A stretch of DNA of 64,000 nucleotides from Glycomyces albidus (GTDB taxonomy: Bacteria; Actinomycetota; Actinomycetes; Mycobacteriales; Micromonosporaceae), in the NCBI RefSeq assembly GCF_009451885.1, contig NZ_WIAO01000013.1, forward strand, positions 1 through 64,000, given 5' to 3'. Below are positions 1 through 64,000 of the stretch, piece by piece. Position numbers and translations under genes: made by a program. The notes under the pieces are model-generated. The model was given only the letters and a program-made list of their open reading frames with translations. It had not been told where the DNA came from and did no database searches. Numbering within the stretch: the stretch's first letter is position 1; each line of letters starts with the position of its first letter.

Positions 1-90
1 TACATCCGCTGGTACAACACCGAACGCATCCACACACGGCTTGAGGGCCTGACCCCGGCTGCATACCGGGCCCAGACCCTCATGGCCTAG
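1..90 (+). CDS. IS3-family transposase OrfB, C-terminal end only
   Basis: The first 30 codons are open from the window edge to a TAG. They read as the end of an IS3-family DDE integrase: YIRWYNTERIHTRLEGL, then TPAAYRAQ. This is the usual conserved tail (WYN..R.H..L...TP..Y) after the last catalytic Glu of IS3/IS150-type OrfB. The catalytic residues themselves lie outside the window, so activity cannot be judged. The stop is 80 bp from the end of glnII on the opposite strand, so an insertion event reached the 3' side of glnII. I see no clear terminal inverted repeat in the 80 bp that follow. Confidence 0.8.
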   Translation, partial: YIRWYNTERIHTRLEGLTPAAYRAQTLMA

Positions 91-170
91 CCTTCAAACA
101 CCAGTCCAACAATCGGGGACCAGTTCAATCTCCGCTGCGCCCCTCCGGTCCCGTTCCGGGGACGGTGGTG

Positions 171-1184
171 CTAGACCAGGCCCTTCTTCTCCAGGGCCGA
201 GCAGACCGTGTCGACGATCAGCCCGGTGACGAGGTAGGGGTCCATGTTCGCGTTGGGGCGGCGGTCCTCGAGGTAGCCCTTCTTGTCCTTCTCGACCTGC
301 CACGGGATGCGGATCGAGGCGCCGCGGTTGGAGACGCCGTAGGAGAACTGGGAGTAGTGGGCGGTCTCGTGGGCGCCGGTGAGGCGGTCGGCGATGCCGT
401 CGCCGTAGACGGCGATGTGCTCGGCGGCCTTCTCGCCCAGGGCCTCGCACGCGGCGATGATGGGCTCGTAGTCCTCACGCATCGCCTTGGTGGAGAAGTT
501 GGTGTGGCAGCCGGCGCCGTTCCAGTCGCCCTTGGCGGGCTTGGGGTCGATGGTCGCGGAGACGCCGAAGTCCTCGGCGGTGCGGTACAGCAGCCAGCGG
601 GCCAGCCACAGCGAGTCGGAGACCTCGAGGGCGGAGGCCGGGCCGACCTGGAACTCCCACTGGCCGGGCATGACCTCGGCGTTGATGCCGGAGATCGGCA
701 GGCCCGCGGCGAGGCAGTTGTCGAGGTGCTTCTCGACGATCTCGCGGCCGAAGATCTCGTCCGCGCCGACGCCGCAGTAGTAGCCGCCCTGCGGGGCCGG
801 GTAGCCGCCCTCGGGGAAGCCGAGCGGGCGGGAGCCGACCATGAAGGTGTACTCCTGCTCGATGCCGAACCAGGACTCCTGCGCGGCGTACTTCTCGGCG
901 GTCGCGGCCGTCTTCGCCCGGGTGTTGGACGGGTGCGGGGAGAAGTCGATGTCGAGGACCTCGCACAGGACCAGGATGTTCTCGCCGCCGCGGATCGGGT
1001 CCGGCACGACCTTGACCGGGCGCAGCACGCAGTCCGAGGCGTGGCCCTCGGCCTGGTTGGTGCTGGAGCCGTCGAAGCCCCAGATCGGCGGCTCGGCGCC
1101 GTCGGCGAGGATCTTGGTCTTGGAGCGCAGCTTGGCGGTCGGCTCGGTGCCGTCGATCCAGATGTACTCGGCTTTGATGGCCAT
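171..1184 (-). CDS. glnII: Glutamine synthetase type II (eukaryotic-type), GlnII
   Basis: Condenses glutamate and ammonia to glutamine with ATP in the cytoplasm. The 337-residue product starts MAIKAEYIWIDGTEPTAKLR and has the GS-II landmarks: FDGSSTNQAEG near the N-terminus, EQEYT, GQWEFQVG, the ATP/ammonia segment NGAGCHTNFSTKAM, and the NRGASIRIP loop near the C-terminus. This is the short decameric type, not the 12-mer GlnA. I chose the ATG at 1184 because it has AAGAAGG about 10 nt upstream and matches the family N-terminus; in-frame starts at 1205 and 1253 would add residues not found in the family. Actinomycetes usually carry GlnII besides GlnA and control it by nitrogen status. A GlnR-like site lies about 150 bp upstream. 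Confidence 0.95.
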   Translation of the reverse strand: MAIKAEYIWIDGTEPTAKLRSKTKILADGAEPPIWGFDGSSTNQAEGHASDCVLRPVKVVPDPIRGGENILVLCEVLDIDFSPHPSNTRAKTAATAEKYAAQESWFGIEQEYTFMVGSRPLGFPEGGYPAPQGGYYCGVGADEIFGREIVEKHLDNCLAAGLPISGINAEVMPGQWEFQVGPASALEVSDSLWLARWLLYRTAEDFGVSATIDPKPAKGDWNGAGCHTNFSTKAMREDYEPIIAACEALGEKAAEHIAVYGDGIADRLTGAHETAHYSQFSYGVSNRGASIRIPWQVEKDKKGYLEDRRPNANMDPYLVTGLIVDTVCSALEKKGLV

Positions 1185-1334
1185 CAGGTGGGAGCCCTTC
1201 TTCATGACGCGGTCCAGCTCGGGGGTCCGAACCGGCCGGGGGTGCCTGCTCACGCGGCGAGGCAGTGCCGATTCGAGCCGTGAGGCTGTGCTGCCACGCT
1301 CCCAGCGGGCAATTTCTCGTTCATTGATCGCGTG

Positions 1335-1350
1335 TAAACAGTCTGTTAAC
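1335..1350 (-). promoter_or_regulatory. Candidate GlnR-type nitrogen box upstream of glnII
   Basis: Two related 5-mers, TAAAC and TTAAC, are separated by 6 nt and so repeat every 11 bp on the + strand, between the divergent glnII and the secreted-protein gene. Actinobacterial GlnR sites are a/b half-sites ending in AC/AAC with 6-nt spacers, and glnII is a known GlnR target in Streptomyces. The position fits, but only one pair of half-sites is obvious, so the assignment is an inference. Confidence 0.4.
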
Positions 1351-1509
1351 CGGTGCTGTGCGTGAGCAGCGGGCTGCTGTGAGTCCGTCTCGCCCTGGGT
1401 TCGGGGAGAAAATCTGCTTCGCCCCGTATCCGCCGTCGGGCCGGTCTCGTTCTTCTAGATGCGAGCGGCGAGACCGCTCGCGCTCAGGTTGAGGACGACG
1501 GGGGAGACG

Positions 1510-2520
1510 ATGGGACGCATCGCCGGGGGCAGCGGGGAATCCCGCCGTCTCAGCGTGCTCCGGTTCCTCCTCGGCGCCGCGCTGACAGCATTCGGCTCCC
1601 TGCTCTTGGGGGCCTTCGCCATGGCCGATTCCGCTTGGGCATCAGACGATTCCGCAGCATCGCAGGGCCTTGCCGCGATGACCGACCCCCTCTCCGCAGA
1701 GGTGTCCGACATGTCGCGCCTGGCCGCGCGACTGGTCCCGCAGAACCAGCAGGGACATCGGACGCCGGCGGGACAGGGGGAGGTCACGGGGCTGGTGTCG
1801 GGCCTGTCCGAGCCGATGGGATCGCTGGTGGACGAGACGGATGAAGCCGTGGGCACGGTGCTGCCGACCGGCTCCGGACCCGGCTTGATCGACCTGGACG
1901 ACACGTCCGTCGGAGACGGCACCGCCGAAGTAGTGGCACCGCTGGTGGGAACCCTCGTGCAGGGAACGGCGTCCATTGTGGACCGCCCGGCCCCGGTGGT
2001 GTCCGGTGTCTATGAGACTGTCGCGCCCCCGACCGACCCGGTCGGCGACCTGGCGCGACTGGTGACCGATGGCCTGCGTCTCGGCGACGCGACGACGCCC
2101 GGGAGCGTCCTCGCCGCTGCCGCAGGACAGCCGAGCTTCACCGCACTTGCGGCGAACGCCGACTCCAGCGAGGTGGTGGCGGCGCTCCGAGGAGCGCACA
2201 CTGGCCGGCCGGCCGCCGCCTTCGAGTGCTCCGCTGAAGAACAGCGGGGGACGGACCGGTCCGGGATCGACGAGGTGCGCGGCGTGCCGCACACCGCGGC
2301 CGAGCCGTGGGGGTACCACGGCCCCGCCCTTCCCGACCTGAAGATCATCCCCGGTGGAGCCACTGGCTCGACCGCCGGTATCAGCGTCGACAGCGGTTGC
2401 AACGCTGTCTGCGTCTCCCCGTGCGCCGCGGGGGAAGAGGTGTCACTCTCCCGCACGGTGATCGGGGACTTGGGGCGGCCGTTGGACCGCGCCGCCGAGC
2501 TGTCCGTCGCCCCAGACTAG
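1510..2520 (+). CDS. Secreted protein of unknown function, Ser/Val/Gly-rich
   Basis: I do not recognise the family. The 336-residue product has a Sec-type signal peptide: basic RR at residues 13–14, a hydrophobic stretch at about 17–41 (FLLGAALTAFGSLLLGAFAM) and a probable cut after SAWA near residue 46. The mature part is low in complexity and rich in Gly, Val, Ser, Thr and Pro. It has no membrane anchor. Near the C-terminus lies a small Cys cluster, SGCNAVCVSPCAAG. I chose the ATG at 1510, after GGGGAG, over one 51 bp upstream because it puts the basic n-region close to the hydrophobic core. It lies 200 bp upstream of the chaplin-like genes and on the same strand, so it may be another cell-surface component, but nothing in the sequence shows this directly. 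Confidence 0.65.
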   Translation: MGRIAGGSGESRRLSVLRFLLGAALTAFGSLLLGAFAMADSAWASDDSAASQGLAAMTDPLSAEVSDMSRLAARLVPQNQQGHRTPAGQGEVTGLVSGLSEPMGSLVDETDEAVGTVLPTGSGPGLIDLDDTSVGDGTAEVVAPLVGTLVQGTASIVDRPAPVVSGVYETVAPPTDPVGDLARLVTDGLRLGDATTPGSVLAAAAGQPSFTALAANADSSEVVAALRGAHTGRPAAAFECSAEEQRGTDRSGIDEVRGVPHTAAEPWGYHGPALPDLKIIPGGATGSTAGISVDSGCNAVCVSPCAAGEEVSLSRTVIGDLGRPLDRAAELSVAPD

Positions 2521-2719
2521 CGCCACCGCGCGTCGGCGCGCGGGGAGCGAAGTCCGCCTTCGCATCTCCCTCCGGTTCAGTGCTCGGGATTCAGACCCCC
2601 GGTGCCCTCCGGCGCGCCGACGCGCGGCCAGGCCTTCGCCGCCGCCTCCCTGAGAGGCCCGGCAATCCGATGAGCCGCCCGCACGATCGGGCGCACAATC
2701 CAGAAGGAAACCGCATCTC

Positions 2720-3088
2720 ATGCGCAAGGTTCTCACCGTCGCGGCTGTCGCCGCCGGCGCCGCCGCCCTGTCGGCAGCGCCCGCGACGGCCGCCGGCAAC
2801 AACTCCGGCATCACCGCCGGGGAGGTCAGCCTGGTCAACGTCGACGCGTCCAGCCTGGCCCACTGGCAGATCTGCGGCCAGAACATCCTGACCCAGTCCA
2901 TCGGCCAGGTCTGCGACAACCGCGACCACATCGGTCCCGGCCCGCAGTCCGGCGTGTGGGCCGGTGACGCCGCGCTCGGCAACATCGACCTCTCGGACGC
3001 GCTGCACTGGCAGATCTGCGGCCAGAACATCGCCGTCGCGCCGTCGCTGCACCAGCAGTGCCTCAACTACGACCACCTGAACGAGTAG
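2720..3088 (+). CDS. Small secreted chaplin-like repeat protein 1
   Basis: 122 residues. The signal peptide (MRKVLTVAAVAAGAAALSAA) probably cuts after PATA near residue 25. The mature part is two copies of a unit of about 46 residues: [N/Q]SG(V/I)xAG...(L/I)xNxDxSxxxHWQICGQN....[I/L].Q.C.N.DH. Each unit has two Cys, spaced C-X12-C and C-X13-C. The order Gly-Val-x-x-Gly, a polar/aliphatic stretch, then CG.N...(F)G..C.N resembles the Streptomyces chaplin domain (GVLSGN...VNVCGN...FGN.C.N), whose Cys are 17 apart. AAGGAAA precedes the ATG. It is the first of four related genes on one strand. The chaplin link is my inference from pattern; a surface-active or aggregating coat protein would fit. 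Confidence 0.8.
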   Translation: MRKVLTVAAVAAGAAALSAAPATAAGNNSGITAGEVSLVNVDASSLAHWQICGQNILTQSIGQVCDNRDHIGPGPQSGVWAGDAALGNIDLSDALHWQICGQNIAVAPSLHQQCLNYDHLNE

Positions 3089-3166
3089 ACCTCCCTGGCC
3101 GGGCCGTCCGCCGAGGACGGCTCGTCAAGCGGGACAACAGGAAACCAAGAAACGGGGAAAGAAACA

Positions 3167-3544
3167 ATGCGCAAGGCTCTCATCGTCACCGCCGCCGCCG
3201 CCGGGGCGATCGCCGCCGTCGGCTCCGCCGGCTCCGCCATGGCCCAGAACTCGGGCGTGTGGGCCGCGGACGCCGCGCTGATCAACGCCGACGCCTCCAG
3301 CCTGGCCCACTGGCAGATCTGCGGCCAGAACGTGCTCGCCACGTCGTTCGGCCAGGTCTGCGACAACCGCGACCACATCGGCTCGGGCCCGCAGTCCGGC
3401 GTGTGGGCGGCCGGTCCGGCGCTCGCCAACCTGGACGCCTCCAGTGCGCTGCACTGGCAGATCTGCGGCCAGAACATCGCCGTGTCGCCGTCGCTCGAGC
3501 AGGTCTGCAAGAACTACGACCACGTCACCCACGCGGCGGAGTAA
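3167..3544 (+). CDS. Small secreted chaplin-like repeat protein 2
   Basis: 125 residues with a signal peptide (MRKALIVTAAAAGAIAAVGS) and a probable AMA|QNSG cut near residue 27. The mature part holds two repeats that are closer to each other than in protein 1: QNSGVWAADAALINADAS then HWQICGQN and FGQVCDNRDHIGSG, followed by QSGVWAAGPALANLDAS then HWQICGQN and LEQVCKNYDHV. Cys spacing is 12 in the first repeat and 13 in the second. The four Cys could form two intra-repeat disulphides. It starts 78 bp after protein 1, with GGGAAAG ahead of the ATG, so one transcript is likely. There is no sorting signal or C-terminal membrane anchor, so release or assembly on the surface is expected. Confidence 0.8.
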   Translation: MRKALIVTAAAAGAIAAVGSAGSAMAQNSGVWAADAALINADASSLAHWQICGQNVLATSFGQVCDNRDHIGSGPQSGVWAAGPALANLDASSALHWQICGQNIAVSPSLEQVCKNYDHVTHAAE

Positions 3545-3638
3545 ACCGGCCGCAGGGGCGAGCCCCGGGCAGCGCCGAGCCAAGGCTCGCGGCTGTCAAG
3601 CGGAGGCCCGTCCCGCCCGCAACGAAAGGAACCATCAG

Positions 3639-4049
3639 ATGCGCAAGGTACTTGCCGTCACCGCCGCCGCTGCCGGCGCGATCGCCGCCCTCGGCGCGGC
3701 GTCGCCCGCCATGGCCCAGAACTCGGGCGTGTGGGCCGGGAGCCCCTCGCTGATCAACGCCGACGCCTCGAGCCTGGCGCACTGGCAGATCTGCGGCCAG
3801 AACATCCTGGCCAACTCGTACGGCCAGGTCTGCGACAACCGCGACCACATCGGCTCGGGCCAGAACTCGGGCGTGTGGGCCGGGAGCCCGTCGCTGGTCA
3901 ACGCCGACGCCTCCAGTGCCCTGCACTGGCAGATCTGCGGCCAGAACGTGCTCGCCACGTCGTTCGGACAGGTCTGCGACAACCGCGACCACATCTCCGA
4001 GGACGAACGCGACCGGCACGACAAGGGCGCCGACCAAGGCGACTACTAG
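3639..4049 (+). CDS. Small secreted chaplin-like repeat protein 3
   Basis: 136 residues with a signal peptide ending in SPAMA and mature start QNSGVWAGS. Its two repeats are the most alike of the set (SGVWAGSPSL.NADASS, HWQICGQN, FGQVCDNRDHI), both with C-X12-C, which suggests recent duplication or gene conversion. After the second repeat it has a charged tail, SEDERDRHDKGADQGDY, that the two upstream paralogues lack. The ATG at 3639 follows AAAGGAA. A longer reading upstream overlaps the previous gene's end and has no signal peptide, so I rejected it. It is probably co-transcribed with its neighbours (94 bp after gene 2, 42 bp before gene 4). Confidence 0.8.
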   Translation: MRKVLAVTAAAAGAIAALGAASPAMAQNSGVWAGSPSLINADASSLAHWQICGQNILANSYGQVCDNRDHIGSGQNSGVWAGSPSLVNADASSALHWQICGQNVLATSFGQVCDNRDHISEDERDRHDKGADQGDY

Positions 4050-4091
4050 ACCGTTCATCGCCCGTACGCGGGCGAGAAGGGGTAGAGGCAC

Positions 4092-4583
4092 ATGCGCAAC
4101 ACCACCATGGCGGCGGTTTCGGCCGCCGCGGCAGCAGCCGCATTCTCGGGAGACGCCGCCCAGGCGTCCACTCCCGACTGGTTGACGCTCGCCGCCGTGG
4201 AGACCGGGCACGACTCGGTCCTACCCAGTGTCTGCGAGACCGGAACACCCGGTGCGATCACCGGCCCGGCCTGCGACACCGTTCTCGGATCGCTTTCGGC
4301 GAACGAGTGGACGGGCGCGCCCCTGCCGGAGCTCCACGAGAGCGACGGCGGCGTCAGGCTCGTCGACATCGACCTGCGGAACTTCGCCACCTGGAAGGTC
4401 TGCGGGGTCGCGGTCGGCGCCTCCACCCGAGGCGCGCACTGCGACAACTCGATACAGGACCAGGAGGAGCCGGTGAACGCCGAACGCGGGAACGCGCTGG
4501 TGAACGCCGACGCCACCGGAGCCCTCCAATGGTCCGTCTGCGGTGTCTCGGTCGGCGAGGTGATCGTCGTGCCCTACTGCTGA
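4092..4583 (+). CDS. Divergent secreted protein with three C-X12-C units; 3' end amplified downstream
   Basis: 163 residues with a short signal peptide (AAVSAAAAAAAFSGDAAQAS). The mature chain keeps the Cys spacing of the three upstream proteins in three units: VCETG...PACDT, KVCGVAVGASTRGAHCDN and SVCGVSVGEVIVVPYC, each with exactly 12 residues between Cys. The words LVDIDLRNFATWKVCG and LVNADATGALQWSVCG match the NADASS..HWQICG core of the paralogues. Otherwise it has diverged. GAAGGGG precedes the ATG. The last 40 codons or so, from a CAGGAGGAG stretch to the stop, are the template of a tandem repeat that continues for almost 700 bp, so the original 3' end and terminator have been pushed apart. 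Confidence 0.75.
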   Translation: MRNTTMAAVSAAAAAAAFSGDAAQASTPDWLTLAAVETGHDSVLPSVCETGTPGAITGPACDTVLGSLSANEWTGAPLPELHESDGGVRLVDIDLRNFATWKVCGVAVGASTRGAHCDNSIQDQEEPVNAERGNALVNADATGALQWSVCGVSVGEVIVVPYC

Positions 4584-5268
4584 ACATGACCGCTGGGGAT
4601 CAGGAGGAGCCGGTGGCCGGTGCGGGAACGCGCTGGTGAACGCCGAAGCCGCCGGAACCGACGATCCCCCCCAACTCGATCGGCGAATCCGTCGTCGATC
4701 CCCACCGAGCAGGCAAGACCGCTGCGAACCAGGAGGAGCCGGTGAACGCCGAACGCGGGAACGCGCTGGTGAACGCCGAAGCTGCCGGAACCTCCACCGG
4801 TCCGCGAGCGGTGCCCCGATCGGCGGGGCCGATGACGAGCTGTACTGCTGAACGGGATCGCTGCGAACCAGGAGGAGCCGGTGAACGCCGAACGCGGGAA
4901 CGCGCTGGTGAACGCCGAAGCTGCCGGAACCTCCACCGGTCCGCGAGCGGTGCCCCGATCGGCGGGGCCGATGACGAGCTGTACTGCTGAACGGGATCGC
5001 TGCGAACCAGGAGGAGCCGGTGAACGCCGAACGCGGGAACGCGCTGGTGAACGCCGAAGCTGCCGGAACCTCCACCGGTCCGCGAGCGGTGCCCCGATCG
5101 GCGGGGCCGATGACGAGCTGTACTGCTGAACGGGACCGCCGCGAACCAGGAGGAGCCGGTGAACGCCGAACGCGGGAACGCGCTGGTGAACGCCGAAGCT
5201 GCCGGAACCTCCACCGGTCCGCGAGCGATGCCCCGATCAGCGGGGCGAACGTCGAGCCCCACAACTGA
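4461..5268 (+). repeat. Tandem repeat: six copies of the gene 3' end, mostly 139 bp
   Basis: Copies begin with CAGGAGGAGCCGGTG at 4461 (inside the gene), 4601, 4730, 4869, 5008 and 5147; the array ends at 5268. Spacings are 140, 129, 139, 139 and 139 bp. Copies 3–5 are almost identical, copy 2 is scrambled, and copy 6 diverges after its first two-thirds. Relative to the in-gene copy, the extra copies have lost one base in the segment that encodes LQWSVCG. Because 139 is not a multiple of 3, each copy also shifts frame against the next. Each copy contains AGGAGG followed 5 nt later by GTG, and from that GTG an 82-codon frame runs through the next copy to a stop (ending LYC in most). In the gene the same bases encode QEEPV. 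I read the array as decayed duplications; translation is possible but unproven. Confidence 0.9.
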
Positions 5269-5286
5269 GTGAGACCTTCATACCCA

Positions 5287-5318
5287 AGCGGCCGGAGTCC
5301 CATCGGACTCCGGCCGCT
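5287..5318 (+). terminator. Intrinsic-type terminator after the repeat array
   Basis: Perfect 14-bp stem AGCGGCCGGAGTCC / GGACTCCGGCCGCT with loop CATC. It is the first strong hairpin after the chaplin-like genes and lies beyond the repeat array, so a transcript from 2.7 kb would run through the repeats to here. It also faces the end of the fucosidase gene on the other strand. Confidence 0.75.
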
Positions 5319-5356
5319 CCCCTGTGTCCAAGGGCCGCTTGCGGTCTCAGTGCCGG

Positions 5357-7657
5357 TCAGAGCTCAGGCGTCCACGGGGTGCCTGCCGCGAGGGCCACCC
5401 GGCGGCCCAGCACCCGCACCTTCGTGTCCACACTGGAGACGAGGACGAGGTCCGTCACGGCCCCGCCGCGCCAGGCCAGCCGCTCCACCGTCACGCCGCC
5501 GCGGGCGCGCAGGCCCCGGACCTCGCCGTCGGGCCAGGCGCTCGGCAGCGCCGGCAGCAGCTCGATGACCGGCTCGCCGTCGACGGTGCGGTGCGACTGC
5601 ACGAGCATCTCGGCGATCGCCGCGGTGGTGCCGAAGTTCCCGTCGATCTGGAACGGCGGGTGCGCGCACAGCAGCGAGGTGTAGACGCCGCCGTCCGCGT
5701 ACTCGGTGCCCGCGCCGCGGAAGCCCACCGGTGTCAGAAACTCCCCGAGCAGCCGGTGCGCCCGGTCGCCGTCCCCCAGCCGGGCCCAGAGCGCGGTCTT
5801 CCACGCGAGCGACCAGCCGGTCCCGGCGTCGCCGCGCGCTTCGAGGCTCTTGCGGGCCGCGTCGAGCAGCTCGGGGGAGTCGGCGAACGAGTCACCCGGG
5901 AACACGCCGTACAGGTGGGAGACGTGCCGGTGGTGCGGCTCGGCCTCTTCGCGCTCGGCCGCCCATTCGAGGATCCGGCCGTCGGCGCCGATCTTGGGGC
6001 CGGCCAGGCGGGGCAGCGCCTCCTGGATGCCCTTGACGAGCTTGAGGTCCTCGCCGTGGAGGGTCTCGGCCACGACGTCGGCGGCTTCGACGACGAACGC
6101 GAACAGCTCGCGCACGAGCGCCGCGTCCATCCCGGTGGACTCGTCGATCGCCGAGTTCCCTTCGGGCGTGCGGAACTCGTTCTCAGGGCTCGACGCCGGG
6201 TTGGTGACCAGCGTGCCGTCGCCGCCTTCGGAGAGACGGTCGAACGCGAAGCGCGCGGCCCCGAGGACCAGGGGGAGCCGGTCCGCGAGGAACTCCTCGT
6301 CGCGGCCGAAGCGCCAGTGCTCGGCGATGTGCATGGCGAGCCAGAGCCCGCCCATCGGCCACGCCTGCCAGCAGGCGCGCCCGTCGACCGGGGTGGTGAG
6401 GCGCCAGTAGTCGGTGTTGTGGTGGCAGCACCAGCCGCCCGCGTCGTAGAGGCGACGCGCGGTCTCGGCGCCCGTGGCGGCCAGGCCCTCGACGAGGTCG
6501 AACAGGGGCTCGTGGAACTCCGGCAGGCCGCAGGTCTCGGCGGGCCAGTAGTTCATCTCGACGTTGATGTTGGTGGTGTAGTCGCAGTTCCACGGCGGCG
6601 TGACCAGGTCGTTCCAGATGCCCTGGAGGTTCGCGGCCTGCGTGCCCGGCCGCGAGGACGCGGCCAGGAGATAGCGGCCGAACTGGAACGCGAGGACGGC
6701 GAGGTGCTCGTCCGGTTCGCCGGAGGCGCGGCGCCGCAGCCGGTCGGCGGTGGACAGCTCGTCCACAGGGGACTGCGTGAACGAAGCGGCGCCCGCCGCT
6801 TCGGGCGGCTCTGCATCGAGCCGGAGTCCGACGCGGTCCATCACGGCCCGGTGCGCCGCGAGGTGGTCGTCGAAGAGCGCCTGCCAGCCGCTCTCGGCCG
6901 CGCGCCGGGCGTCGGTCTGCGCCCGGTCGAGGGCGGCCTGCTCGTCGAAGTCCGAGTGGAGCGCGAGGAAGACCTCGATCTCTCGGCAGCCGGTGAACCG
7001 GTGGCCGGCGTCTGCGGCGGCAACGCCGCCGTCGCAGCGGACGCTCGCGGTGAGGCCGAGCCGGCGCACGCCCTCGGCGGACGAGTAGTCGGGTCCGCCG
7101 TTCTTGTGGACGGTCACGGGGGCGCGGCCGGTGAAGCGCAGCTCGCCGGTCCCGGCGTCGGCGCCGGCCTCCGCGGATCCGCCCTCGTGCGGCCAGTGGA
7201 ACTCCAGGTCGAGGTCGAAGGGCTCCTCGGCGCTCCACCGGATCGCGATGACGCCGTAGGCGACCGACGCGAACGCCTCCTGGCGGACGAGGCCGCGCAC
7301 GGTGGTCGCGACGCCGTCGCGGAGGTCGAGCTCGCGCCGCTCGAGAGGAGCGTCGGAGTGGACCGCGGTGAACGCGCCGGCGGGCTGGTACGCCTGGGTG
7401 CTCGGGCCCTGGAGGCGGGTGATGAGCTGGTCGGCGGCGAAGTACTCGCCGCGGCGCACCAACTCGGCCGCTTCGGCGGCGATGCCCTCAACCCCGTCGG
7501 GGACGCCCTGATTGCCGTCGCCCGACCAGAAGCCGTCCTCGTTGAGTTCGATCCGGTCCCCGACCAGCATCGCCCCGACGCGTCCGTTTCCGAGCGGGAG
7601 GCCCTCGTGCCAGGCGTCGGCCGGTCTGTCATAGCTCAGCTTCAATGCTCGCGACAT
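5357..7657 (-). CDS. GH95 alpha-L-fucosidase (or related GH95 alpha-L-galactosidase)
   Basis: Hydrolyses terminal alpha-linked L-fucose (or L-galactose) from glycans by inversion. The 766-residue protein opens with the family signature [17 protein letters not shown]. The catalytic (alpha/alpha)6 domain shows [19 protein letters not shown], holding the two Asn that activate the water, then [10 protein letters not shown] with the likely general acid Glu, and PFQIDGNFG with the conserved Asp. The N-terminal beta-sandwich occupies roughly residues 1–270 and a short C-terminal beta domain closes the chain. There is no signal peptide, so it probably acts inside on imported oligosaccharides. It stands alone, with no fucose pathway genes next to it. 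A 12-bp palindrome sits just upstream of the start. Confidence 0.92.
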
Positions 7658-7663
7658 GCCGAT

Positions 7664-7675
7664 ATCCTATAGGAT
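7664..7675 (-). promoter_or_regulatory. Palindrome ATCCTATAGGAT immediately upstream of the GH95 gene
   Basis: A perfect 12-bp palindrome lies 7 nt ahead of the ATG, overlapping the AGGAT that would act as ribosome binding site and a TATAGGAT stretch that could be a -10 element. A repressor bound here would block both. The family of regulator cannot be told from the site. Confidence 0.45.
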
Positions 7676-7820
7676 CCACGCGTCAGGCGCGCTCGGCCGG
7701 GCTGCGGTTCGTTATTCATTCGTGTCGCAACCTGCGGTGCCCGCTGCGCGTTAAAGTACTGCCCATCTCGAATCCGGCACATTCGATCCATATCGCAACG
7801 ATCGAACGAGAGCAATCAAC

Positions 7821-8522
7821 GTGGAACTCAAGCAATCCATCAAGACCGTCGGCGCATTCGGCGTCACCGCCGCCGCCGGTCTGCTCGGCTCAATCGCGCT
7901 CGCTTCGCCGGCCCAGGCAGCGGTCGCGACGATCCCGATCAACGACGGCAACGTGCCCACGACCGCCGCGGAGTTCGGCGACCAGAGCTGCGACCAGGTC
8001 CCCGACGACATCGCCGCCACCGAGGACGGCTGGGTGTTCGTGCTCCCGGCCGCCGCGGGCGCCGAGGGCAACTTCATCTCGGTCACGGCGACCTTCGAAG
8101 ACGCCGAAGGCGACGAGCACGTGCTCACCACCGATGAGGACGGCGGCATCGTCTCCGGCTCCGGCGACAACAAGGCGTACATCATCACGCCCGCCGGCTG
8201 GACGCTCGTGGACGCCGAAGCCGAGGTCAACGACCCCGACGAAGGCGCCCAGTTCAACTTGACGCACACCTGCCCCGGCGAGCCCGGCGAAGAGCCGTCG
8301 AGCCCCGGCGAGGAGCCCTCGTCCCCGTCCGAGGAGCCGACCTCGCCCGGTGACGGTTCGAGCCAGCCCGGCGAGGAGACGACCTCTCCCACCGCCGGCG
8401 GCCAGCTCCCGACCACCGGCACCCCGCTGACGATCGCGATCGTCTCGGCCGCGGCCCTGGCCGCGGGCGGTGCCGCGCTGTACCTGATCCAGCGCCGCCG
8501 CCGCGAGGCCCAGAACTGGTAA
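7821..8522 (+). CDS. LPxTG-anchored surface protein A
   Basis: 233 residues. Signal peptide to about residue 33 (ASPAQA|AVA). An ectodomain of about 120 residues follows, with two Cys (DQSCDQVP and THTCPG) and the words [28 protein letters not shown]. Then come a Pro/Ser/Glu linker ([14 protein letters not shown]) and a sortase signal: LPTTG at about 201–205, a hydrophobic helix and an RRRRE tail. A housekeeping sortase would cut T|G and attach it to the wall; no sortase gene is in the window. The start (ATG, MELKQSIK) follows GAGAG. A paralogue with the same ectodomain lies next door. The ectodomain's function is unknown to me. Confidence 0.85.
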
Positions 8523-8540
8523 GGCGCGAAGCGCTTCAGA

Positions 8541-8575
8541 CGGCGCCCCCGGGTCCCATCCCCGGGGGCGCCGTC
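8541..8575 (+). terminator. Terminator of LPxTG protein A
   Basis: Hairpin ACGGCGCCCCCGG / CCGGGGGCGCCGT just after the stop codon of protein A. It separates the two paralogous surface-protein genes, so protein B is probably transcribed from its own promoter. Confidence 0.7.
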
Positions 8576-8753
8576 GCGTTTCGCCGATTTCGCGGTGGAT
8601 TGGCAGGTCAGCCGTTCGGTCGGATTCCAGAACCTTCCGGTCGGACCGCAACTGCGGTGCATCCGGCGGCGTGAACACTTCGCCGGCGCCTGGCCCAGGC
8701 GCCGTCGGACACCGACAGGTCCGACACCGACCACCCATCACGGAGCCAGTCCC

Positions 8754-9821
8754 TTGAGATTCACACGCCGCCAGAAGGTCTCCGGCGCCGCGATCGCGGC
8801 CGGCCTGGCCGGAGCCGTCGCGCTCGCCTTCGCCGTCCCCGCGCTCGCGGGGAGCACCGACACCATCGCCATCAACCCGGGCAACGTGCCCACGACCGCC
8901 GAAGGGTTCGGCGACCAGAGCTGCGACCAGGTCCCGGGCGACACCGCGGACTGGCTCGACGGCTGGGTCTTCGTACTGCCCAACTCGGTCGGCGCCGACG
9001 GCAACTTCGAGTACATCGAAGCCGTCTTCCAGGACGAGGACGGCAACGTCCTCCGCTTCAACACCGACGACGACGGCGGGATCGTCTCCGGTTCCGGCGA
9101 CAACAAGGCGTACATCGTCACTCCGGCCGGGCTCACGCTCATCGACGCCGAGGCCGTGATCCCGCGCGACGACGAAGAGGACGACAAGAAGGGCGGCAAC
9201 GGGAACGGCGGCGGGAACGGCGACCGGGACTACTTCAACCTTACCCACACGTGCCCCGCGACCGAGGAGCCCCCGGGCGAGGAGACGGAGACCCCGAGCG
9301 AGGAGCCCTCTTCGGAGGAGCCGACCACCGAGGAACCGACCACCGAGGCGCCGACGTCGGAGGAGCCGACGACCGACGAGCCGTCGAGTTCGTCCGAGGA
9401 GACCACCTCCGAGGAGGAGACGACTTCCGAAGAGGAGACCACCTCTGAAGAAGAGACGACCTCCGAGGAAGAAACGACTTCCGAAGAGGAGACGACTTCT
9501 GCGGAGGAGACCACCTCCGAGGAAGAGACCACCTCTGCGGAGGAGACCACTTCCGAGGAGGAGACGACCTCTGAAGAAGAGACCACCTCTGAGGAAGCGT
9601 CCTCGCCCGCCGAGGAGTCGTCCAGCCCGACCGAGTCCGGCTCGCAGCCGACCACGACGAGCCCCGCGCCCGGCGCGGTCTCGACCTCGCCGGCCGGGTC
9701 GGCGCTGCCGATCACGGGCTCCTCGCTCACGTACTTCCTCATCGGTGGCGGCATCGTGGTGCTCGCGGGGATCGTGATCCTCATCGTGGCGCGCCGCAGG
9801 GCCGAGACCGGCGAGGAATAG
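8754..9821 (+). CDS. LPxTG-anchored surface protein B with long Glu/Thr/Ser stalk
   Basis: 355 residues from a TTG start. Signal peptide to about residue 32 (PALAG|STD). The ectodomain clearly matches protein A ([55 protein letters not shown]) but adds an acidic/Gly-Asn insert ([16 protein letters not shown]). A stalk of about 110 residues follows, made of EE-TTSEEE type repeats, then LPITG, a hydrophobic helix and ARRRAE for sortase anchoring. I chose TTG at 8754 because GGAG lies 8 nt upstream and the n-region MRFTRRQK then abuts the hydrophobic core; the in-frame ATG at 8595 would place over 50 extra residues ahead of the signal. The long acidic stalk should hold the domain clear of the wall. 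Confidence 0.85.
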
Positions 9822-9896
9822 GCGGCCCCGAACCGCGGATGCGGCCGTTATCGAACCGTTATGCAACCGCGGGAGACGCCGCCGCGTTTAGCAGTT

Positions 9897-9939
9897 GTCT
9901 CAGGGCAGGGAGCCCGGCGCAGTCAGGCCGGGGTGAGAC
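9897..9939 (+). other. Structured leader element upstream of the purine permease
   Basis: GTCTCA (9897–9902) pairs with TGAGAC (9934–9939) and encloses GGGC/GCCC and CCCGGC/GCCGGG hairpin choices. Together with the two strong hairpins that follow, this looks like a folded RNA. It could be a riboswitch or attenuator for the NCS2 permease, or simply the tail of the upstream transcript. I could not match it to a known riboswitch consensus. Confidence 0.3.
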
Positions 9940-9976
9940 CTCCGACTACCGCCCGCTGCTTGACGGTGCGGTCCTT

Positions 9977-10060
9977 GTCGAGCCCCCGGAATCCTGCCAC
10001 CGGGGGCTCGACCCTAAGTCGACGCCCCGGAGCCGTCCCCCCCTTGGCTCCGGGGCGTCG
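9977..10060 (+). terminator. Two consecutive strong hairpins between LPxTG protein B and the purine permease
   Basis: Hairpin 1: GTCGAGCCCCCGG (9977–9989) pairs perfectly with CCGGGGGCTCGAC (10000–10012). Hairpin 2: CGACGCCCCGGAGCC (10020–10034) pairs perfectly with GGCTCCGGGGCGTCG (10046–10060), followed by a short pyrimidine run. They lie 155 bp after the surface-protein stop and 174 bp ahead of the permease start, so they may end the former or regulate the latter. Confidence 0.65.
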
Positions 10061-10234
10061 CCTTTCCCCGGCTGTGAAGTCTGTGTAAAACCCGCGACTT
10101 CGAGGCCGACTCGCTTCTCTTTCAGTGGTGGACCCGGTACATTACCGGCAGGTTCGGCGCCTGGACGCCGGCCTGGTCCCCGCGGTGCCCGCTGCCCGGC
10201 ATCCACGACGCACCTGCACAGGAGTGCCCGCCAC

Positions 10235-11614
10235 ATGGCCACTGAAGCCACAGAAGAGAACACGACGAACGACGACGCGCCCCCGCCCGGGCGCCTCGAC
10301 AAGTACTTCGGGATGACCGAGCACCAGACCAACTGGAAGCGCGAGATCCTCGCCGGAACCACCACGTTCCTGGCGATGGCCTACATCCTCGCGGTCAACC
10401 CTGGCATCCTCAGCTTCGGACTCTCCGAAGCCGGATTCGACGCACCGAACCCCGGGGCGGTCTTCACCGCGACCGCCCTCGCCTCCGCCCTCGGCTGCCT
10501 CGTCATGGGCCTGTGGGCCCGCTATCCCATCGCCACCGCCCCCGGCATGGGACTGAACGCGTTCTTCGCCTTCACCGTGGTGATGACGCTCGGGATCCCC
10601 TGGCAGACCGCGCTCACCGGCACCCTCGTGTCCGGTGTGCTGTTCTTCGTCCTCGCGGTCACCGGCGCGCGCGAATCGATCATCAACGCGATCCCCGCCC
10701 AGCTCAAGCTCGCGGTCGGCGCGGGCATCGGGCTGTTCATCGCGTTCATCGGCCTCAAAGGCGGCGGCATCGTCGTCGACTCCCCGGCCACGCTGGTCAC
10801 GATCGGCAGCTTCACCGACGGCACGGTCCTGCTCACCGTCTTCGGCCTCGTCGTCACCGCCGTGTTCATGGTCCTGGGCTGGAAGGGCGGCGTCTTCTAC
10901 GGGATGCTCGCCACCCTCGCGCTCGGCATCCTCACCGGCGTCATCGACTTCCGCCTCGCCGAGGGCTTCACGCCGAACCTCGACGCGTTCGGCGCGGCCT
11001 TCACCGGCTTCGAAGACGCGTTCACGGTCCACATGATCGCCGTCATCCTCACCATGCTGTTCGTGGACTTCTTCGACACGGCCGGAACGCTGTTCGCCGT
11101 CGCCGGCCAGGCCGGGCTCGTCAAGGACGGCAAGCTCCCCCGGGCGGGCCGCGCACTCGCCACCGACTCGATCGCGACCTCCGCCGGCGCCGTCCTCGGC
11201 ACCTCGACCACCACCGCGTACATCGAGTCGACCGCCGGCGTCTCGGTCGGCGGCCGCACCGGCCTGACCGCGGTCACGACCGGCTTCTGGTTCATCGTCT
11301 CGCTCGTCGCGTTCCCGGTGTTCGGCCTGGTGGCCAACAACCCCGCGGTCACCGCGCCCGCGCTCATCATCGTGGGCGTGCTCATGGCGAAGGCGCTCGG
11401 CCAGATCGAATGGGACCGGCTCGAGTACGCCATCCCGGCGTTCCTCATCGTCGCCGCGATGCCGCTGACCTACTCGATCTCCAACGGCATCGCCCTCGGG
11501 CTGGTGTTCTTCCCGGTCATGATGGCCGCGAAGGCCCGCTGGAAGGAAGTCCACCCGATCGCCTGGGTGCTCATGCTCGCCTCGATCGGCTACTTCCTGT
11601 TCCTGCTCGAGTAG
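10235..11614 (+). CDS. NCS2-family purine (hypoxanthine/guanine/adenine) permease
   Basis: 459 residues with about 12–14 membrane segments. It belongs to the AzgA/PbuG branch of NCS2 transporters, which import purine bases by proton symport. Landmarks: TTFLAMAYILAVNPGIL near residue 45, TAPGMGLNAFFAFTVV, FVDFFDTAGTLFAVA, and TTTAYIESTAGVSVGGRTGLTA, the substrate-binding region of this branch. The ATG at 10235 follows AGGAG with a 10-nt gap; an open frame upstream reads through hairpins and is not coding. It is monocistronic, with a strong terminator 14 bp after the stop. The long structured leader is unusual and may sense a purine-related signal. Confidence 0.92.
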   Translation: MATEATEENTTNDDAPPPGRLDKYFGMTEHQTNWKREILAGTTTFLAMAYILAVNPGILSFGLSEAGFDAPNPGAVFTATALASALGCLVMGLWARYPIATAPGMGLNAFFAFTVVMTLGIPWQTALTGTLVSGVLFFVLAVTGARESIINAIPAQLKLAVGAGIGLFIAFIGLKGGGIVVDSPATLVTIGSFTDGTVLLTVFGLVVTAVFMVLGWKGGVFYGMLATLALGILTGVIDFRLAEGFTPNLDAFGAAFTGFEDAFTVHMIAVILTMLFVDFFDTAGTLFAVAGQAGLVKDGKLPRAGRALATDSIATSAGAVLGTSTTTAYIESTAGVSVGGRTGLTAVTTGFWFIVSLVAFPVFGLVANNPAVTAPALIIVGVLMAKALGQIEWDRLEYAIPAFLIVAAMPLTYSISNGIALGLVFFPVMMAAKARWKEVHPIAWVLMLASIGYFLFLLE

Positions 11615-11627
11615 CGCGCACACGACG

Positions 11628-11660
11628 AAGGGCCCGGGAGGAAGCCTCCCGGGCCCTTTC
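11628..11660. terminator. Bidirectional terminator between permease and ABC-2 genes
   Basis: AGGGCCCGGGAGG pairs with CCTCCCGGGCCCT around loop AAG, with an A/G run on one side and a T/C run (TTTCG) on the other. It serves the purine permease on the + strand and the ABC-2 permease gene, which ends at 11669, on the - strand. Confidence 0.8.
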
Positions 11661-11668
11661 GCGTCGTG

Positions 11669-12847
11669 CTACGCCGCGCGGCGGAGCGCCTCGGTGAGCT
11701 TCATGCGCGACCCCGTGTACAGGACGCTGCGCTTGTACAGCTGCGAGCCGAGCGCCAGCGCCCCGGCCGCCGCGAGCGCCAGGAGGACGCCCGAGAGGCC
11801 GATCTGCCAGGCGGGGACCTCGGCGATCGCCATCCGGGTGGGCATCGCGATGCCCGAGAACGGCGGGATGATCGACAGGACCTCGGCGAACGTGCTCGTC
11901 GGCGCGTTCAGCAGGAAGATCGCGCCCAGGTAGCTGAGCGTCAGCGACATGATGAGCGGGGTCAGGACCGACCCGGACTCCTCTTGGCGGGAGACGAGGG
12001 AGCCGACGCCGCCGGCGAGGGTGCCGAAGAGCGCGAAGGCCATCAGCCACCACCCGATGGTGGAGACCGCCGCGGAGGCGGTGCCCGGCGGGAGGTCGGA
12101 GAGCATCCCGGTCGCGGCCGAGACGCCGAGGCCGACGGCGACCATGGCGATCAGGTTGACCAGGGAGATCACGCCGAGGCCGATGACCTTGCCGCCGAGG
12201 AGCTGCCACGGCTTGAGGCTGGTCAGGAGGATCTCGACGATGCGGCTGGACTTCTCTTCGACGACGCCCATGGCGATGTACTGCACCGGGGTCATGAGCA
12301 TCATGAACATGATGATGGAGATGATCAGGCCGGTGAAGTAGTCGAGCGTGCTGTTGACGCCGCCGGACTCGAGGGTCACGAACTCCAAGGGCCGCACGGT
12401 GAGCGCCTGGGTGATCTCCTGGTCGGAGAGCCCGGCGTCCGCGAGGTTCGTCTGGACGCTGGCGGCCTGCCAGGCGGCGTCGATCTTCGTCTCGACGTCG
12501 TTGGCGACCCCGTCGAGGCTGTAGAGGGACCCGTCGGCGACGGCCGCCTCGACGGTCTCGTCCTCGACGGCCCGCTCGGCCTCGTCCGCGGAGCCGTAGA
12601 CGGTGATGTCGAAGCCGCCCATGGCTTCGAGCTGGGCCTGCATCGCGGGGGCGTTGTCGCCGGCGAGGCCGACCTTCGCGTCGCCCTCGTCGCCGCCGAT
12701 GAGGGTGGGGAGCGCCGCGAGGACGCCGACGATCACGACGGTGACGACTAGGCTGACGAGGTTCGACTTGGACAGGCCCCGGACGCGGATCTCGCGCCCG
12801 GCCACGAGCAGCAGCCCGCGCATCCGCGAAGTCTCTGATTGCGTCAT
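11669..12847 (-). CDS. ABC-2 type exporter permease (NatB-like)
   Basis: 392 residues. One N-terminal membrane helix at about 28–48 (SLVVTVVIVGVLAALPTLI), then an extracytoplasmic domain of about 140 residues, then five or six membrane helices. The cytoplasmic loop EEKSSRIVEILLTS after helix 2 is typical of NatB/YhaP-type ABC-2 permeases, which pair with NatA-like ATPases to export Na+ or small toxic compounds. The start codon overlaps the stop of the ATPase gene by 4 bp (ATGA at 12844–12847), so the two are translationally coupled. The substrate cannot be told from sequence. Confidence 0.88.
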   Translation of the reverse strand: MTQSETSRMRGLLLVAGREIRVRGLSKSNLVSLVVTVVIVGVLAALPTLIGGDEGDAKVGLAGDNAPAMQAQLEAMGGFDITVYGSADEAERAVEDETVEAAVADGSLYSLDGVANDVETKIDAAWQAASVQTNLADAGLSDQEITQALTVRPLEFVTLESGGVNSTLDYFTGLIISIIMFMMLMTPVQYIAMGVVEEKSSRIVEILLTSLKPWQLLGGKVIGLGVISLVNLIAMVAVGLGVSAATGMLSDLPPGTASAAVSTIGWWLMAFALFGTLAGGVGSLVSRQEESGSVLTPLIMSLTLSYLGAIFLLNAPTSTFAEVLSIIPPFSGIAMPTRMAIAEVPAWQIGLSGVLLALAAAGALALGSQLYKRSVLYTGSRMKLTEALRRAA

Positions 12848-13713
12848 CGGGTCACGGCCTCTCGGAAGATCTCGGCGATGGTCGGCTGGTCGTAGGCGAA
12901 GCGGGTGACGCGCCCGGCGGCCGCGGCGATGCGCAGCGCCTCCTGGTCGTCCCCGTCCTCGATGAGGTAGTCGTCGCCGTCGCGGGTCACGGTCCCGGGG
13001 AGCCGCGCCGTGAGGTCCTCGGGGGTCTCGACGCTGATGCGGAGGTGCTTGACCTCCTTGGCCTTCAGCTCCTCGACGCCGCCGGCGGCGATGATCCGGC
13101 CGTTGCCGATGATGACGACGGAGTCGCAGAGCCGCTCGACGAGGTCGAGCTGGTGGCTGGAGAAGATGACGGGCGCCCCGGCCGCGGCGCGGTCCTTGAG
13201 CGCGGTCCCCATGACGTCGACGGCGATCGGGTCGAGGCCGGAGAACGGCTCGTCGAGGATGAGCACCTCGGGGTCGTGGACGAGCGAGACGGCGAGCTGG
13301 ACGCGCTGCTGGTTGCCCAGGGAGAGGTCCTGGACGAAGTCGCCCATCCGCTCGGTCAGGTTGAGCTGCTCCAGGAGTTCGGCGGCCGAGCGGCGGGCCT
13401 CGGCCCGCGTCATCCCGTGCAGCTCGCCGAAGTACGCGACCTGCTCGCCGGTCTTCATCTTGGGGTAGAGGCCGCGCTCGGAGGGCATGTACCCGAAGCG
13501 GCGGCGCTGTTCGACGCCGAGCGGCGATCCGTTGTAGACGATCTCCCCGGAGTCGGCGGCGAGCACGCCCATGGCGATGCGCATGGTGGTGGTCTTGCCG
13601 GCCCCGTTGGCCCCGACGAACCCGACGACTTCGCCCGGCGCGGCCGAGAGCGACACCCCGTCGAGGGCTGCGGTGTCGCCGAACCGCTTGTGCAGGTCCT
13701 TGATTTCCAACAT
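12844..13713 (-). CDS. ABC transporter ATP-binding protein (NatA-like)
   Basis: 289 residues. Walker A GANGAGKTT (about 34–42), signature LSLGNQQRVQLA, Walker B VLILDEPFSGLDP and switch His SSHQLD. The signature starts LSLGN rather than LSGGQ, which is common in the NatA/YhaQ group. A C-terminal domain of about 70 residues follows the ABC fold (DUF4162-like: LRISVETPEDLTARLPG), as in partners of NatB permeases. It is the first gene of a two-gene operon with the permease, and its stop is shared with the next start. Confidence 0.92.
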   Translation of the reverse strand: MLEIKDLHKRFGDTAALDGVSLSAAPGEVVGFVGANGAGKTTTMRIAMGVLAADSGEIVYNGSPLGVEQRRRFGYMPSERGLYPKMKTGEQVAYFGELHGMTRAEARRSAAELLEQLNLTERMGDFVQDLSLGNQQRVQLAVSLVHDPEVLILDEPFSGLDPIAVDVMGTALKDRAAAGAPVIFSSHQLDLVERLCDSVVIIGNGRIIAAGGVEELKAKEVKHLRISVETPEDLTARLPGTVTRDGDDYLIEDGDDQEALRIAAAAGRVTRFAYDQPTIAEIFREAVTR

Positions 13714-13947
13714 GAACTCACCCTAGTTCCGGGCCGGAGCCGGGTCCTCATGCTTGAGGCTGATTCCGGACCGCCCGGATTCATTCGCGAGAAGTAATCA
13801 CACTGATTTCCGCGCGGGACAAGTGTCGGTTGCCGCCGCCCCGGTCACCCGTTCGGCGTAAGAATGAGAGGCGGGCCAGCCGCCTGAGCCGTCTACGGGA
13901 GCCGGAGTCGCACTTGAGCGGCCTCGGCGACGCGTGAGGAGACGTAT

Positions 13948-15171
13948 ATGAGCACTGCACCGTTCGTCATCGTCGGAGGCGGCCTCGCCGCATCCAAAGC
14001 CGCGCAGACGCTTCGCGACGAGGGGTACGAGGGCGACCTCGTCGTCGTCACCGGGGAACCGCACCGGCCGTACGAGCGGCCGCCGCTCTCCAAGGACTAC
14101 CTGCGCGGGGACGCCGACCGGTCGGCGCTGTTCACCGTCGACGAGGACTGGTACCGCCAGAACGCCGAACTGCGCGTCGGCGTGCCCGCGACCGGGCTCG
14201 ACACCGGCGCCCGCCGGCTCGCGCTGGCCGACGGGAGCGGGCTCGACTACGCGAAGCTCCTCCTGGCGACCGGTTCCAGCCCGAGGGCGCTGCCGGTGCC
14301 CGGCGCGGACCTGCGCGGCGTGCACCTGCTGCGCACCGTCGAGGACGCCGACCTGCTCGCCGCCGAGGTGAAGAGCGGTGACGGCCGGGTCGCGATCGTC
14401 GGCGACGGGTGGATCGGCATGGAGGTCGCCGCGTCGGTGCGCCGGCTCGGCCGGGACGTGACCGTGTTCGGGCTGGGCGCGCAGCCGCTCGAACGGGTCC
14501 TCGGCCCCGAGATGGGCCTCGTGTTCGCGAAGCTGCACCTCGACCACGGGGTCGACCTGCGGCGGCGCACCGCGGTCGCGGAGATCGTCGGCGAGGACGG
14601 CCGCGCCGTCGCCGTCGAGACCGGCGACGGCGAGCGGGTCGACGCCGACCTCGTGCTCATCGCGGTCGGCGTCACCCCCAACACCGGGCTGGCCGCCGCC
14701 GCCGGGCTCGAACTGCGCGGCAGGGAGCTCGGCGGCGGCGTCGCCGTCGACGCCGCCCTGCGCACCAGCGCCCCCGACGTGTGGGCGGCCGGCGACATCG
14801 CGAGCGCGCCCTACCCGCACTACGGCCGCCCGATCCGGGTGGAGCACTGGCAGACCGCGATCGACACCGGCGTGCACGCCGCGAAGGCCGCGCTCGGCTC
14901 GGACGAGCCGTTCGACAAGCTGCCGTACTTCTTCACCGACCAGTACGACCTCGGCATGGAGTACCTCGGCTTCGTGGCCGGGCCCGACGCCTACGACGAG
15001 ATCGTCGTGTCCGGCTCGGTCGAGTCGCTCGAGTTCGCCGCGTTCTGGACCAAGGAGGGGCGGGTCCTCGCGGGCATGGCCGTCAACACGTGGGACCGGA
15101 TGGGCGACATCGAGGCCCTGATCCGCGCCGAGGAGCCGCCCGGGGAGTCGGCGCTGCGGTCATTCCGGTGA
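13948..15171 (+). CDS. FAD-dependent pyridine nucleotide-disulphide oxidoreductase, ferredoxin reductase type
   Basis: 407 residues. Transfers electrons from NAD(P)H to a ferredoxin or rubredoxin, usually to feed a P450 or dioxygenase. FAD-binding Rossmann motif VIVGGGLAASKAA at the N-terminus, YERPPLSKDYL (family marker), a second dinucleotide motif VGDGWIGMEVA near 150 for NAD(P)H, and VWAAGDIASAP for FAD. The C-terminal reductase domain begins near 310 (EHWQTAIDTGVHAAKA). GAGGAG lies ahead of the ATG. No ferredoxin or P450 gene is adjacent, so its partner must lie elsewhere. Its last 12 bp overlap the end of the converging PH-domain gene. Confidence 0.9.
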   Translation: MSTAPFVIVGGGLAASKAAQTLRDEGYEGDLVVVTGEPHRPYERPPLSKDYLRGDADRSALFTVDEDWYRQNAELRVGVPATGLDTGARRLALADGSGLDYAKLLLATGSSPRALPVPGADLRGVHLLRTVEDADLLAAEVKSGDGRVAIVGDGWIGMEVAASVRRLGRDVTVFGLGAQPLERVLGPEMGLVFAKLHLDHGVDLRRRTAVAEIVGEDGRAVAVETGDGERVDADLVLIAVGVTPNTGLAAAAGLELRGRELGGGVAVDAALRTSAPDVWAAGDIASAPYPHYGRPIRVEHWQTAIDTGVHAAKAALGSDEPFDKLPYFFTDQYDLGMEYLGFVAGPDAYDEIVVSGSVESLEFAAFWTKEGRVLAGMAVNTWDRMGDIEALIRAEEPPGESALRSFR

Positions 15172-16824
15172 CGTGACCAGGAAGGGCCGCAGCAGGTCCG
15201 GGACGGCCGCGTCGGCGAAGTCGAGGATCTCGTGCTCGTCGGCGTCGATCACCGCGTAGTGGCCCTTGCCGGCCGCGGTGGTGGCGTCGAGCGTCATGAG
15301 GCCCATGCGCTTCTGGAACACCGACTGCGAGAGGCGCCAGCCGATGATCCCGGAGCGGTCGAGGTGCACCGTGGCCCGGCGGGTGCTGCCGCGCCGCGAC
15401 ACGAGGTGCCGCGCGGTCAGGGCGTGGCCGAGGGACGCGTACGAGTCGAAGGCCGTCCACACCGCGAACGCCGAGCCGAGCACCGCTGCGAGCACGATCG
15501 CGGCGCTGAGCAGCGCCGGGAGCGGCCACTGCAGATGCGGGACGGCCGCCGCGGCGGCGAGCGCCGCGACGGTGACCGCGGCCCAGCGCAGGCGCCGCGT
15601 CCGGGCCGCCTTCGGATGGGTCCGGAGCTCGCACCCGACCGGGCCGACGACCGCTTCGGCGGCGGCGGTGACGGCGGGGAGCGGCGCGGCCGGGACCAGG
15701 GTGCTGAGGTCGCTGCCCTCCTGGTCGGTCTTGAGGCCGATCGCGACCACGTCGAGGCGTCCCGCACCTGCGGACCGGATCCCGATCGGCTCGACGATCT
15801 CGATGCCGCGGATGCGCTCCTCTTCGAGGCTGAGCGAGCGGGAGACGAGCAGGCCGCGGCGCACGCGGAGCGTCCCGCCGGGTTCGCGGTCGAGCCGGTG
15901 GCGCCACCACGCCTCGCCCTGGAGCGCGAGGCTTGCGACGGCGCCGAGGACGAGCAGGACGATCAGGCCGAGGCCGAGCACCGTCCAGGCCCCGTGCTCT
16001 TCGACGAGCCCGCCGACGATCTCGACGGGCAGGCCGCCCCTGCCGAACCAGTCCGCGACCTGGAACGCGGCGCCGACGGCCGCGCCAGCGAGCATCGGCG
16101 TGAGGAACGACAGCGGCGCGTACTTGAGCCAGCCGGGTTCCCAGGTGGCGAGCCGCTGCTCGCCGTCCTCGCCGATGCCGGCGGCGGCGCGGCGGAGCAG
16201 TTCGGCGCGGAGCCGGTCGGCTTCGGCGCGGGCGACCGAGTCGAGCGTGAGCGTCTGCTCGTTCGTCGATCCCGAGCCGCTGCCGGTCTCGCCGGTGCCG
16301 ACCTTGACCTTGGCGAGTCCGAAGACGCGTTCGAGCGGGTTGGCGGTGAGGTCGACCGACCGGATGCGCTCGCGCATGAGCGAGCGCCGGGTCTTGAACA
16401 GGACGCCGGTGTGCATCTCCACGCGGGTGTCGGTGACCCGGTACCTGGTGACGCGCAGGCGGATCGCCTCGTAGCCGACGGTCGCGCCGATCACGAGCAG
16501 GGCGCCGGGGACGGCGAACGCGAGCGCGATGAGCAGGCCGGCGCCCGAGCCGATCCCGAACGCGACGGGCACGCCGGCGGCGGTCATCACCCCGGCCATG
16601 TAGAGGGCCGTGACCTTGAGGCCGCTGGGGTGGAGCCTGCGCCAGGGCTCGCCGGACTCGACCGGATCCGGTCCGGCCGCTCCGTTCGCGGCGGCGTCGC
16701 TTGCAGCCGTGCCGTTCACTGCGGCGCCGTGCTCGTTGGCTCCGCTTCCTGCAGAGCCGCTTCCGGCGGTGCCGTTCGCGGCCTCGCCGCGCTCGACCGC
16801 TCCCGCGGTGGCCTCCCCGCTCAT
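15160..16824 (-). CDS. PH-domain (bPH2) membrane protein, YdbT-like
   Basis: 554 residues. Residues 1–55 are a hydrophilic Ala/Gly/Ser/Asn tract. Then come two membrane helices (about 68–110) and three bacterial PH (bPH2) modules separated by further helix pairs: RYRVTDTRVEMHTGVLFKTRRSLMRERIRSVDL is the first, GTLRVRRGLLVSRSLSLEEERIRGIEI the second, and HLVSRRGSTRRATVHLDRSGIIGWRLSQS the third. This is the YdbT layout. B. subtilis ydbST sits in an operon linked to protection from peptide antibiotics; the role here is unknown. The ATG overlaps the stop of the YdbS-like gene (ATGA, 16821–16824), so I rejected a longer frame that starts inside the upstream gene. Confidence 0.85.
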   Translation of the reverse strand: MSGEATAGAVERGEAANGTAGSGSAGSGANEHGAAVNGTAASDAAANGAAGPDPVESGEPWRRLHPSGLKVTALYMAGVMTAAGVPVAFGIGSGAGLLIALAFAVPGALLVIGATVGYEAIRLRVTRYRVTDTRVEMHTGVLFKTRRSLMRERIRSVDLTANPLERVFGLAKVKVGTGETGSGSGSTNEQTLTLDSVARAEADRLRAELLRRAAAGIGEDGEQRLATWEPGWLKYAPLSFLTPMLAGAAVGAAFQVADWFGRGGLPVEIVGGLVEEHGAWTVLGLGLIVLLVLGAVASLALQGEAWWRHRLDREPGGTLRVRRGLLVSRSLSLEEERIRGIEIVEPIGIRSAGAGRLDVVAIGLKTDQEGSDLSTLVPAAPLPAVTAAAEAVVGPVGCELRTHPKAARTRRLRWAAVTVAALAAAAAVPHLQWPLPALLSAAIVLAAVLGSAFAVWTAFDSYASLGHALTARHLVSRRGSTRRATVHLDRSGIIGWRLSQSVFQKRMGLMTLDATTAAGKGHYAVIDADEHEILDFADAAVPDLLRPFLVTSPE

Positions 16825-17318
16825 GTCGCGTCCCCGGGGGTCGCGTCGGTGAGCTCGGTGAGGCGCTCGGCGAGCGCCGACGCCTCGTCCTGGTCGAGCC
16901 CTTCGAGTTTCACCGCGCCGGCGGACGACGCCGTCGTGACGACCACTGTGGACAGGCTGAAGGAGCGCTGGAGCGGGCCCTGGGTGGTGTCGACGGTCTG
17001 GATGCGGGACATCGGGGCGATCCGCCAGGTGCGCCAGAAGTACCCGGTGAGCGTGTACACCGCGGTGTCGGTGACCTCCCAGCGGTGCACCCGGTGCCAC
17101 CACGCCGGCAGCGCCAGGGCCGAGGCGAGGCCGAGGACGAGGATCAGCGCGGCAGGGCCGAGCAGCCACGGCCGGGCCGGTTCGATGAGGAGGCCGAGGA
17201 CGGCCAGGGGCACGACGGGGACGGCGGTGGCGACGAGCAGCTGCACGCGCCACCAGGGCACGGTGCGCGGGTCGAACCGGTTCTGCGGCGGGCGGAGGGC
17301 GGTCCGTGAAGCGGTCAT
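16821..17318 (-). CDS. PH-domain (bPH2) membrane protein, YdbS-like
   Basis: 165 residues with two membrane helices at about 27–70 followed by one bPH2 module: HRWEVTDTAVYTLTGYFWRTWRIAPMSRIQTVD, then QGPLQRSFSLSTVVVTT. It is the YdbS partner of the larger YdbT-like protein and lies just upstream of it with a 4-bp ATGA overlap, the same arrangement as ydbST in Bacillus. Probably forms a membrane complex with it. Confidence 0.85.
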   Translation of the reverse strand: MTASRTALRPPQNRFDPRTVPWWRVQLLVATAVPVVPLAVLGLLIEPARPWLLGPAALILVLGLASALALPAWWHRVHRWEVTDTAVYTLTGYFWRTWRIAPMSRIQTVDTTQGPLQRSFSLSTVVVTTASSAGAVKLEGLDQDEASALAERLTELTDATPGDAT

Positions 17319-17454
17319 GCCTGAATCGTATGGAACGAATGCGGGTGAAACTTCCGACTCGGGTCGGATCTTCCGCGGGCGCCGCGTCCTACCGAGGTAC
17401 CGGTCGCGGGGCCGACAAAGGTCGAACGGCCCCGCGAATCGCTTGCGCGCCTTG

Positions 17455-18447
17455 TTATCCGATCGACACCGCGTCGATCGCCGCGAGCTCCTCGGCGGTG
17501 AAGGCGAGGTTCCCGGTCGCGGCGACGTTGGCCTCGAGTTGGGCGACGCTGCTCGCGCCGATGATGACGCTGGTCATCCGGTCGTCGCGCAGCGCCCAGG
17601 CGAGCGCCATCTGCGCGAGCGACTGGCCGCGGGAGGCGGCGATCTCGCCCAGCGCCTTCACCTTCGCCATGGTCGCCTCGTCGAGGCTGTCCTCGTTGAG
17701 GAAGTGGCTGGTGGCGGCCCGCGAGTCGGCCGGGACGCCCTTGAGGTACCGGTCGGTGAGCACGCCCTGCTCCAAGGGGCTGAACACGATGCAGCCGGCG
17801 CCGACCTCGTCGAGCGCCCCGAGCAGGTCGTCGTCCTCGATCCGGCGGTCGAACATCGAGTAGCGCGGCTGGTCGATGAGCAGCGGCGTGCCGAGGTCCC
17901 GCAGGATCGCGGCGGCGGCCCGGACCTGCTCGGAGGTGTAGTTCGAGACGCCGACGTACAGCGCCTTGCCCGACCGCACGATCGCGTCGAGGGCGCCCAT
18001 GGTCTCCTCGAGCGGCGTGTCCGGGTCGGGCCGGTGGTGGTAGAACACGTCGACGTAGTCCAGGCCCAGCCGCGCGAGCGACCGGTCGACGGAGGCGACG
18101 AGGTTCTTGCGCGAGCCCCATTCGCCGTACGGGCCGGGCCACATGTAGTACCCGGCCTTGGAGGAGACGACGATCTCGTCCCGGTACGGCTTCAGGTCCT
18201 CGGCGAGGAGCCGCCCGAAGTTCTCCTCGGCGCTCCCGGCCGGCGGGCCGTAGTTGTTCGCCAGGTCGAAGTGGGTGACGCCGAGGTCGAAGGCGCGCCG
18301 CACGATCGCCCGCTGGGTCTCCAGGGGCCGGCCGTGGCCGAAGTTGTGCCACAGGCCCAGCGAGATCGCCGGGAGTTTGAGGCCGCTGCGTCCGGAGCGG
18401 CGGTAGGGCATGGACTCGTAGCGGTCGTCCGCGGGAATGAAGGTCAC
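17455..18447 (-). CDS. Aldo/keto reductase, YghZ/MgrA group (L-glyceraldehyde 3-phosphate reductase-like)
   Basis: 330 residues forming one TIM-barrel. The AKR catalytic tetrad is visible: Asp61 and Tyr66 in FDLANNYGPPAGSAE, Lys97 in SSKAGYYMWPGPYGEWGS and His137/138 in VFYHHRPDPD. NADPH-binding residues lie in GVSNYT and IIGASSVAQLEAN. The YMWPGPYGEWGSRK word marks the YghZ/AKR14 group, which reduces L-glyceraldehyde 3-phosphate and detoxifies methylglyoxal and other short aldehydes. Single gene, with no operon partner. Confidence 0.9.
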   Translation of the reverse strand: MTFIPADDRYESMPYRRSGRSGLKLPAISLGLWHNFGHGRPLETQRAIVRRAFDLGVTHFDLANNYGPPAGSAEENFGRLLAEDLKPYRDEIVVSSKAGYYMWPGPYGEWGSRKNLVASVDRSLARLGLDYVDVFYHHRPDPDTPLEETMGALDAIVRSGKALYVGVSNYTSEQVRAAAAILRDLGTPLLIDQPRYSMFDRRIEDDDLLGALDEVGAGCIVFSPLEQGVLTDRYLKGVPADSRAATSHFLNEDSLDEATMAKVKALGEIAASRGQSLAQMALAWALRDDRMTSVIIGASSVAQLEANVAATGNLAFTAEELAAIDAVSIG

Positions 18448-18529
18448 CAGTGCACCCTATCCGGTTCGGCAAGCGTTGTACGCGAACGAGCGGCGAGCCC
18501 CCGCCCGCGGGTGAACCCGAGGTGAACGG

Positions 18530-19216
18530 CTACGCGTGCGGGTCGAACTTGTAGCCGAGGCCGCGGACCGTGACGAGGTGGCGCGGCTTGCCCGGCTCCG
18601 GCTCGATCTTGGAGCGCAGGCGCTTGACGTGCACGTCGAGGGTCTTGGTGTCGCCCACGTAGTTCGCGCCCCAGACCCGGTCGATGAGCTGCCCGCGGGT
18701 GAGCACGCGCCCGGCGTTGCGCAGCAGCATCTCGAGCAGCTCGAACTCCTTGAGGGGGAGCTGCACGTCGCCGCCGCCGACGGTGACCGTGTGCCGGTCG
18801 ACGTCCATGCGAACCGGCCCGGCCTCGAGGACCGTGACGATCGGGTCGTCCGGCTCGGCGGAGCGGCGCAGCACGGCCCGTATGCGGGCGACCAGCTCCC
18901 GGGACGAGTACGGCTTGGTGATGTAGTCGTCGGCGCCCAGCTCGAGGCCCACCACCTTGTCGACCTCGGAGTCCCGGGCCGTGACCATGATGATCGGCAC
19001 GTTCGAGTGGGCGCGCAGCTCCCGGCAGACCTCGGTGCCGGACTTCTCCGGCAGCATCAGGTCGAGCAGGACCACGTCGGCGCCGGCGCGCTCGTACTCC
19101 TTGATGGCGGCGTCGCCGTCCGCGGCGACCGCCACCTCGAAGCCCTCCTTGCGGAGCATGTAGGAGAGGGCATCGGAGAACGATTCCTCGTCTTCAACTA
19201 CGAGCACGCGGGTCAC
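18530..19216 (-). CDS. regX3: OmpR-family response regulator RegX3/PhoP-like
   Basis: 228 residues. Receiver domain with acidic pocket ED at 8–9, phospho-acceptor Asp52 (VVLLDLMLPEKSG), Thr79 and Lys101 (ITKPYSSREL). A winged-helix output domain follows (about 130–226; PLKEFELLEMLLRNAGRVLTRGQLIDRVWG, KTLDVHVKRLRSKIE). It is the partner of the histidine kinase just upstream, whose last 23 bp overlap its start. The order mshA–ybjN–gpm–senX3–regX3 matches the mycobacterial locus, where SenX3–RegX3 controls the phosphate-starvation response. In Streptomyces the orthologue is PhoP. Confidence 0.93.
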   Translation of the reverse strand: MTRVLVVEDEESFSDALSYMLRKEGFEVAVAADGDAAIKEYERAGADVVLLDLMLPEKSGTEVCRELRAHSNVPIIMVTARDSEVDKVVGLELGADDYITKPYSSRELVARIRAVLRRSAEPDDPIVTVLEAGPVRMDVDRHTVTVGGGDVQLPLKEFELLEMLLRNAGRVLTRGQLIDRVWGANYVGDTKTLDVHVKRLRSKIEPEPGKPRHLVTVRGLGYKFDPHA

Positions 19217-20471
19217 GAGTGAACCTTCCTAAACGGCGGGCTTGCTGGTTGGTTCCGATTTCAGCCGAGTCCGGTGCCGTCGCGTCGGACGGAAGGGAAC
19301 GCGCAGGCAACATCAAGGTAAACACTGATCCGGCATCGGGCATACTGGACACTTCCACCCTACCCCCGTGATTGACCGCCACGTGCTTGACGATCGCCAG
19401 GCCGAGGCCGGTGCCGCCCGTCGCGCGCGACCGGGCCGCGTCCACCCGGTAGAAGCGCTCGAAGATGCGGTCCAGCTCCTCCGCGGGAATGCCGATGCCC
19501 TGGTCGCGCACGGAGATGCACACCATCTTGACCCCCGCGAGGTGCCCGTTCGGGGACGTCACCGAGGTGGACACCTCCACGGACGTGTGCTCAGGTGAAT
19601 AGGAGATGGCGTTGCCGACGAGGTTCTTCACGGCGGTGACGAGCTGCGGCTCGTTCCCGAGCACCTCGGTGCCCTCGACGCCGGTGGCGACGAGCTCGAT
19701 GCCCTTCTCCTCGGCGGCTATCCGCGTCTGGTCGAACGCCTCCATCACGATCCGGTCGACCTCGACCGGCTCGGGGTCCGGCAGCTTCTCGGCCCCCTGG
19801 AGCCGCGACAGCTCGAGCAGGTCGCTGACCAGGTGGTTCATGCGCTTGGACTCGGAGCGGATGCGGTCGGCGAAGCGCGCGGCCGCGTCCGGGTCCTCCG
19901 CGGCGTCCTTGAGCGCCTCGGAGAGGATCTGCATCGCGCCGACCGGGGTCTTCAGCTCGTGGCTGATGTTCGCCACGAAGTCGCGCCGGACCCGCTCGAC
20001 GCGGTGGAGCTCGGAGATGTCCTGGAACTCGGCGACCGACACGCCGTCGGGCAGCGGCGTGATGCGCACGCTCACAGCGCTCGGCTCGCCCATGACCTGC
20101 TTCGGGACCTCGATCTCCGCGTCCCGGTAGCGGCCCGAGCGCCGCGCCTGCGCGAGCAGCGCCCGCAGCGTCAGCGACACGATCTCGTGGTCGTCGACCA
20201 GCCCGAGGTCCCGGGCGGCGCGGTTGGTGTACAGGACGCGGTTGTGGTCGTCGACCAGGCAGACGCCGGTCCTGAGCAGGCCGACGGCGGCCTCCCACGG
20301 GCGGGTGTCGGGGACGGGCGCGGAGCGGGGCTCGGGGTGGGGCGCTCCCCGGTGCCGGATCCGCATCATCGCGGTCGCGGCGGCGCCGAAGGCGGCGCCC
20401 GCGGCGAGACCGGTGAGGACGCGACCGATGCCTCCGCCGAGGCTCTTGGGCTGCGGTTCGTTATGGGCCAC
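19194..20471 (-). CDS. senX3: Sensor histidine kinase SenX3/PhoR-like
   Basis: 425 residues. One hydrophobic segment near the N-terminus (about 16–35, Gly/Ala-rich), then a PAS-like domain (about 58–155, DTRPWEAAVGLLRTGVCLVDDHNRVLYTN). The dimerisation helix carries His171 in FVANISHELKTPVGAMQIL, and the ATPase domain has the N box NLVGNAISYSPE, the G1 box VRDQGIGIP, the F box IFERFYRVD and the G2 box GTGLGLAIVKH. Signals phosphate limitation in the mycobacterial homologue. Its stop overlaps the start of regX3 by 23 bp, so the pair is coupled. Confidence 0.93.
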   Translation of the reverse strand: MAHNEPQPKSLGGGIGRVLTGLAAGAAFGAAATAMMRIRHRGAPHPEPRSAPVPDTRPWEAAVGLLRTGVCLVDDHNRVLYTNRAARDLGLVDDHEIVSLTLRALLAQARRSGRYRDAEIEVPKQVMGEPSAVSVRITPLPDGVSVAEFQDISELHRVERVRRDFVANISHELKTPVGAMQILSEALKDAAEDPDAAARFADRIRSESKRMNHLVSDLLELSRLQGAEKLPDPEPVEVDRIVMEAFDQTRIAAEEKGIELVATGVEGTEVLGNEPQLVTAVKNLVGNAISYSPEHTSVEVSTSVTSPNGHLAGVKMVCISVRDQGIGIPAEELDRIFERFYRVDAARSRATGGTGLGLAIVKHVAVNHGGRVEVSSMPDAGSVFTLMLPARSLPSDATAPDSAEIGTNQQARRLGRFTRDPRARS

Positions 20472-20491
20472 GCCCCCAGATTAAGCGCGAG

Positions 20492-20518
20492 ACGGCCCGG
20501 TGTCGACCACCGGGCCGT
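20492..20518 (-). terminator. Terminator after gpm
   Basis: ACGGCCCGGTG pairs with CACCGGGCCGT. It lies between the gpm stop and the senX3 start on the - strand, so it partly separates gpm from the two-component genes. Confidence 0.6.
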
Positions 20519-20558
20519 AATCGAGCTCACGCCTGCCGGCGCGCCGCGGTCGTTCGGA

Positions 20559-21356
20559 CTACTTCTCCTCGGCCTGCTTCAGGCCCTTGTTCGCGTCCCC
20601 CTTCAGGCCCTTCCCCTGGGCCGCGACGGCGGCGGCAGCGGCGGCCGCGGCCTCGGGGTCGAGGTAGGAGCCGCCGGCGGTGACCGGCTTGAGGGTCTTC
20701 TCGTCGAGCTCGTACAGCAGGGGCATGCCGGTGGGGATGTTCAGGCCGACGATCGCCTCGTCGCTGATGCCGTCGAGGTGCTTGATGAGGGCGCGCAGCG
20801 AGTTGCCGTGCGCGGCCACGAGCACGGTCTGCCCGGTCCTCAGGTCGGGGACGATCCCGTCGTACCAGTAGGGGAGCATGCGCTCGAGCACGTCCTTGAG
20901 GCACTCGGAGGCGGGGCTGACCTCGGGGGCGAGGGAGGCGTAGCGGGCGTCGCCGTCCTGGGAGAACTCCGAGCCGGGCTCGATCGGCGGCGGCGGGACG
21001 TCGTAGGAGCGGCGCCAGATCATGAACTGCTCCTCGCCGAACTCGGCGAGCGTCTGCGCCTTGTCCTTGCCCTGGAGGGCGCCGTAGTGGCGCTCGTTCA
21101 GGCGCCACGAGCGCTTGACGGGGATCCAGGACCGCGCGGCCTCGTTCAGCGCCAGCTCCGCGGTGTTGATCGCGCGGCGCAGCAGCGAAGTGTGGACGAC
21201 GTCGGGCAGCAGGCCGGCCTCGGCGAGCAGCCGTCCGCCGCGGCGGGCCTCCTCCTCGCCGGAGGGCGACAGCTTCGCGTCGACCCAGCCGGTGAACAGG
21301 TTCTTGGCGTTCCATTCGCTTTCGCCGTGGCGAAGCAGCACGAGAGTGTAGGTCAT
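20559..21356 (-). CDS. gpmA: 2,3-bisphosphoglycerate-dependent phosphoglycerate mutase
   Basis: 265 residues. Interconverts 3- and 2-phosphoglycerate in glycolysis/gluconeogenesis through a phosphohistidine. [12 protein letters not shown] carries the phospho-acceptor His10, and [31 protein letters not shown] and [17 protein letters not shown] (second catalytic His) follow. The last 40 or so residues are a low-complexity Ala/Lys/Gly tail that the family lacks ([17 protein letters not shown]). I placed the start at MTYTLVLL because residues upstream in the longer frame are Arg/Gly-rich and not family-like. Part of the mshA–regX3 block. Confidence 0.93.
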
Positions 21357-21455
21357 GCCCCTATCCTGCCGCCCCGCCCGCGCCCCCGCCCCCCGGTCGC
21401 CGCGGCGGTGTGGCGGGCGTCGCCTCCTCACAGGCGGGTGCGGCCGGCCGTGCGG

Positions 21456-21932
21456 TCAGTCCCGCGGCCGGAGGTGTTCGAACGCGGCGAGGTTGCGGGT
21501 GGATTCGCCGCGGGCGAGGCGCCAGCGCCACTCCTCCTGGATGGAGGTCGTGAAGCCGAGCTCGAGGATGACGTTGAAGGTGTCGTCGGCGGCCTCGAGG
21601 ACCTGGCCGAGGACGCGGTCGAGCTCGGCGGGGTCGATCGCGGTGAACGGGAGGCGGCCGACGAGGTGGATGTCCTCGCTCTCGTCGGTCGCGAACGCGA
21701 CGGCGTACAGCTTCCCGTTGCGGCGCAGGAGCTCCGACCACACCGCTGCGTGGTTCTCCTCCGGCCTGCGGGCGACGAACGCTTCGACGCGGAGGGCGTG
21801 GTCTTCGACGACGAGGCCGCACTCGGTGGTGAGCTTGCGCTGCCCGGGCAGGGTCACGACCGCCGACCGCGGCGTGTCCAGGCGGTAGTCGGCGCCGATC
21901 TCGTCCAGGGCGGCCTTGAGTCGCTCGATCAC
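21456..21932 (-). CDS. YbjN domain protein
   Basis: 158 residues, a single YbjN fold (type III secretion chaperone-like): IERLKAALDEIGADYRLDT, then LRVEAFVARRPEENHAAVWSELLRRN and DIHLVGRLPFTAIDPAELDRVLGQVLEAADDTFNVILELGF. It ends in a hydrophilic tail (TRNLAAFEHLRPRD). The family's function is unsettled; in actinobacteria it sits between mshA and gpm, as here. Cytoplasmic, with no membrane segment. Confidence 0.85.
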   Translation of the reverse strand: MIERLKAALDEIGADYRLDTPRSAVVTLPGQRKLTTECGLVVEDHALRVEAFVARRPEENHAAVWSELLRRNGKLYAVAFATDESEDIHLVGRLPFTAIDPAELDRVLGQVLEAADDTFNVILELGFTTSIQEEWRWRLARGESTRNLAAFEHLRPRD

Positions 21933-21984
21933 CGGTTCAGCGTAGTCGACGTCGGACGGGCAAGCCCCCGGCTGGAGCCGGGGG

Positions 21985-23283
21985 TCACCTGACCGTAATC
22001 GCCCGCGAGCGGCGCAGGACCGCGCGGCGGTAGGCGGCGCCGAGCCCTTCGGCCGTGGCCTGCCAGGAGAAGAGGGCGGCGTGGGTGCGGGCGCCGGCGG
22101 CGAGGCGCTCGCGCAGGGCCCCGTCGCCGAGGAGCCGGGCGAGCGCCCCGGCCCAGTCGTCGGAGCGGTGGGAGTCGACTAGCAGGCCCGAGACGCCGTC
22201 GGCGACGGCGGTCGTGAGCCCGCCGACCTTCGCGGCGACCACGGGCGTGCCGGTCGCCTGGGCCTCGAGGGCGACGAGGCCGAACGACTCGTTGTAGCTG
22301 GGGACGGCGACGGCGTCGGCGGCCCGGTAGACCTGCGCGAGCGCCTCGCCCGAGCGCGGGGTGCGCCACTGGACCCGGTCGGCGAGCCCGAGCTCCCCGG
22401 CGAGCTTGGGCAGCCAGTACAGGTCGGTGTTGGACGGCCCGCCCACGAACACCGGGACGATCCGGGCCGCGAGCGCGGGGTCGGTCTCGCGCAGCCGCGC
22501 GAGGCCGCGCAGGAGCACGTCGGGGGCCTTGGCGGGCTGGATGCGGCCGACGAAGGCGATGACGAGCGCGTCCTGCGGCACGCCGAGCGCCTGCCGGGCG
22601 GCGTACCGGTCGCCGGGGCGGAACACGCCGAGGTCGACGCCGGGGTGGACGACTTCGACGCGGCGGGCGTCGGCGGCGTAGTACCGCTGGAGCTCGTCGG
22701 CTTCGGCCGCGGTGTTGGCGATCAGGAGGTCGGCCTCGGTGGTGATCTGCTCCTCGCCGACGACGCGCCCGATCGGCTCGGGGGAGTCGCCATCGGCGAG
22801 CTGCGCGTTCTTGACCTTCGCGAGGGTGTGGAAGGTCTGGACGAGCGGGACGTTCCACCGCTCGGAGGCGACCCACGCGGCCTGGCCGCTGAGCCAGTAG
22901 TGGGCGTGGATGAGGTCGTAGTGGCCGGGCCGGTTGTGCGCCTCGGCGCGCAGGAGGCCGCCGGTGAACGCGCACAGCTGCGTGGGCAGGTCGTTCTTGG
23001 ACAGGCCCTCGAAGGGGCCGGCGGGGAGGTGGTGGACGAGGACGCCGGGCGCGGCCTCGACGGTGGGGGGCTCCTCGGAGCTGGTGGCGCGGGTGAAGAT
23101 CTCGACCTCGACGCCGGCGCGGGCGAGCTCGCGGGCGGTGTTGAGGACGTACACGTTCATGCCGCCGGCGTCGCCGGTGCCGGGCTGCGCGAGGGGGGAG
23201 GTGTGGACCGAGACCATCGCGACGCGGTGGACCGCCTGCTTCCGGCATCGGGCCCTGAACGCCGGTGTACGCCGTTGATTCAC
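21985..23283 (-). CDS. mshA: D-inositol-3-phosphate glycosyltransferase, mycothiol biosynthesis
   Basis: First step of mycothiol synthesis: UDP-GlcNAc plus 1L-myo-inositol 1-phosphate gives GlcNAc-inositol-P. The 432-residue GT4 enzyme has the N-terminal motif [18 protein letters not shown] typical of Msh[26 protein letters not shown], and the donor-site E-x7-E motif [15 protein letters not shown] chose GTG at 23283 because GGGAGAGG lies about 8 nt upstream and the length then equals the family's; a longer frame would add 68 non-homologous residues. Mycothiol confirms an actinobacterial host. Confidence 0.94.
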
Positions 23284-23562
23284 GTGTCTGTCCTCTCCCG
23301 CGGCTGCTCGTCCCCTACAGCAACCGCAAAACCCTCGCCATCCTTCCGCTTCCGGGTGTCCGGGCACAACCGGCCCAAGCGCGGGAGTGACGAATGTCAA
23401 GCCGCCGGGCGACATGAGCCTTCCCTTCCGATTCGTGTCGGAATAGTGACACTCGGTCGAGGGAAGCCGGAATTTCTCTCGCGACACGGGCCGGAATGAG
23501 CCTCAAATCCGGGCAAGTCGTCCATGATGGGGAGACTTGTCATCACGAGGGGGGACAACACC

Positions 23563-24234
23563 ATGAGCACTGCCACCGTGCCCGCCGCCAGGCAGCCCAC
23601 GATGTCACCGGTGTCCAAGTTCGGACAGACGCACTCGCTTCGCCGCCTGCCCGTCCAGGAGCGCTCGGCCGCACGCGTGCGCCGGATGCTCGACGCGGCC
23701 GCCGACCTGATCGAGGAGGTCGGCTACGACCGGCTCTCGACCACCGCCATCGCCCAGCGAGCGGACGTCGCGATCGGCTCGGTCTACCAGTTCTTCGGGG
23801 ACAAGCGCTCGCTCGCCGAGGCGCTCTCGCAGCGCTACATCGACCTGTACTTCGAGCGCCTGGCCGCGCGCTTCGACGCCGAACCGCCCGCCGACTGGCG
23901 GGCCGGGGTCGAGGCCGCGATCGCCGAGTACGTGCACATGTACCGGACCGCGCCCGGCTTCCGCGTCCTTCACCTGGCCGACGCGATCGACCCGGGCCGG
24001 GCCGACGCCGTCACCACCGGCGGCGACGTCATCGCCGAGCAGATCCTCGCCGGGCTCGCCCAGCGCTTCGGGATCGGCGGGGACGACGAGCTCGGCAAGA
24101 CCGTCACGGTCGCCGTCGAGACCGGGCAGGCCCTGGTCCGCCTGGCGTTCCGCCGCGACCCCGAAGGCTGCGCCGCCTCGATCGCCGAGGCCAACGGCGT
24201 CGTCTGCGACTACCTCGCCCGCCGCCTGCCGTAG
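23563..24234 (+). CDS. TetR-family transcriptional regulator
   Basis: 223 residues. N-terminal TetR helix-turn-helix (RRMLDAAADLIEEVGYDRLSTTAIAQRADVAIGSVYQFFGDKRSLAEAL, about 40–85), then an all-helical ligand domain containing VHMYRTAPGFRVLHLAD. The ligand is unknown. The ATG at 23563 has GAGGGGGG 8 nt upstream and is better placed than one 39 bp earlier. It is divergent from mshA and 130 bp upstream of the MFS–Tmk gene; it could control either, but no operator is obvious. Confidence 0.88.
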   Translation: MSTATVPAARQPTMSPVSKFGQTHSLRRLPVQERSAARVRRMLDAAADLIEEVGYDRLSTTAIAQRADVAIGSVYQFFGDKRSLAEALSQRYIDLYFERLAARFDAEPPADWRAGVEAAIAEYVHMYRTAPGFRVLHLADAIDPGRADAVTTGGDVIAEQILAGLAQRFGIGGDDELGKTVTVAVETGQALVRLAFRRDPEGCAASIAEANGVVCDYLARRLP

Positions 24235-24363
24235 GCGCGCGACCAGCCGAAGGAAGCAGGCCCTGACGCGGGCCACTCAACGACCGCGCCGGGACGTGGG
24301 GCCGTACCGGGCCGACTAGTCTCGAAGTCGACCCGGTGCGGTCTCTGACTTTCGAGGAGCAGC

Positions 24364-26508
24364 ATGGCGAACACCCTTGCCGACATCCAGACGGTGCTGC
24401 GGATCAAGCCCTTCAGACGGCTGTGGACCGTGCTCGGCCTGGCCTCCTTCGGCGACTGGCTGGCACTGTTCGCCACCGCGGGGTTCGCGCAGTCCCTCTT
24501 CGAAGACCCCGCCGCGAAGGGCGCCGCGTTCTCCGCGACGATCGTGCTCCGCCTGCTCCCCTCGCTCGTCCTCGGACCGGTCGCCGGCGTCTTCGCCGAC
24601 CGCTTCGACCGGCGCAAGACCATGGCCGCGTGCGACACCGCCCGGTGCCTCCTCATCGCCTCGGTCCCCACCGTCTACCTCGTCACCGACTCCACCGCGA
24701 TCACCGTCACCTGGCTCGCCGTCGCCCAGCTGTGCATCGAGGCCGCCGTCCTCATCTGGTCGCCCGCGAAAGAGGCCGCCGTCCCCAACCTCCTGCCGCG
24801 CGAGAAGTACGAGGCCGCCAACCAGCTCTCGCTCGCCACCACGTACGGCATCGCCCCGCCGCTCGCGTTCGCGGTCCTCGCGGTCCTCGAGCGCGGCACC
24901 GCCGTCTGGTCCAACCTCGGCTCCTGGGCCGAGCCGATGGTCCTCGCCCTCTACATCGACGCCGTCATGTTCGCGGTCCTGGCCGTCACCGTCTACTTCT
25001 TCATCCCGCAGATCTCGGGCCGCTACGGCCAGGTCGCCGCCAAGACCACGAGCGTCTGGCACGACTTCGTCGAAGGCTGGTCCTACCTGCGCACCTCCGA
25101 GCGGGTGCGCGGCCTCATCCTCGGGATGCTCGGCGCGTTCAGCGGCGCGGGCATCCTCATCGGCGTCGGCACCGTCTACGCGGCCACGCTCGGCGCGGGC
25201 GACGCCGCGTTCTACACCCTCGCCGTGTTCCTGTTCCTCGGCCTCGGCTGCGGCATCGCCTTCGGACCCAAGCTCGTCGGCGAACTGTCGCGCCTGCGCT
25301 GGTTCGGCATGAGCATCGTCCTCGCCGGCGCGGGCCTCGCCGTGGACGCGCTGGCCCCGCACATGGTGTTCTCGATCCTCGGCTCGGTCGTCATCGGCCT
25401 CGGCGCGGGCATGGCGTTCCTCGCGGGGATCACGCTGCTCCAGCGCGAGACCGAGGACGAGATCCGCGGCCGCATGTTCGCGTTCATCGCCGTCTCGGCG
25501 CGCGTCATCCTCATGCTCGCCATGACGATCTCCGCGCCGCTCGCCGGCTGGCAGGCCGCCCGGCAGCTCGACCTGGGCGTCACCGAGGTCGAGGTGTCGA
25601 TGAGCCGCATCCTCCTGTTCGTGGCCGCGGCGCTCGTCGTCTGGCTCGGCGTCACCGCGTTCAAGTCCATGGACGACAAGCCGGGCGTCCCCGTCCTCGC
25701 CGACCTGTGGTCGTCGCTGCGCGGCCGGCCGCTGCGGGCGCCGCTGGTCAGCGACGGCTTCTTCGTCGTCTTCGAAGGCGGCGAGGGCGCCGGGAAGTCC
25801 ACGCAGTCGGTGAAGCTCGCCGCGTGGCTGAAGCTCCGCGGCTACGAGGCGGTCCTCACCCGCGAGCCCGGCGCCACCGACATCGGCATGCGCATCCGCT
25901 CGCTCGTCCTCGACGCGAAGAACGGCGACGGGACCCGGGCGTCCGCGCCGGTGCCGCGCGCCGAGGCGCTCCTGTTCGCCGCCGACCGCGCCCAGCACGT
26001 CGAGAAGGTCATCCGGCCCGCCCTCGAACGCGGCGCGGTCGTCGTCTCCGACCGGTACATCGACTCCTCCATCGCCTACCAGGGCTCGGGCCGCGAGCTC
26101 GGCAAGGACGACGTCGCGTGGGTCTCCAACTGGGCGACCGGCGGCCTCAAACCTGACCTGACGGTCCTCCTCGACGTCGACCCCGCCCAGGGCCTGCACC
26201 GCGCCAAGGCCGGCGGCGAAGGCGACCGGCTCGAGCAGGAGCGCCTCGAATACCACGAGCGCGTCCGCGAGACGTTCCTCGCGCTCGCGGCCGCCGAGCC
26301 GCGCCGCTACCTGGTCGTCCCGGCGGGCGGCACGCCCGACGAGATCGCCGCGACGGTCCGCGAGGCCGTCGCCGAGCGGCTCGACATCCGCACCCAGACC
26401 GCCCGCACCGACGCCGGCTGGCCCGGCCTCGACACCGACCAGGACTCCCGCCGCGGCGCCGACGAGTACGGCTGGGAGAGCGTCGCCGAGGAGGCCGGTC
26501 GGGCGTGA
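24364..26508 (+). CDS. tmk: Bifunctional MFS-type membrane protein / thymidylate kinase
   Basis: 714 residues in two parts. Residues 1–430 are a 12-helix MFS permease (GFAQSLFEDP, FADRFDRRKTMAACD as the loop 2–3 motif). Residues from about 465 to 680 are dTMP kinase: P-loop FEGGEGAGKST, TREPG, and the DR(Y/H) motif SDRYIDSSIAYQG. The kinase makes dTDP for DNA synthesis. The fusion also occurs in other actinomycetes, where the MFS part's substrate is unknown. A hydrophilic, acidic tail of about 40 residues closes the chain. GAGGAG precedes the ATG. The stop overlaps the GTG of holB by 4 bp, so kinase and clamp-loader subunit are co-translated. Confidence 0.93.
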   Translation: MANTLADIQTVLRIKPFRRLWTVLGLASFGDWLALFATAGFAQSLFEDPAAKGAAFSATIVLRLLPSLVLGPVAGVFADRFDRRKTMAACDTARCLLIASVPTVYLVTDSTAITVTWLAVAQLCIEAAVLIWSPAKEAAVPNLLPREKYEAANQLSLATTYGIAPPLAFAVLAVLERGTAVWSNLGSWAEPMVLALYIDAVMFAVLAVTVYFFIPQISGRYGQVAAKTTSVWHDFVEGWSYLRTSERVRGLILGMLGAFSGAGILIGVGTVYAATLGAGDAAFYTLAVFLFLGLGCGIAFGPKLVGELSRLRWFGMSIVLAGAGLAVDALAPHMVFSILGSVVIGLGAGMAFLAGITLLQRETEDEIRGRMFAFIAVSARVILMLAMTISAPLAGWQAARQLDLGVTEVEVSMSRILLFVAAALVVWLGVTAFKSMDDKPGVPVLADLWSSLRGRPLRAPLVSDGFFVVFEGGEGAGKSTQSVKLAAWLKLRGYEAVLTREPGATDIGMRIRSLVLDAKNGDGTRASAPVPRAEALLFAADRAQHVEKVIRPALERGAVVVSDRYIDSSIAYQGSGRELGKDDVAWVSNWATGGLKPDLTVLLDVDPAQGLHRAKAGGEGDRLEQERLEYHERVRETFLALAAAEPRRYLVVPAGGTPDEIAATVREAVAERLDIRTQTARTDAGWPGLDTDQDSRRGADEYGWESVAEEAGRA

Positions 26509-27668
26509 ACGCGGTGACCGGGGGAGTGTTCGACGAGCTCGTCGGCCAGGACGAGGCCAGGCGGGTCCTCGCCGACGCCGCGCGCGGCACCGGCATGACC
26601 CACGCGTGGCTGTTCACGGGCCCGCCCGGGTCCGGCCGGTCGACGGCCGCGGTCGCGTTCGCCGCCGCGCTCCAGTGCCCGGACGCCGGCTGCGGGGAGT
26701 GCCACTCGTGCCGGACCGCGCTGGGCGGCACGCACCCGGACGTCACGCGCGTCATCCCCGAGGGCCTCTCCCTCGGCGTGGACCAGGTGCGCGGGCTCAT
26801 CCAGGGCGCCTCGCGCGCGCCGACGACCGGCCCGTGGCAGGTCCTCATCGTCGAGGACGCCGACCGCCTCACCGAGGCCGCCGCGAACGCGCTGCTCAAA
26901 GCGGTCGAGGAGCCGCCGGAGCGGACGGTGTTCCTGCTGTGCGCGCCGTCGACGAACCCGGCCGAGATCTCGGTGACGATCCGCTCCCGCTGCCGCGTCA
27001 TGGGCCTGCGGCAGCCCCCGCCCGGCGCGATCGCCGACCTGCTCGTCTCCCGGGACGGCCTCGACCGGCGCGAAGCCGAGCTGTTCGCGGCCGCCGCGCA
27101 GGGCCACGTCGGCCGCGCCCGGCGGCTCGCCACGGACCCGGAGGCCCGCGCCAAGCGCCACGACGTGCTCCAGATCCCCAGGCGCCTCACCGGGCTCGGC
27201 GCCTGCTTCACGGCCGCGGTCGAGCTCATCGAGGCCGCCGAGGCCGAGGCGTCCGGGACGTACACCGACCGGTCGGCGGCCGAACGCGACGCGCTCGAGA
27301 CCGCGCTCGGCAAGGGCGGCACCGGCAAGGGCGCGTCGAAGGCCGCCCGGGGCGCTTCGGCGGCGCTGAAGGAGCTGGAGAAGCGCCAGAAGACGCGCGA
27401 CACGCGCGCCCAGCGCGACTCGCTGGACCGGGCCCTGGTCGACCTGGCCGCGTTCTACCGCGACGCCCTGGCCGCCGGCTTCGGGGCCCGCGTCGCCCCC
27501 GTCCACCCGGACATGGCCGACACCACCCGCGCCGCCGCCTCGAAGCTCAGCGCCGAGTCGCTGCTGCGCCGCATCGACGCGATCCTGGACTGCCGCAAGG
27601 CCATCGAAGCGAACGTGCGCCCGCGCATCGCCGTGGAGGCGATGATGCTCGCCCTCTGGCGCGCCTGA
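26505..27668 (+). CDS. holB: DNA polymerase III subunit delta' (clamp loader)
   Basis: 387 residues. Part of the clamp loader that opens the sliding clamp. The AAA+ domain has AWLFTGPPGSGRSTAA (Walker A; the P-loop Lys is Arg, fitting a non-hydrolysing delta' subunit), a four-Cys zinc knuckle CPDAGCGECHSC, VLIVEDADRLTEAAANALLKAVEEPP and the SRC-type RSRCRVM. The C-terminal helical part includes a Gly/Lys linker (GKGGTGKGASKAARG). GTG start at 26505 overlaps the tmk stop (GTGA). Confidence 0.92.
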   Translation: MNAVTGGVFDELVGQDEARRVLADAARGTGMTHAWLFTGPPGSGRSTAAVAFAAALQCPDAGCGECHSCRTALGGTHPDVTRVIPEGLSLGVDQVRGLIQGASRAPTTGPWQVLIVEDADRLTEAAANALLKAVEEPPERTVFLLCAPSTNPAEISVTIRSRCRVMGLRQPPPGAIADLLVSRDGLDRREAELFAAAAQGHVGRARRLATDPEARAKRHDVLQIPRRLTGLGACFTAAVELIEAAEAEASGTYTDRSAAERDALETALGKGGTGKGASKAARGASAALKELEKRQKTRDTRAQRDSLDRALVDLAAFYRDALAAGFGARVAPVHPDMADTTRAAASKLSAESLLRRIDAILDCRKAIEANVRPRIAVEAMMLALWRA

Positions 27669-27794
27669 CCGTCACACCCCGGTGCCACCCTGGTGCCGGG
27701 GGCCCGGGCGCCGACACACCCGCCCGTGAGGGGCGGACGGTCCTCGCACGAGGGGGCACCGGAGCGACGACGCACCGGCCCTTCCCTCACCGCG

Positions 27795-28373
27795 TCACTG
27801 CGTCCACAGGTGGTGGATGTACGAGTCCTGCGCCTTCGGGATCTGGCCGGTGCGCCGCCACCGGTACCAGGCCCGCTCCTCGACCACGCGCACGCAGAAG
27901 TCGCCGTCGGTCTCGAACGGCTCTGAGACGCAGCGGAAGTCGTCGCGGAACACCCCGTCCGTCCAGTGCCAGACGCGCCGGCCGATCAGGTTCGGCACGT
28001 CGGAGGCCGGGTAGGGCCGGCGCACGGGCGGCGCGTCGGGGTCCGAGAGCCGCTCGATGAGGTAGCCGGGCCGCGGCGCGCCCGTGCCGGGCTCGGGCCG
28101 CTGCACCCACACGTCGGTGGCCGGGACCAGGCACGCGTACGCGTCCCCGTCGCCGTCGATCGCCCGGTAGTAGTCCGCTTCGGATATCAACGGCACCACC
28201 AGCATCCCGTCGCGCGTGACGGGGTCGTCGGCCCGGAGGTCGAACTGCCAGCCGCACCCCGGCGCGCCCGTGACGACCCGGCTGGAATGGAGGTCGAACG
28301 CCCTGCCGGCAGGCACCGGGACCAGGGCCGGAGGCGGATCCGGGACCTCGAATGAGCTGTCCGACAAGCCCAA
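27795..28373 (-). CDS. Hypothetical protein, tail-to-tail with holB
   Basis: I do not recognise the family. From the TTG at 28373, with CAGGAG 6 nt upstream, the product is 192 residues, begins MGLSDSSFEVPDPPP and shows VVTGAPGCGWQFDLRADDPVTRDG, LISEADYYRAIDGDGDAYACLVP, GYLIERLSDPDAPPVRRPYP and VRVVEERAWYRWRRTGQIPKAQ. No signal peptide, membrane helix or known motif is visible. A longer frame reaches back to 28505, but that part looks non-coding and lacks a ribosome site. It is divergent from the DxDxDG-repeat gene, 152 bp away. Confidence 0.6.
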   Translation of the reverse strand: MGLSDSSFEVPDPPPALVPVPAGRAFDLHSSRVVTGAPGCGWQFDLRADDPVTRDGMLVVPLISEADYYRAIDGDGDAYACLVPATDVWVQRPEPGTGAPRPGYLIERLSDPDAPPVRRPYPASDVPNLIGRRVWHWTDGVFRDDFRCVSEPFETDGDFCVRVVEERAWYRWRRTGQIPKAQDSYIHHLWTQ

Positions 28374-28524
28374 TGAACGCTCCTGACCTTCTGTGACAAC
28401 TGCGCGCAAGGGGGACCGGAGGAAAGCATAGGGGGTTGGCACACTCTGGGGATTCACGGCCCGGGCGGCAGTCGTAGAGTTCTTCTCACAAGCACGAAGC
28501 ACCACACTCCTGAGGATGGACGAG

Positions 28525-29148
28525 ATGAGCGAATACGACGACGCCCCGGTCGAAGACGTTGCGGCCGAGGACTACACCGCCGAGGAAGACACCACCTACA
28601 CCGAGGACTACTCGACCGAGGACTACACCTCCTCCGAGTCCTTCGACCTGGACGGCGACGGCATCACCGACGAGACGATCACCGCCGACGGCGTGACCCT
28701 GATCGACTCCGACGGCGACGGCGACGCCGAGGGCGTGGCCACCGACTACGACGGCGACGGCGTCAGCGAAGAGCTGATCATCGACGCGGACGGCGACGGC
28801 TCCCTCGAGTCCTACGCGGCCGACACCGACGGCGACACGCTGATCGACACCTACGAGTCGGACACCGACGGCGACGGCTTCACCGACCAGGTCTCCGTGG
28901 ACACCAACGCCGACGGCTTCGTCGACTCGGTCGCCACCGACACCAACAACGACGGCTACGCCGACGTCGTGGCCACCGACGCCAACTACGACGGCTTCGT
29001 CGACGACATCTCGATCGACTCCGACGCGGACGGTGTGACCGACGCGGTCCTGCAGGACACGAACGAGGACGCCTTCCTCGACACCGCCTACACCGAGGCG
29101 ACCCCCGGCGGCGACTCCTTCCAGTCGCAGACCGGTCAGGTCATCTAA
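28525..29148 (+). CDS. Acidic EF-hand-like DxDxDG repeat protein without signal peptide
   Basis: 207 residues, strongly acidic, nearly free of Lys and Arg. After an acidic Tyr/Thr/Glu N-terminus (EDYTAEEDTTYTEDYSTEDY), residues from about 40 carry nine or ten calcium-loop motifs every 18–20 residues: DLDGDGITD, DSDGDGDAEG, DYDGDGVSEE, DADGDGSLE, DTDGDGFTD, DTNADGFVD, DTNNDGYAD, DANYDGFVD, DSDADGVTD. This pattern is that of thrombospondin-3 or FG-GAP/EF-hand-like Ca2+ loops, normally on secreted proteins, yet no signal peptide or anchor is present. I chose ATG 28525 because GAGGA is 8 nt upstream; an ATG 9 bp earlier would abut its own AGG. Calcium binding is inferred. Confidence 0.75.
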   Translation: MSEYDDAPVEDVAAEDYTAEEDTTYTEDYSTEDYTSSESFDLDGDGITDETITADGVTLIDSDGDGDAEGVATDYDGDGVSEELIIDADGDGSLESYAADTDGDTLIDTYESDTDGDGFTDQVSVDTNADGFVDSVATDTNNDGYADVVATDANYDGFVDDISIDSDADGVTDAVLQDTNEDAFLDTAYTEATPGGDSFQSQTGQVI

Positions 29149-29199
29149 CTACCGGGTGCTTGAGACCGGACACCCCTGGCCTCAGTTCATCCATGACGC

Positions 29200-29230
29200 G
29201 AAGGCCGGATGCCCATGGCATCCGGCCTTC
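29200..29230 (+). terminator. Terminator between the DxDxDG gene and folE
   Basis: GAAGGCCGGATGCC pairs with GGCATCCGGCCTTC across a short CAT/ATG loop. It sits 50 bp after the DxDxDG stop and 45 bp from the folE end on the other strand, so it can serve both. Confidence 0.75.
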
Positions 29231-29274
29231 CGCCGTGTCCGGTGCCGCCGTCGGCGGCCGCTCCCGTGCCGGGC

Positions 29275-29916
29275 TCAGCCGGTGGTGCCGCGCAGCAGCG
29301 ACATCGCCTCGGCGCGGGTCCGCGCGTCCGACTGGAGCGTCCCGCGCACCGCAGAGGTGACCGTGCGGGAGCCCTGCTTGCGGATGCCGCGCATCGACAT
29401 GCACGTGTGCTCGCATTCGACGACGACGATCACGCCGGTCGCTTCGAGCGACGTGTAGAGCTGGTCGGCGATCTGGCTGGTGAGCCGCTCCTGCACCTGC
29501 GGGCGCCGCGAGTACACCTCGACGAGCCGGGCGAGCTTCGAGAGGCCGACGATCTGGCCGCTGACCCCGGGGATGTAGCCGACGTGGGCGACGCCGGTGA
29601 ACGGCAGCAGGTGGTGCTCGCAGAACGACTGCACGTCGATGTCGCGGACGAGGATCAGCTCGTCGTGGTTCTCGTCGAAGGAGGTCTTCAGGACCTCGGC
29701 GGGGTCGACGCGGAGGCCGGCGAACAGCTCGGCGTACGCGCGGGCGACGCGGCGCGGGGTCTCCTTGAGGCCGGACCGGTCGGGGTCCTCGCCGATCGCG
29801 GTCAGGATCTCGCGGACGGCGGCCTCGATCCGGTCCAGGTCGACCGCGTCCTCGACGGGGCTCCCGTTGATGCGGCCGTCGATGAGGCGGGCGGCCAGGT
29901 TGTCGAGTTCAGCCAT
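29275..29916 (-). CDS. folE: GTP cyclohydrolase I
   Basis: 213 residues. Converts GTP to 7,8-dihydroneopterin triphosphate, the first step of folate synthesis. The zinc ligands are visible in [10 protein letters not shown] (Cys, His) and [13 protein letters not shown] (Cys). [33 protein letters not shown] and the C-terminal [14 protein letters not shown] are also standard. It lies downstream of ftsH on the same strand (105 bp), as in other actinobacteria. Confidence 0.95.
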
Positions 29917-30021
29917 TGCGCAAGCTTACGGTCTTCCTCCGACAATCCGAGTGCCCTTCGTCACGCGCTGGAAACGGAAGGGCCCGCCTACCTGCGGTAG
30001 ACGGGCCCGGTAACGATTTCG

Positions 30022-32001
<1,980 letters not shown>

Positions 32002-32292
32002 TCGTTTCCTCCTGCTGCGTTTCGTCGCGTATTCGAGCGGGGCCGCGGTCGTGCACGGCGCGCGGGCCTCGCTGTGGCCCTGCAGGGTTTCCTTGGCCGC
32101 AAGGCGTTGACACCTCGAACGTACACGGTGTGAAGGTTCGGCGTCCTGCTGCGTTCGCGCCCCTGAAGCGGCGCTCCGCGCCGGATTCCGCCCTTTACCC
32201 GCCCCGCCGATAGACCGTAATTAGTACCACGGGCGGCTTGACTTCGCCCACCCAAGCCTGCGGCGGCGGCGAACGGGTGGCACCCTTGAGAC

Positions 32293-32925
32293 ATGACGTC
32301 GGAGTTGGCCAGCCCAGCATCAGTGCCGTCCCCCGCAGCGGAGGACGCGGTGTTCGATCCGGATTCTTGGTACGCCGAGGAGATCGAGCGCACCATCATC
32401 ACCGAGGACGAGATCCGCGCGAAGGTCGCCGAGCTCGGCGCGCAGGTCTCGGCCGACTACGCGGACGGGCAGCTCGCCGACGGCGACGAGCTGCTGCTCG
32501 TGGGCGTGTTCAAGGGGGCGGTCATGTTCATGGCCGACTTCGCGCGCGCCCTGTCGGTGCCGGTGAAGATGGAGTTCATGGCGCTGTCCTCGTACGGGAG
32601 CAGCACCACCTCGTCGGGCACGGTCCGGATCCTCAAGGACATCGACTCCGATGTCGAGGGCAAGCACATCCTGGTGGTCGAGGACATCATCGACTCCGGT
32701 CTGACGTTGTCGTGGCTGCTCAAGTATCTCGAGGGCCTGCGTCCGGCGTCGGTCTCGGTGGTGTCGATGCTCCGCAAGCCCGGCGTCCAGCGCGTCGACA
32801 TCCCGGTCAAGTACCTGGGCTTCGACATCCCCAACGAGTTCGTCGTGGGCTACGGCCTCGACTACGCCGAGCGCTACCGCGAACTCCCCTTCATCGGCGT
32901 CCTCAAACCCGAGGTCTACCAGTAG
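32293..32925 (+). CDS. hpt: Hypoxanthine(-guanine) phosphoribosyltransferase
   Basis: 210 residues. Salvages hypoxanthine and guanine to IMP and GMP with PRPP. PRPP loop LVVEDIIDSGLTL, early lysine loop LVGVFKGAVMFMADFAR, flexible loop SSYGSSTTSSGTVRI and C-terminal YAERYRELPFIGVL. The N-terminal 35 residues (SPASVPSPAAEDAVFDP) are an actinobacterial extension. In related genomes tilS, hpt, ftsH and folE share one direction; here hpt alone is flipped, with its own upstream region (292 bp from ftsH) and its own terminator. The ribosome site is weak (GAGAC). Confidence 0.95.
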   Translation: MTSELASPASVPSPAAEDAVFDPDSWYAEEIERTIITEDEIRAKVAELGAQVSADYADGQLADGDELLLVGVFKGAVMFMADFARALSVPVKMEFMALSSYGSSTTSSGTVRILKDIDSDVEGKHILVVEDIIDSGLTLSWLLKYLEGLRPASVSVVSMLRKPGVQRVDIPVKYLGFDIPNEFVVGYGLDYAERYRELPFIGVLKPEVYQ

Positions 32926-32974
32926 CGGTCCACCAGCGGCGGCGGCCCCGCCCGCCCGGACCACCGATCCACCG

Positions 32975-32998
32975 GGCCCGCGCAGCAGCGCGGGCCTT
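32975..32998 (+). terminator. Terminator of hpt
   Basis: GGCCCGCGC pairs perfectly with GCGCGGGCC around loop AGCA, followed by TTCT, 50 bp after the hpt stop. Confidence 0.8.
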
Positions 32999-33161
32999 CT
33001 CGCTGCCCTCGGCCCGGTAACTGGGAGTTCTCTCAGTTTCGCTATCAGCGGAACAAACCCGGGGCGGGGCCGTTCCTGTCGGACCCCTGAGTCACGGTAT
33101 TGAACCGGGGGCCCGAAATCCGCCCCCGCGAGGCGCCCGCCGCTGCCCGGGGCCGCGCCGC

Positions 33162-34139
33162 CTACGGCGCCGCGGCCGTCAGGCGGCCGCCGCTTCGGCG
33201 GACCGCGATCCCGCCGGGCATGAACGCCGGGCCCTGCCCGCGCCAGGCCGCCACCAGGGCATCGACTGCGGCGAGGTGCCGGTGGTTCAGTTCGGCGCCG
33301 TTCACGCCCGATTCCAGGACCCAGGCCCGCAGCGCCCTGGTCCGGATCGGCGCGGGCAGCGCCGCGAGCCGCTTCGCGTCCAATCCGTCCCCGGCACTCG
33401 CGCCGCGGCATTCGTCGAGTGCGGTCAGCGCGAGCGCGTCCAAGTAGTCGGTGTCCTCGCCGACGAGCGCCGCCGTCCGCGCGAGGTTCGCCACGAGGTC
33501 CTCGCCGAGGACCGCCACCAGCGAGTCCAGGGCCGGGCGCAGGGCCGAGCGCAGGAACCGCGGGTCGTCGTTGTGCGGATCGGCCCACGGCTTGAGGCCG
33601 CGCTCGGCGCACGCCTCGTGCGTGTCGCTCCTCGCGATCCCCAGCAGCGGCCGGCGGTAGCGCCCGCGCACGGCGCGCATCCCGGCGATCCCGCGCGGGC
33701 CCGCGCCGCGCACGAGCGCGAGCAGCACGGTCTCGGCCTGGTCGTCCCTGGTGTGGCCCAAGAGGACTGCGCCGGCCCCGTACCGTTCGGCGGCCGCGTC
33801 GAGGGCCGCGTACCGGGCCTCGCGGGCAGCCCCTTCGGGCCCGCCGTCGGCGCCGACCTCCACCCGGACGGCCTCGGCCGGGTCGAACCCGACCCCGCGG
33901 GCCCAGGCGGCGACGTCGGCGGCGCGGTCGGCCGAACCGTCCTGGAGCCCGTGGTCGACGCTCACGAGCCCGGCCCGCAGCCCTTGCCGCGGGGCGCAGA
34001 ACGCGACGGTGTCGGCGAGCGCGAGCGAGTCGGGCCCGCCGGAGCAGGCGACGAGGACGAGCGAGCCGGTCGGCAGGTCGGCGAGGCCGCCGCGGACGGC
34101 GGCGCGCAGGCGCGCCACCGCAGGCGGCAGCTTAGCCAC
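33162..34139 (-). CDS. tilS: tRNA(Ile)-lysidine synthase
   Basis: 325 residues, the short actinobacterial form. Adds lysine to C34 of tRNA-Ile2 so that AUA is read as Ile. PP-loop VACSGGPDSLALAD, then LVSVDHGLQDGS and LGHTRDDQAETVLLALVRG typical of TilS, and RYRRPLLGIARSDT. A C-terminal domain of about 90 residues has HRHLAAVDALVAAWRGQGP. Its start overlaps the end of the zincin gene by 8 bp, so the two form one operon. Confidence 0.94.
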   Translation of the reverse strand: MAKLPPAVARLRAAVRGGLADLPTGSLVLVACSGGPDSLALADTVAFCAPRQGLRAGLVSVDHGLQDGSADRAADVAAWARGVGFDPAEAVRVEVGADGGPEGAAREARYAALDAAAERYGAGAVLLGHTRDDQAETVLLALVRGAGPRGIAGMRAVRGRYRRPLLGIARSDTHEACAERGLKPWADPHNDDPRFLRSALRPALDSLVAVLGEDLVANLARTAALVGEDTDYLDALALTALDECRGASAGDGLDAKRLAALPAPIRTRALRAWVLESGVNGAELNHRHLAAVDALVAAWRGQGPAFMPGGIAVRRSGGRLTAAAP

Positions 34140-35208
34140 GGGCCGCGGGGGCCCCGAGGATCCGCGCGGTCCACAGCCCGGGGCGGTCGATCTCGGCCTC
34201 GGTCGGCAGGTTCGCGGGGCGCTCCCAGACCCGGTTGAACCCGGTGACGCCGTGCTCGCCGACGATGTGGTCGACGAAGCGGCGCCCGGCCGCGTACTGG
34301 CGCATCTTGGCGTCGAGGCCGAGGAGCTGGCGCAGGAACTTCTGCAGGGTCGTGGGGTTGGCGCGGCGGCGGTCGAAGCGGCGGCGCAGGAGCGCGACGT
34401 GGTTGATGGAGGTGCGACCGACCCCGTCCATCACGGACTCGGCGTGGCCCTCCAGCAGCGTCATGAGCGCCTGGATCTCCGAGATCGCTTGGCGCTGTTC
34501 GGGACTGGTGACAGCGCTCATCACGTCGGTGCCGGGCTGCTGCGGCTCGTCCTCGCGGGCGGAGGCGAGGGCGCGGCGCACGGCGAGCGCGAGCCCGGCG
34601 GCGGAGGACCGGTCGGGTTCGGCGGCGTCGAAGAAGGTCTGGATGAGGCCGTGGAAGTGGCCGCGCATCCACGGCACGGCCGTGAACTGGGTGAGGTGGG
34701 CGGCCTCGTGGACGGCGATCCACAGGCGGAACTCGCGGGAGGGCAGGCGCAGGCGCCGCTCGACCTCGACGATGTTGGGCGCCACGAACAGGAGCCGCCC
34801 GGTGTCGGCGGAGAACGTCTCGAACTGGCCGAGGACCCGCGAGGACAGGAACGCGAGGACCGCGCCGGCCTGGACGCCGGTGAGCTTGGCGGCCGCGGTC
34901 GGGGCGGCGTCCCCTGCGGTGGCGTCCGCGCCGAGTCCGGTGAGGAGGCGGCGGAACCCGGCGATGTTGATCCGGCTCCAGCGGGCGCGGTCGACGACGT
35001 CGACGGGTGCGTGCGTCTCGGGCATGAGCCCGGTGTACTCGGTGACCAGGTCGATCGCGTGCCGCGCATGGCGGTGCAGGTCGGCGACGACGTCGAGGGC
35101 GCCTTCGGGGCTCATGCGGGGGCCGCCCTTGGTGAGGGCCCGCGAGCAGGACGCGGCGGTCCGCCAGTCGACTGACGGCAGCATCGGGTTTCCTGCGGGC
35201 GGCGCCAT
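34132..35208 (-). CDS. Zincin-like metalloprotease family protein (DUF2342 / F420-associated)
   Basis: 358 residues. The zinc motif HEAAH lies in FRLWIAVHEAAHLTQFTAVPWMRGHF; other family words are DRARWSRINIAGFRRLL, GQFETFS....LLFVAPNIVEVERRL and ALMTLLEGHAESVMDGVG (with the probable third ligand Glu). Often annotated as zinc-dependent metalloprotease or F420 biosynthesis-associated; activity is not established. In other actinobacteria it lies between dacB and tilS, as here except that an amylase gene has entered between it and dacB. Cytoplasmic by sequence. Confidence 0.88.
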   Translation of the reverse strand: MAPPAGNPMLPSVDWRTAASCSRALTKGGPRMSPEGALDVVADLHRHARHAIDLVTEYTGLMPETHAPVDVVDRARWSRINIAGFRRLLTGLGADATAGDAAPTAAAKLTGVQAGAVLAFLSSRVLGQFETFSADTGRLLFVAPNIVEVERRLRLPSREFRLWIAVHEAAHLTQFTAVPWMRGHFHGLIQTFFDAAEPDRSSAAGLALAVRRALASAREDEPQQPGTDVMSAVTSPEQRQAISEIQALMTLLEGHAESVMDGVGRTSINHVALLRRRFDRRRANPTTLQKFLRQLLGLDAKMRQYAAGRRFVDHIVGEHGVTGFNRVWERPANLPTEAEIDRPGLWTARILGAPAARG

Positions 35209-35313
35209 CGGTCCAGCCTATCCAGCGGGCACCCGTCTCGCCACCATCCCGCGCAAGCGGGTCCGAACCGGATCGTACCGGACGCCGCCGTCCCAAATCC
35301 AAATATCGAAACT

Positions 35314-35391
35314 CTTGAAAGTTCTGGACCGATGGTGTTAACTTCGTTCCAAGTACGCAACATCTTGCAGTATCGCGTGCAGAACTTGCAA
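35314..35391 (+). promoter_or_regulatory. Amylase promoter with CTTGNAR repeats (MalR/Reg1-like operator)
   Basis: A promoter TTGAAA (35315–35320), 18 nt, TAACTT (35339–35344) precedes the amylase. The heptamer CTTGNAR occurs three times: CTTGAAA at 35314 (over the -35), CTTGCAG at 35364 and CTTGCAA at 35385, the last two downstream of the expected start point. CTTG-type direct repeats are the known targets of LacI-family maltose/amylase regulators in Streptomyces. No malR-like gene is in the window. Confidence 0.55.
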
Positions 35392-35403
35392 AGGGAGCCA
35401 ACG

Positions 35404-37191
35404 ATGCCTCACCCCATCGCCCGGCGGATCCTCGCCGCCACCGGCGGCGCCGCCCTCGCGGCCGCCGCCGTCCTCGCCGCCGCCCACCCCCAGACCGCCC
35501 CGGAGACCGACCCGGCGTCACCCGCGCTCGCGCCCGCCGCGGCACTGGGCGGCGGCGACTCGATCCTCAACATGTTCGAATGGACCTGGAACTCCATCGC
35601 CGCCGAATGCGACGGCCCGCTCGCCGACTCCGGCTACACCTACGTCCAGACCTCCCCGCCCCAAGAGCACATCCTCGGCTCCGACACCACCCCGGGCGAA
35701 GAGGACGCCTGGTACATCCACTACCAGCCCGTCAGCTACGAGATCGAGTCCCGCCTCGGCACCCGCGCCGAATACGCGGCCATGGTCGCGACCTGCGAGG
35801 CCAACGGCATCGGCGTCATCGCAGACGTCGTCATCAACCACATGGCCGCCGGCTCCCCGACCGAGACCCGACACGGCTGGAACGGCAGCGAGTACCGCCG
35901 GTTCCACTACCCCGACGCCGGCTACGACGCCTCCGACTTCCACAACACCGGCGCCTCCTACTGCGAGATCGACAACTACCAGGACCGCACCGAGGTCCAG
36001 ACCTGCCACCTCGTGGGCCTCAACGACCTCGACACCTCCCAGGCCGACGTCCGCCAGACCATCGCCGCCTACCTCGAGGACCTCCTGAGCCTCGGCGTCG
36101 CCGGCTTCCGCGTCGACGCCGCCAAGCACATCTCCGCCACCGACCTCGGCGCCATCATGGACCTCGTCGACGGCGACCCCTACATCGTCCAAGAGGTCAT
36201 CGGCGCGCCCGGCGAACCCATCACCGAGGCCGAGTACACCGGCATCGGCGACGTCCAGGAATTCGCCTACTCCTACGACCTCAAGAACCACATCAACGGC
36301 TCCTCCGAAGCCCGCCACCTCACCACGCTGGGCACGAGCTGGGGCTACACCGCACCCGCCGGCGTCTTCACCGCCAACCACGACACCGAGCGCGGCTCGC
36401 TCACCATGAGCTACAAGCACGGCCAGGACTACCTGCTCGGCGAGGCGTTCATGCTCGCCCACCCGTTCGGCACCCCGGCCTCCTACACCGGCTACTCGTT
36501 CTCGGCCTCCCACACCGGTCCGCCCCTCAACCCGGACGGCTCGGTCGCCGACGCCGTCTGCGGCTCCGGCGCGTTCACCTGCATCCACCGCTCCCCGTAC
36601 ATGAGCGGCATGGCCGGCTTCCGCGCCGCCACCGCCGGCGAGCCGGTCGTCAACACCTGGGGCTCGGGCGACGCCCTCGCCTTCGGGCGCGGCGACGCCG
36701 GGCACGTCGTGATCAACGCCGGCACCGCCCCGATCACGCAGACGTTCACGACCTCGCTCCCTGCCGGGTCCTACCTGGACGTCATCTCCGGTTCGACCGT
36801 GACGGTCGCCGGCGGGACCTTCACCGCCACGGTCGCCGCGAAGGCGGCGCTCGCGATCCACGTCGGCAACACCGGCGGCAGCGGCGGCACGGGCGACTGC
36901 GTCACCGTCAGCGCCTACGTGACCGGCACGAACGTCGGCGACGAGGTGTACATCGTCGGCTCGATCCCGCAGCTCGGCAACTGGACGGCGATCCCCTCGG
37001 CGCACCTCTCCGGCGCGACCTACCCCTATTGGAGGGGCACCGTCTCGATCCCGGCAGGGACCGCGTTCCAGTACAAGTACGTGATCGTGCGCGCCAACGG
37101 GAGCTACACCTGGGAGTCCATCGGCAACCGGACGGCGACCGTCCCGAGCGCCGGCTGCCTGGAGCTGCACCAGACCTGGAACACCGCCTGA
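35404..37191 (+). CDS. Secreted alpha-amylase GH13 with C-terminal starch-binding domain CBM20
   Basis: 595 residues. Endo-hydrolysis of starch outside the cell. Signal peptide at about 1–29. GH13 barrel: VIADVVINHMA (region I), GFRVDAAKHI (region II, nucleophile Asp), IVQEVIG (region III, acid Glu; the usual E-V-I of Streptomyces/animal-type amylases), FTANHDTER (region IV). A C-terminal beta domain, a Gly/Ser linker GNTGGSGGTG and CBM20 from about 500 (VSAYVTGTNVGDEVYIVGSIPQLGNW, then FQYKYVIVRANGSYTWESIGNRT) follow. ATG 35404 has GGGAG 6 nt upstream. It is inserted between dacB and the zincin gene, which are neighbours in other actinobacteria. A strong terminator follows. Confidence 0.94.
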   Translation: MPHPIARRILAATGGAALAAAAVLAAAHPQTAPETDPASPALAPAAALGGGDSILNMFEWTWNSIAAECDGPLADSGYTYVQTSPPQEHILGSDTTPGEEDAWYIHYQPVSYEIESRLGTRAEYAAMVATCEANGIGVIADVVINHMAAGSPTETRHGWNGSEYRRFHYPDAGYDASDFHNTGASYCEIDNYQDRTEVQTCHLVGLNDLDTSQADVRQTIAAYLEDLLSLGVAGFRVDAAKHISATDLGAIMDLVDGDPYIVQEVIGAPGEPITEAEYTGIGDVQEFAYSYDLKNHINGSSEARHLTTLGTSWGYTAPAGVFTANHDTERGSLTMSYKHGQDYLLGEAFMLAHPFGTPASYTGYSFSASHTGPPLNPDGSVADAVCGSGAFTCIHRSPYMSGMAGFRAATAGEPVVNTWGSGDALAFGRGDAGHVVINAGTAPITQTFTTSLPAGSYLDVISGSTVTVAGGTFTATVAAKAALAIHVGNTGGSGGTGDCVTVSAYVTGTNVGDEVYIVGSIPQLGNWTAIPSAHLSGATYPYWRGTVSIPAGTAFQYKYVIVRANGSYTWESIGNRTATVPSAGCLELHQTWNTA

Positions 37192-37202
37192 CCGAATACG
37201 AA

Positions 37203-37229
37203 GGCCCCGGGCGCACAGCGCCCGGGGCC
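37203..37229 (+). terminator. Terminator of the amylase gene
   Basis: Perfect stem GGCCCCGGGCGC / GCGCCCGGGGCC around ACA, followed by TCTTCTTCCT, 11 bp after the stop codon. Confidence 0.85.
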
Positions 37230-37248
37230 TCTTCTTCCTGAAGCGCTC

Positions 37249-37274
37249 TTCAGGCGGCTTCAGCTCCGCTTCAG
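37249..37274 (+). promoter_or_regulatory. Three TTCAG boxes at 10/11-bp spacing between amylase and dacB
   Basis: TTCAG at 37249, 37259 and 37270. The stretch CTTCAGCTCCGCTTCAGGT is identical to part of the repeat array at 39.75 kb. Direct repeats with a helical-turn period are the usual target form of OmpR/PhoB-family response regulators. The site lies between two converging genes, so what it controls is unclear. Confidence 0.5.
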
Positions 37275-37429
37275 GTCCACCGGCCCATCATTGCCTCCTA
37301 GCGACTCCCCGCAAGGAACCGAGCCGAAGCAGGAATGCCCGCCCGCATCGACACCGCAGGACCGAGTCCGTCCGGCCGCTCGGCCGCGCCACCGAGCCGG
37401 CCACGCGACGAACGTATGAAAGGAGGCGC

Positions 37430-38881
37430 TCAGCACCCGCACACGGCAACAGCGGTCGCGATCTCGTCCATGGCCGACTCCACCGCCGTCTTACCGGTCG
37501 TGGCGCCGTTGCTGATCAGCGAGAACACGAGCTGGCGCCCGTCGACCGTCGTCAGCGTCCCGGTGAGCGAGGAGACGCCGCTGAGCGTGCCGGTCTTCGC
37601 GCGGACCACGCCTTTGCCGTCCGCTGCGGTGTCGAACCGGTCGTCGAGCGTCCCCGAGTACCCGGCGACGGGCAGCGATGAGAAGACGGTGGCCGACTTC
37701 GAGGACGCAGCGCCCAAGAGCAGCTGCGTGAACGCGCTCGCGGTCATGCGGTTGCTCGGCGAGAGCCCGGCGCCGTCGTAGAACACGAGGCCGGTGGTGT
37801 CGGCTCCGAGGGATTCGAGCGTCGCAAGGTGCACCGTCGACATGGCCGCCCAGGTCATCTCGCCTTCGACGATCAGCGCGGTCTGCAGCGCGACCGCGTC
37901 GGCGAGCAGGTTGTCCGAGGTGAGGATGAACGCGTCGACGAGGGCGGCCATCGGCGCCGAGTAGACGACGGCGAGTTCGGCGGCTGCCGCATCGGCGGTC
38001 CCGGCGGCGACGTCGCCGGCCCCGACGAGCTCGGCGAACTGCTGGGCCGCGACCTGCGCGGGGTCGGGGTAGTGCTCGGCGTAGTTGCCGGTGTTCTCGA
38101 CGCGACCGCCGTCGACCATGATCGGCGCCACCGGCGCGGTCATGTAGACGAGGTCTTCGGCGGGGACCCCTTCGGCCTTCGGGTTGTCGGTGAACACGCT
38201 CGTGTCCAGGTAGACCGTGGTCGGCGCGACGCCGTCGCGCGCCTCCAGGACCGCCTCCGCGAGCTCGGCGAGGCTCGCGCCGTCGGCGTAGTCGGTGTAG
38301 TAGCCCTCGCCGTCGACGGTGAGCGTCACGTCGCCGCCGGCCACGAGCACGACGCTGTCCTCGGTCGGGCCCTCGACCACGGTCGTGGGGATCCGGTACT
38401 CGGGGCCGAGGTGCTCGAGCGCGGCGATGGCGGCGACCACCTTCATCGACGACGCCGGCGTCAGCGGGGTGGTGCTGCTCTGCTCGAACAGGACCTCGCC
38501 GGTCTGCGCGTCGACGAACGATGCGGAGAGGCTCCCGTTGAGCCGGTCGTCGGCGAGCACCGCCGGCAGGACCGTCTGCAGGTCCGGGACCGGCGCGTCG
38601 GCGTTCGAGGAGGCCAGGACGGGCGCGGGCGCTGCCGGCGGGTACGCCTCGGGGGCGGTGAACGTGCCGGTCCGCGGGGCGGCGACCGCCGAGATCTGCC
38701 ACACCAGGCCGCCGGCGGCGGCTACGGTGACCAGGATCGCGAGGGCCGCGAGCACACCGGTGAGCACCCGGCGGCGCCGCCGCGGGCCCTGCTTGGGAGA
38801 CCGGGCCGGGGCGGGCGCGGCGGTCTCGGCGTGTGGCGTACTACTCGCGGTCTTGGGGTCGGCGTTGTCGCTCAGGGACAT
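37430..38881 (-). CDS. dacB: D-alanyl-D-alanine carboxypeptidase/endopeptidase (PBP4, S13 family)
   Basis: 483 residues. Trims peptidoglycan stem peptides outside the membrane. A basic N-terminus (PRRRRR) is followed by an uncleaved-looking signal anchor at about 39–68. The penicillin-binding motifs are SSMK (in LTPASSMKVVAAIAALE), SDN (FILTSDNLLADAVA) and KTG (VRAKTGTLSGVSSLTG). The inserted domain between SxxK and SxN identifies S13/PBP4. It is divergent from ppa (55 bp apart), the arrangement conserved in actinobacteria. Confidence 0.94.
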   Translation of the reverse strand: MSLSDNADPKTASSTPHAETAAPAPARSPKQGPRRRRRVLTGVLAALAILVTVAAAGGLVWQISAVAAPRTGTFTAPEAYPPAAPAPVLASSNADAPVPDLQTVLPAVLADDRLNGSLSASFVDAQTGEVLFEQSSTTPLTPASSMKVVAAIAALEHLGPEYRIPTTVVEGPTEDSVVLVAGGDVTLTVDGEGYYTDYADGASLAELAEAVLEARDGVAPTTVYLDTSVFTDNPKAEGVPAEDLVYMTAPVAPIMVDGGRVENTGNYAEHYPDPAQVAAQQFAELVGAGDVAAGTADAAAAELAVVYSAPMAALVDAFILTSDNLLADAVALQTALIVEGEMTWAAMSTVHLATLESLGADTTGLVFYDGAGLSPSNRMTASAFTQLLLGAASSKSATVFSSLPVAGYSGTLDDRFDTAADGKGVVRAKTGTLSGVSSLTGTLTTVDGRQLVFSLISNGATTGKTAVESAMDEIATAVAVCGC

Positions 38882-38936
38882 GCACAGAGACTAGGCCATT
38901 GAGAGCATTGCACAGGAGCCTGGAGGAGGTCGGCCG

Positions 38937-39434
38937 ATGGAGTTCGACGTGACCGTCGAGATCCCCAAGGGGAGCGCGAACAAGTACGAGATCGACCACG
39001 AGACCGGGCGCATCCGCCTGGACCGGACGCTGTTCACCGCGACGGTGTACCCGGCCGACTACGGTTTCATCGACGACACCCTGGGCCAGGACGGCGACCC
39101 GCTGGACGCGCTGGTGCTCGTCGAGCCCACGTTCCCCGGCTGCGTGATCCGCGCCCGCGCGATCGGCATGTTCCGCATGCGCGACGAGAAGGGCGTCGAC
39201 GACAAGGTCCTGTGCGTGCCCGCTGAGGACCCCCGCAAGGACCGCTTCAAGGACATCGCCGACGTCCCGGAGTTCGACCGCCTCGAGATCCAGCACTTCT
39301 TCACGGTCTACAAGGACCTCGAGCCGGGCAAGAGCGTCGAGGGCGCCACCTGGACCGGCCGGGCCGAGGCCGAAGAGGAGGTCCGCCGCTCCTTCGAACG
39401 CGCGAAGGCCTCCGGCTACAACTCGAAGCACTAA
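38937..39434 (+). CDS. ppa: Inorganic pyrophosphatase (family I)
   Basis: 165 residues. Hydrolyses PPi to drive biosynthesis. Family I signature [10 protein letters not shown] with the metal-binding Asp, [14 protein letters not shown] with the active-site Lys/Glu region, [11 protein letters not shown] and the C-terminal region [12 protein letters not shown]. Short hexameric bacterial form. A strong terminator follows 12 bp after the stop. Confidence 0.96.
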
Positions 39435-39445
39435 AGACCGACAAG

Positions 39446-39485
39446 GGAACGGCCCCGAGCGAACACGCTCGGAGCCGTTCCTTTT
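39446..39485 (+). terminator. Terminator of ppa
   Basis: GGAACGGCCCCGAGCG pairs with CGCTCGGAGCCGTTCC (one mismatch) around AACA and is followed by TTTT. A textbook intrinsic terminator; it cuts ppa off from the repeat array downstream. Confidence 0.88.
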
Positions 39486-39503
39486 CGCTTACCCGCCAAT
39501 CAC

Positions 39504-39920
39504 TTCAGCCCTCATTCAGCTTCCCCGAGGCAGGGTGGAAACCGGGGGCCCGCCGAACAACACGCGTGGGTAACTCCCGTCAGTCCGACCCGGCCACTTC
39601 AGCCTGCCTTCAGCTCTTCCGAGGCAGGGTAGTTGTCAGGGGTGCTCGGAACGCCACGCGTCAGTAACTCTCAACTTGATGGGCGAGGGGGGCTTGTCGA
39701 TTTCAGCCCCGCTTCAGGCGCTCCCAGGACGCTTCACGCACCCCAACGCTTCAGCTCCGCTTCAGGTGCCCCGAGGCAGGGTAGTTGTCAGGGGCCCTTC
39801 GAACGACACGCGCGGGTAACTCCCGTCCAGCGGCGAACCGGTCCCGCTTCAGCCGGGCTTCAGGTTCCCTGAGGCAGGGTGGTTGTCAGGGGTGCTCAGA
39901 AGTTGACCCGAGGGTAGTTC
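39504..39920 (+). repeat. Array of five TTCAG-N6-TTCAG promoter-like repeats
   Basis: Pairs of TTCAG exactly 11 bp apart start at 39504, 39598, 39702, 39750 and 39848. Units 1, 2, 4 and 5 are about 94–104 bp and share more: after the second TTCAG come CCGAGGCAGGGT, then (except unit 1) (A/G)GTTGTCAGGGG, and about 25 bp on ACGCG...GTAACTCCCG or a variant. Unit 3 is a 48-bp fragment. The TTCAG pair looks like an OmpR-type activator site, and TAGTTGT about 16 nt later could be a -10. The region lies between ppa and yaaA, which converge, so no protein gene follows in the + direction. No credible ORF, IS end or CRISPR structure is present. Confidence 0.85.
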
Positions 39921-39925
39921 CCGAA

Positions 39926-40669
39926 TCACGCGCTCACGATGTCGAGGAGCCAGGGCTTGGAGCGGGTCGCGGGTTCGGAGAGCTCGACCTTCCAGCCCTG
40001 TCCGGCGAGGAAGTCCGCGACATCGGCTGCGGACACAGGCCGGATACCGCCGGCGAGCAGCGACCGCGCGACCTCGCCCCGGGTGGCTTTCGCCATGTGG
40101 GTGACGACACTGCGCTTCCCGTCGGCGTCCTCCTTGAAGACACGCACTGAGACGCCGCGGTCCTTGGGCCCCCACACCTGCACGTACGCGCCGGAGCGGA
40201 GATCGACGATGAGCTCGTCCCGCGCGCCGAGCACCTCGGCGACAGCCGGGCGCCACAGCTTCGCCAGCGTCTCGGTGCCGGGAAGCTTCGCGCTCATCGG
40301 CATCCGGTACGGCGGGACCCGGTCGGACGGCCGCAGCAGCCCCCACAGCGGCGACGCGATGAGAACCTGCTCGCCGTCGGGCAGGTCGCCGAGGCCGAGC
40401 CGCTCGTACAGGACGCCGTTGTACAGCTCCCAGGCGGCGAGGGTCGGCGCGTTGCGCAGCGCCCGGTTCGCCTGGACGTAGTGCCGCTGCGACGCAGGGA
40501 GTTTCAGCGTCCGGGCGGCGGTCTCCTCGTCCGCGCACAGCTCGACGAGCCGGTCGACCAGGAGTTCGCGAACCGGGTTCAGCGCCGGTGAGGAGAGTCG
40601 CCCGAGGTCGAGGGACGGACCGTCCCCTTGGACGGCCTTTCCCTCTGACGGCGGCAGCAGTATGAGCAC
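39926..40669 (-). CDS. yaaA: Peroxide stress protein YaaA (DUF328)
   Basis: 247 residues from GTG. Family word LILLPPSEGKAV at the very N-terminus, ALRNAPTLAAWELYNGVLYERLGL, VLIASPLWGLLRPSDRVPPYRMPMSAKLPG, VDLRSGAYVQVWGPK and VVTHMAKATRGEVARSLL. In E. coli YaaA binds DNA and lowers free iron damage under H2O2 stress. The start at 40669 gives the family's N-terminus; ribosome-site support is weak. A longer in-frame start at 40717 adds 16 non-family residues. It faces the TTCAG array. Confidence 0.9.
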   Translation of the reverse strand: MLILLPPSEGKAVQGDGPSLDLGRLSSPALNPVRELLVDRLVELCADEETAARTLKLPASQRHYVQANRALRNAPTLAAWELYNGVLYERLGLGDLPDGEQVLIASPLWGLLRPSDRVPPYRMPMSAKLPGTETLAKLWRPAVAEVLGARDELIVDLRSGAYVQVWGPKDRGVSVRVFKEDADGKRSVVTHMAKATRGEVARSLLAGGIRPVSAADVADFLAGQGWKVELSEPATRSKPWLLDIVSA

Positions 40670-41344
40670 AGCAGGCGAGTCTACCTGCTCGTCCGCCTGG
40701 TGCCGCCGGGGCCGCACCCGCGCACCGACGCTGGCGGGTTTTCACTCGACCGGGGGTGCACGGGCTCGCCCTCATCCGCTATAGTACGTATGTTCGATTC
40801 GAGCGGGAGCGGGCCCGCCCCCACCGAGGGCTACGTGTGACGCGGGAATCGAATAGGCGCGGCGGCGGTTCTCCGCGACTGCCGCCGCGCCGTCCAAGCG
40901 GCGAAGCGAGCCCACACCGCCCGCCGCGGGTTCCACCGCCACCGGCCCGGCGGTGGAGCTTGCTCAAATCCAGTCACTGCGTGTCCGAGCCAGTGCTCGT
41001 CCCGCCTCGAGCCATCATCCCCCACACCCCCGACAATCCAGCGCCCGAACTCGTCGACTCTGCTGCCTCCACCTGACGCGAGCAGACGGCCAGAACGCCG
41101 GACTGGAGCCATGGCATAGGAGGGTGCACCCCATGTCGAGATTCCCACCCGGTGAGGATCCGCGGCACATTGCTTGACGGCCCAGCGGACTTCCGAAAAT
41201 CCTCGATCTCGCAGTCGATTCGACCGTGCCGGTCGCCACGAGGGCCTGGCGCGAACAGTCCTCGTGGCGGCCATGCCGTACCATCGATGCCGCAGCCTGC
41301 TGCCACGGCAGGGCTGCGCGCCGATGCGGTATGGTCTCGGCACA
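40670..41344. other. Gene-free interval between yaaA and tRNA-Lys
   Basis: 675 bp. Apart from the LexA-like box I see no gene with a ribosome site and protein-like composition. An open frame on the - strand crosses the tRNA and reads LEPRTYGLKVRSSAIELEA, which is the well-known false protein obtained by translating the complement of a tRNA. A purine-rich AGGAGG at about 41120 is followed by an ATG (41133) but the frame is short and without recognisable content. Confidence 0.6.
40782..40797 (-). promoter_or_regulatory. LexA-like box over a probable yaaA promoter
   Basis: On the - strand TCGAAC-ATAC-GTACTA: the first half-site matches the actinobacterial SOS box (TCGAAC-N4-GTTCGA) exactly, the second at four of six positions. 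It overlaps TACTAT/TATAGC, possible -10 elements about 110 bp upstream of yaaA. DNA-damage control of a peroxide-stress gene would make sense but is unproven. Confidence 0.35.
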
Positions 41345-41419
41345 GGGCCTCTAGCTCAATGGCAGAGCTGCGGACTTTTAATCCGTAGGTTCTCGGTTCG
41401 AGTCCGAGGGGGCCCACCA
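41345..41419 (+). tRNA. tRNA-Lys (anticodon TTT)
   Basis: Cloverleaf: acceptor GGGCCTC/GGGGCCC (one G-U-type pair), D arm GCTC-AATGGCA-GAGC, anticodon arm GCGGA-CTTTTAA-TCCGT with anticodon TTT, five-base variable loop, T arm CTCGG-TTCGAGT-CCGAG, and an encoded CCA end (41417–41419). Lies at the left edge of an accessory patch that contains metal resistance and gene relics; tRNA 3' ends are frequent integration sites, but I found no second copy of its 3' end in the window. Confidence 0.95.
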
Positions 41420-41711
41420 ACGCAAGTCCCTCACCAGCACATTCATTTCCATCCGGCATCAGCGCGACGCCGTGTAAACGCTTTCCCAGGCTTCCTGTGG
41501 ATGTGGTGTGGATGGATTCGCATGACGTGCCTTTGTGGACGGTGGTGACCTGAAGGCTTCTCGGTTTACCGCGGGATGTTGGTAGTGAACGTGAAAGGCG
41601 TCGCGATCGCGATGCGCGGCATGGCTCGCCTGCGCAACCTCTCCCGCGCCGCTTGAGGTAGGGCGGGCCGGTGAGAGTCCACCGAGTCATCGACAGTACA
41701 CGCCTTAATGA

Positions 41712-41729
41712 ATACACGATTTCGTGTAT
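41712..41729 (+). promoter_or_regulatory. Operator palindrome of the CmtR-like regulator
   Basis: Perfect inverted repeat ATACACGA-TT-TCGTGTAT, 10 bp ahead of the ATG. ArsR/SmtB-family proteins bind such 2-nt-spaced palindromes over their own promoters and leave on metal binding, so this is the probable autoregulatory site for the two-gene operon. Confidence 0.7.
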
Positions 41730-41739
41730 CATCCGCGTT

Positions 41740-42069
41740 ATGGAGACCCTGACCTACGGGCAGGTCCTGGCCCGCTTCGGCCACGCCCTGTCCGACCCCA
41801 CCCGCGCACGCCTGCTGCTGGCGCTGCGCGAGGCCCCCGGCTACCCCGCCGACCTCGCCCAGAATCTCGGCGTCTCGCGCCAGTCGCTGTCGAACCACCT
41901 CGCCTGCCTGCGCGGCTGCGGCCTGGTCGTCGCCGTCCCCGAGGGCCGCCGCACCCGCTACGAACTCGCCGACCCGCAGCTCGCCCATGCACTGAAGGAC
42001 CTGCTGAGTGTCGTGCTCGCGGTCGACCCCCAAGCCTGCGACGCCACCGACGACGAGGACTGCTGCTGA
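41740..42069 (+). CDS. cmtR: ArsR/SmtB-family metal sensor, CmtR-like (Cd/Pb)
   Basis: 109 residues. Winged helix with LSDPTRARLLLALREAPGYPADLAQNLGVSRQSLSNHLACLRGCGLVV. The recognition-helix pair C..(R)GC in HLACLRGC matches Cys57 and Cys61 of mycobacterial CmtR, and a Cys near the C-terminus (DPQACDA) matches Cys102; an extra DEDCC ends the chain. CmtR senses Cd(II)/Pb(II) and releases DNA. It is followed, with a 1-nt stop/start overlap, by a CDF exporter, so repressor and pump form one metal-induced operon. The palindromic operator is just upstream. Confidence 0.85.
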   Translation: METLTYGQVLARFGHALSDPTRARLLLALREAPGYPADLAQNLGVSRQSLSNHLACLRGCGLVVAVPEGRRTRYELADPQLAHALKDLLSVVLAVDPQACDATDDEDCC

Positions 42070-42803
42070 TGGCCGCCACGCCGCTCTCCCTGTCGCTCAC
42101 CCCCACAGGGCCGAGCCCCGAGCGCCGTGCCCGACTGGTCCGCACCGTCCGGCTGCTGGTCGCGGCCACGATCACCTACAACGTGATCGAAGCCGTCGTC
42201 GCCCTCACCGTCGGCACCCTCGCCTCATCCACCGCCCTGATCGGCTTCGGCCTCGACTCCATCATCGAAGTCGCCTCCGCCGCCGCCGTCGCCTGGCAGT
42301 TCGCCGCCTCCGACCCCGCAGTCCGCGAAGCCCGCGAACACCGCGCCCTGCGCATCATCGCCGTCTCGTTCTTCGTCCTCGCCGCCTACGTCACGTTCGA
42401 GTCCGTCCGTGGCCTCATCGGCGGGTCCGAGGCCGAGCACTCCACCATCGGCCTCGTCCTGGCCGGGCTCTCGGTCCTGATCATGCCGATTCTCTCGGCC
42501 GCGCAACGCAGGGCCGGACGGGAACTGGGCTCGGCCACCGCCGTCGCCGACTCCAAACAGACCCTCCTCTGCACGTACCTGTCGGCGGTCCTGCTCGTCG
42601 GCCTCGCCCTCAACAGCCTCTTCGGCTGGTCCTGGGCCGACCCCATCGCCGCCCTCGGCATCGCCGCCGTCGCCGTCCGCGAAGGCATCGAAGCCTGGCG
42701 GGGCGACAACTGCTGCCCCCCGGCAGCCGCCGCCTTCACCGCCGACACCGCAGCCGGGACCGATTCAGGCTGCGACGACGACTGCTGCGCCCACGACAAG
42801 TAA
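42069..42803 (+). CDS. CDF-family cation efflux protein
   Basis: 244 residues with about six membrane helices. Exports divalent metals in exchange for protons. Helix 2 carries IGFGLDSIIEVASA and helix 5 YLSAVLLVGLALNSLFGWSWADPIAALGIA, with the conserved Asp residues of the transport site. It lacks the long cytoplasmic domain of classical CDFs and instead ends in a Cys/His/Asp tail (NCCPPAAAA, GCDDDCCAHDK) that could bind soft metals such as Cd or Pb. Starts in TGATG overlap with cmtR. A hairpin terminator follows 17 bp after the stop. Confidence 0.88.
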   Translation: MAATPLSLSLTPTGPSPERRARLVRTVRLLVAATITYNVIEAVVALTVGTLASSTALIGFGLDSIIEVASAAAVAWQFAASDPAVREAREHRALRIIAVSFFVLAAYVTFESVRGLIGGSEAEHSTIGLVLAGLSVLIMPILSAAQRRAGRELGSATAVADSKQTLLCTYLSAVLLVGLALNSLFGWSWADPIAALGIAAVAVREGIEAWRGDNCCPPAAAAFTADTAAGTDSGCDDDCCAHDK

Positions 42804-42819
42804 CACCACCCAACACCCG

Positions 42820-42843
42820 AGTGCGGCGGGGCCGGGCCGCACT
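42820..42843 (+). terminator. Terminator of the cmtR–CDF operon
   Basis: AGTGCGGC pairs with GCCGCACT around an 8-nt G/C loop, 17 bp after the CDF stop. No T run follows. Confidence 0.55.
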
Positions 42844-42905
42844 GCGCCCGTCCCTGGTCTCAGCCGCCCGCCCCGGAGTCCGCTTGCTGCCTACCCCGTC
42901 GTTCT

Positions 42906-42980
42906 GCCCGGTCCAGCCACGCCCTGCGCCGCACCACCGCCCTGGTCCGCGCCCACCACCGCGCCATCGGCTCCGCGAGC
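42906..42980 (+). pseudogene. Possible N-terminal relic of a DDE_4-type transposase
   Basis: One + frame reads SSHALRRTTALVRAHHRAIGSA, like the N-terminal helix region of IS5/DDE_4 transposases (SS..L..L..LLRAHRR.IGSRWR). The likeness stops abruptly and there is no start or continuation. Low confidence, but it fits the other relics in this patch. Confidence 0.3.
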
Positions 42981-43065
42981 GCTGTACGTGCCGATCTTCC
43001 GCCCTTCGCTCACTCCGGAGTGGCGTACGTCACTCACCAGAGATGTCAGGATTCGCGGTGCCGCT

Positions 43066-43083
43066 CTGTCAACTGGTCGACAG
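43066..43083 (+). promoter_or_regulatory. Imperfect palindrome upstream of the DoxX gene
   Basis: GTCAAC-TG-GTCGAC (six-base arms, one mismatch) flanked by CT...AG, giving CTGTC...GACAG. It ends 8 nt before the AAGGAG ribosome site. Shape and position fit a TetR/MarR-type operator; no such regulator is adjacent. Confidence 0.35.
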
Positions 43084-43102
43084 ATCTGGAAGGAGCATTC
43101 CG

Positions 43103-43495
43103 TTGGACATTGCATTGTGGGTCACCGCCGGGCTGCTTGCCCTCGTCCTACTAGGAGGCACGGCCAAGCTGTTTCTGCCGAATGCCAAGATCGTGGCGAT
43201 GGGGGCAAAGAGCGACCAGTTGGCCTGGGTCACCGACTTCCCTCCTGGCGCGTTGAAGGCCATCGGGCTGCTGGAGCTACTTGGCGTGATCGGCCTGCTG
43301 CTTCCCGGAGCTCTCGGGATCGCGCCGGTCCTGGTCCCCATAGCGGCCTCGGGCGCGGTCGCCCTGTTCACAGGCGCGGTGATCATGCGGGTGCGCCGCG
43401 GGGAGCGCGGCACGGTGACCGTCAACGTCATCTACTTGGCCATGGCCTTGTTCGTCGCGGTGGGGCGCTTCGTATTCGTTCCGTTCCCCGGCTGA
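43103..43495 (+). CDS. DoxX-family membrane protein
   Basis: 130 residues with four membrane helices: MDIALWVTAGLLALVLLGGTAKLF, then the conserved loop MGAKSDQLAWVTDFP, PGALKAIGLLELLGVIGLLLPG, two more helices and a basic loop MRVRRGERGTVTVN. DoxX proteins are small membrane proteins of uncertain role, often linked with oxidative stress or regulators of the TetR/MarR type. I chose TTG 43103 because AAGGAG lies 8 nt upstream; the longer frame upstream has no protein-like content. Confidence 0.8.
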   Translation: MDIALWVTAGLLALVLLGGTAKLFLPNAKIVAMGAKSDQLAWVTDFPPGALKAIGLLELLGVIGLLLPGALGIAPVLVPIAASGAVALFTGAVIMRVRRGERGTVTVNVIYLAMALFVAVGRFVFVPFPG

Positions 43496-43575
43496 ACCTG
43501 ATCGACGGGTGGCCGTTCTCAACGCCGATACTGTCGCCCGGCTTTGCTTCCTACCAGGGAAGCGGGCCGGGTGAC

Positions 43576-43632
43576 GGCTCATTTGAGCTCCACGCCGCGC
43601 TCGAACACAAGCGAGGTATCGCCAAATGAGCC
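43576..43632. repeat. Inverted repeat GGCTCATTTG / CAAATGAGCC
   Basis: Perfect 10-bp arms at 43576–43585 and 43623–43632 with 37 bp between. Lies 80 bp after the DoxX stop. Could be a long-loop terminator or a leftover end of an insertion element, since a transposase relic follows at 43.7 kb. Confidence 0.45.
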
Positions 43633-43697
43633 GAGGGCGCGCATTTGAAGGGCGAGTATCGGGCCGGCTTCCAACATGGCTCGTAGAGATCGGCGTG

Positions 43698-43796
43698 GAT
43701 GTATTCGCCCAACGTCTTGTGCCCGACCGGCTCTGGGAGATCGTCGAGTCGCTGGCTCCGAAGCGCTGCCAAGGTGGTGGCATCCCCAACGCCGGC
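43698..43796 (+). pseudogene. IS5-type transposase, N-terminal relic
   Basis: The frame reads DVFAQRLVPDRLWEIVESLAP then KRCQGGGIPNAG, which matches the start of IS5/IS1112-type transposases (LVPD.LW..V.PLLP.....GG.P...). The conserved continuation (DR.V...I.YVLRTGC.WR.LP) is missing; after about 33 codons the match ends and the next gene begins from the other side. A truncated insertion sequence. Confidence 0.55.
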
Positions 43797-43849
43797 CGGG
43801 TCGGCGGGCATCCGATATGGGTGCCCGCCGGGCCCGGCTGGTTTCGTGT

Positions 43850-44662
43850 TCAGTTCCTCGCGGTGGCGACTTCTCGGACGGCGTCGGCCACGGTGCGGAA
43901 GTCTTTCCTGAGGATGTGGTCGTGGTTGCTGGGGACCTTCGCGAAGATCTTGACGTTGGGGTTGCGCTGGGCGTACTTGTCGACGGCGGCGCGGATGTCC
44001 TCCTGCTCGTCGCCTTTACTGCCCAGGGAGGCGCCCGAGGCGAACACGTACCGGGTCGGTACGGCGAGGCCGTCGATCACCGGCCCGAGGTTCGCCTCGC
44101 GGGAGATCTTGCCGAGTTCGATGTTGCACTCGGCCTGCTGGGCGGCGCTGAGGTTGGGGGTCAGGCCGGTGGGCCGCAGGATGGCGGTGATCGGGCGGAG
44201 CCGCTTGAACAGCTTGCGGATCCGCTCCTCCATGGCGTCGGTGAGCCAGTCGTGCGGCTGGGCGCCGTCGACCAGGACCGCGCCGAGGGCGCGGTCGGGG
44301 TTGCGCTGCGCCCAGTGCGCGGCGACGAACGCGCCGTACGACCAGCCGACGATCAGGACCGGGCCGGTCACGCCGCGGGCGGCGAGGACGGCGTCGACGT
44401 CGCGGATGCAGGCTTCGAAGGAGTAGTCGCTGGAGGTCTTCGACCGCTTGCCGCGGGCGCGCTCGTCGAAGTTGATGTGGCGGAATCCGGAGCCGAGTTC
44501 CTCGACCACATGCTTCCAGTAGCCGAGGGTGGCGAACTGGCCGTTGCAGTAGACGACCGGGATGCCGTCGCCACCGGTGTCGGTGACGTAGAGGGCGGTG
44601 TCGTCGACCGGGACCAGGCCGGACCAGGCCGAGGCGTTCGCGTGCGTGTCGTGGTTCGTCAT
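43850..44662 (-). CDS. Alpha/beta hydrolase
   Basis: 270 residues. Alpha/beta fold with the oxyanion region VVYCNGQFATLGYWKHVVEEL, nucleophile elbow VGWSYGAF (Ser), and a late His in KVPSNHDHILRKDF. A helical cap lies between (DWLTDAMEERIRKLFKRLRP). No signal peptide. The substrate is unknown; the size and cap fit esterases, epoxide- or haloperoxidase-like hydrolases. I placed the start at MTNHDTHANAS because upstream residues in the same frame are Arg/Cys-rich and not family-like. It lies downstream of a sigma-factor relic on the same strand. Confidence 0.82.
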   Translation of the reverse strand: MTNHDTHANASAWSGLVPVDDTALYVTDTGGDGIPVVYCNGQFATLGYWKHVVEELGSGFRHINFDERARGKRSKTSSDYSFEACIRDVDAVLAARGVTGPVLIVGWSYGAFVAAHWAQRNPDRALGAVLVDGAQPHDWLTDAMEERIRKLFKRLRPITAILRPTGLTPNLSAAQQAECNIELGKISREANLGPVIDGLAVPTRYVFASGASLGSKGDEQEDIRAAVDKYAQRNPNVKIFAKVPSNHDHILRKDFRTVADAVREVATARN

Positions 44663-44745
44663 GCCCTGAACTGTCGCCGCCCGCGCTGACATGGCGCTGA
44701 CACCGCAATGACAGCCCCGACTCCTGGTGTCGCAGGGTGAGCGGA

Positions 44746-44826
44746 GACTTCGGCGTTGATATGCGTCAGTTGGTGCGGGTTGCGGACGAAGTAGAGACCG
44801 GTGACGGGCGAGTCCTCGACCCGCAC
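44746..44826 (-). pseudogene. C-terminal relic of an ECF sigma factor (SigJ-type)
   Basis: The - strand frame reads AVRVEDSPVTGLYFVRNPHQ and then LTHINAEV. This is the conserved end of SigJ-type (ECF41-like) sigma factors, whose SnoaL-like domain ends VTGLY.VRNP.KL. The sigma-2 and sigma-4 regions are absent; residues upstream in the frame are unrelated. A deletion remnant just upstream of the hydrolase gene. Confidence 0.5.
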
Positions 44827-45056
44827 CGCGATGACACCCTCGTGCCTGTGGGTGCGCTGCGTGCCTGATTCGCACACCGCCGCAACCCTTCCTCCGGTGA
44901 TGGCGGTCGATCCGGCGGCGGCTACGCGCCCGGTGCCGACCTGTGCTCGCTTCTGGCCCGGAGCAAGGAGGGCCGGTGCATGCCGTCCTTCGGCCAGTGG
45001 TGCGAGCCGGGCTGGTGCGCCTCGGTCACCAGGTACTTGACGCCGGCGGCGCACGA

Positions 45057-45134
45057 GAACTCCTTGAGTCTGCGGCCCAGGTCGCCCATGCCGTCGCCGT
45101 TCGCATCGGCGAACGAGCGCGGATAGACCTCCAC
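45057..45134 (-). pseudogene. N-terminal relic of a GH13 alpha-glucosidase
   Basis: The - strand frame reads MEVYPRSFADANGDGMGDLG, the GH13 oligo-1,4/1,6-glucosidase start (YQ.YPRSF.D.NGDG.GDL.GI...L). After RRLKEF the match is lost and a foreign sequence follows. It begins 50 bp after the binding-protein gene stop, where a glycosidase gene would normally stand in a sugar operon, so the operon probably lost its 3' part by deletion. Confidence 0.6.
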
Positions 45135-45183
45135 CGCCCGAGCCGGTCGGAAAAGGGCGGAACCGCGGTCCCGCCCCCTGCCG

Positions 45184-46884
45184 CTACTCGCCGTGCAGCT
45201 GCTTGTAAGCCTGTTCGTAGAAGGCGCGGGCCTCGTCGGCGTCGGCCTGCCACGCCTCGACCGCCGCGTCGAACTCGCTGAGTTCGGCGCGGCCGTAGAT
45301 GATGTCGTTGACCTTCTCGCCGAAGACGCTCGAGGCGGTGTTGCCGGACTCGGGCGCGGTGAGGCGCAGGCCCGCGAAGAGGTCCTCGTCCAGGTAGGGC
45401 TGGACGGCCTCGTCGAACGCGAAGCGGGCTTCGACGACGTCGGCGGGGCCTTCGAGGAACACCTGGGTGACCCCGCTCATCGCGGTGTAGGCGAACGAGT
45501 CCTGCTTGGACACGACGCCGGCCTCGGTGAAGACGGGCTTGCCGTCCGCGTCGTACTCGAAGTGCTCGCCCTCGAACCCGTAGGTGACCATCTCGTACTC
45601 CTTGGTGCCGTAGGGCGCCGCGACGAAGTTGCAGACGTCGAGGATCTCGGCGATCGCGTCCTCGCTCAGGTTCTTGCTCAGGAACAGGTAGCCGTCGACG
45701 CCGTGGGCGCCGAAGTAGACCGGTTCGCGGCCCTCGAAGTTGAGCGCGCCCAGCGGGGCGAGTGCGAAGTCGGGGTCCTCGCCGCTCGTGCGGACCTCGG
45801 CGGTGAGTTCGGGCCAGCGGTTCCAGCCGTCCTGGTCGAAGACGAACTCGCCGGCCCGGTGCGCGGCCCGATGGTCGAAGCCCGCGGTGCCCACACCGGG
45901 GTGCCGGAGCTTCTCGTCGGTCAGGGTGCGGTGGAACCGGACGTAGTCCTTGTACTCGGGCAGCTCGAAGTTGTGGACCATGCCCGAACCGTCCCACCGC
46001 CATCCGTTCCCGGCGGTGAGCCCGAACCAGGCGGGGGACATCCAGTCGGTGCCCGCGATCGCCCACCGGCCGGCGCCGTCGTCGGTCCAGGCCCGCGCGA
46101 CCTCCAGCAGTTCCTCGACGGTGGTCGGCATCGCGAGTCCGGCGTCGACGAGGAGGTCGACCCGGGCGAAGACCGCGTTGCCGGGTCCGCCCTTGAGCGT
46201 CCACGGCACGGCATAGATGCCCGCGGTCTCCTCGGGCTTGTCAGGGTCGGAGGACCAGACCGAGGCGGCCCAGGCGTCGTCGCCGCGACCGGCCAGGAGC
46301 GGCCAGCGCTCGGCGATGTCGCCCGAGAGGTGGCCGGTGAGGTTCGCGAACCGGTTGATCACGGTCTCGTTGAAGTTGGCGTCCGCTCCCGTCATCCACG
46401 TCTGCAGGAAGATCGCGTCGCCGAACTCCTCGGCCTTGATCCACTGCACGGCGGCGTCGGCGTAGGTGTCCGCGGTGTTCTGGACGAAGTCGATCTTCGT
46501 GCCGCCCATGGCGTCGCGCATGGTCAGGAAGTAGGGGTCGTCCTTGGACATGGTCGGGCCCCAGTTGGGGACGTAGACCTGGTAGGTGCCGGAGTTGCCG
46601 GGCGGGTCGGGGACCGCCTGCGGGACCGGGTCGGGGTAGGTGAGGTAGCCGCTGGGGTGGTGCGGCGGCTCGCCGACGAGGTCGGGTTGGGCCGGCAGCG
46701 GCCATTCCCTGTACTCGGGCAGGATGTCGAGCGCCTGGTCGAGTTCCTGCACGTTGCCTTCGCCGCCGCTGACGTCGCCGCAGGCGGCAGCGAGCGGCAG
46801 GCCGGCGGCGCCGGCCGTGCCGAGGCCGGCCGCTTTGAACAGGGAGCGGCGCCTGAGCGGCGATGTTCCCGGGGGAGTGGTCAT
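45184..46884 (-). CDS. Sugar ABC transporter binding lipoprotein (family 1), Tat-type signal, paralogue 1
   Basis: 566 residues. Signal with twin Arg (LRRRSLFKAAGLGTAGAAGLP) and a lipobox LAAAC at about residue 35, so a lipid-anchored, probably Tat-exported protein. The mature part is a type 1 solute-binding fold of the LplA/YtcQ size class (NWGPTMSKDDPYFLTMRDAMGGTKIDF; AVPWTLKGGPGNAVFARVDLLVDAGL; FDQDGWNRW). It matches the protein at 52.6 kb over its whole length, with identical words such as RWPLLAGRGD and SPYGTKEYEM-like. No permease follows; a GH13 relic does. ATG 46884 has GAGGAC upstream. Divergent from the mannanase, which suggests mannan oligosaccharides as ligand. Confidence 0.88.
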   Translation of the reverse strand: MTTPPGTSPLRRRSLFKAAGLGTAGAAGLPLAAACGDVSGGEGNVQELDQALDILPEYREWPLPAQPDLVGEPPHHPSGYLTYPDPVPQAVPDPPGNSGTYQVYVPNWGPTMSKDDPYFLTMRDAMGGTKIDFVQNTADTYADAAVQWIKAEEFGDAIFLQTWMTGADANFNETVINRFANLTGHLSGDIAERWPLLAGRGDDAWAASVWSSDPDKPEETAGIYAVPWTLKGGPGNAVFARVDLLVDAGLAMPTTVEELLEVARAWTDDGAGRWAIAGTDWMSPAWFGLTAGNGWRWDGSGMVHNFELPEYKDYVRFHRTLTDEKLRHPGVGTAGFDHRAAHRAGEFVFDQDGWNRWPELTAEVRTSGEDPDFALAPLGALNFEGREPVYFGAHGVDGYLFLSKNLSEDAIAEILDVCNFVAAPYGTKEYEMVTYGFEGEHFEYDADGKPVFTEAGVVSKQDSFAYTAMSGVTQVFLEGPADVVEARFAFDEAVQPYLDEDLFAGLRLTAPESGNTASSVFGEKVNDIIYGRAELSEFDAAVEAWQADADEARAFYEQAYKQLHGE

Positions 46885-47387
46885 CTTGTCGTCCTCGCCG
46901 TTGAGTAGGGGTTGAGCGGTGACGGGTCCGGGCCGCCGCGGTTGCTCCCGGTGAGGGCCGGACCTGACGCGAAGTACCATACGCATCCGGTCATTGTTTG
47001 TCAATGAGGGAAACGAACTTGTCGCCCGACGCTCCTTCGGGCATGCCATGAGCAGGATATTTGCCCTGATGGCAGTATTATCTTCGACTACTGAAGTGTT
47101 CACTGAACAAACTGAGATGGTCCGTCGCGCCTTGAAGTGAACCGGACGCCGTGGCCTGAGGTACCGGCATTCGTTGAAACCGCTGCTTTCAAGCGCATGC
47201 AGCAACCGCTTGCGGGCCGATCTGCCTGTTCGACGGCTCGCATCGATTTGTTTCTTCGATGAACATAGATGATTGACTCATCGCTACATTTATGTTTAGC
47301 TATCTCTCATGTTGGGTCAGCGAACGGCCACGGTCGCCTCCGGCACCCCAACATGTTGCAAGCGACCGACATCAGAGAGGTTTCAAC
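46885..47387. other. Divergent control region between binding protein 1 and mannanase
   Basis: 503 bp, AT-richer than its surroundings. Holds the binding-protein promoter at 46976–47004 and, on the + strand, TTGACT-N17-TTAGCT at 47273–47301 for the mannanase. A GTTTC-containing stretch (ATTTGTTTCTTCGAT) lies about 25 bp upstream of that -35. I see no gene in it. Confidence 0.55.
46976..47018 (-). promoter_or_regulatory. Promoter of binding protein 1 with upstream GTTTC box
   Basis: On the - strand TTGACA, 17 nt, TATGGT (46976–47004), a near-consensus vegetative promoter. Just upstream of the -35 reads GTTCGTTTCCCTCA, almost the same as the box before the GH36 promoter (GTTAGTTTCTCTCG). Shared control of the two genes is likely. 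Confidence 0.65.
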
Positions 47388-48758
47388 ATGTCAGTGACAC
47401 CCGCGCCCGGGAGGCGGCGCCCGCTGCTCCGGGCACTCCTCACGGTGCTCACCGCCGCCGCCACGGCCGTCGCGGCGGCCCTCTTCCTCCTGCCCGCCGC
47501 CCAGGCGCAGACGCCCGGCTTCCATGTGGTCGGCAACGACCTGGTGGACGCCAACGGGAACGTCTTCGTCATGCGCGGCTCCACGCACCCTCACGAGTGG
47601 TACCAGGGCGAGACGGAGGCGATCGCGGACATGAGCGCCCTGGGCGCCAACACCGTCCGCGTCGTGCTCGGCTCGGGGCAGCAGTGGGGCCCGAGCCCCG
47701 CGTCCGCCGTCGAGGCCCTGATCGAGGAGTGCAAGGCCAACAAGGTCGTCTGCGTGCTCGAGGTCCACGACACCACCGGTTACGGCGACCAGTACGCCCC
47801 CAACGCCGCCAGCCTCGACCAGGCGGTCGACTACTGGGAGTCCATCAAGGACGTGCTGATGGGCGAGGAGGAGTACATCCTCATCAACATCGGCAACGAG
47901 GCCTGGGGCAACGACGACGTCTCCGGGTGGGAGCCGGCCACCACCGCCGCCGTCGAGCGGATGCGCCGGATCGGCTTCGAGCACACTCTCGTGGTCGACG
48001 CCCCCAACTGGGGCCAGGACTGGACCAACACCATGCGCGACGGCGACGCCGCCCAGAACATCTTCGACGCCGACCCGCTGAAGAACACGGTGTTCTCGGT
48101 CCACATGTACTCGGTCTACAGTCAGCCGCAGACCGTCGTCGACTACTTCGACGCGTTCGAGGCGAAGAACCTGCCGCTCATCGTGGGCGAGTTCGGCTTC
48201 GACACCCCCGAGACGATCGAGGCCGAGGCCCGGGAGCGCGGCATCGGCTGGATCGCGTGGTCCTGGAGCGGCAACAGCAGTGTCGACCACGACCAGGTGA
48301 TCGGCTTCGACCCGAACCAGATGCGTCCCTGGGGCGAGCGGGTCTTCCACGGCCCCAACGGCATCGGTGCGACGTCTGAGCGCGCCACCGTCTTCGACGA
48401 CGACACCGAGCCGACCACCTCGGACGAGCCCACCACCGATGAGCCCACCACGGCCCCCGAGGGCGACTGCTCCGCCGAGATCGAGGTCGTGAGCGACTGG
48501 GGCTCGGGCTGGCAGGGCAACGTCCACATCACCGCGGACAACGGCGCGGTCGACGGCTGGACCCTCACCTGGACCTGGCCCGGGAGCCAGCGGATCTCCT
48601 CGCACTGGAACGCCGAACTGACGCAGACGGGCGCCACGGTGACCGCCTCCGACGTCGGCTGGAACGCCGCCGTCGCGGCGGGCCAGACCCGCAACGTCTT
48701 CGGCTTCATCGGCACCGGCGCGGGCGTCGAACCGCAGGTGACCTGCTCGGCCGCATAG
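47388..48758 (+). CDS. Secreted GH5 beta-mannanase with CBM2
   Basis: 456 residues. Cuts beta-1,4-mannan chains outside the cell. Signal peptide at about 1–41 (PAAQA|QTPGF). GH5 barrel with acid/base Glu171 in LINIGNEAWG and nucleophile Glu267 in PLIVGEFGFD; HPHEWYQG, RVVLGSGQQWGP and WIAWSWSGNS fit subfamily 8 mannanases. A Thr/Pro/Glu linker (EPTTSDEPTTDEPTT) leads to a CBM2 from about 365 (CSAEIEVVSDWGSGWQGNVHIT, then WTLTWTWPGSQRI), which binds crystalline polysaccharide. ATG 47388 has AGAGAGG 7 nt upstream. It sits amid alpha-galactosidase, binding proteins and regulator: a galactomannan locus. Confidence 0.92.
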   Translation: MSVTPAPGRRRPLLRALLTVLTAAATAVAAALFLLPAAQAQTPGFHVVGNDLVDANGNVFVMRGSTHPHEWYQGETEAIADMSALGANTVRVVLGSGQQWGPSPASAVEALIEECKANKVVCVLEVHDTTGYGDQYAPNAASLDQAVDYWESIKDVLMGEEEYILINIGNEAWGNDDVSGWEPATTAAVERMRRIGFEHTLVVDAPNWGQDWTNTMRDGDAAQNIFDADPLKNTVFSVHMYSVYSQPQTVVDYFDAFEAKNLPLIVGEFGFDTPETIEAEARERGIGWIAWSWSGNSSVDHDQVIGFDPNQMRPWGERVFHGPNGIGATSERATVFDDDTEPTTSDEPTTDEPTTAPEGDCSAEIEVVSDWGSGWQGNVHITADNGAVDGWTLTWTWPGSQRISSHWNAELTQTGATVTASDVGWNAAVAAGQTRNVFGFIGTGAGVEPQVTCSAA

Positions 48759-48805
48759 TCCCCGCAGCGGCCGGGAGCGCCTGAACGGGCGCTCCGCACG
48801 CCGAC

Positions 48806-48862
48806 GAGGCCCTGCCGGACCGACTCCCTCCTCACCGGAGGGACGGTGTCCGGCAGGGCCTC
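48806..48862. terminator. Terminator between mannanase and alpha-galactosidase
   Basis: GAGGCCCTGCCGGAC pairs perfectly with GTCCGGCAGGGCCTC, enclosing a second small hairpin (CTCC...GGAG). It lies between the converging mannanase (ends 48758) and GH36 gene (ends 48913) and can work both ways. Confidence 0.75.
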
Positions 48863-48912
48863 GTTCGCTTCGCGCCCAACGGCAGGTGTTCGCGCCCGCT
48901 GCGGACGCGTGT

Positions 48913-51117
48913 TCAGCCGTGCGGTCGGCGGACGAGGTCGAGGACGAGCGCCTCGCCGGGGGCGAGCAGGGGCGGCTGGACGCCGACCTCCGCCAGGACC
49001 GAGCCGGGCAGGAGCAGCCCGTCCCGAAGCCACGGCGGCGGCGCCTCATCCAGTCCGCGCGGTGTCCGCAGTTCCGCCACGGGCGCGACCCGGTAGCGGC
49101 CGCGCGGGTCGAGTCCGGGGACGCGGAGCAGCGGGGCGAGGGCCCGGTCGGCGGTGGTGTGCCGGGCGAGGCGCACGACCGCGCGGCTCCGGTCGTCGGC
49201 GATCACGGCGGTGGCGGTCGCGCCGTCGTCACCGGTGTCGGGGTGGCTGAGCCGGCCGGTGTGCAGCAGGCCCCGCAGGCGCCGGTAGCAGGCGATGCCC
49301 GCGCGCAACTGCTCGAGTTCGGCCGGGGCGCACGAGGTGAGATCCCATTCGATGCCGAAGGAGCCGAAGAGCGCGGTCGCGATCCGCAGGTCCAGGCTCG
49401 CGGCGCGGTGCGTGGTGTGGGCGACCGGAGGGCCGATGTGGGAGCCGATGAGCTCGAGGGGGAGGAGCAGCTCGGTCCAGCGCTGGATGGCGAGGCGCTC
49501 GATCGGGTCGTTGGTGTCCGAGGCCCACACCCGGTCGGTGCGCTCGAGGACGCCCAGGTCGACGCGGGCGCCGCCGGAGGCGCAGGATTCGATCTCGAGC
49601 GCCGGGTGCCGGGCCCGCAGGCGGTCCATGAGGTGATAGACGGCCTCGGTGTGGCGGTGGACGGTCGCGCGGCCCTCGTGCGCGGCTTCGATCAGGTCGC
49701 GGTTCTGGTCCCATTTGATGTAGTCGAGCCGGTACTCGTAGACGATCGCCGAGATCGAGTTCAGCAGGTGCTCGAACGCCGCGGGGTGGGCGACGTTGAG
49801 CACGTACTGTCCGCGCCAGGCCCTGATGCCGGCGTCGAGGGGCTGGAGGAGCCAGTCGGGGTGGTCGCGGGCGAGGTCGGAGTCGGGGTTGACCATCTCG
49901 GGTTCGAACCAGAGCCCGAACTGCATGCCCAGGGACCGGACCTTGTCCACGATCGGATGCAGCCCGTCGGGCCACACCTCGGCGTCGACGGTCCAATCGC
50001 CCAGGCCGGCCCGGTCGTCGCGGCGGCCGGTGAACCAGCCGTCGTCGAGCACGAACCGCTCGACGCCGACGGCGGCGGCGGTCTCGGCGAGCGAGGCGAG
50101 CCGGCCGAGGTCGTGCTGGAAGTACACCGCCTCCCAGGTGTTGAGCACGACCGGGCGCGGCTCTCGCGGGTGCGCCGGCCGCGCTCGAAGCGACTCGTGC
50201 AGGCGGGCGCCGACGCCGTCGGTGCCGCGGTCGCTCCAGACGAAGACCGCGGTCGGTGCGCGGAACGATTCGCCGGGGGCCAGGTCGATCTCGCCGGGGC
50301 GCAGCAGCGGCCCGGCGCCCAGGAGCGGCCCGGCCTCGGGCAGCGCGTCGTGACGGTAGACGGCGTCGCCGCTCCAGGCCAGGTGCACCGCCCAGACCTC
50401 CCCCGCGTCCGTCGCGAAGCCCGGCGTGCCGAGGGCGAGCACGTACGGGGCGTCGTGACCGGTGCGCCCGCGCCGGGTCTCGCGCACGTGGCTGCCCTGT
50501 GCGAGGGCCCGGCGCTGCGGGGACCGTTCGCGGGTCCAGCGGCCGGTGAAGTCGAGGACCTCGCCCACGCGATCGCCCACAGGCAGCACGGCTTCCAGGG
50601 CGGCGAGCGCGAGCGGGGTGTCCGCGGTGTTCACGAGCTCATGCCCGACGCGCAGGACCCCTGCATCGTCGAGCGCCAGTTGCGTTTCGAGCGACAAGCC
50701 CTCGGCCGCGGCTCGGATGTGCAGCCGCCCGGTGTCCGCCTGGAGTTCGGTGACGACCCAGCGCGGGTGTTCGACGCGCCCGCCGCGATGCGCCGCGAAC
50801 GCCGGGCGCCCTTCCCAGCCGTCGGGCTCGTCCGGCAGCAGCGTGAGCGGCCACGGCGCATCCAGAGCGCTCGGCGACACCGGCCGGGACCGGGCCAGGC
50901 GCAGCTGGTCGAGGTCGCCGGCGTCGAGGTCCCCGAGCTCGCGTCCCCAGTGCAGCACTTCGGGAAGGCCCTCGGCGCGCAAGTGCACGACCACCGCGGC
51001 GCCGCCGCCGCGCAGGACCCGGATCCCGTCGGCGGAGGGCGCGGCGGCGCCGGGTCGGGGGCGGGCCGGTCCCGGGAGGGACGGTACCGGGGCGACACCG
51101 GACATCGACTCGTTCAT
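48913..51117 (-). CDS. GH36 alpha-galactosidase
   Basis: 734 residues. Removes alpha-1,6-galactose side groups from galactomannan or raffinose-type sugars. Family markers: VLNTWEAVYFQHD, FVLDDGWFTGRRDD, LWFEPEMVNPDSDL, nucleophile Asp in YIKWDQNRD, ESCASGGARVDLG and acid/base Asp in RVWASDTNDPIERL. N-terminal beta-supersandwich of about 310 residues and C-terminal beta domain. No signal peptide, so it acts on imported oligosaccharides. I chose ATG 51117 (MNESMSG) with GAGAGG 5 nt upstream over a longer frame. It has its own promoter, similar to those of the binding proteins. Confidence 0.93.
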   Translation of the reverse strand: MNESMSGVAPVPSLPGPARPRPGAAAPSADGIRVLRGGGAAVVVHLRAEGLPEVLHWGRELGDLDAGDLDQLRLARSRPVSPSALDAPWPLTLLPDEPDGWEGRPAFAAHRGGRVEHPRWVVTELQADTGRLHIRAAAEGLSLETQLALDDAGVLRVGHELVNTADTPLALAALEAVLPVGDRVGEVLDFTGRWTRERSPQRRALAQGSHVRETRRGRTGHDAPYVLALGTPGFATDAGEVWAVHLAWSGDAVYRHDALPEAGPLLGAGPLLRPGEIDLAPGESFRAPTAVFVWSDRGTDGVGARLHESLRARPAHPREPRPVVLNTWEAVYFQHDLGRLASLAETAAAVGVERFVLDDGWFTGRRDDRAGLGDWTVDAEVWPDGLHPIVDKVRSLGMQFGLWFEPEMVNPDSDLARDHPDWLLQPLDAGIRAWRGQYVLNVAHPAAFEHLLNSISAIVYEYRLDYIKWDQNRDLIEAAHEGRATVHRHTEAVYHLMDRLRARHPALEIESCASGGARVDLGVLERTDRVWASDTNDPIERLAIQRWTELLLPLELIGSHIGPPVAHTTHRAASLDLRIATALFGSFGIEWDLTSCAPAELEQLRAGIACYRRLRGLLHTGRLSHPDTGDDGATATAVIADDRSRAVVRLARHTTADRALAPLLRVPGLDPRGRYRVAPVAELRTPRGLDEAPPPWLRDGLLLPGSVLAEVGVQPPLLAPGEALVLDLVRRPHG

Positions 51118-51152
51118 GCGGGCCTCTCGGGGACGACTGCAGCAGACGCCCA

Positions 51153-51195
51153 AGTATGCGCACGGCGCCCTGCTTTGTCAACGAGAGAAACTAAC
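51153..51195 (-). promoter_or_regulatory. Promoter of the GH36 gene with upstream GTTTC box
   Basis: On the - strand TTGACA, 17 nt, CATACT (51153–51181), about 35 bp before the start codon. The -35 is preceded by GTTAGTTTCTCTCG, close to GTTCGTTTCCCTCA at the binding-protein-1 promoter. Confidence 0.65.
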
Positions 51196-51210
51196 CGATT
51201 GGCGAAGGCC

Positions 51211-52368
51211 TCAGAACTGGAGGCAGGAGCGGATCGCCAGCACGGCCCCGGCCCGAGCCCATTCCACGAACTCGAACGGCTGGATGTCGAGGACGAGGGG
51301 GGCGCCGGTGGTGTAGCGGTAGATCTCGATGGCGTCCTCCATGGCCTCGCGCGCGAGCTCGGTCACGGCGATGCCCTCGCCGGTGATCACGATCTTCTCG
51401 GGGTCGATCGCGTTGGCCACGGTCGCGACCAGCACCCCGAGGGCCCGCCCGGCGTCGGCGAACGCCGCCGCGGCCGCGTAGTCGCCGTTCCGGGCGAGGT
51501 CCACGACCGCCTCGTAGTCAAGCCCGGGAGTCCGCAGCGAGCTGACGATGGACCAGTTGGTGAGATAGGAGCTGACGCAGCCGCGATGCCGCCCGCAGGC
51601 GCGTCCGTTCGGGTCGACCAGCTGGTGGTCGAGGCGCGCCGCCTTGCCGTGGGCGCCGGTGACGACCTTCCCGTCCACCACCAGGCCGATGCCGATCCCG
51701 GCGCCGACGGTCAGCAGCGCCATCGAGTCGAACCCGGCTCCCACGCCGAACCAGTGCTCGGCCGCGGTCAGGCAGCGCACGTCGTTCTCGGTCGCGACCG
51801 GCACCCCGAGCCGCTCGCGGACCAGGTCGGCGAGTTCGACCTGCGACCAGCCCAGGAACTGCGAATCCACGACGACCTGGCGCCCGTTCACCTCGGCCAG
51901 GTCCCCTGCGAGGCCGATCCCCGCCGCCGTGATGTCCGGGTGGGAGGCCTTGAAGCGGTCGTAGACCTCGCCGATCTGCGCGACGACGACGTCCACGTCC
52001 TTGGAGCGCAGCGGCTCGTCGTGCGAGGTGAGGACCTTCGCGGTGAGGTCGGTGACGACGGCGAACAGGTCCTCGCCGGTGAGCTTGACGCCGAGGAAGC
52101 TCCGCGCTTCGGGGCGGACGTGGAGGAGTTCGCTGGGGCGGCCGGTGGCCCCGCGCAGCTCGGAGGCCCCTTCGGCGACGAAGCCGTGCTCGACCAGCGT
52201 GCGGGTGACGCGCGTGAGGCTCGCGCGCGACATGCCGAGCTCCCGCGCGATCTCGGCGCGCGATTTCGGTCCGTGGATCAGCAGCTCGCGCAGGGCCTGG
52301 CGTTCGACGCCGCCGAGAGCCGGCCACGGTTCGGACCCCTCGCTCGAGAACGCTGTGGCACTCGCCAT
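51211..52368 (-). CDS. ROK-family transcriptional regulator
   Basis: 385 residues. N-terminal winged helix (about 15–75; IHGPKSRAEIARELGMSRASLTRVTRTLVEHGFV) fused to a ROK sugar-kinase fold. The ATP/sugar motifs are degraded: the usual GEIGH reads ARLDH, and the zinc motif CxCGxxGC keeps only ACGRHRGC. It should therefore bind sugar without phosphorylating it, as NagC/XylR-type repressors do. Expected to control the surrounding mannan genes. Start at ATG 52368 with GAGGAG 6 nt upstream; a 14-nt palindrome lies just upstream of it. Divergent from binding protein 2. Confidence 0.88.
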   Translation of the reverse strand: MASATAFSSEGSEPWPALGGVERQALRELLIHGPKSRAEIARELGMSRASLTRVTRTLVEHGFVAEGASELRGATGRPSELLHVRPEARSFLGVKLTGEDLFAVVTDLTAKVLTSHDEPLRSKDVDVVVAQIGEVYDRFKASHPDITAAGIGLAGDLAEVNGRQVVVDSQFLGWSQVELADLVRERLGVPVATENDVRCLTAAEHWFGVGAGFDSMALLTVGAGIGIGLVVDGKVVTGAHGKAARLDHQLVDPNGRACGRHRGCVSSYLTNWSIVSSLRTPGLDYEAVVDLARNGDYAAAAAFADAGRALGVLVATVANAIDPEKIVITGEGIAVTELAREAMEDAIEIYRYTTGAPLVLDIQPFEFVEWARAGAVLAIRSCLQF

Positions 52369-52383
52369 CCCATACTCCTCGCT

Positions 52384-52397
52384 TTGTTTCGAAACAA
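52384..52397. promoter_or_regulatory. Palindrome TTGTTTCGAAACAA ahead of the ROK gene
   Basis: Perfect 7+7 inverted repeat between the divergent ROK and binding-protein-2 genes, 16 bp upstream of the ROK start. Its half GTTTC also appears next to the promoters of binding protein 1, GH36 and the mannanase. Candidate operator for the ROK protein. Confidence 0.6.
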
Positions 52398-52490
52398 GCT
52401 TCTTCACTCTACCCGCATAGAACCATTAGGCGTTTTATCCGAAATTTAGGCGATTGTGGTTCATACTTGACGCCCTCTTGATTTCATGCG

Positions 52491-52519
52491 TTGACAAAGT
52501 GCCATAGGCTGTGTAGCGT
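52491..52519 (+). promoter_or_regulatory. Promoter of the binding protein 2–permease operon
   Basis: TTGACA, 17 nt, TAGCGT, about 90 bp before the start codon. Upstream of the -35 reads CTTGATTTCATGCG, a weaker form of the GTTTCNCTC box seen at the sister promoters. Confidence 0.6.
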
Positions 52520-52609
52520 ACGGCACGCCAGGCGGTTCATGTAAGTACGTCGATCTTGCAACGGCCGCCCCGGCGATCCGCATCCCCTTCTCAATGACGA
52601 GGAAAGCAA

Positions 52610-54313
52610 ATGGCGAATCCCTCAAGCAAGGCGCCGCTCGGACGCCGCTCCCTGTTCAAAGCCGCCGGCCTCGGCGCGGTCGGCGCCGCCGGCGTGCCCC
52701 TGGTGTCCGCCTGCGGCGAGGTCAGCGGCGGCGAGGGCAGCGTGCAGGAACTCGACCAGACCCTCGACATCCTGCCCGAGTACAAGGAATGGCCGCTGCC
52801 GGTCCAGCCCGACCTCATCGGGGACCCCCCGAACCACCCCAGCGCGTACCTGACGTACCCGAACCCGGTGGCGCAGGCGATCCCGAATCCGCCCAGCAAC
52901 TCCGGCTCCTACCAGGTCTACGTCCCCAACTGGGGGCCCTCCCCCGCCAAGGACGACCCGTACTACCTCGCGATGCAGGAGGCCACCGGCGGCACGAAGA
53001 TCGAGTTCGTCCAGAGCGACGGCGAGGCGTTCGCCGAGGCCTCGGTGCAGTGGATCCAGGCCGAGGAGTTCGGCGACGCGATCTTCATGTTCGGCTGGAT
53101 GACGAACGCGCACGCCGACTTCAACGAGACCGTCGTCAACCGGTTCGCCGACATCAGCGGCATCGTCTCGGGCGACATCTCGGAGCGCTGGCCGCTGCTG
53201 GCCGGACGCGGCGACGCCGCCTGGGCCGACTCGGTCTGGTCCACCGACCCCGAGAACCCCAAGGACACCGCCGGGATCTACGGCGTCCCCTGGGCCCTCA
53301 ACGGCGGACCCGGCAACGCCTTCTACTACCGGGCCGACCTCTTGGCCCAGGCCGGCCTCGACGTGCCGACCACGGTCGAGGAGCTGCTCGAGGTGGGCCG
53401 CGCCTGGTCGGACGACAAGGCCGGCAAGTGGGCGTTCGCCGGCACCGACTACATGTCGAAGGCGTGGTTCCGCCTCGCCGCCGGGCACGGCTGGTACTGG
53501 GACGGGTCCGGGCTCGTCCACAACAACGAGCGCTCCGAGTTCAAGGAATGGGTCGAGTTCCAGCGCACCCTGACCGACGAGAAGCTGCGCCACCCCAGTG
53601 TCGGCACCCCCGGGTTCGAGCCCAAGCAGGCACAGAAGTCCGGCGAAGTCCTGTTCGACCAGGACGGCTGGAACCGCTGGAACGACCTCACGCTGGAGAT
53701 GAACGCCAGCGGCGAGAACCCCGACTTCGAGCTGGGCGTGCTCGGCGCGCTCACCTTCAAGGACCGCGAGCCGATGTACCACGCCGCATGGGGCGTCGGC
53801 GGCTGGCTGTTCTTCCGCAAGGACCTGGGCGAGGACGCCATCGCCGAACTGCTCGACGTCTCCAACTTCTGCGCGTCGCCCTACGGCACCAAGGAGTACG
53901 AGATGATCCACTTCGGCCTCCAGGGCGTGCACTTCGAGTACGACGCCGAGGGCAAGCCCGCGTTCACCGAGGCGGGCATCAAGTCCAAGCAGGACTCGCT
54001 GGCCTACACGGCCATGAGCGGCTCGCCGCAGTACTTCCTCGACGGCCCCACGAAGATCGTCGAGGCCCGCTTCGCGTTCAACGAGGCCGTCCAGCCCTAC
54101 CTCGACGAGAACCCCTTCGAGGGCCTGCGCCTGAACGGCCCCGAGTCCGGCGTCAACGCCGGGACCGTCTTCGACGAGAAGGTCAACGACATCATCTACG
54201 GCCGCGCCGAGCTCAGCGAGCTCGACGCGGCGATCGAGACCTGGAAGGCCGACGGCGGCGACGAGGCCCGCGAGTTCTTCGAGAAGGCCTACAAGCAGCT
54301 GCACGGCGAGTGA
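52610..54313 (+). CDS. Sugar ABC transporter binding lipoprotein, paralogue 2
   Basis: 567 residues, full-length paralogue of the protein at 45.2–46.9 kb. Signal LGRRSLFKAAGLGAVGAAGVP with twin Arg and lipobox LVSAC. Shared words: GEVSGGEGSVQELDQTLDILPEYKEWPLP, WGPSPAKDDPYYLAMQEATGGTKIEFVQ (cut here for length), GVPWALNGGPGNAFYYRADLLAQAGL, FDQDGWNRWNDL. Size and order (binding protein, then two permeases) match the LplABC/YtcQ-YteP group for large oligosaccharides. ATG 52610 follows GAGGAAA. First gene of a three-gene operon. An ATPase is lacking, as is usual where a shared MsiK-type ATPase serves many sugar systems. Confidence 0.9.
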   Translation: MANPSSKAPLGRRSLFKAAGLGAVGAAGVPLVSACGEVSGGEGSVQELDQTLDILPEYKEWPLPVQPDLIGDPPNHPSAYLTYPNPVAQAIPNPPSNSGSYQVYVPNWGPSPAKDDPYYLAMQEATGGTKIEFVQSDGEAFAEASVQWIQAEEFGDAIFMFGWMTNAHADFNETVVNRFADISGIVSGDISERWPLLAGRGDAAWADSVWSTDPENPKDTAGIYGVPWALNGGPGNAFYYRADLLAQAGLDVPTTVEELLEVGRAWSDDKAGKWAFAGTDYMSKAWFRLAAGHGWYWDGSGLVHNNERSEFKEWVEFQRTLTDEKLRHPSVGTPGFEPKQAQKSGEVLFDQDGWNRWNDLTLEMNASGENPDFELGVLGALTFKDREPMYHAAWGVGGWLFFRKDLGEDAIAELLDVSNFCASPYGTKEYEMIHFGLQGVHFEYDAEGKPAFTEAGIKSKQDSLAYTAMSGSPQYFLDGPTKIVEARFAFNEAVQPYLDENPFEGLRLNGPESGVNAGTVFDEKVNDIIYGRAELSELDAAIETWKADGGDEAREFFEKAYKQLHGE

Positions 54314-54401
54314 CGGCACGGGGCGGAACCCGGCGCCGCCCCTGCACGCGCCCTTGAGGACGGTTCGGCGAGCGATTCCCATCGGAGACGACGAGAGCGA
54401 C

Positions 54402-55385
54402 ATGGCAGTGACAACACCGGCGGCGCGCACCGCCGCGGCCCCGACGAAGACCAAGGCCCCGAAGGCCCGACGCCGGCCGCTCCGGCACCGCCTGCGGCTG
54501 GACTGGCCGCTGGTCGTGCTCACGCTGCCCGCGATGGTGCAGCTGGCGGTCTTCTTCTACACTCCTTCGGCCTACAGCATCATCGCCTTCATGGACTACA
54601 GTCCGTACCGGCCGCTGTGGGAGAACCCGATCATCGGGTTCACGCACTTCCAGATCCTCTTCGAGGACCCGTACTTCGTCGACGCGCTGCTCAACACGCT
54701 CCAGTTCGCGTTCGCGCAGCTGCTGTTCGTCTTCCCGTTCTCGATCGTCCTCGCGCTGATCATGCACTCGGTCGTCTCGACGAAGATCCGCAGCACGTTC
54801 CAGTCGATCGTCTACCTGCCCTACTTCTTCTCCTGGGTCCTGGTCGTCTCGGTCTTCGCCCAGGTCCTGGGCCAGGACGGCCTGCTCAGCCGGTGGCTGG
54901 TGGGCATGGGCGGCGAGCGCCTCGACATCATGAGGGACCCCGACTCCTTCATGTTCCTCGCCTGGATGCAGTGGACCTGGAAGGACGCCGGCTGGGGCAT
55001 GATCATCTTCCTGGCCGCCCTGGCCGCGATCAACCCCGCGCTGTACGAGGCCGCCGCCGTCGACGGCGCGAACCGCTGGAGGCGCCTGTGGCACATCACG
55101 CTGCCGAGCATCCGCCCGGTGATCGTCCTGCTGCTCATCCTCCAGCTCGGCTCCATCCTGTCGGTCGGCTTCGAGCAGTACCAGCTCCAGCGGGCCGCGG
55201 TCGGCTGGGGCGCCTCCGAAGTGCTCGACACGTTCGTCTACTACCGGACCATCCTGGCCTCGAACGGCGAATCGCTCGGCACCGCGGCGGGGCTGTTCAA
55301 GGGCGTCATCGGGCTCCTGCTCATCCTCGCCGCCAACAACATCGCCCACCGCCTCGGAGAGCAAGGGATCTACCAGAAGTCATGA
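54402..55385 (+). CDS. Sugar ABC transporter permease, LplB/YteP-like
   Basis: 327 residues, six membrane helices after a basic N-terminus (KAPKARRRPLRHRLRLDW). The EAA loop that contacts the ATPase is YEAAAVDGANRWRRLWHITLPSIRP. Other words: LPAMVQLAVFFYTPSAYSIIAFMDY and SIVYLPYFFSWVLVVSVF, typical of LplB/YteP. ATG 54402 has GAGAG upstream. Its stop overlaps the next gene's start (ATGA at 55382–55385). Confidence 0.92.
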   Translation: MAVTTPAARTAAAPTKTKAPKARRRPLRHRLRLDWPLVVLTLPAMVQLAVFFYTPSAYSIIAFMDYSPYRPLWENPIIGFTHFQILFEDPYFVDALLNTLQFAFAQLLFVFPFSIVLALIMHSVVSTKIRSTFQSIVYLPYFFSWVLVVSVFAQVLGQDGLLSRWLVGMGGERLDIMRDPDSFMFLAWMQWTWKDAGWGMIIFLAALAAINPALYEAAAVDGANRWRRLWHITLPSIRPVIVLLLILQLGSILSVGFEQYQLQRAAVGWGASEVLDTFVYYRTILASNGESLGTAAGLFKGVIGLLLILAANNIAHRLGEQGIYQKS

Positions 55386-56341
55386 GCGCCGTCACCGCAA
55401 CCACCGCCGTTCGCGCCCGCCGCCCGCGCCGCGACCGGCGCCCCGTCTGGGACGAGAAGCCCTCGTTCCTCGGCAAGTCCGCCAAGGCGCTGTTCCTGAT
55501 CTGCTACGCCGCGGCGATCATAGTTCCACTATGGGCGGTGCTCGCGACGAGCGTCGCCACCGACGACGCCCTCGCCCGCTCCGGCGGGGACATGGTCTTC
55601 CTCCCCACCGACGTGAGCTTCCAGGCCTACCGGGAGATCCTGTCGGGCGGAGCGGTGACCAAGTCGCTGCTGTTCACGCTCATGCTCACCGCCGTGGGCA
55701 CCGCCATCAGCCTGGTCCTGACCGTGGGCGCGGCCTACGGGCTGTCGCGGCCCGGGTCGGTGTGGCACCGCAAGTTCCTCACCGCGGCCCTCGTCACGCT
55801 CCTGTTCGCCCCCGGCATGTACCCGTCCTACCTGGTCGTCCAGGACCTGGGCCTGCTCAACAACATGTGGTCGCTGATCCTGCCGGTCTGCTTCTCCGCC
55901 TGGAACCTCATCGTCCTGCGCACCTTCTTCATGACCAGCGTGCCCGGCGAGCTGATCGACGCCGCCAAGATCGACGGCGCGGGGGAGTTCCGGACCATGT
56001 TCAAAGTGGTGCTGCCGATGTCGAAGGCGATCCTGGCGGTCATCGGGCTGTTCTACGCCGTCGGGTACTGGAACACCTACTTCCTCTCGGTGCTCTACAC
56101 GCCCGGGCTGGAGACCAAGCCCATCCAGGTGCTCATCCAGCAGTGGCTCATCGCGTCCACCCAGCCGTCCGGGCAGGACGCGGCCGCGGCGGCGGCCATC
56201 TCCTCCGGCATGGACAACGCGCCGGCCGCCTCGCTCAAGATGGCCGCGGTCGTGTGCACGATCATCCCGATCGTGGTCATGTACCCGTTCATCCAGAAGC
56301 ACTTCACCAAGGCCGTCATCACCGGCGCCGTCAAGGGCTGA
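55382..56341 (+). CDS. Sugar ABC transporter permease, LplC/YtcP-like
   Basis: 319 residues, six membrane helices. EAA loop DAAKIDGAGEFRTMFKVVLPMSKAI; other markers MYPSYLVVQDLGLLNNMWSLILP and YWNTYFLSVLYTP, typical of LplC/YtcP. Partner of the LplB-like permease, translationally coupled to it. The two permeases probably serve both binding proteins of the locus. Confidence 0.92.
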   Translation: MSAVTATTAVRARRPRRDRRPVWDEKPSFLGKSAKALFLICYAAAIIVPLWAVLATSVATDDALARSGGDMVFLPTDVSFQAYREILSGGAVTKSLLFTLMLTAVGTAISLVLTVGAAYGLSRPGSVWHRKFLTAALVTLLFAPGMYPSYLVVQDLGLLNNMWSLILPVCFSAWNLIVLRTFFMTSVPGELIDAAKIDGAGEFRTMFKVVLPMSKAILAVIGLFYAVGYWNTYFLSVLYTPGLETKPIQVLIQQWLIASTQPSGQDAAAAAAISSGMDNAPAASLKMAAVVCTIIPIVVMYPFIQKHFTKAVITGAVKG

Positions 56342-56492
56342 CGCACCGCCACGGCGCGGTTTCGAAACGGCCGTTCGAGGAGCGGCGCGGGCGGGTTCTC
56401 CGCTGGGCCGACGGATGCCGGGTCGCCATCGCCTCACGAGACACGGTCGGGGCCCGCTCGCAGCGCGAACGGGCCCCGATGCGTCCTCATGG

Positions 56493-56756
56493 CTAGTGGG
56501 CGGTCTTGTGGCGGTTCCCGGCGATCGCTTCGGCGACGCCGATGAGCAGGATCGAGGCGATGACTGCCACGACGAAGCCGAGGACGTTCAGCTCCCAGAT
56601 GTCGCCGGTGCCCAGCAGGTTCGCGATGGTCCCGCCGATTACCGAGCCGACGATGCCCAGCAGCAGCGTGGCGATGATGCCGAGGCGTTGCTTACCGGGC
56701 TTGATCAGGCGCGCCAGCGCACCGATGATGAGCCCGGCGACGATGAAACCGATCAT
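56493..56756 (-). CDS. GlsB/YeaQ/YmgE-family small membrane protein
   Basis: 87 residues with three helices: MIGFIVAGLIIGALARLIKPGKQRLGI, then ATLLLGIVGSVIGGTIANLLG and FVVAVIASILLIGVAEA. Conserved G..IG.LAR...PG and G..G...GG patterns define the family (transglycosylase-associated, stress-induced in Gram-positives). ATG 56756 has GGAGG 7 nt upstream. Single gene. Confidence 0.88.
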   Translation of the reverse strand: MIGFIVAGLIIGALARLIKPGKQRLGIIATLLLGIVGSVIGGTIANLLGTGDIWELNVLGFVVAVIASILLIGVAEAIAGNRHKTAH

Positions 56757-56963
56757 GTTGGAACCTCCATGTTCGTTGGGCTGAGGTTCCTTCTCATTAC
56801 CCCCACGTCCCCTTTCCACACCTCGTTCACCGACGAGAAGCGATGCCGGGCGCGCCAAGCGGTCCCGTCAGGGCCCGCGACCGGGCCGTTCTCATTCATC
56901 GATTGATTCGTCCAGTCCAGGGTGTTACGCTCGAAAACTTTGCTCCCACAGGAAAGGAGAACG

Positions 56964-57773
56964 ATGTCCCTGCCCGATGTGCATGAGCGTTTCCTCGACG
57001 GTCTGCTGCCCCGAACGCGGTCCGACCCGCGGATCGTCGGCGTGGCGGCCGGCGGGTCCATCGCCAACGGTGTCCCTGACGAGTACTCCGACATCGACCT
57101 GGTGCTGGCGATCGAGGACGACGAGTTCGACGAGGTGATGCGTGGGCGGCTCGCCCTCATAGCCGCATGGTCGCCGCTCGTCGCCGGATTCACGGGCGAG
57201 CACGTCGGGGAACCCCGACTCATCATCAGTCTCATGGGCCCCCAGGCGCTGCATGTCGATTTCAAATTCGTCAGGCTCACCGACTTCGCGACCCGGGTCG
57301 ATGGGCTTCGGGTGCTCTGGGAACGGGACGGACGCCTTTCGGCCGCGCTCGCCGCGACTCCGCCCGCTCCTCCCCGGCTGGACCTTCAGTGGATCGAGGA
57401 CCGGTTCTGGGTGTGGATCCACTACGGTGCCACGAAGCTGGCCAGGGGCGAGCTGCTCGAGGCCATCGGATTCATTGCCTTTCTCCGGGAGACCGTGTTC
57501 GGTCCTTTGATCCAGCACCGCCACGGAAAGCTGCTGCAAGGGGTGCGGCGCCTCGAGGCGATCGACCCCGATGCCGCGGCGCGGCTCGAGGCGACTCTCT
57601 GCGGCTCCGACAGGGGCGAGGTGGGGAAGGCGCTTCTCGCCTGTGTCGAGCTCTATCGCCAGTGGACCGATGACGTCGATGTCGCCTTCGACCGAAACCA
57701 TGATGCGGCGGGCCTCGCGACGCGGTATCTGAACGAGGTCGTCGGTCGGATCCGCCCCGGGGCGGCCGAGTAG
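56964..57773 (+). CDS. Nucleotidyltransferase-fold protein
   Basis: 269 residues. N-terminal minimal nucleotidyltransferase domain: VGVAAGGSIANGVPDEYSDIDLVLAIEDDEF, with the G-S motif and D-x-D metal pair (Asp43 and Asp45 by my count), followed by a helical domain (RFWVWIHYGATKLARGELLEAIGFIAFLRE). This resembles aminoglycoside adenylyltransferases and similar small-molecule nucleotidyltransferases; the substrate is unknown and antibiotic resistance is not shown. ATG 56964 follows GGAAAGGAG. Stand-alone gene. Confidence 0.75.
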   Translation: MSLPDVHERFLDGLLPRTRSDPRIVGVAAGGSIANGVPDEYSDIDLVLAIEDDEFDEVMRGRLALIAAWSPLVAGFTGEHVGEPRLIISLMGPQALHVDFKFVRLTDFATRVDGLRVLWERDGRLSAALAATPPAPPRLDLQWIEDRFWVWIHYGATKLARGELLEAIGFIAFLRETVFGPLIQHRHGKLLQGVRRLEAIDPDAAARLEATLCGSDRGEVGKALLACVELYRQWTDDVDVAFDRNHDAAGLATRYLNEVVGRIRPGAAE

Positions 57774-57949
57774 GGACGTGAACGAACGCAACGACCAGCG
57801 CCGGCGGGACCGTGTCCGCTACCCGGCGTTGCACTCGGCTCCGGGATCGCTTGCGGGAGCGGGAACCTCCATTGGCAGGCGGATCGATGTGACTGAACTC
57901 GACTCCGGTGCTCTGCGCCTTGACCGTCTCCCGTGGCCCTCGCTCCTCG

Positions 57950-58933
57950 TCATCGGAAGGCGCGGCTGATCGCGGCGCCGATCTGGCTGAGCTGCATCCA
58001 GATGGCGAATTTCTGCCACGGGCGCAGGAGCGGGCCGAGGACCCGGCTCTTCCGGATGCGCTGCCACTCCAGCGTGATGCCCAGCAGGGTGCCGCCGGCC
58101 GCGGGCTCGAGGATGATGGCGATGCATAGGGGGTTCGCGCGGGTCGCGTCCGGGAAGGACAAGCGCCACTTGATGAAGGAGGCCTCGTCGGCGTCCAGCA
58201 GCTCCACCCGCCGGCGTCGGAATTCCGGTTTGATGTCGAGTCGTCTCCCGTCGGGGCGGTGGGTCGGCGCGAGGGCCACCCAGGTCCCGCCGAGGAGACC
58301 CGCCTCCTCGCCGGGCTCGACGCGTGCGATGCCGGGATCCCACTCGGGCATGCGCGCGGGGTCGGCGAGCATCGCCCACACGGCCGGAACCGGGGCGGGC
58401 ACGAACTTCTCCGCGGAGCCTGACAGTGCTCCGGAAGCGGGATGCCGCGGTGCCGGTCGCGCCGGGAGCCGCTCGGCCTCGTCAAGGCGCGCCAGCACTT
58501 CCGCGGGCGCGGTGCCGAGCCGGTGCAGCAGGTCTTCGATCATCCCGCTCGGCTCGGCCAGGAGTGCTCGCAGTACCGCGACGCCGTCGCCCTTGCTCCC
58601 TTTCCGGCTCGCGCGATCGAAGACGTCGAGGGCCCGCCCGGTCCACTCGTAGCCGCCGGTCTCGTGGAACACGATGCGGTCCGGGCCGGGGAGGTCGGCG
58701 GTGATGCCGAGCGATTCCAGTTGCGCCGCATGCAGGGCGGCGACCGCCTCGCGTGCGGCGTCGAGCGTGATGCCGGCCCACCGCAGCACCTGGCCGGCGA
58801 TCTGCTCCTCGACGACGAGTGCGAGGAACAGATCGTCGATGTCGGCTTCGCGCTGCCCGCGCCGCGAGGCCTCCTCCATCGCGGTGAGCGACAGCGCGTG
58901 AGCGGTGGCGGCCATGCCGAGGAACCTGCTCAC
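57950..58933 (-). CDS. Clp-N domain protein fused to an SRPBCC/polyketide cyclase-like domain
   Basis: 327 residues. Residues 1–150 hold two Clp repeat (Clp-N) units, FLGMAATAHALSLTAMEEASRR and DDLFLALVVEEQIAGQVL, then VFHETGGYEWTGRALDVFDRAS and VLRALLAEPSGMIEDLLHRLG, as in ClpC/ClpA N-domains, but no AAA+ module follows. Residues from about 175 form an SRPBCC fold (FVPAPVPAVWAMLADPARMPEWDPGIARVE, later SFPDATRANPLCIAIILEPAAGGTLLGITLEW). It may deliver or sense substrates for Clp, or bind a lipid. Its start overlaps the stop of the HTH gene (ATGA at 58930–58933). Confidence 0.82.
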   Translation of the reverse strand: MSRFLGMAATAHALSLTAMEEASRRGQREADIDDLFLALVVEEQIAGQVLRWAGITLDAAREAVAALHAAQLESLGITADLPGPDRIVFHETGGYEWTGRALDVFDRASRKGSKGDGVAVLRALLAEPSGMIEDLLHRLGTAPAEVLARLDEAERLPARPAPRHPASGALSGSAEKFVPAPVPAVWAMLADPARMPEWDPGIARVEPGEEAGLLGGTWVALAPTHRPDGRRLDIKPEFRRRRVELLDADEASFIKWRLSFPDATRANPLCIAIILEPAAGGTLLGITLEWQRIRKSRVLGPLLRPWQKFAIWMQLSQIGAAISRAFR

Positions 58934-59175
58934 GTGCTTCTCCTCGAGGGGCGGATGGTCGGGTCGATGCGTTTCGCGTACTTCTTGTGCACTGCCTGCC
59001 GGGTCACTCCGAGCGCGTCGGCGATGGCCTGCCAGCCCATGCCGGAGCGCAGGGCCGCCTCGACCTGCCGCAATTCGAGCCTGTCGGCCAGCACCCGCAG
59101 CGACGCCACGGCGCGAAGCCCGGCGCGCGGGTCGCTGACGTCAGCGGCGACCGTCGCAATCTGCGCTGATTCCAT
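58930..59175 (-). CDS. Small helix-turn-helix protein
   Basis: 81 residues. A single HTH at about 35–70: ELRQVEAALRSGMGWQAIADALGVTRQAVHKKYAKRID. The recognition helix GVTRQAVHKKY is of the type found in small HTH partners of Clp-N proteins in actinobacteria. Coupled by a 4-bp overlap to the Clp-N/SRPBCC gene. Upstream, GTTGACAAGTATCGATGAGCAACC-like spacing (cut for length) contains the inverted pair GGTTGAC and GCAACC, a possible autoregulatory site at about 59180–59222. Confidence 0.8.
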   Translation of the reverse strand: MESAQIATVAADVSDPRAGLRAVASLRVLADRLELRQVEAALRSGMGWQAIADALGVTRQAVHKKYAKRIDPTIRPSRRST

Positions 59176-59180
59176 ACCGT

Positions 59181-59222
59181 CAACCTAGGTTGCTCATCGA
59201 TACTTGTCAACCCTGGTTGCTC
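59181..59222 (-). promoter_or_regulatory. Repeats CAACC(T/C)(A/G)GGTTG upstream of the HTH gene
   Basis: The stretch CAACCTAGGTTGCTC (59181–59195) is repeated as CAACCCTGGTTGCTC (59208–59222), 27 bp apart. Each copy contains the palindromic CAACC-N2-GGTTG. Two palindromic copies 27 bp apart directly upstream of a small HTH gene look like operators for that HTH protein. Confidence 0.6.
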
Positions 59223-59346
59223 GTCGGTCCGCGATGAGCCCGGTGCGCACCGCCGGCCGTGCCTCGGCAGCGCACGCCCTGACCTGACCTGGTGCATTCA
59301 TCGGAGGGGCGCCCAGGTGCAGGGCCGACCGTCCGCGCCCGCGGTA

Positions 59347-59991
59347 CTAGTGCTCGTCCGCCAGCGGGAGGAGGCCCTTGCGGAAGCCGACGGCGACTGC
59401 CGCCGCGCGGTCGTTGACGCCGAGTTTGGCGTAGAGATGCAGCAGGTGGGTCTTGACCGTGGCCTCGCTGAGGAACAGGCGCTTGGCGGCCTCCTTGTTG
59501 GAGCAGCCTTCGGCGACGAGGTGCAGGATCTCGATCTCCCTGTCGCTCAACGCCTCCTGGGGCGCGCGGACCTGGCTCATCAGGCGGCTCGCGACCGTCG
59601 GCGAGAGCACCGCCTCGCCCCGGGCGGCCGCGCGCACGGCCTTGACGAGGTCAGTGCGGCCGGTGTCCTTGAGCAGGTACCCGGTGGCGCCGGCCTCGAT
59701 CGCGGGCCGCACGTCCTGGTCGGTGTCGAACGTGGTGAGCACCAGGACCTTGACCGGCGGGCCGGTGCGGCCGAGTTCGCGGATGGCCTCGACGCCGCCC
59801 ATGACGGGCATGCGCAGGTCCATCAGGATCACGTCAGGGTGCAGGGCCTTCGCCATCGCGACGGCCTCGGACCCGTTCCCGGCCTCGCCGACGACCGCGA
59901 AACCGGGCTCGGTGGTGAACATGCCGCGGAAGCCGTCCCGCACGACCGGATGGTCGTCGGCGATGAGGATGCGGATCGGCGCCCCGGTCAT
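59347..59991 (-). CDS. LuxR/NarL-family response regulator
   Basis: 214 residues. Receiver with [11 protein letters not shown], phospho-acceptor Asp in [13 protein letters not shown], and Lys in YLLKDTGR; LuxR-type HTH from about 150 ([45 protein letters not shown]). Coupled by ATGA overlap (59988–59991) to its kinase and last gene of a four-gene operon with an ABC exporter. Confidence 0.93.
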
Positions 59992-61244
59992 GCCTGCGCC
60001 CGTTCGGGATCGGCACGGACCGCGGCACCGACGCGGTCGCGGTCCAGCGCGGGCACCGTGGCCGAGACGGCCGTGCCCTCACCGGGCGCGGACTCGACGG
60101 CGAACGTCCCGCCGAGCCGTTCGACGCGCCGCCGCATCCCGTCCAGTCCGAACCCTCCGCCGTCCGCGACCGCCTTGATGTCGAAGCCGCGGCCGTCGTC
60201 CAGCACGTCGAGCGCCACCACGTCGTCGATATAGGAGAGCGTGATGCCGACGCGGCCGGCACGGGCGTGCTTGCCGGCGTTCGCGAGGGATTCCTGGGCG
60301 ACGCGCAGGAGCGTGCCCTCGACACTGGGGTCCATGGGCCGAAAGGTACCAGTCACCTCGACCGCCACCGGGATCCCGTGCAGGTCGGACCAGTGGCCCG
60401 ACACGGTCTCGAGCGCCTCGGGGAGCGCGGCGGCCTCCAACTGCGCGGGGCCCACGGCGTGCACGGTCCGGCGCGCCTCCGCGAGATTCGCCCGGGCGAG
60501 CAGCAGGGCCTTCTCGACCCGGGGCCGCCAGTCCGGTTCCCCGGGCGCGGCCTGGAGCTGCGCGATGATCCCCGTGAGGCCCTGGGCGAGGGTGTCGTGG
60601 ATCTCGGCGGCGATGCGCTGGCGCTCGTCCATGACGCCGGCTTCGCGTGCCTGGACGAGCAGTTGCGCGTGGAGGCCGGCGTTCTCGGCGAGTGCGGCTT
60701 CGAGGCGTTCGACGGTGCGTTTGCGTTCGGCGCTGCGCTCGGCGGTGACGTCGCCGACGAAGCTGAACAGCGCCACGAGAGCGGTGATGGCGGCGGTGAA
60801 CAGCGCGAAGGTGAGCGCTTCGGCGGGCCCGTCCGGGACCCCGGTGTAGGTGGCGACGCTGACTGCGGCGGTCGCGGCGACGCCCGCGAAGTTCCACGGG
60901 CTCTTGAGGAACCACCACGAATGGAGAAAACCGGTGAACCCGAAGAACGTCGTGAACCAGACGGCGTGGGAGCCGAGGACGGCGATGGCGCCGATGAGGC
61001 CCGCGATGTACAGGCCCTGCCAGGCCGCGTCCGGGACCCGGGCGGGTCTGGCAGGCGGGAGGAAGCGCATCCAGGCGGCGGCTAGCGCGCTGAGGCCGAG
61101 GACTTCGAGCCGGTCGGCCCAGGCCGCTTCGACCGTGAGCCAGTAGAGGCCGAGCGAGACCGCCAGGAGCCCGTACGGTGCGAGCCGCATGTGCGTCTGG
61201 AGCCGCCGCTCCCAGCGGTCGAGCCGCCCGGTCGCGCCCGTCAT
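59988..61244 (-). CDS. Sensor histidine kinase, HisKA_3 (NarX/LiaS-like)
   Basis: 418 residues. Five or six membrane helices in residues 20–160 (no large extracytoplasmic loop, so it probably senses within the membrane), then a coiled linker ([23 protein letters not shown]). HisKA_3 motif [21 protein letters not shown] with the phospho-His, and an ATPase domain with [13 protein letters not shown] and [21 protein letters not shown]. Start at ATG 61244, after AAGGGA; a start at 61259 would overlap the permease gene. Adjacent to an ABC-2 exporter, so a drug/antimicrobial-sensing module is likely. Confidence 0.9.
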
Positions 61245-61249
61245 GTCCC

Positions 61250-61954
61250 TTACTCCCATCGGAAGCAGCGCGCTGCGATCGCGCTGATGACCACCGTGTA
61301 CGCGGCCAGCAGGATCAGCGGCAGCAGGTCAGGGGACTGGCCTGTCCAGGCCTGGGCCAGGCCGGCCCTGAACGCGCCGAGAGGGGTGTACTCGCCGACG
61401 CGCGCCAGGCTAGCAGGCATCTGCGCCACCGGCTGGATGAGACCTGCGAGGTAGGCCATCGGGAAGTAGAGGAGGACGCCGATGCCGTTGGCGGCCCGGC
61501 CGTTCGGGGCGAGCGCGGCGATGAGCAGGCCGACGGCGAACATCGCGGCGGTGCCGAGGGCGCAGGCGATCGCGACCGGCAGGGCGCGGGAGGGCAGCTG
61601 GATGCCGAGGACGCCCCCGGCGACGGTGAGCTGGAGCGCGGTCGCCGCGGCGAGGAGCGCGAGTTGCAGGAGCAGCTGCACGGCGAGGAGGTTGCCGGGT
61701 TTGACGGGCGTGGTGGAGAGGCGCCGGAGGATGCCGCGTTCGCGGTAGCCGGCGAGGGTGGTGGGCAGGAGGTAGAGGCCGATGAGTCCCACGGCGATCG
61801 ACATGCCCATGGGGAGGAGGACCGTGTCGTCCTTCGGGGTGGACGCGCCGAAGACGACGAGGAAGAACAGGGGGATGAGGATGCTGACGAGTGAGCCGGG
61901 CTCGCGCAGGAGCAGCTTCGTCTCGACGGCGGTGAGTTTGGCGAGGGCGGTCAT
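61250..61954 (-). CDS. ABC-2 type exporter permease
   Basis: 234 residues, six membrane helices. N-terminal amphipathic ALAKLTAVETKLLLREPGSLV, helix 1 at about 24–45, and the loop YRERGILRRLSTTPVKPGNLLAVQLLLQ typical of drug-type ABC-2 permeases (DrrB/YadH-like). It lies 55 bp after the ATPase gene and 5 bp before the kinase gene. Confidence 0.9.
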   Translation of the reverse strand: MTALAKLTAVETKLLLREPGSLVSILIPLFFLVVFGASTPKDDTVLLPMGMSIAVGLIGLYLLPTTLAGYRERGILRRLSTTPVKPGNLLAVQLLLQLALLAAATALQLTVAGGVLGIQLPSRALPVAIACALGTAAMFAVGLLIAALAPNGRAANGIGVLLYFPMAYLAGLIQPVAQMPASLARVGEYTPLGAFRAGLAQAWTGQSPDLLPLILLAAYTVVISAIAARCFRWE

Positions 61955-62009
61955 GGCGGCGTCTCCGGTTCGTTGATGCGGCGGCGTGCGGGCGAAGTGG
62001 TCGCGGTGC

Positions 62010-62921
62010 TCAGTGGTCGAAGGGGCGGCCGGTGAGGGCGATGAAGGCGTCTTCGAGGGAGCGCTGGTCGATGCGAAGGTCGGTGACGAGCAGGTGTTCT
62101 TGGGCGAGGCGGGCGGCGACGGCGGTGGCGAAGTCGCCGGTGCCGTGGACCGTGACGTGGGCGCCGTCGCGGTCGACGGCCGTGATGCCGGGGAGCGCGG
62201 AGAGGAGCGGCACCGGGTCGGTGTCCGCGAGGAGCGTGAAGCGCATCTGCTGCGGGCCGGCGTCGGCGCCGACGAGGCCGGCGGGGGTGTCGAGGGCGAC
62301 GACCGTGCCGCGGTCGATGACGGCGACCCGGTCGCACAGTTCCTCGACCTCGTCCATGAAGTGGCTGACCAGGACGGTGGTGACGCCGCGGGCCCGGACG
62401 CGTTTCACGAGCTCCCAGGTGGAGCGCCGGGCCTGCGGGTCGAGGCCGGTGGTGAGTTCGTCGAGGAACACGACCTTCGGGTCGCCGACGAGCGCGAGCG
62501 CGATGAACAGGCGCTGGCGCTGCCCGCCGGAGAGTTTCCCGAAGCGGGCGCGGCGCAGCTCGGCCAGGCCCCATTCCTCTTGCAGTTCACGCCAGTCGCG
62601 CGGCGCCCGGTAGAAGGAGGCGTACAGGTCGAGGGCTTCGCCGACCTTGAGGTTCTCGGGGAGTTGGGTCTGCTGGAGCTGGACGCCGACGTCCTCGCGG
62701 AGGGCCCGGGCGTCGCGGACGGGGTCGAGCCCGAGGACGCGGATGGTGCCGGCGTCGGGGCGGCGCAGGCCTTCGACGCATTCGACGGTGGTGGTCTTCC
62801 CGGCGCCGTTCGGGCCGAGGATGCCGAACACCTCGCCCTCCTGGACGGAGAAGGAGACGTCCTCGAGGACGGCCCGGCCGGAGTAGGTCTTTCGCAGGTT
62901 CGCGACTTCGATGACTGCCAT
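62010..62921 (-). CDS. ABC transporter ATP-binding protein (DrrA-like)
   Basis: 303 residues. Walker A GPNGAGKTTT, signature KLSGGQRQRLFIALALVG, Walker B VVFLDELTTGLDP (Glu present but DEL instead of DEP), and switch His VSHFMDEVEEL. A C-terminal domain of about 80 residues follows. The Leu after DE is a mild departure. First gene of the exporter/two-component operon. Confidence 0.92.
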   Translation of the reverse strand: MAVIEVANLRKTYSGRAVLEDVSFSVQEGEVFGILGPNGAGKTTTVECVEGLRRPDAGTIRVLGLDPVRDARALREDVGVQLQQTQLPENLKVGEALDLYASFYRAPRDWRELQEEWGLAELRRARFGKLSGGQRQRLFIALALVGDPKVVFLDELTTGLDPQARRSTWELVKRVRARGVTTVLVSHFMDEVEELCDRVAVIDRGTVVALDTPAGLVGADAGPQQMRFTLLADTDPVPLLSALPGITAVDRDGAHVTVHGTGDFATAVAARLAQEHLLVTDLRIDQRSLEDAFIALTGRPFDH

Positions 62922-63087
62922 GGCTCAAGCCTCGCCGCTTCGAGGCCCTGCCGAATCGACCCTCGGGCGCGCATCGGCGCATCGATGTGCGGACCGGAAA
63001 TCAACCGACTGGTCGATGCGCCCTGGCCGCAAGCCCGCCGCCGAAGCTCCGGCGACGGTTCGCCCGGCCGGATGCGGCAGAACGCCA

Positions 63088-63114
63088 GGGGCGCCTCATT
63101 CCTGGCGGCGCCCC
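63088..63114 (-). terminator. Terminator of the small secreted protein gene
   Basis: GGGGCGCC pairs with GGCGCCCC around 11 nt, 35 bp beyond the stop of the gene at 63149 on the - strand. Confidence 0.5.
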
Positions 63115-63148
63115 CGGCGGTTCCCGGGCGCTGCGCCCGGCCTTGCGC

Positions 63149-63529
63149 TCATTCGGTGATCTGGATGCGCTGCCAGATGTCGAAGTTCCCGTTCCAGCTC
63201 AGGTCCATGTAGTAGGTGTACCCGGCGCGGATGTTGTAGCTCTTGGAGTTGCAGCCGGCGTCGGAGCCGTCGGAGATCTCCAGGAGGTTGCCGCTCCCCC
63301 CGACCCGGTACAGGACGCCGGTCACCGCGTGACCGTCCCGCTGCGTGTCGCAGACCTTGAACGTGTCCGTCTCCGCGTCGTAGTGGGTCATGGTCCCGAG
63401 CTGCCGGCCGTCCCGGTCGCTCAGGATCAGATATGCGTTGGCCGCTTGCGCCTGTCCCGACGCTCCGAGGACGAGTGCCGTCATGGCGGCGCATACGACC
63501 AGCGCACGCTTCGCGAATGTGGAGAACAA
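63149..63529 (-). CDS. Small secreted protein of a Streptomyces-type family, unknown function
   Basis: 126 residues from a TTG with GGGAAG 6 nt upstream. Signal peptide MFSTFAKRALVVCAAMTALV, probable cut after QAQA near residue 30. Mature chain of about 96 residues, all-beta looking, with two Cys: TDTFKVCDTQRDGHAV and SDGSDAGCNSKSYNI, then YYMDLSWNGNFDIWQRI. The VCD..DG.....DG...GCN pattern is familiar from many small exported Streptomyces proteins without assigned function. A longer frame starting at 63856 would put an Arg/Pro-rich tract before the signal peptide, so I rejected it. Confidence 0.75.
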   Translation of the reverse strand: MFSTFAKRALVVCAAMTALVLGASGQAQAANAYLILSDRDGRQLGTMTHYDAETDTFKVCDTQRDGHAVTGVLYRVGGSGNLLEISDGSDAGCNSKSYNIRAGYTYYMDLSWNGNFDIWQRIQITE

Positions 63530-63789
63530 AATAGACTTCCCTTCTGTGACAGGGCCAGTATTCGAGCCCGGCGGCCTGTTCACAAGGCGGAACACCGGCG
63601 GAACTCCGGCGGGAGATGCGGGCCCTTTCCAGCCGCCGGTTCGCCGTTCCGGACGGGGTCGCTCGGCGGTCCCTCGGGCCATTCGTCGTGGCGCCGAGCC
63701 GTGGCGATGCCGGGACCGTCCGAATATCCGTCTTCGTACCGACCCCGGCCGGTCGTTCGGCCCAGGGCGGCGAGGCTTCCGCGCGCCAA

Positions 63790-63829
63790 GGTTGGCGAGG
63801 CGGGCCCGGCCGGGCCCGCGCCGCCAACC
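63790..63829. repeat. 40-bp inverted repeat just upstream of a secreted-protein start
   Basis: GGTTGGCGAGGCGGGCCCGG is followed with no spacer by CCGGGCCCGCGCCGCCAACC; 18 of 20 positions pair. It ends 15 bp before the TTG at 63845. It could be a terminator for leftward transcription, an operator, or an RNA hairpin that hides the start. Confidence 0.7.
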
Positions 63830-63844
63830 GATTGGACATCGACG

Positions 63845-64000
63845 TTGCGACGACACGCGAAACGACTCCTTCTCGGCGCGACCGCCCTGGCGGTCACCGC
63901 CGGTGCGACGGCCGCCGCCTTCGGCACCGCGCAGGCCGAACCCGCCGGCCCCGGCGCGGCCGCCGACGCGAGCGCGCCTGCGCTGGCCGAACCGAACGGG
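63845..64000 (+). CDS. Start of a secreted protein (cut by the window end)
   Basis: 52 codons from TTG. MRRHAKRLLLGATALAVTAG then ATAAAFGTAQA is a good Sec signal peptide with a cut after AQA near residue 31; the mature part begins EPAGPGAAADASAPALAEP, an Ala/Pro-rich start as in propeptides of secreted proteases. No strong ribosome site. The function cannot be judged from this piece. Confidence 0.5.
   Translation, partial: MRRHAKRLLLGATALAVTAGATAAAFGTAQAEPAGPGAAADASAPALAEPNG

Follow-up and report, generated by a model that had tools for sequence, protein, structure and literature searches.

Four adjacent genes near the start of the analysed DNA, a 64,000-nucleotide stretch of the Glycomyces albidus genome (the window; positions 1 to 64,000 of contig NZ_WIAO01000013.1), encode small, paralogous and presumably secreted proteins in which a signal-like N-terminus is followed by repeated units with one Cys pair each [Table 1]. 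The same description had been given in an earlier, sequence-only reading of this DNA and is borne out by the open reading frames, all of which lie on one strand, as is the statement that the two Cys of a pair lie 12, rarely 13, residues apart. The genes are preceded by a leader of 199 bases, and a tandem array that begins within the last gene continues past its stop codon.

Table 1. Features of the repeat-protein cluster and its surroundings in the window
Feature	Positions	Strand	Description
Upstream gene	1459-2520	+	353 aa; N-terminal hydrophobic segment; conserved beside the cluster in Glycomyces
Leader inverted repeat	arms 2526-2540 and 2613-2627	+	from the 16-leader alignment (A6) and its fold
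Second conserved hairpin (CGCCCG...CGGGCG)	2676-2693	+	just before the likely gene 1 ribosome-binding site
Gene 1	2720-3088	+	122 aa; signal-like N-terminus; two units; Cys spacing 12, 13; CAI 0.833
Gene 2	3167-3544	+	125 aa; signal-like N-terminus; two units; Cys spacing 12, 13; CAI 0.859
Gene 3	3639-4049 (ATG at 3639)	+	136 aa; signal-like N-terminus; two units; Cys spacing 12, 12; CAI 0.722
Gene 4	4092-4583	+	163 aa; divergent last gene; three Cys pairs, spacing 12, 12, 12; CAI 0.506
139-bp tandem array	4459-5246	+	5.7 copies; starts in the last unit of gene 4

A unit is about 48 residues long with one conserved Cys pair, and the number of units per protein ranges from one (locus L103) to four (L023, L044); varying unit number is common in structural repeat proteins. 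The regularity of the pair goes beyond chance: when unit stretches were delimited by profile in the window and in related loci, without any filter on spacing, 183 of the 189 distinct ones had a single pair at 12 or 13 residues (131 at 12 and 52 at 13), the remainder consisting of one stretch at 11, one at 14, one with an extra Cys (4 + 7) and three without a pair. The core around the first Cys (C1) is strongly conserved, with Gly at C1+1 in 184, Trp at C1-3 in 178 and Asp at C1-10 in 183 of 186 units, shares that lean upward because the profile that found the units was built from the window's own; this set was in addition cut with a spacing filter of 11-14.

The product of gene 4, in which a STPDWLT motif follows the signal-like stretch, had been singled out as keeping a spacing of exactly 12 in all three pairs in spite of its divergence. 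The spacing holds, but the CG/W/NxD core is missing from the first pair, which is spaced by 12 in all 15 members of the gene-4 alignment A7, by 11 in locus L029, and is absent from the gene-4-like proteins of L025 and L027. The gene 3 product ends in a conserved acidic tail whose last residues are DQGDY, and DQGD plus one residue terminates one gene per cluster in 15 of the 15 clusters that reach this point (the window and L041-L054). The tandem array continues out of frame beyond the stop codon of gene 4. Five of these later copies were read, and three of them have Ser where the first Cys would stand; judging from these letters, the copies look like decayed last units of gene 4.

Codon usage sets the four genes apart from one another. 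Measured against 16 open frames from what we take to be the ribosomal-protein and elongation-factor region of the same genome (reference genes span 0.68-0.85, with EF-Tu at 0.85 and EF-G at 0.836, both inside the set), the CAI of genes 1 and 2 is such that only two of 61 called genes score above each, while gene 3 is ordinary (18 of 61 higher) and gene 4 low (51 of 61 higher); the comparison genes were called heuristically at 150 aa or more and may include non-genes, and values for short genes are noisy. Genes 1 and 2 are thus probably highly expressed. Values of dN/dS, obtained from nine comparisons between pairs chosen among many, are not low (0.41-0.77).

Family searches, distribution and gene neighbourhood

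Database searches did not place the repeats in any named family. None of the four window proteins matches a Pfam or NCBIfam family at cut-off; the best E values are 0.032 in Pfam and 0.045 in NCBIfam for the 35 members of alignment A4, and 0.052 in Pfam for the 15 members of A7. Solved structures in the PDB yielded no match at E up to 10, and the best E in PHROGs was 0.13 for the three proteins scanned. The curlin repeat (PF07012) is absent from the Pfam matches listed for the window proteins, A4 and A7. No sorting-signal match was obtained with Pfam in the four window proteins, and attachment to the wall would therefore need another route. Structure predictions for genes 3 and 4 had such low confidence (mean pLDDT 40.7 and 32.8) that neither was relied on; the models place strands at the two canonical units of gene 4 and helices there in gene 3. 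Among the papers listed by literature searches, no title or opening portion of an abstract describes the family.

A profile built from the four window proteins alone detects the family in 21 of the 22 genomes of the genus, the sole exception being a 3.3-Mb assembly in 360 contigs (the window's own genome comprises 88 contigs and 5.76 Mb). In a sample of 150 genomes from the GTDB family this profile matched 21: 16 in the genus, four other genera with clear matches (best E from 1.8e-48 to 5.1e-19), and one weak match judged to be due to chance. A fifth other genus (G046) encodes a 68-aa protein with one unit (L103), which was weak at first detection (E 2.1e-4); its later value of 8.8e-13 is circular, its own unit, like those of the other four genera, being a row of that profile. 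Wider profiles, which include sequences of the other genera, were run against 354 genomes of the GTDB family and matched 28 with an E threshold of 0.01 and 26 with one of 0.001, the latter being 21 of the genus and five of 332 others. In a class-wide search of 394 genomes the window's own genome alone matched the window-protein profile. Because few candidates were scored per genome (about 11 and 19 class-wide; 12, 21 or 29 family-wide), these searches could have missed distant members.

Three borderline genomes were set aside. The unit profile gave one further weak class-wide match (G287, E 5e-4), judged to be due to chance; another reading frame at that place looks like an ordinary membrane enzyme. 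G087, one of the 21 of 150 with an E of 4.7e-4, subsequently scored 0.007, and G061 scored 0.003; both are absent at E up to 0.001. The best reading of the sequences is that the four genes make up a conserved cluster and belong to a single family, apparently undescribed, which has so far been found in Glycomyces and a few relatives.

The surroundings of the cluster are conserved as well. In Glycomyces, glnA comes first and is followed by the 353-aa upstream gene, two or three genes with canonical units, the divergent gene and a glycoside-hydrolase-like gene. Among 16 named loci encoding a relative, all of them from Glycomyces and two from one strain, tblastn matches were obtained for the upstream gene in 15, for glnA in 14 (with identities to relatives of up to 94%) and for the hydrolase in 14, the misses falling at cut locus ends except in L055, where there is room for glnA, yet no match; none of the three matched in the four loci of other genera. 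No Pfam or NCBIfam family scored above cut-off for the upstream protein. In a different genus (L085, 1514-4608) two tandem gene pairs lie upstream of the unit genes, and one gene of each pair appears sigma-factor-like by eye. Further downstream in the window, two adjacent genes (7821-8522 and 8595-9821) encode secreted proteins with sorting-signal-like ends, the former passing the cut-off of the Pfam anchor family (21.7 bits against 20) and the latter, which has a long Thr/Ser/Glu repeat stalk, falling just short of it (19.1).

The inverted repeat and the hairpin of the leader are largely kept in the 16 leaders aligned, and the stretch between the arms of the repeat varies among species. Out of 26 predicted pairs, 13 are invariant and four are changed on both sides, with a slightly unfavourable covariation term (+0.41). 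Rfam gave no match to the leader with E up to 1. Hexamers of developmental sigma factors occur upstream of gene 1 in none of the 16 leaders; the looser GGAAC is present alone in nine.

A possible component of the hyphal or spore surface

Most of what is known about aerial growth in actinomycetes comes from the chaplins, rodlins and SapB of Streptomyces, and the sequence-only reading had assumed that the present genus is without classical chaplins. This assumption fails: the chaplin domain (PF03777) is found in 16 of 16 sampled genomes of the genus, that of the window included, and in 95 of 150 genomes of the GTDB family, those 16 among them. In the window's own genome four PF03777 matches above cut-off lie together in a single 335-aa open frame (L001 724-1728, contig C7), with no other match at E up to 0.001; this genome also has one match above cut-off to RamS, the SapB precursor. 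Of the 150 sampled genomes, the 21 that carry the repeat family (16 of the genus and five others) all have PF03777 matches, a co-occurrence that is confounded by kinship.

The interpretation we tentatively prefer, with a confidence falling just short of even, is that the family represents lineage-specific secreted Cys-paired repeat proteins with a structural role in the surface or matrix of hyphae or spores. Each unit would be closed by its own disulfide after secretion, so that a protein would be a string of small stapled modules. The proteins may accumulate outside the cell as a structural part of that surface or matrix, acting beside the separate chaplin and SapB-type systems of the genus. 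Suggestive of such a role are the near-constant Cys pair, the presence of the family in almost every genome of the genus, the CAI of genes 1 and 2, the variable number of units, the range of dN/dS and the invariable company of PF03777 matches. Against it stand the CAI of genes 3 and 4, a dN/dS that is not low, the lack of a sorting-signal match and the near-neutral to hydrophilic character of the mature proteins (GRAVY of -0.15, -0.05, -0.59 and 0.08 for genes 1 to 4, with cleavage placed by eye). An unannotated secreted family, in a genus that has chaplins and with a RamS-type peptide in the window's own genome, offers a specific candidate for a surface component of another kind.

In place and abundance the family would resemble chaplins or rodlins. 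RdlA and RdlB, described as having 131 and 133 aa, are likewise paralogous small secreted proteins of the surface of aerial hyphae, but the word cysteine is absent from the paper that describes them (PMC5314377). CwpA and CwpB of Actinoplanes missouriensis are actinomycete surface proteins that have been compared with long chaplins and reported to lack chaplin domains; they are described as sortase-dependent and hydrophobic (PMC13251363), whereas the four window proteins match no sorting signal.

A more far-reaching version, possible though in our opinion doubtful, is that aerial-surface proteins stapled by Cys pairs come in a second class, to which the units belong; this class would have arisen independently or very long ago and would run parallel to the chaplins in Glycomyces and its relatives. 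Were this the case, the hyphal coat would be built from three systems, a chaplin, a SapB-type lanthipeptide and the repeat family.

A possible soluble function or relation to chaplins

Alternatively, the secreted repeat proteins might act in solution, for example as protease inhibitors, antimicrobial peptides or signalling peptides, each unit carrying one disulfide loop. Their small size, secretion, paralogy and Cys pairs would fit, as would an inter-Cys loop whose second half is more variable than the core, but there is no Pfam, NCBIfam or PDB match, no immunity, transporter or processing gene was recognised beside the cluster when the list of open reading frames was read by eye, and the family is carried by 21 of 22 genomes of the genus. 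Near-universal presence in a genus is unusual for antimicrobial genes, and we regard a soluble role as unlikely.

The proposal that the units are a shortened tandem variant of chaplins deserves closer comparison. Like chaplins, the proteins are secreted, have several units each, occur in the same genomes and carry a Cys pair in which CG is followed by an aliphatic residue within three positions; the CG[Q/V]-N-V of the units resembles the CG[N/V]-x-V of local chaplins, and units of gene 4 with CGVAV or CGVSV are like some of them. The earlier contrast between a Cys spacing of 17 in Streptomyces chaplins and 12 in the units does not hold for the local chaplins compared: of 32 chaplin copies from the GTDB family (31 of them distinct; a non-random set made up of best-scoring matches that have loci), 23 have a spacing of 13, one of 14, three of 15 and five of 16. 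Local chaplins being mostly C-x13-C, the contrast in spacing is smaller than had been stated. Such observations could suggest that the units are highly diverged true chaplin domains, descended from the C-x13-C chaplin domain of the GTDB family and forming amyloid surface fibrils.

Profile comparison gives no clear signal for this descent. The homology sought by comparing HMMs is not clear of its controls, hhalign giving the units against local chaplin domains a probability of 4% and a score of 14.6, with 8.95 for the reversed control and two of 100 column shuffles scoring above the real alignment. A gapless permutation anchored on the first Cys, added after hhalign had failed, is weakly in favour (p 0.005 with the following Gly, 0.049 without). 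Even with the threshold relaxed to E 10, PF03777 matches none of the four window proteins, and with a threshold of E 1 it matches none of the members of A4 (35) and A7 (15); the W and NxD core of the units is absent from the 32 chaplin copies compared. Chaplins have been defined by three GN motifs 12-13 residues apart (PMC13251363), and chaplin-like genes are mentioned for Stackebrandtia (PMC4255298). GN motifs, counted here per core and not by spacing, number 0.16 per unit vs 1.75 per chaplin core.

The residue make-up of the units is clearly unlike that of chaplins, and their mean GRAVY is -0.06 (186 units, -0.53 to 0.87) vs +0.59 in the 32 chaplin cores (0.29 to 0.84), with overlapping ranges. 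On an aggregation scale, the share of hot spots is 0.24 in the units, 0.26 in shuffled units and 0.29 in chaplins; being no higher than in shuffles, it does not favour a simple amyloid reading, and amyloid assembly is unsupported by the sequences. Membership was accepted neither by profile nor by GN motifs or hydrophobicity, and filing the family under chaplins appears unwarranted, though a distant common origin is conceivable. Of the shortened-variant proposal there remain small, secreted, paralogous proteins, one Cys pair in each unit, the CG resemblance and the probable high expression of genes 1 and 2; diverged chaplin descent strikes us as quite improbable.

Metal binding by an HxxxC...CxxxxH arrangement around each Cys pair is very improbable and was rejected: His stands at C1-4 in 140 and at C2+5 in 123 of 186 units (25 of which end before that place), but it is not kept throughout, both places being mostly occupied by other residues in gene-4 proteins, and in L028 and L029 the second His is lost and the first partly kept while the Cys pair stays.
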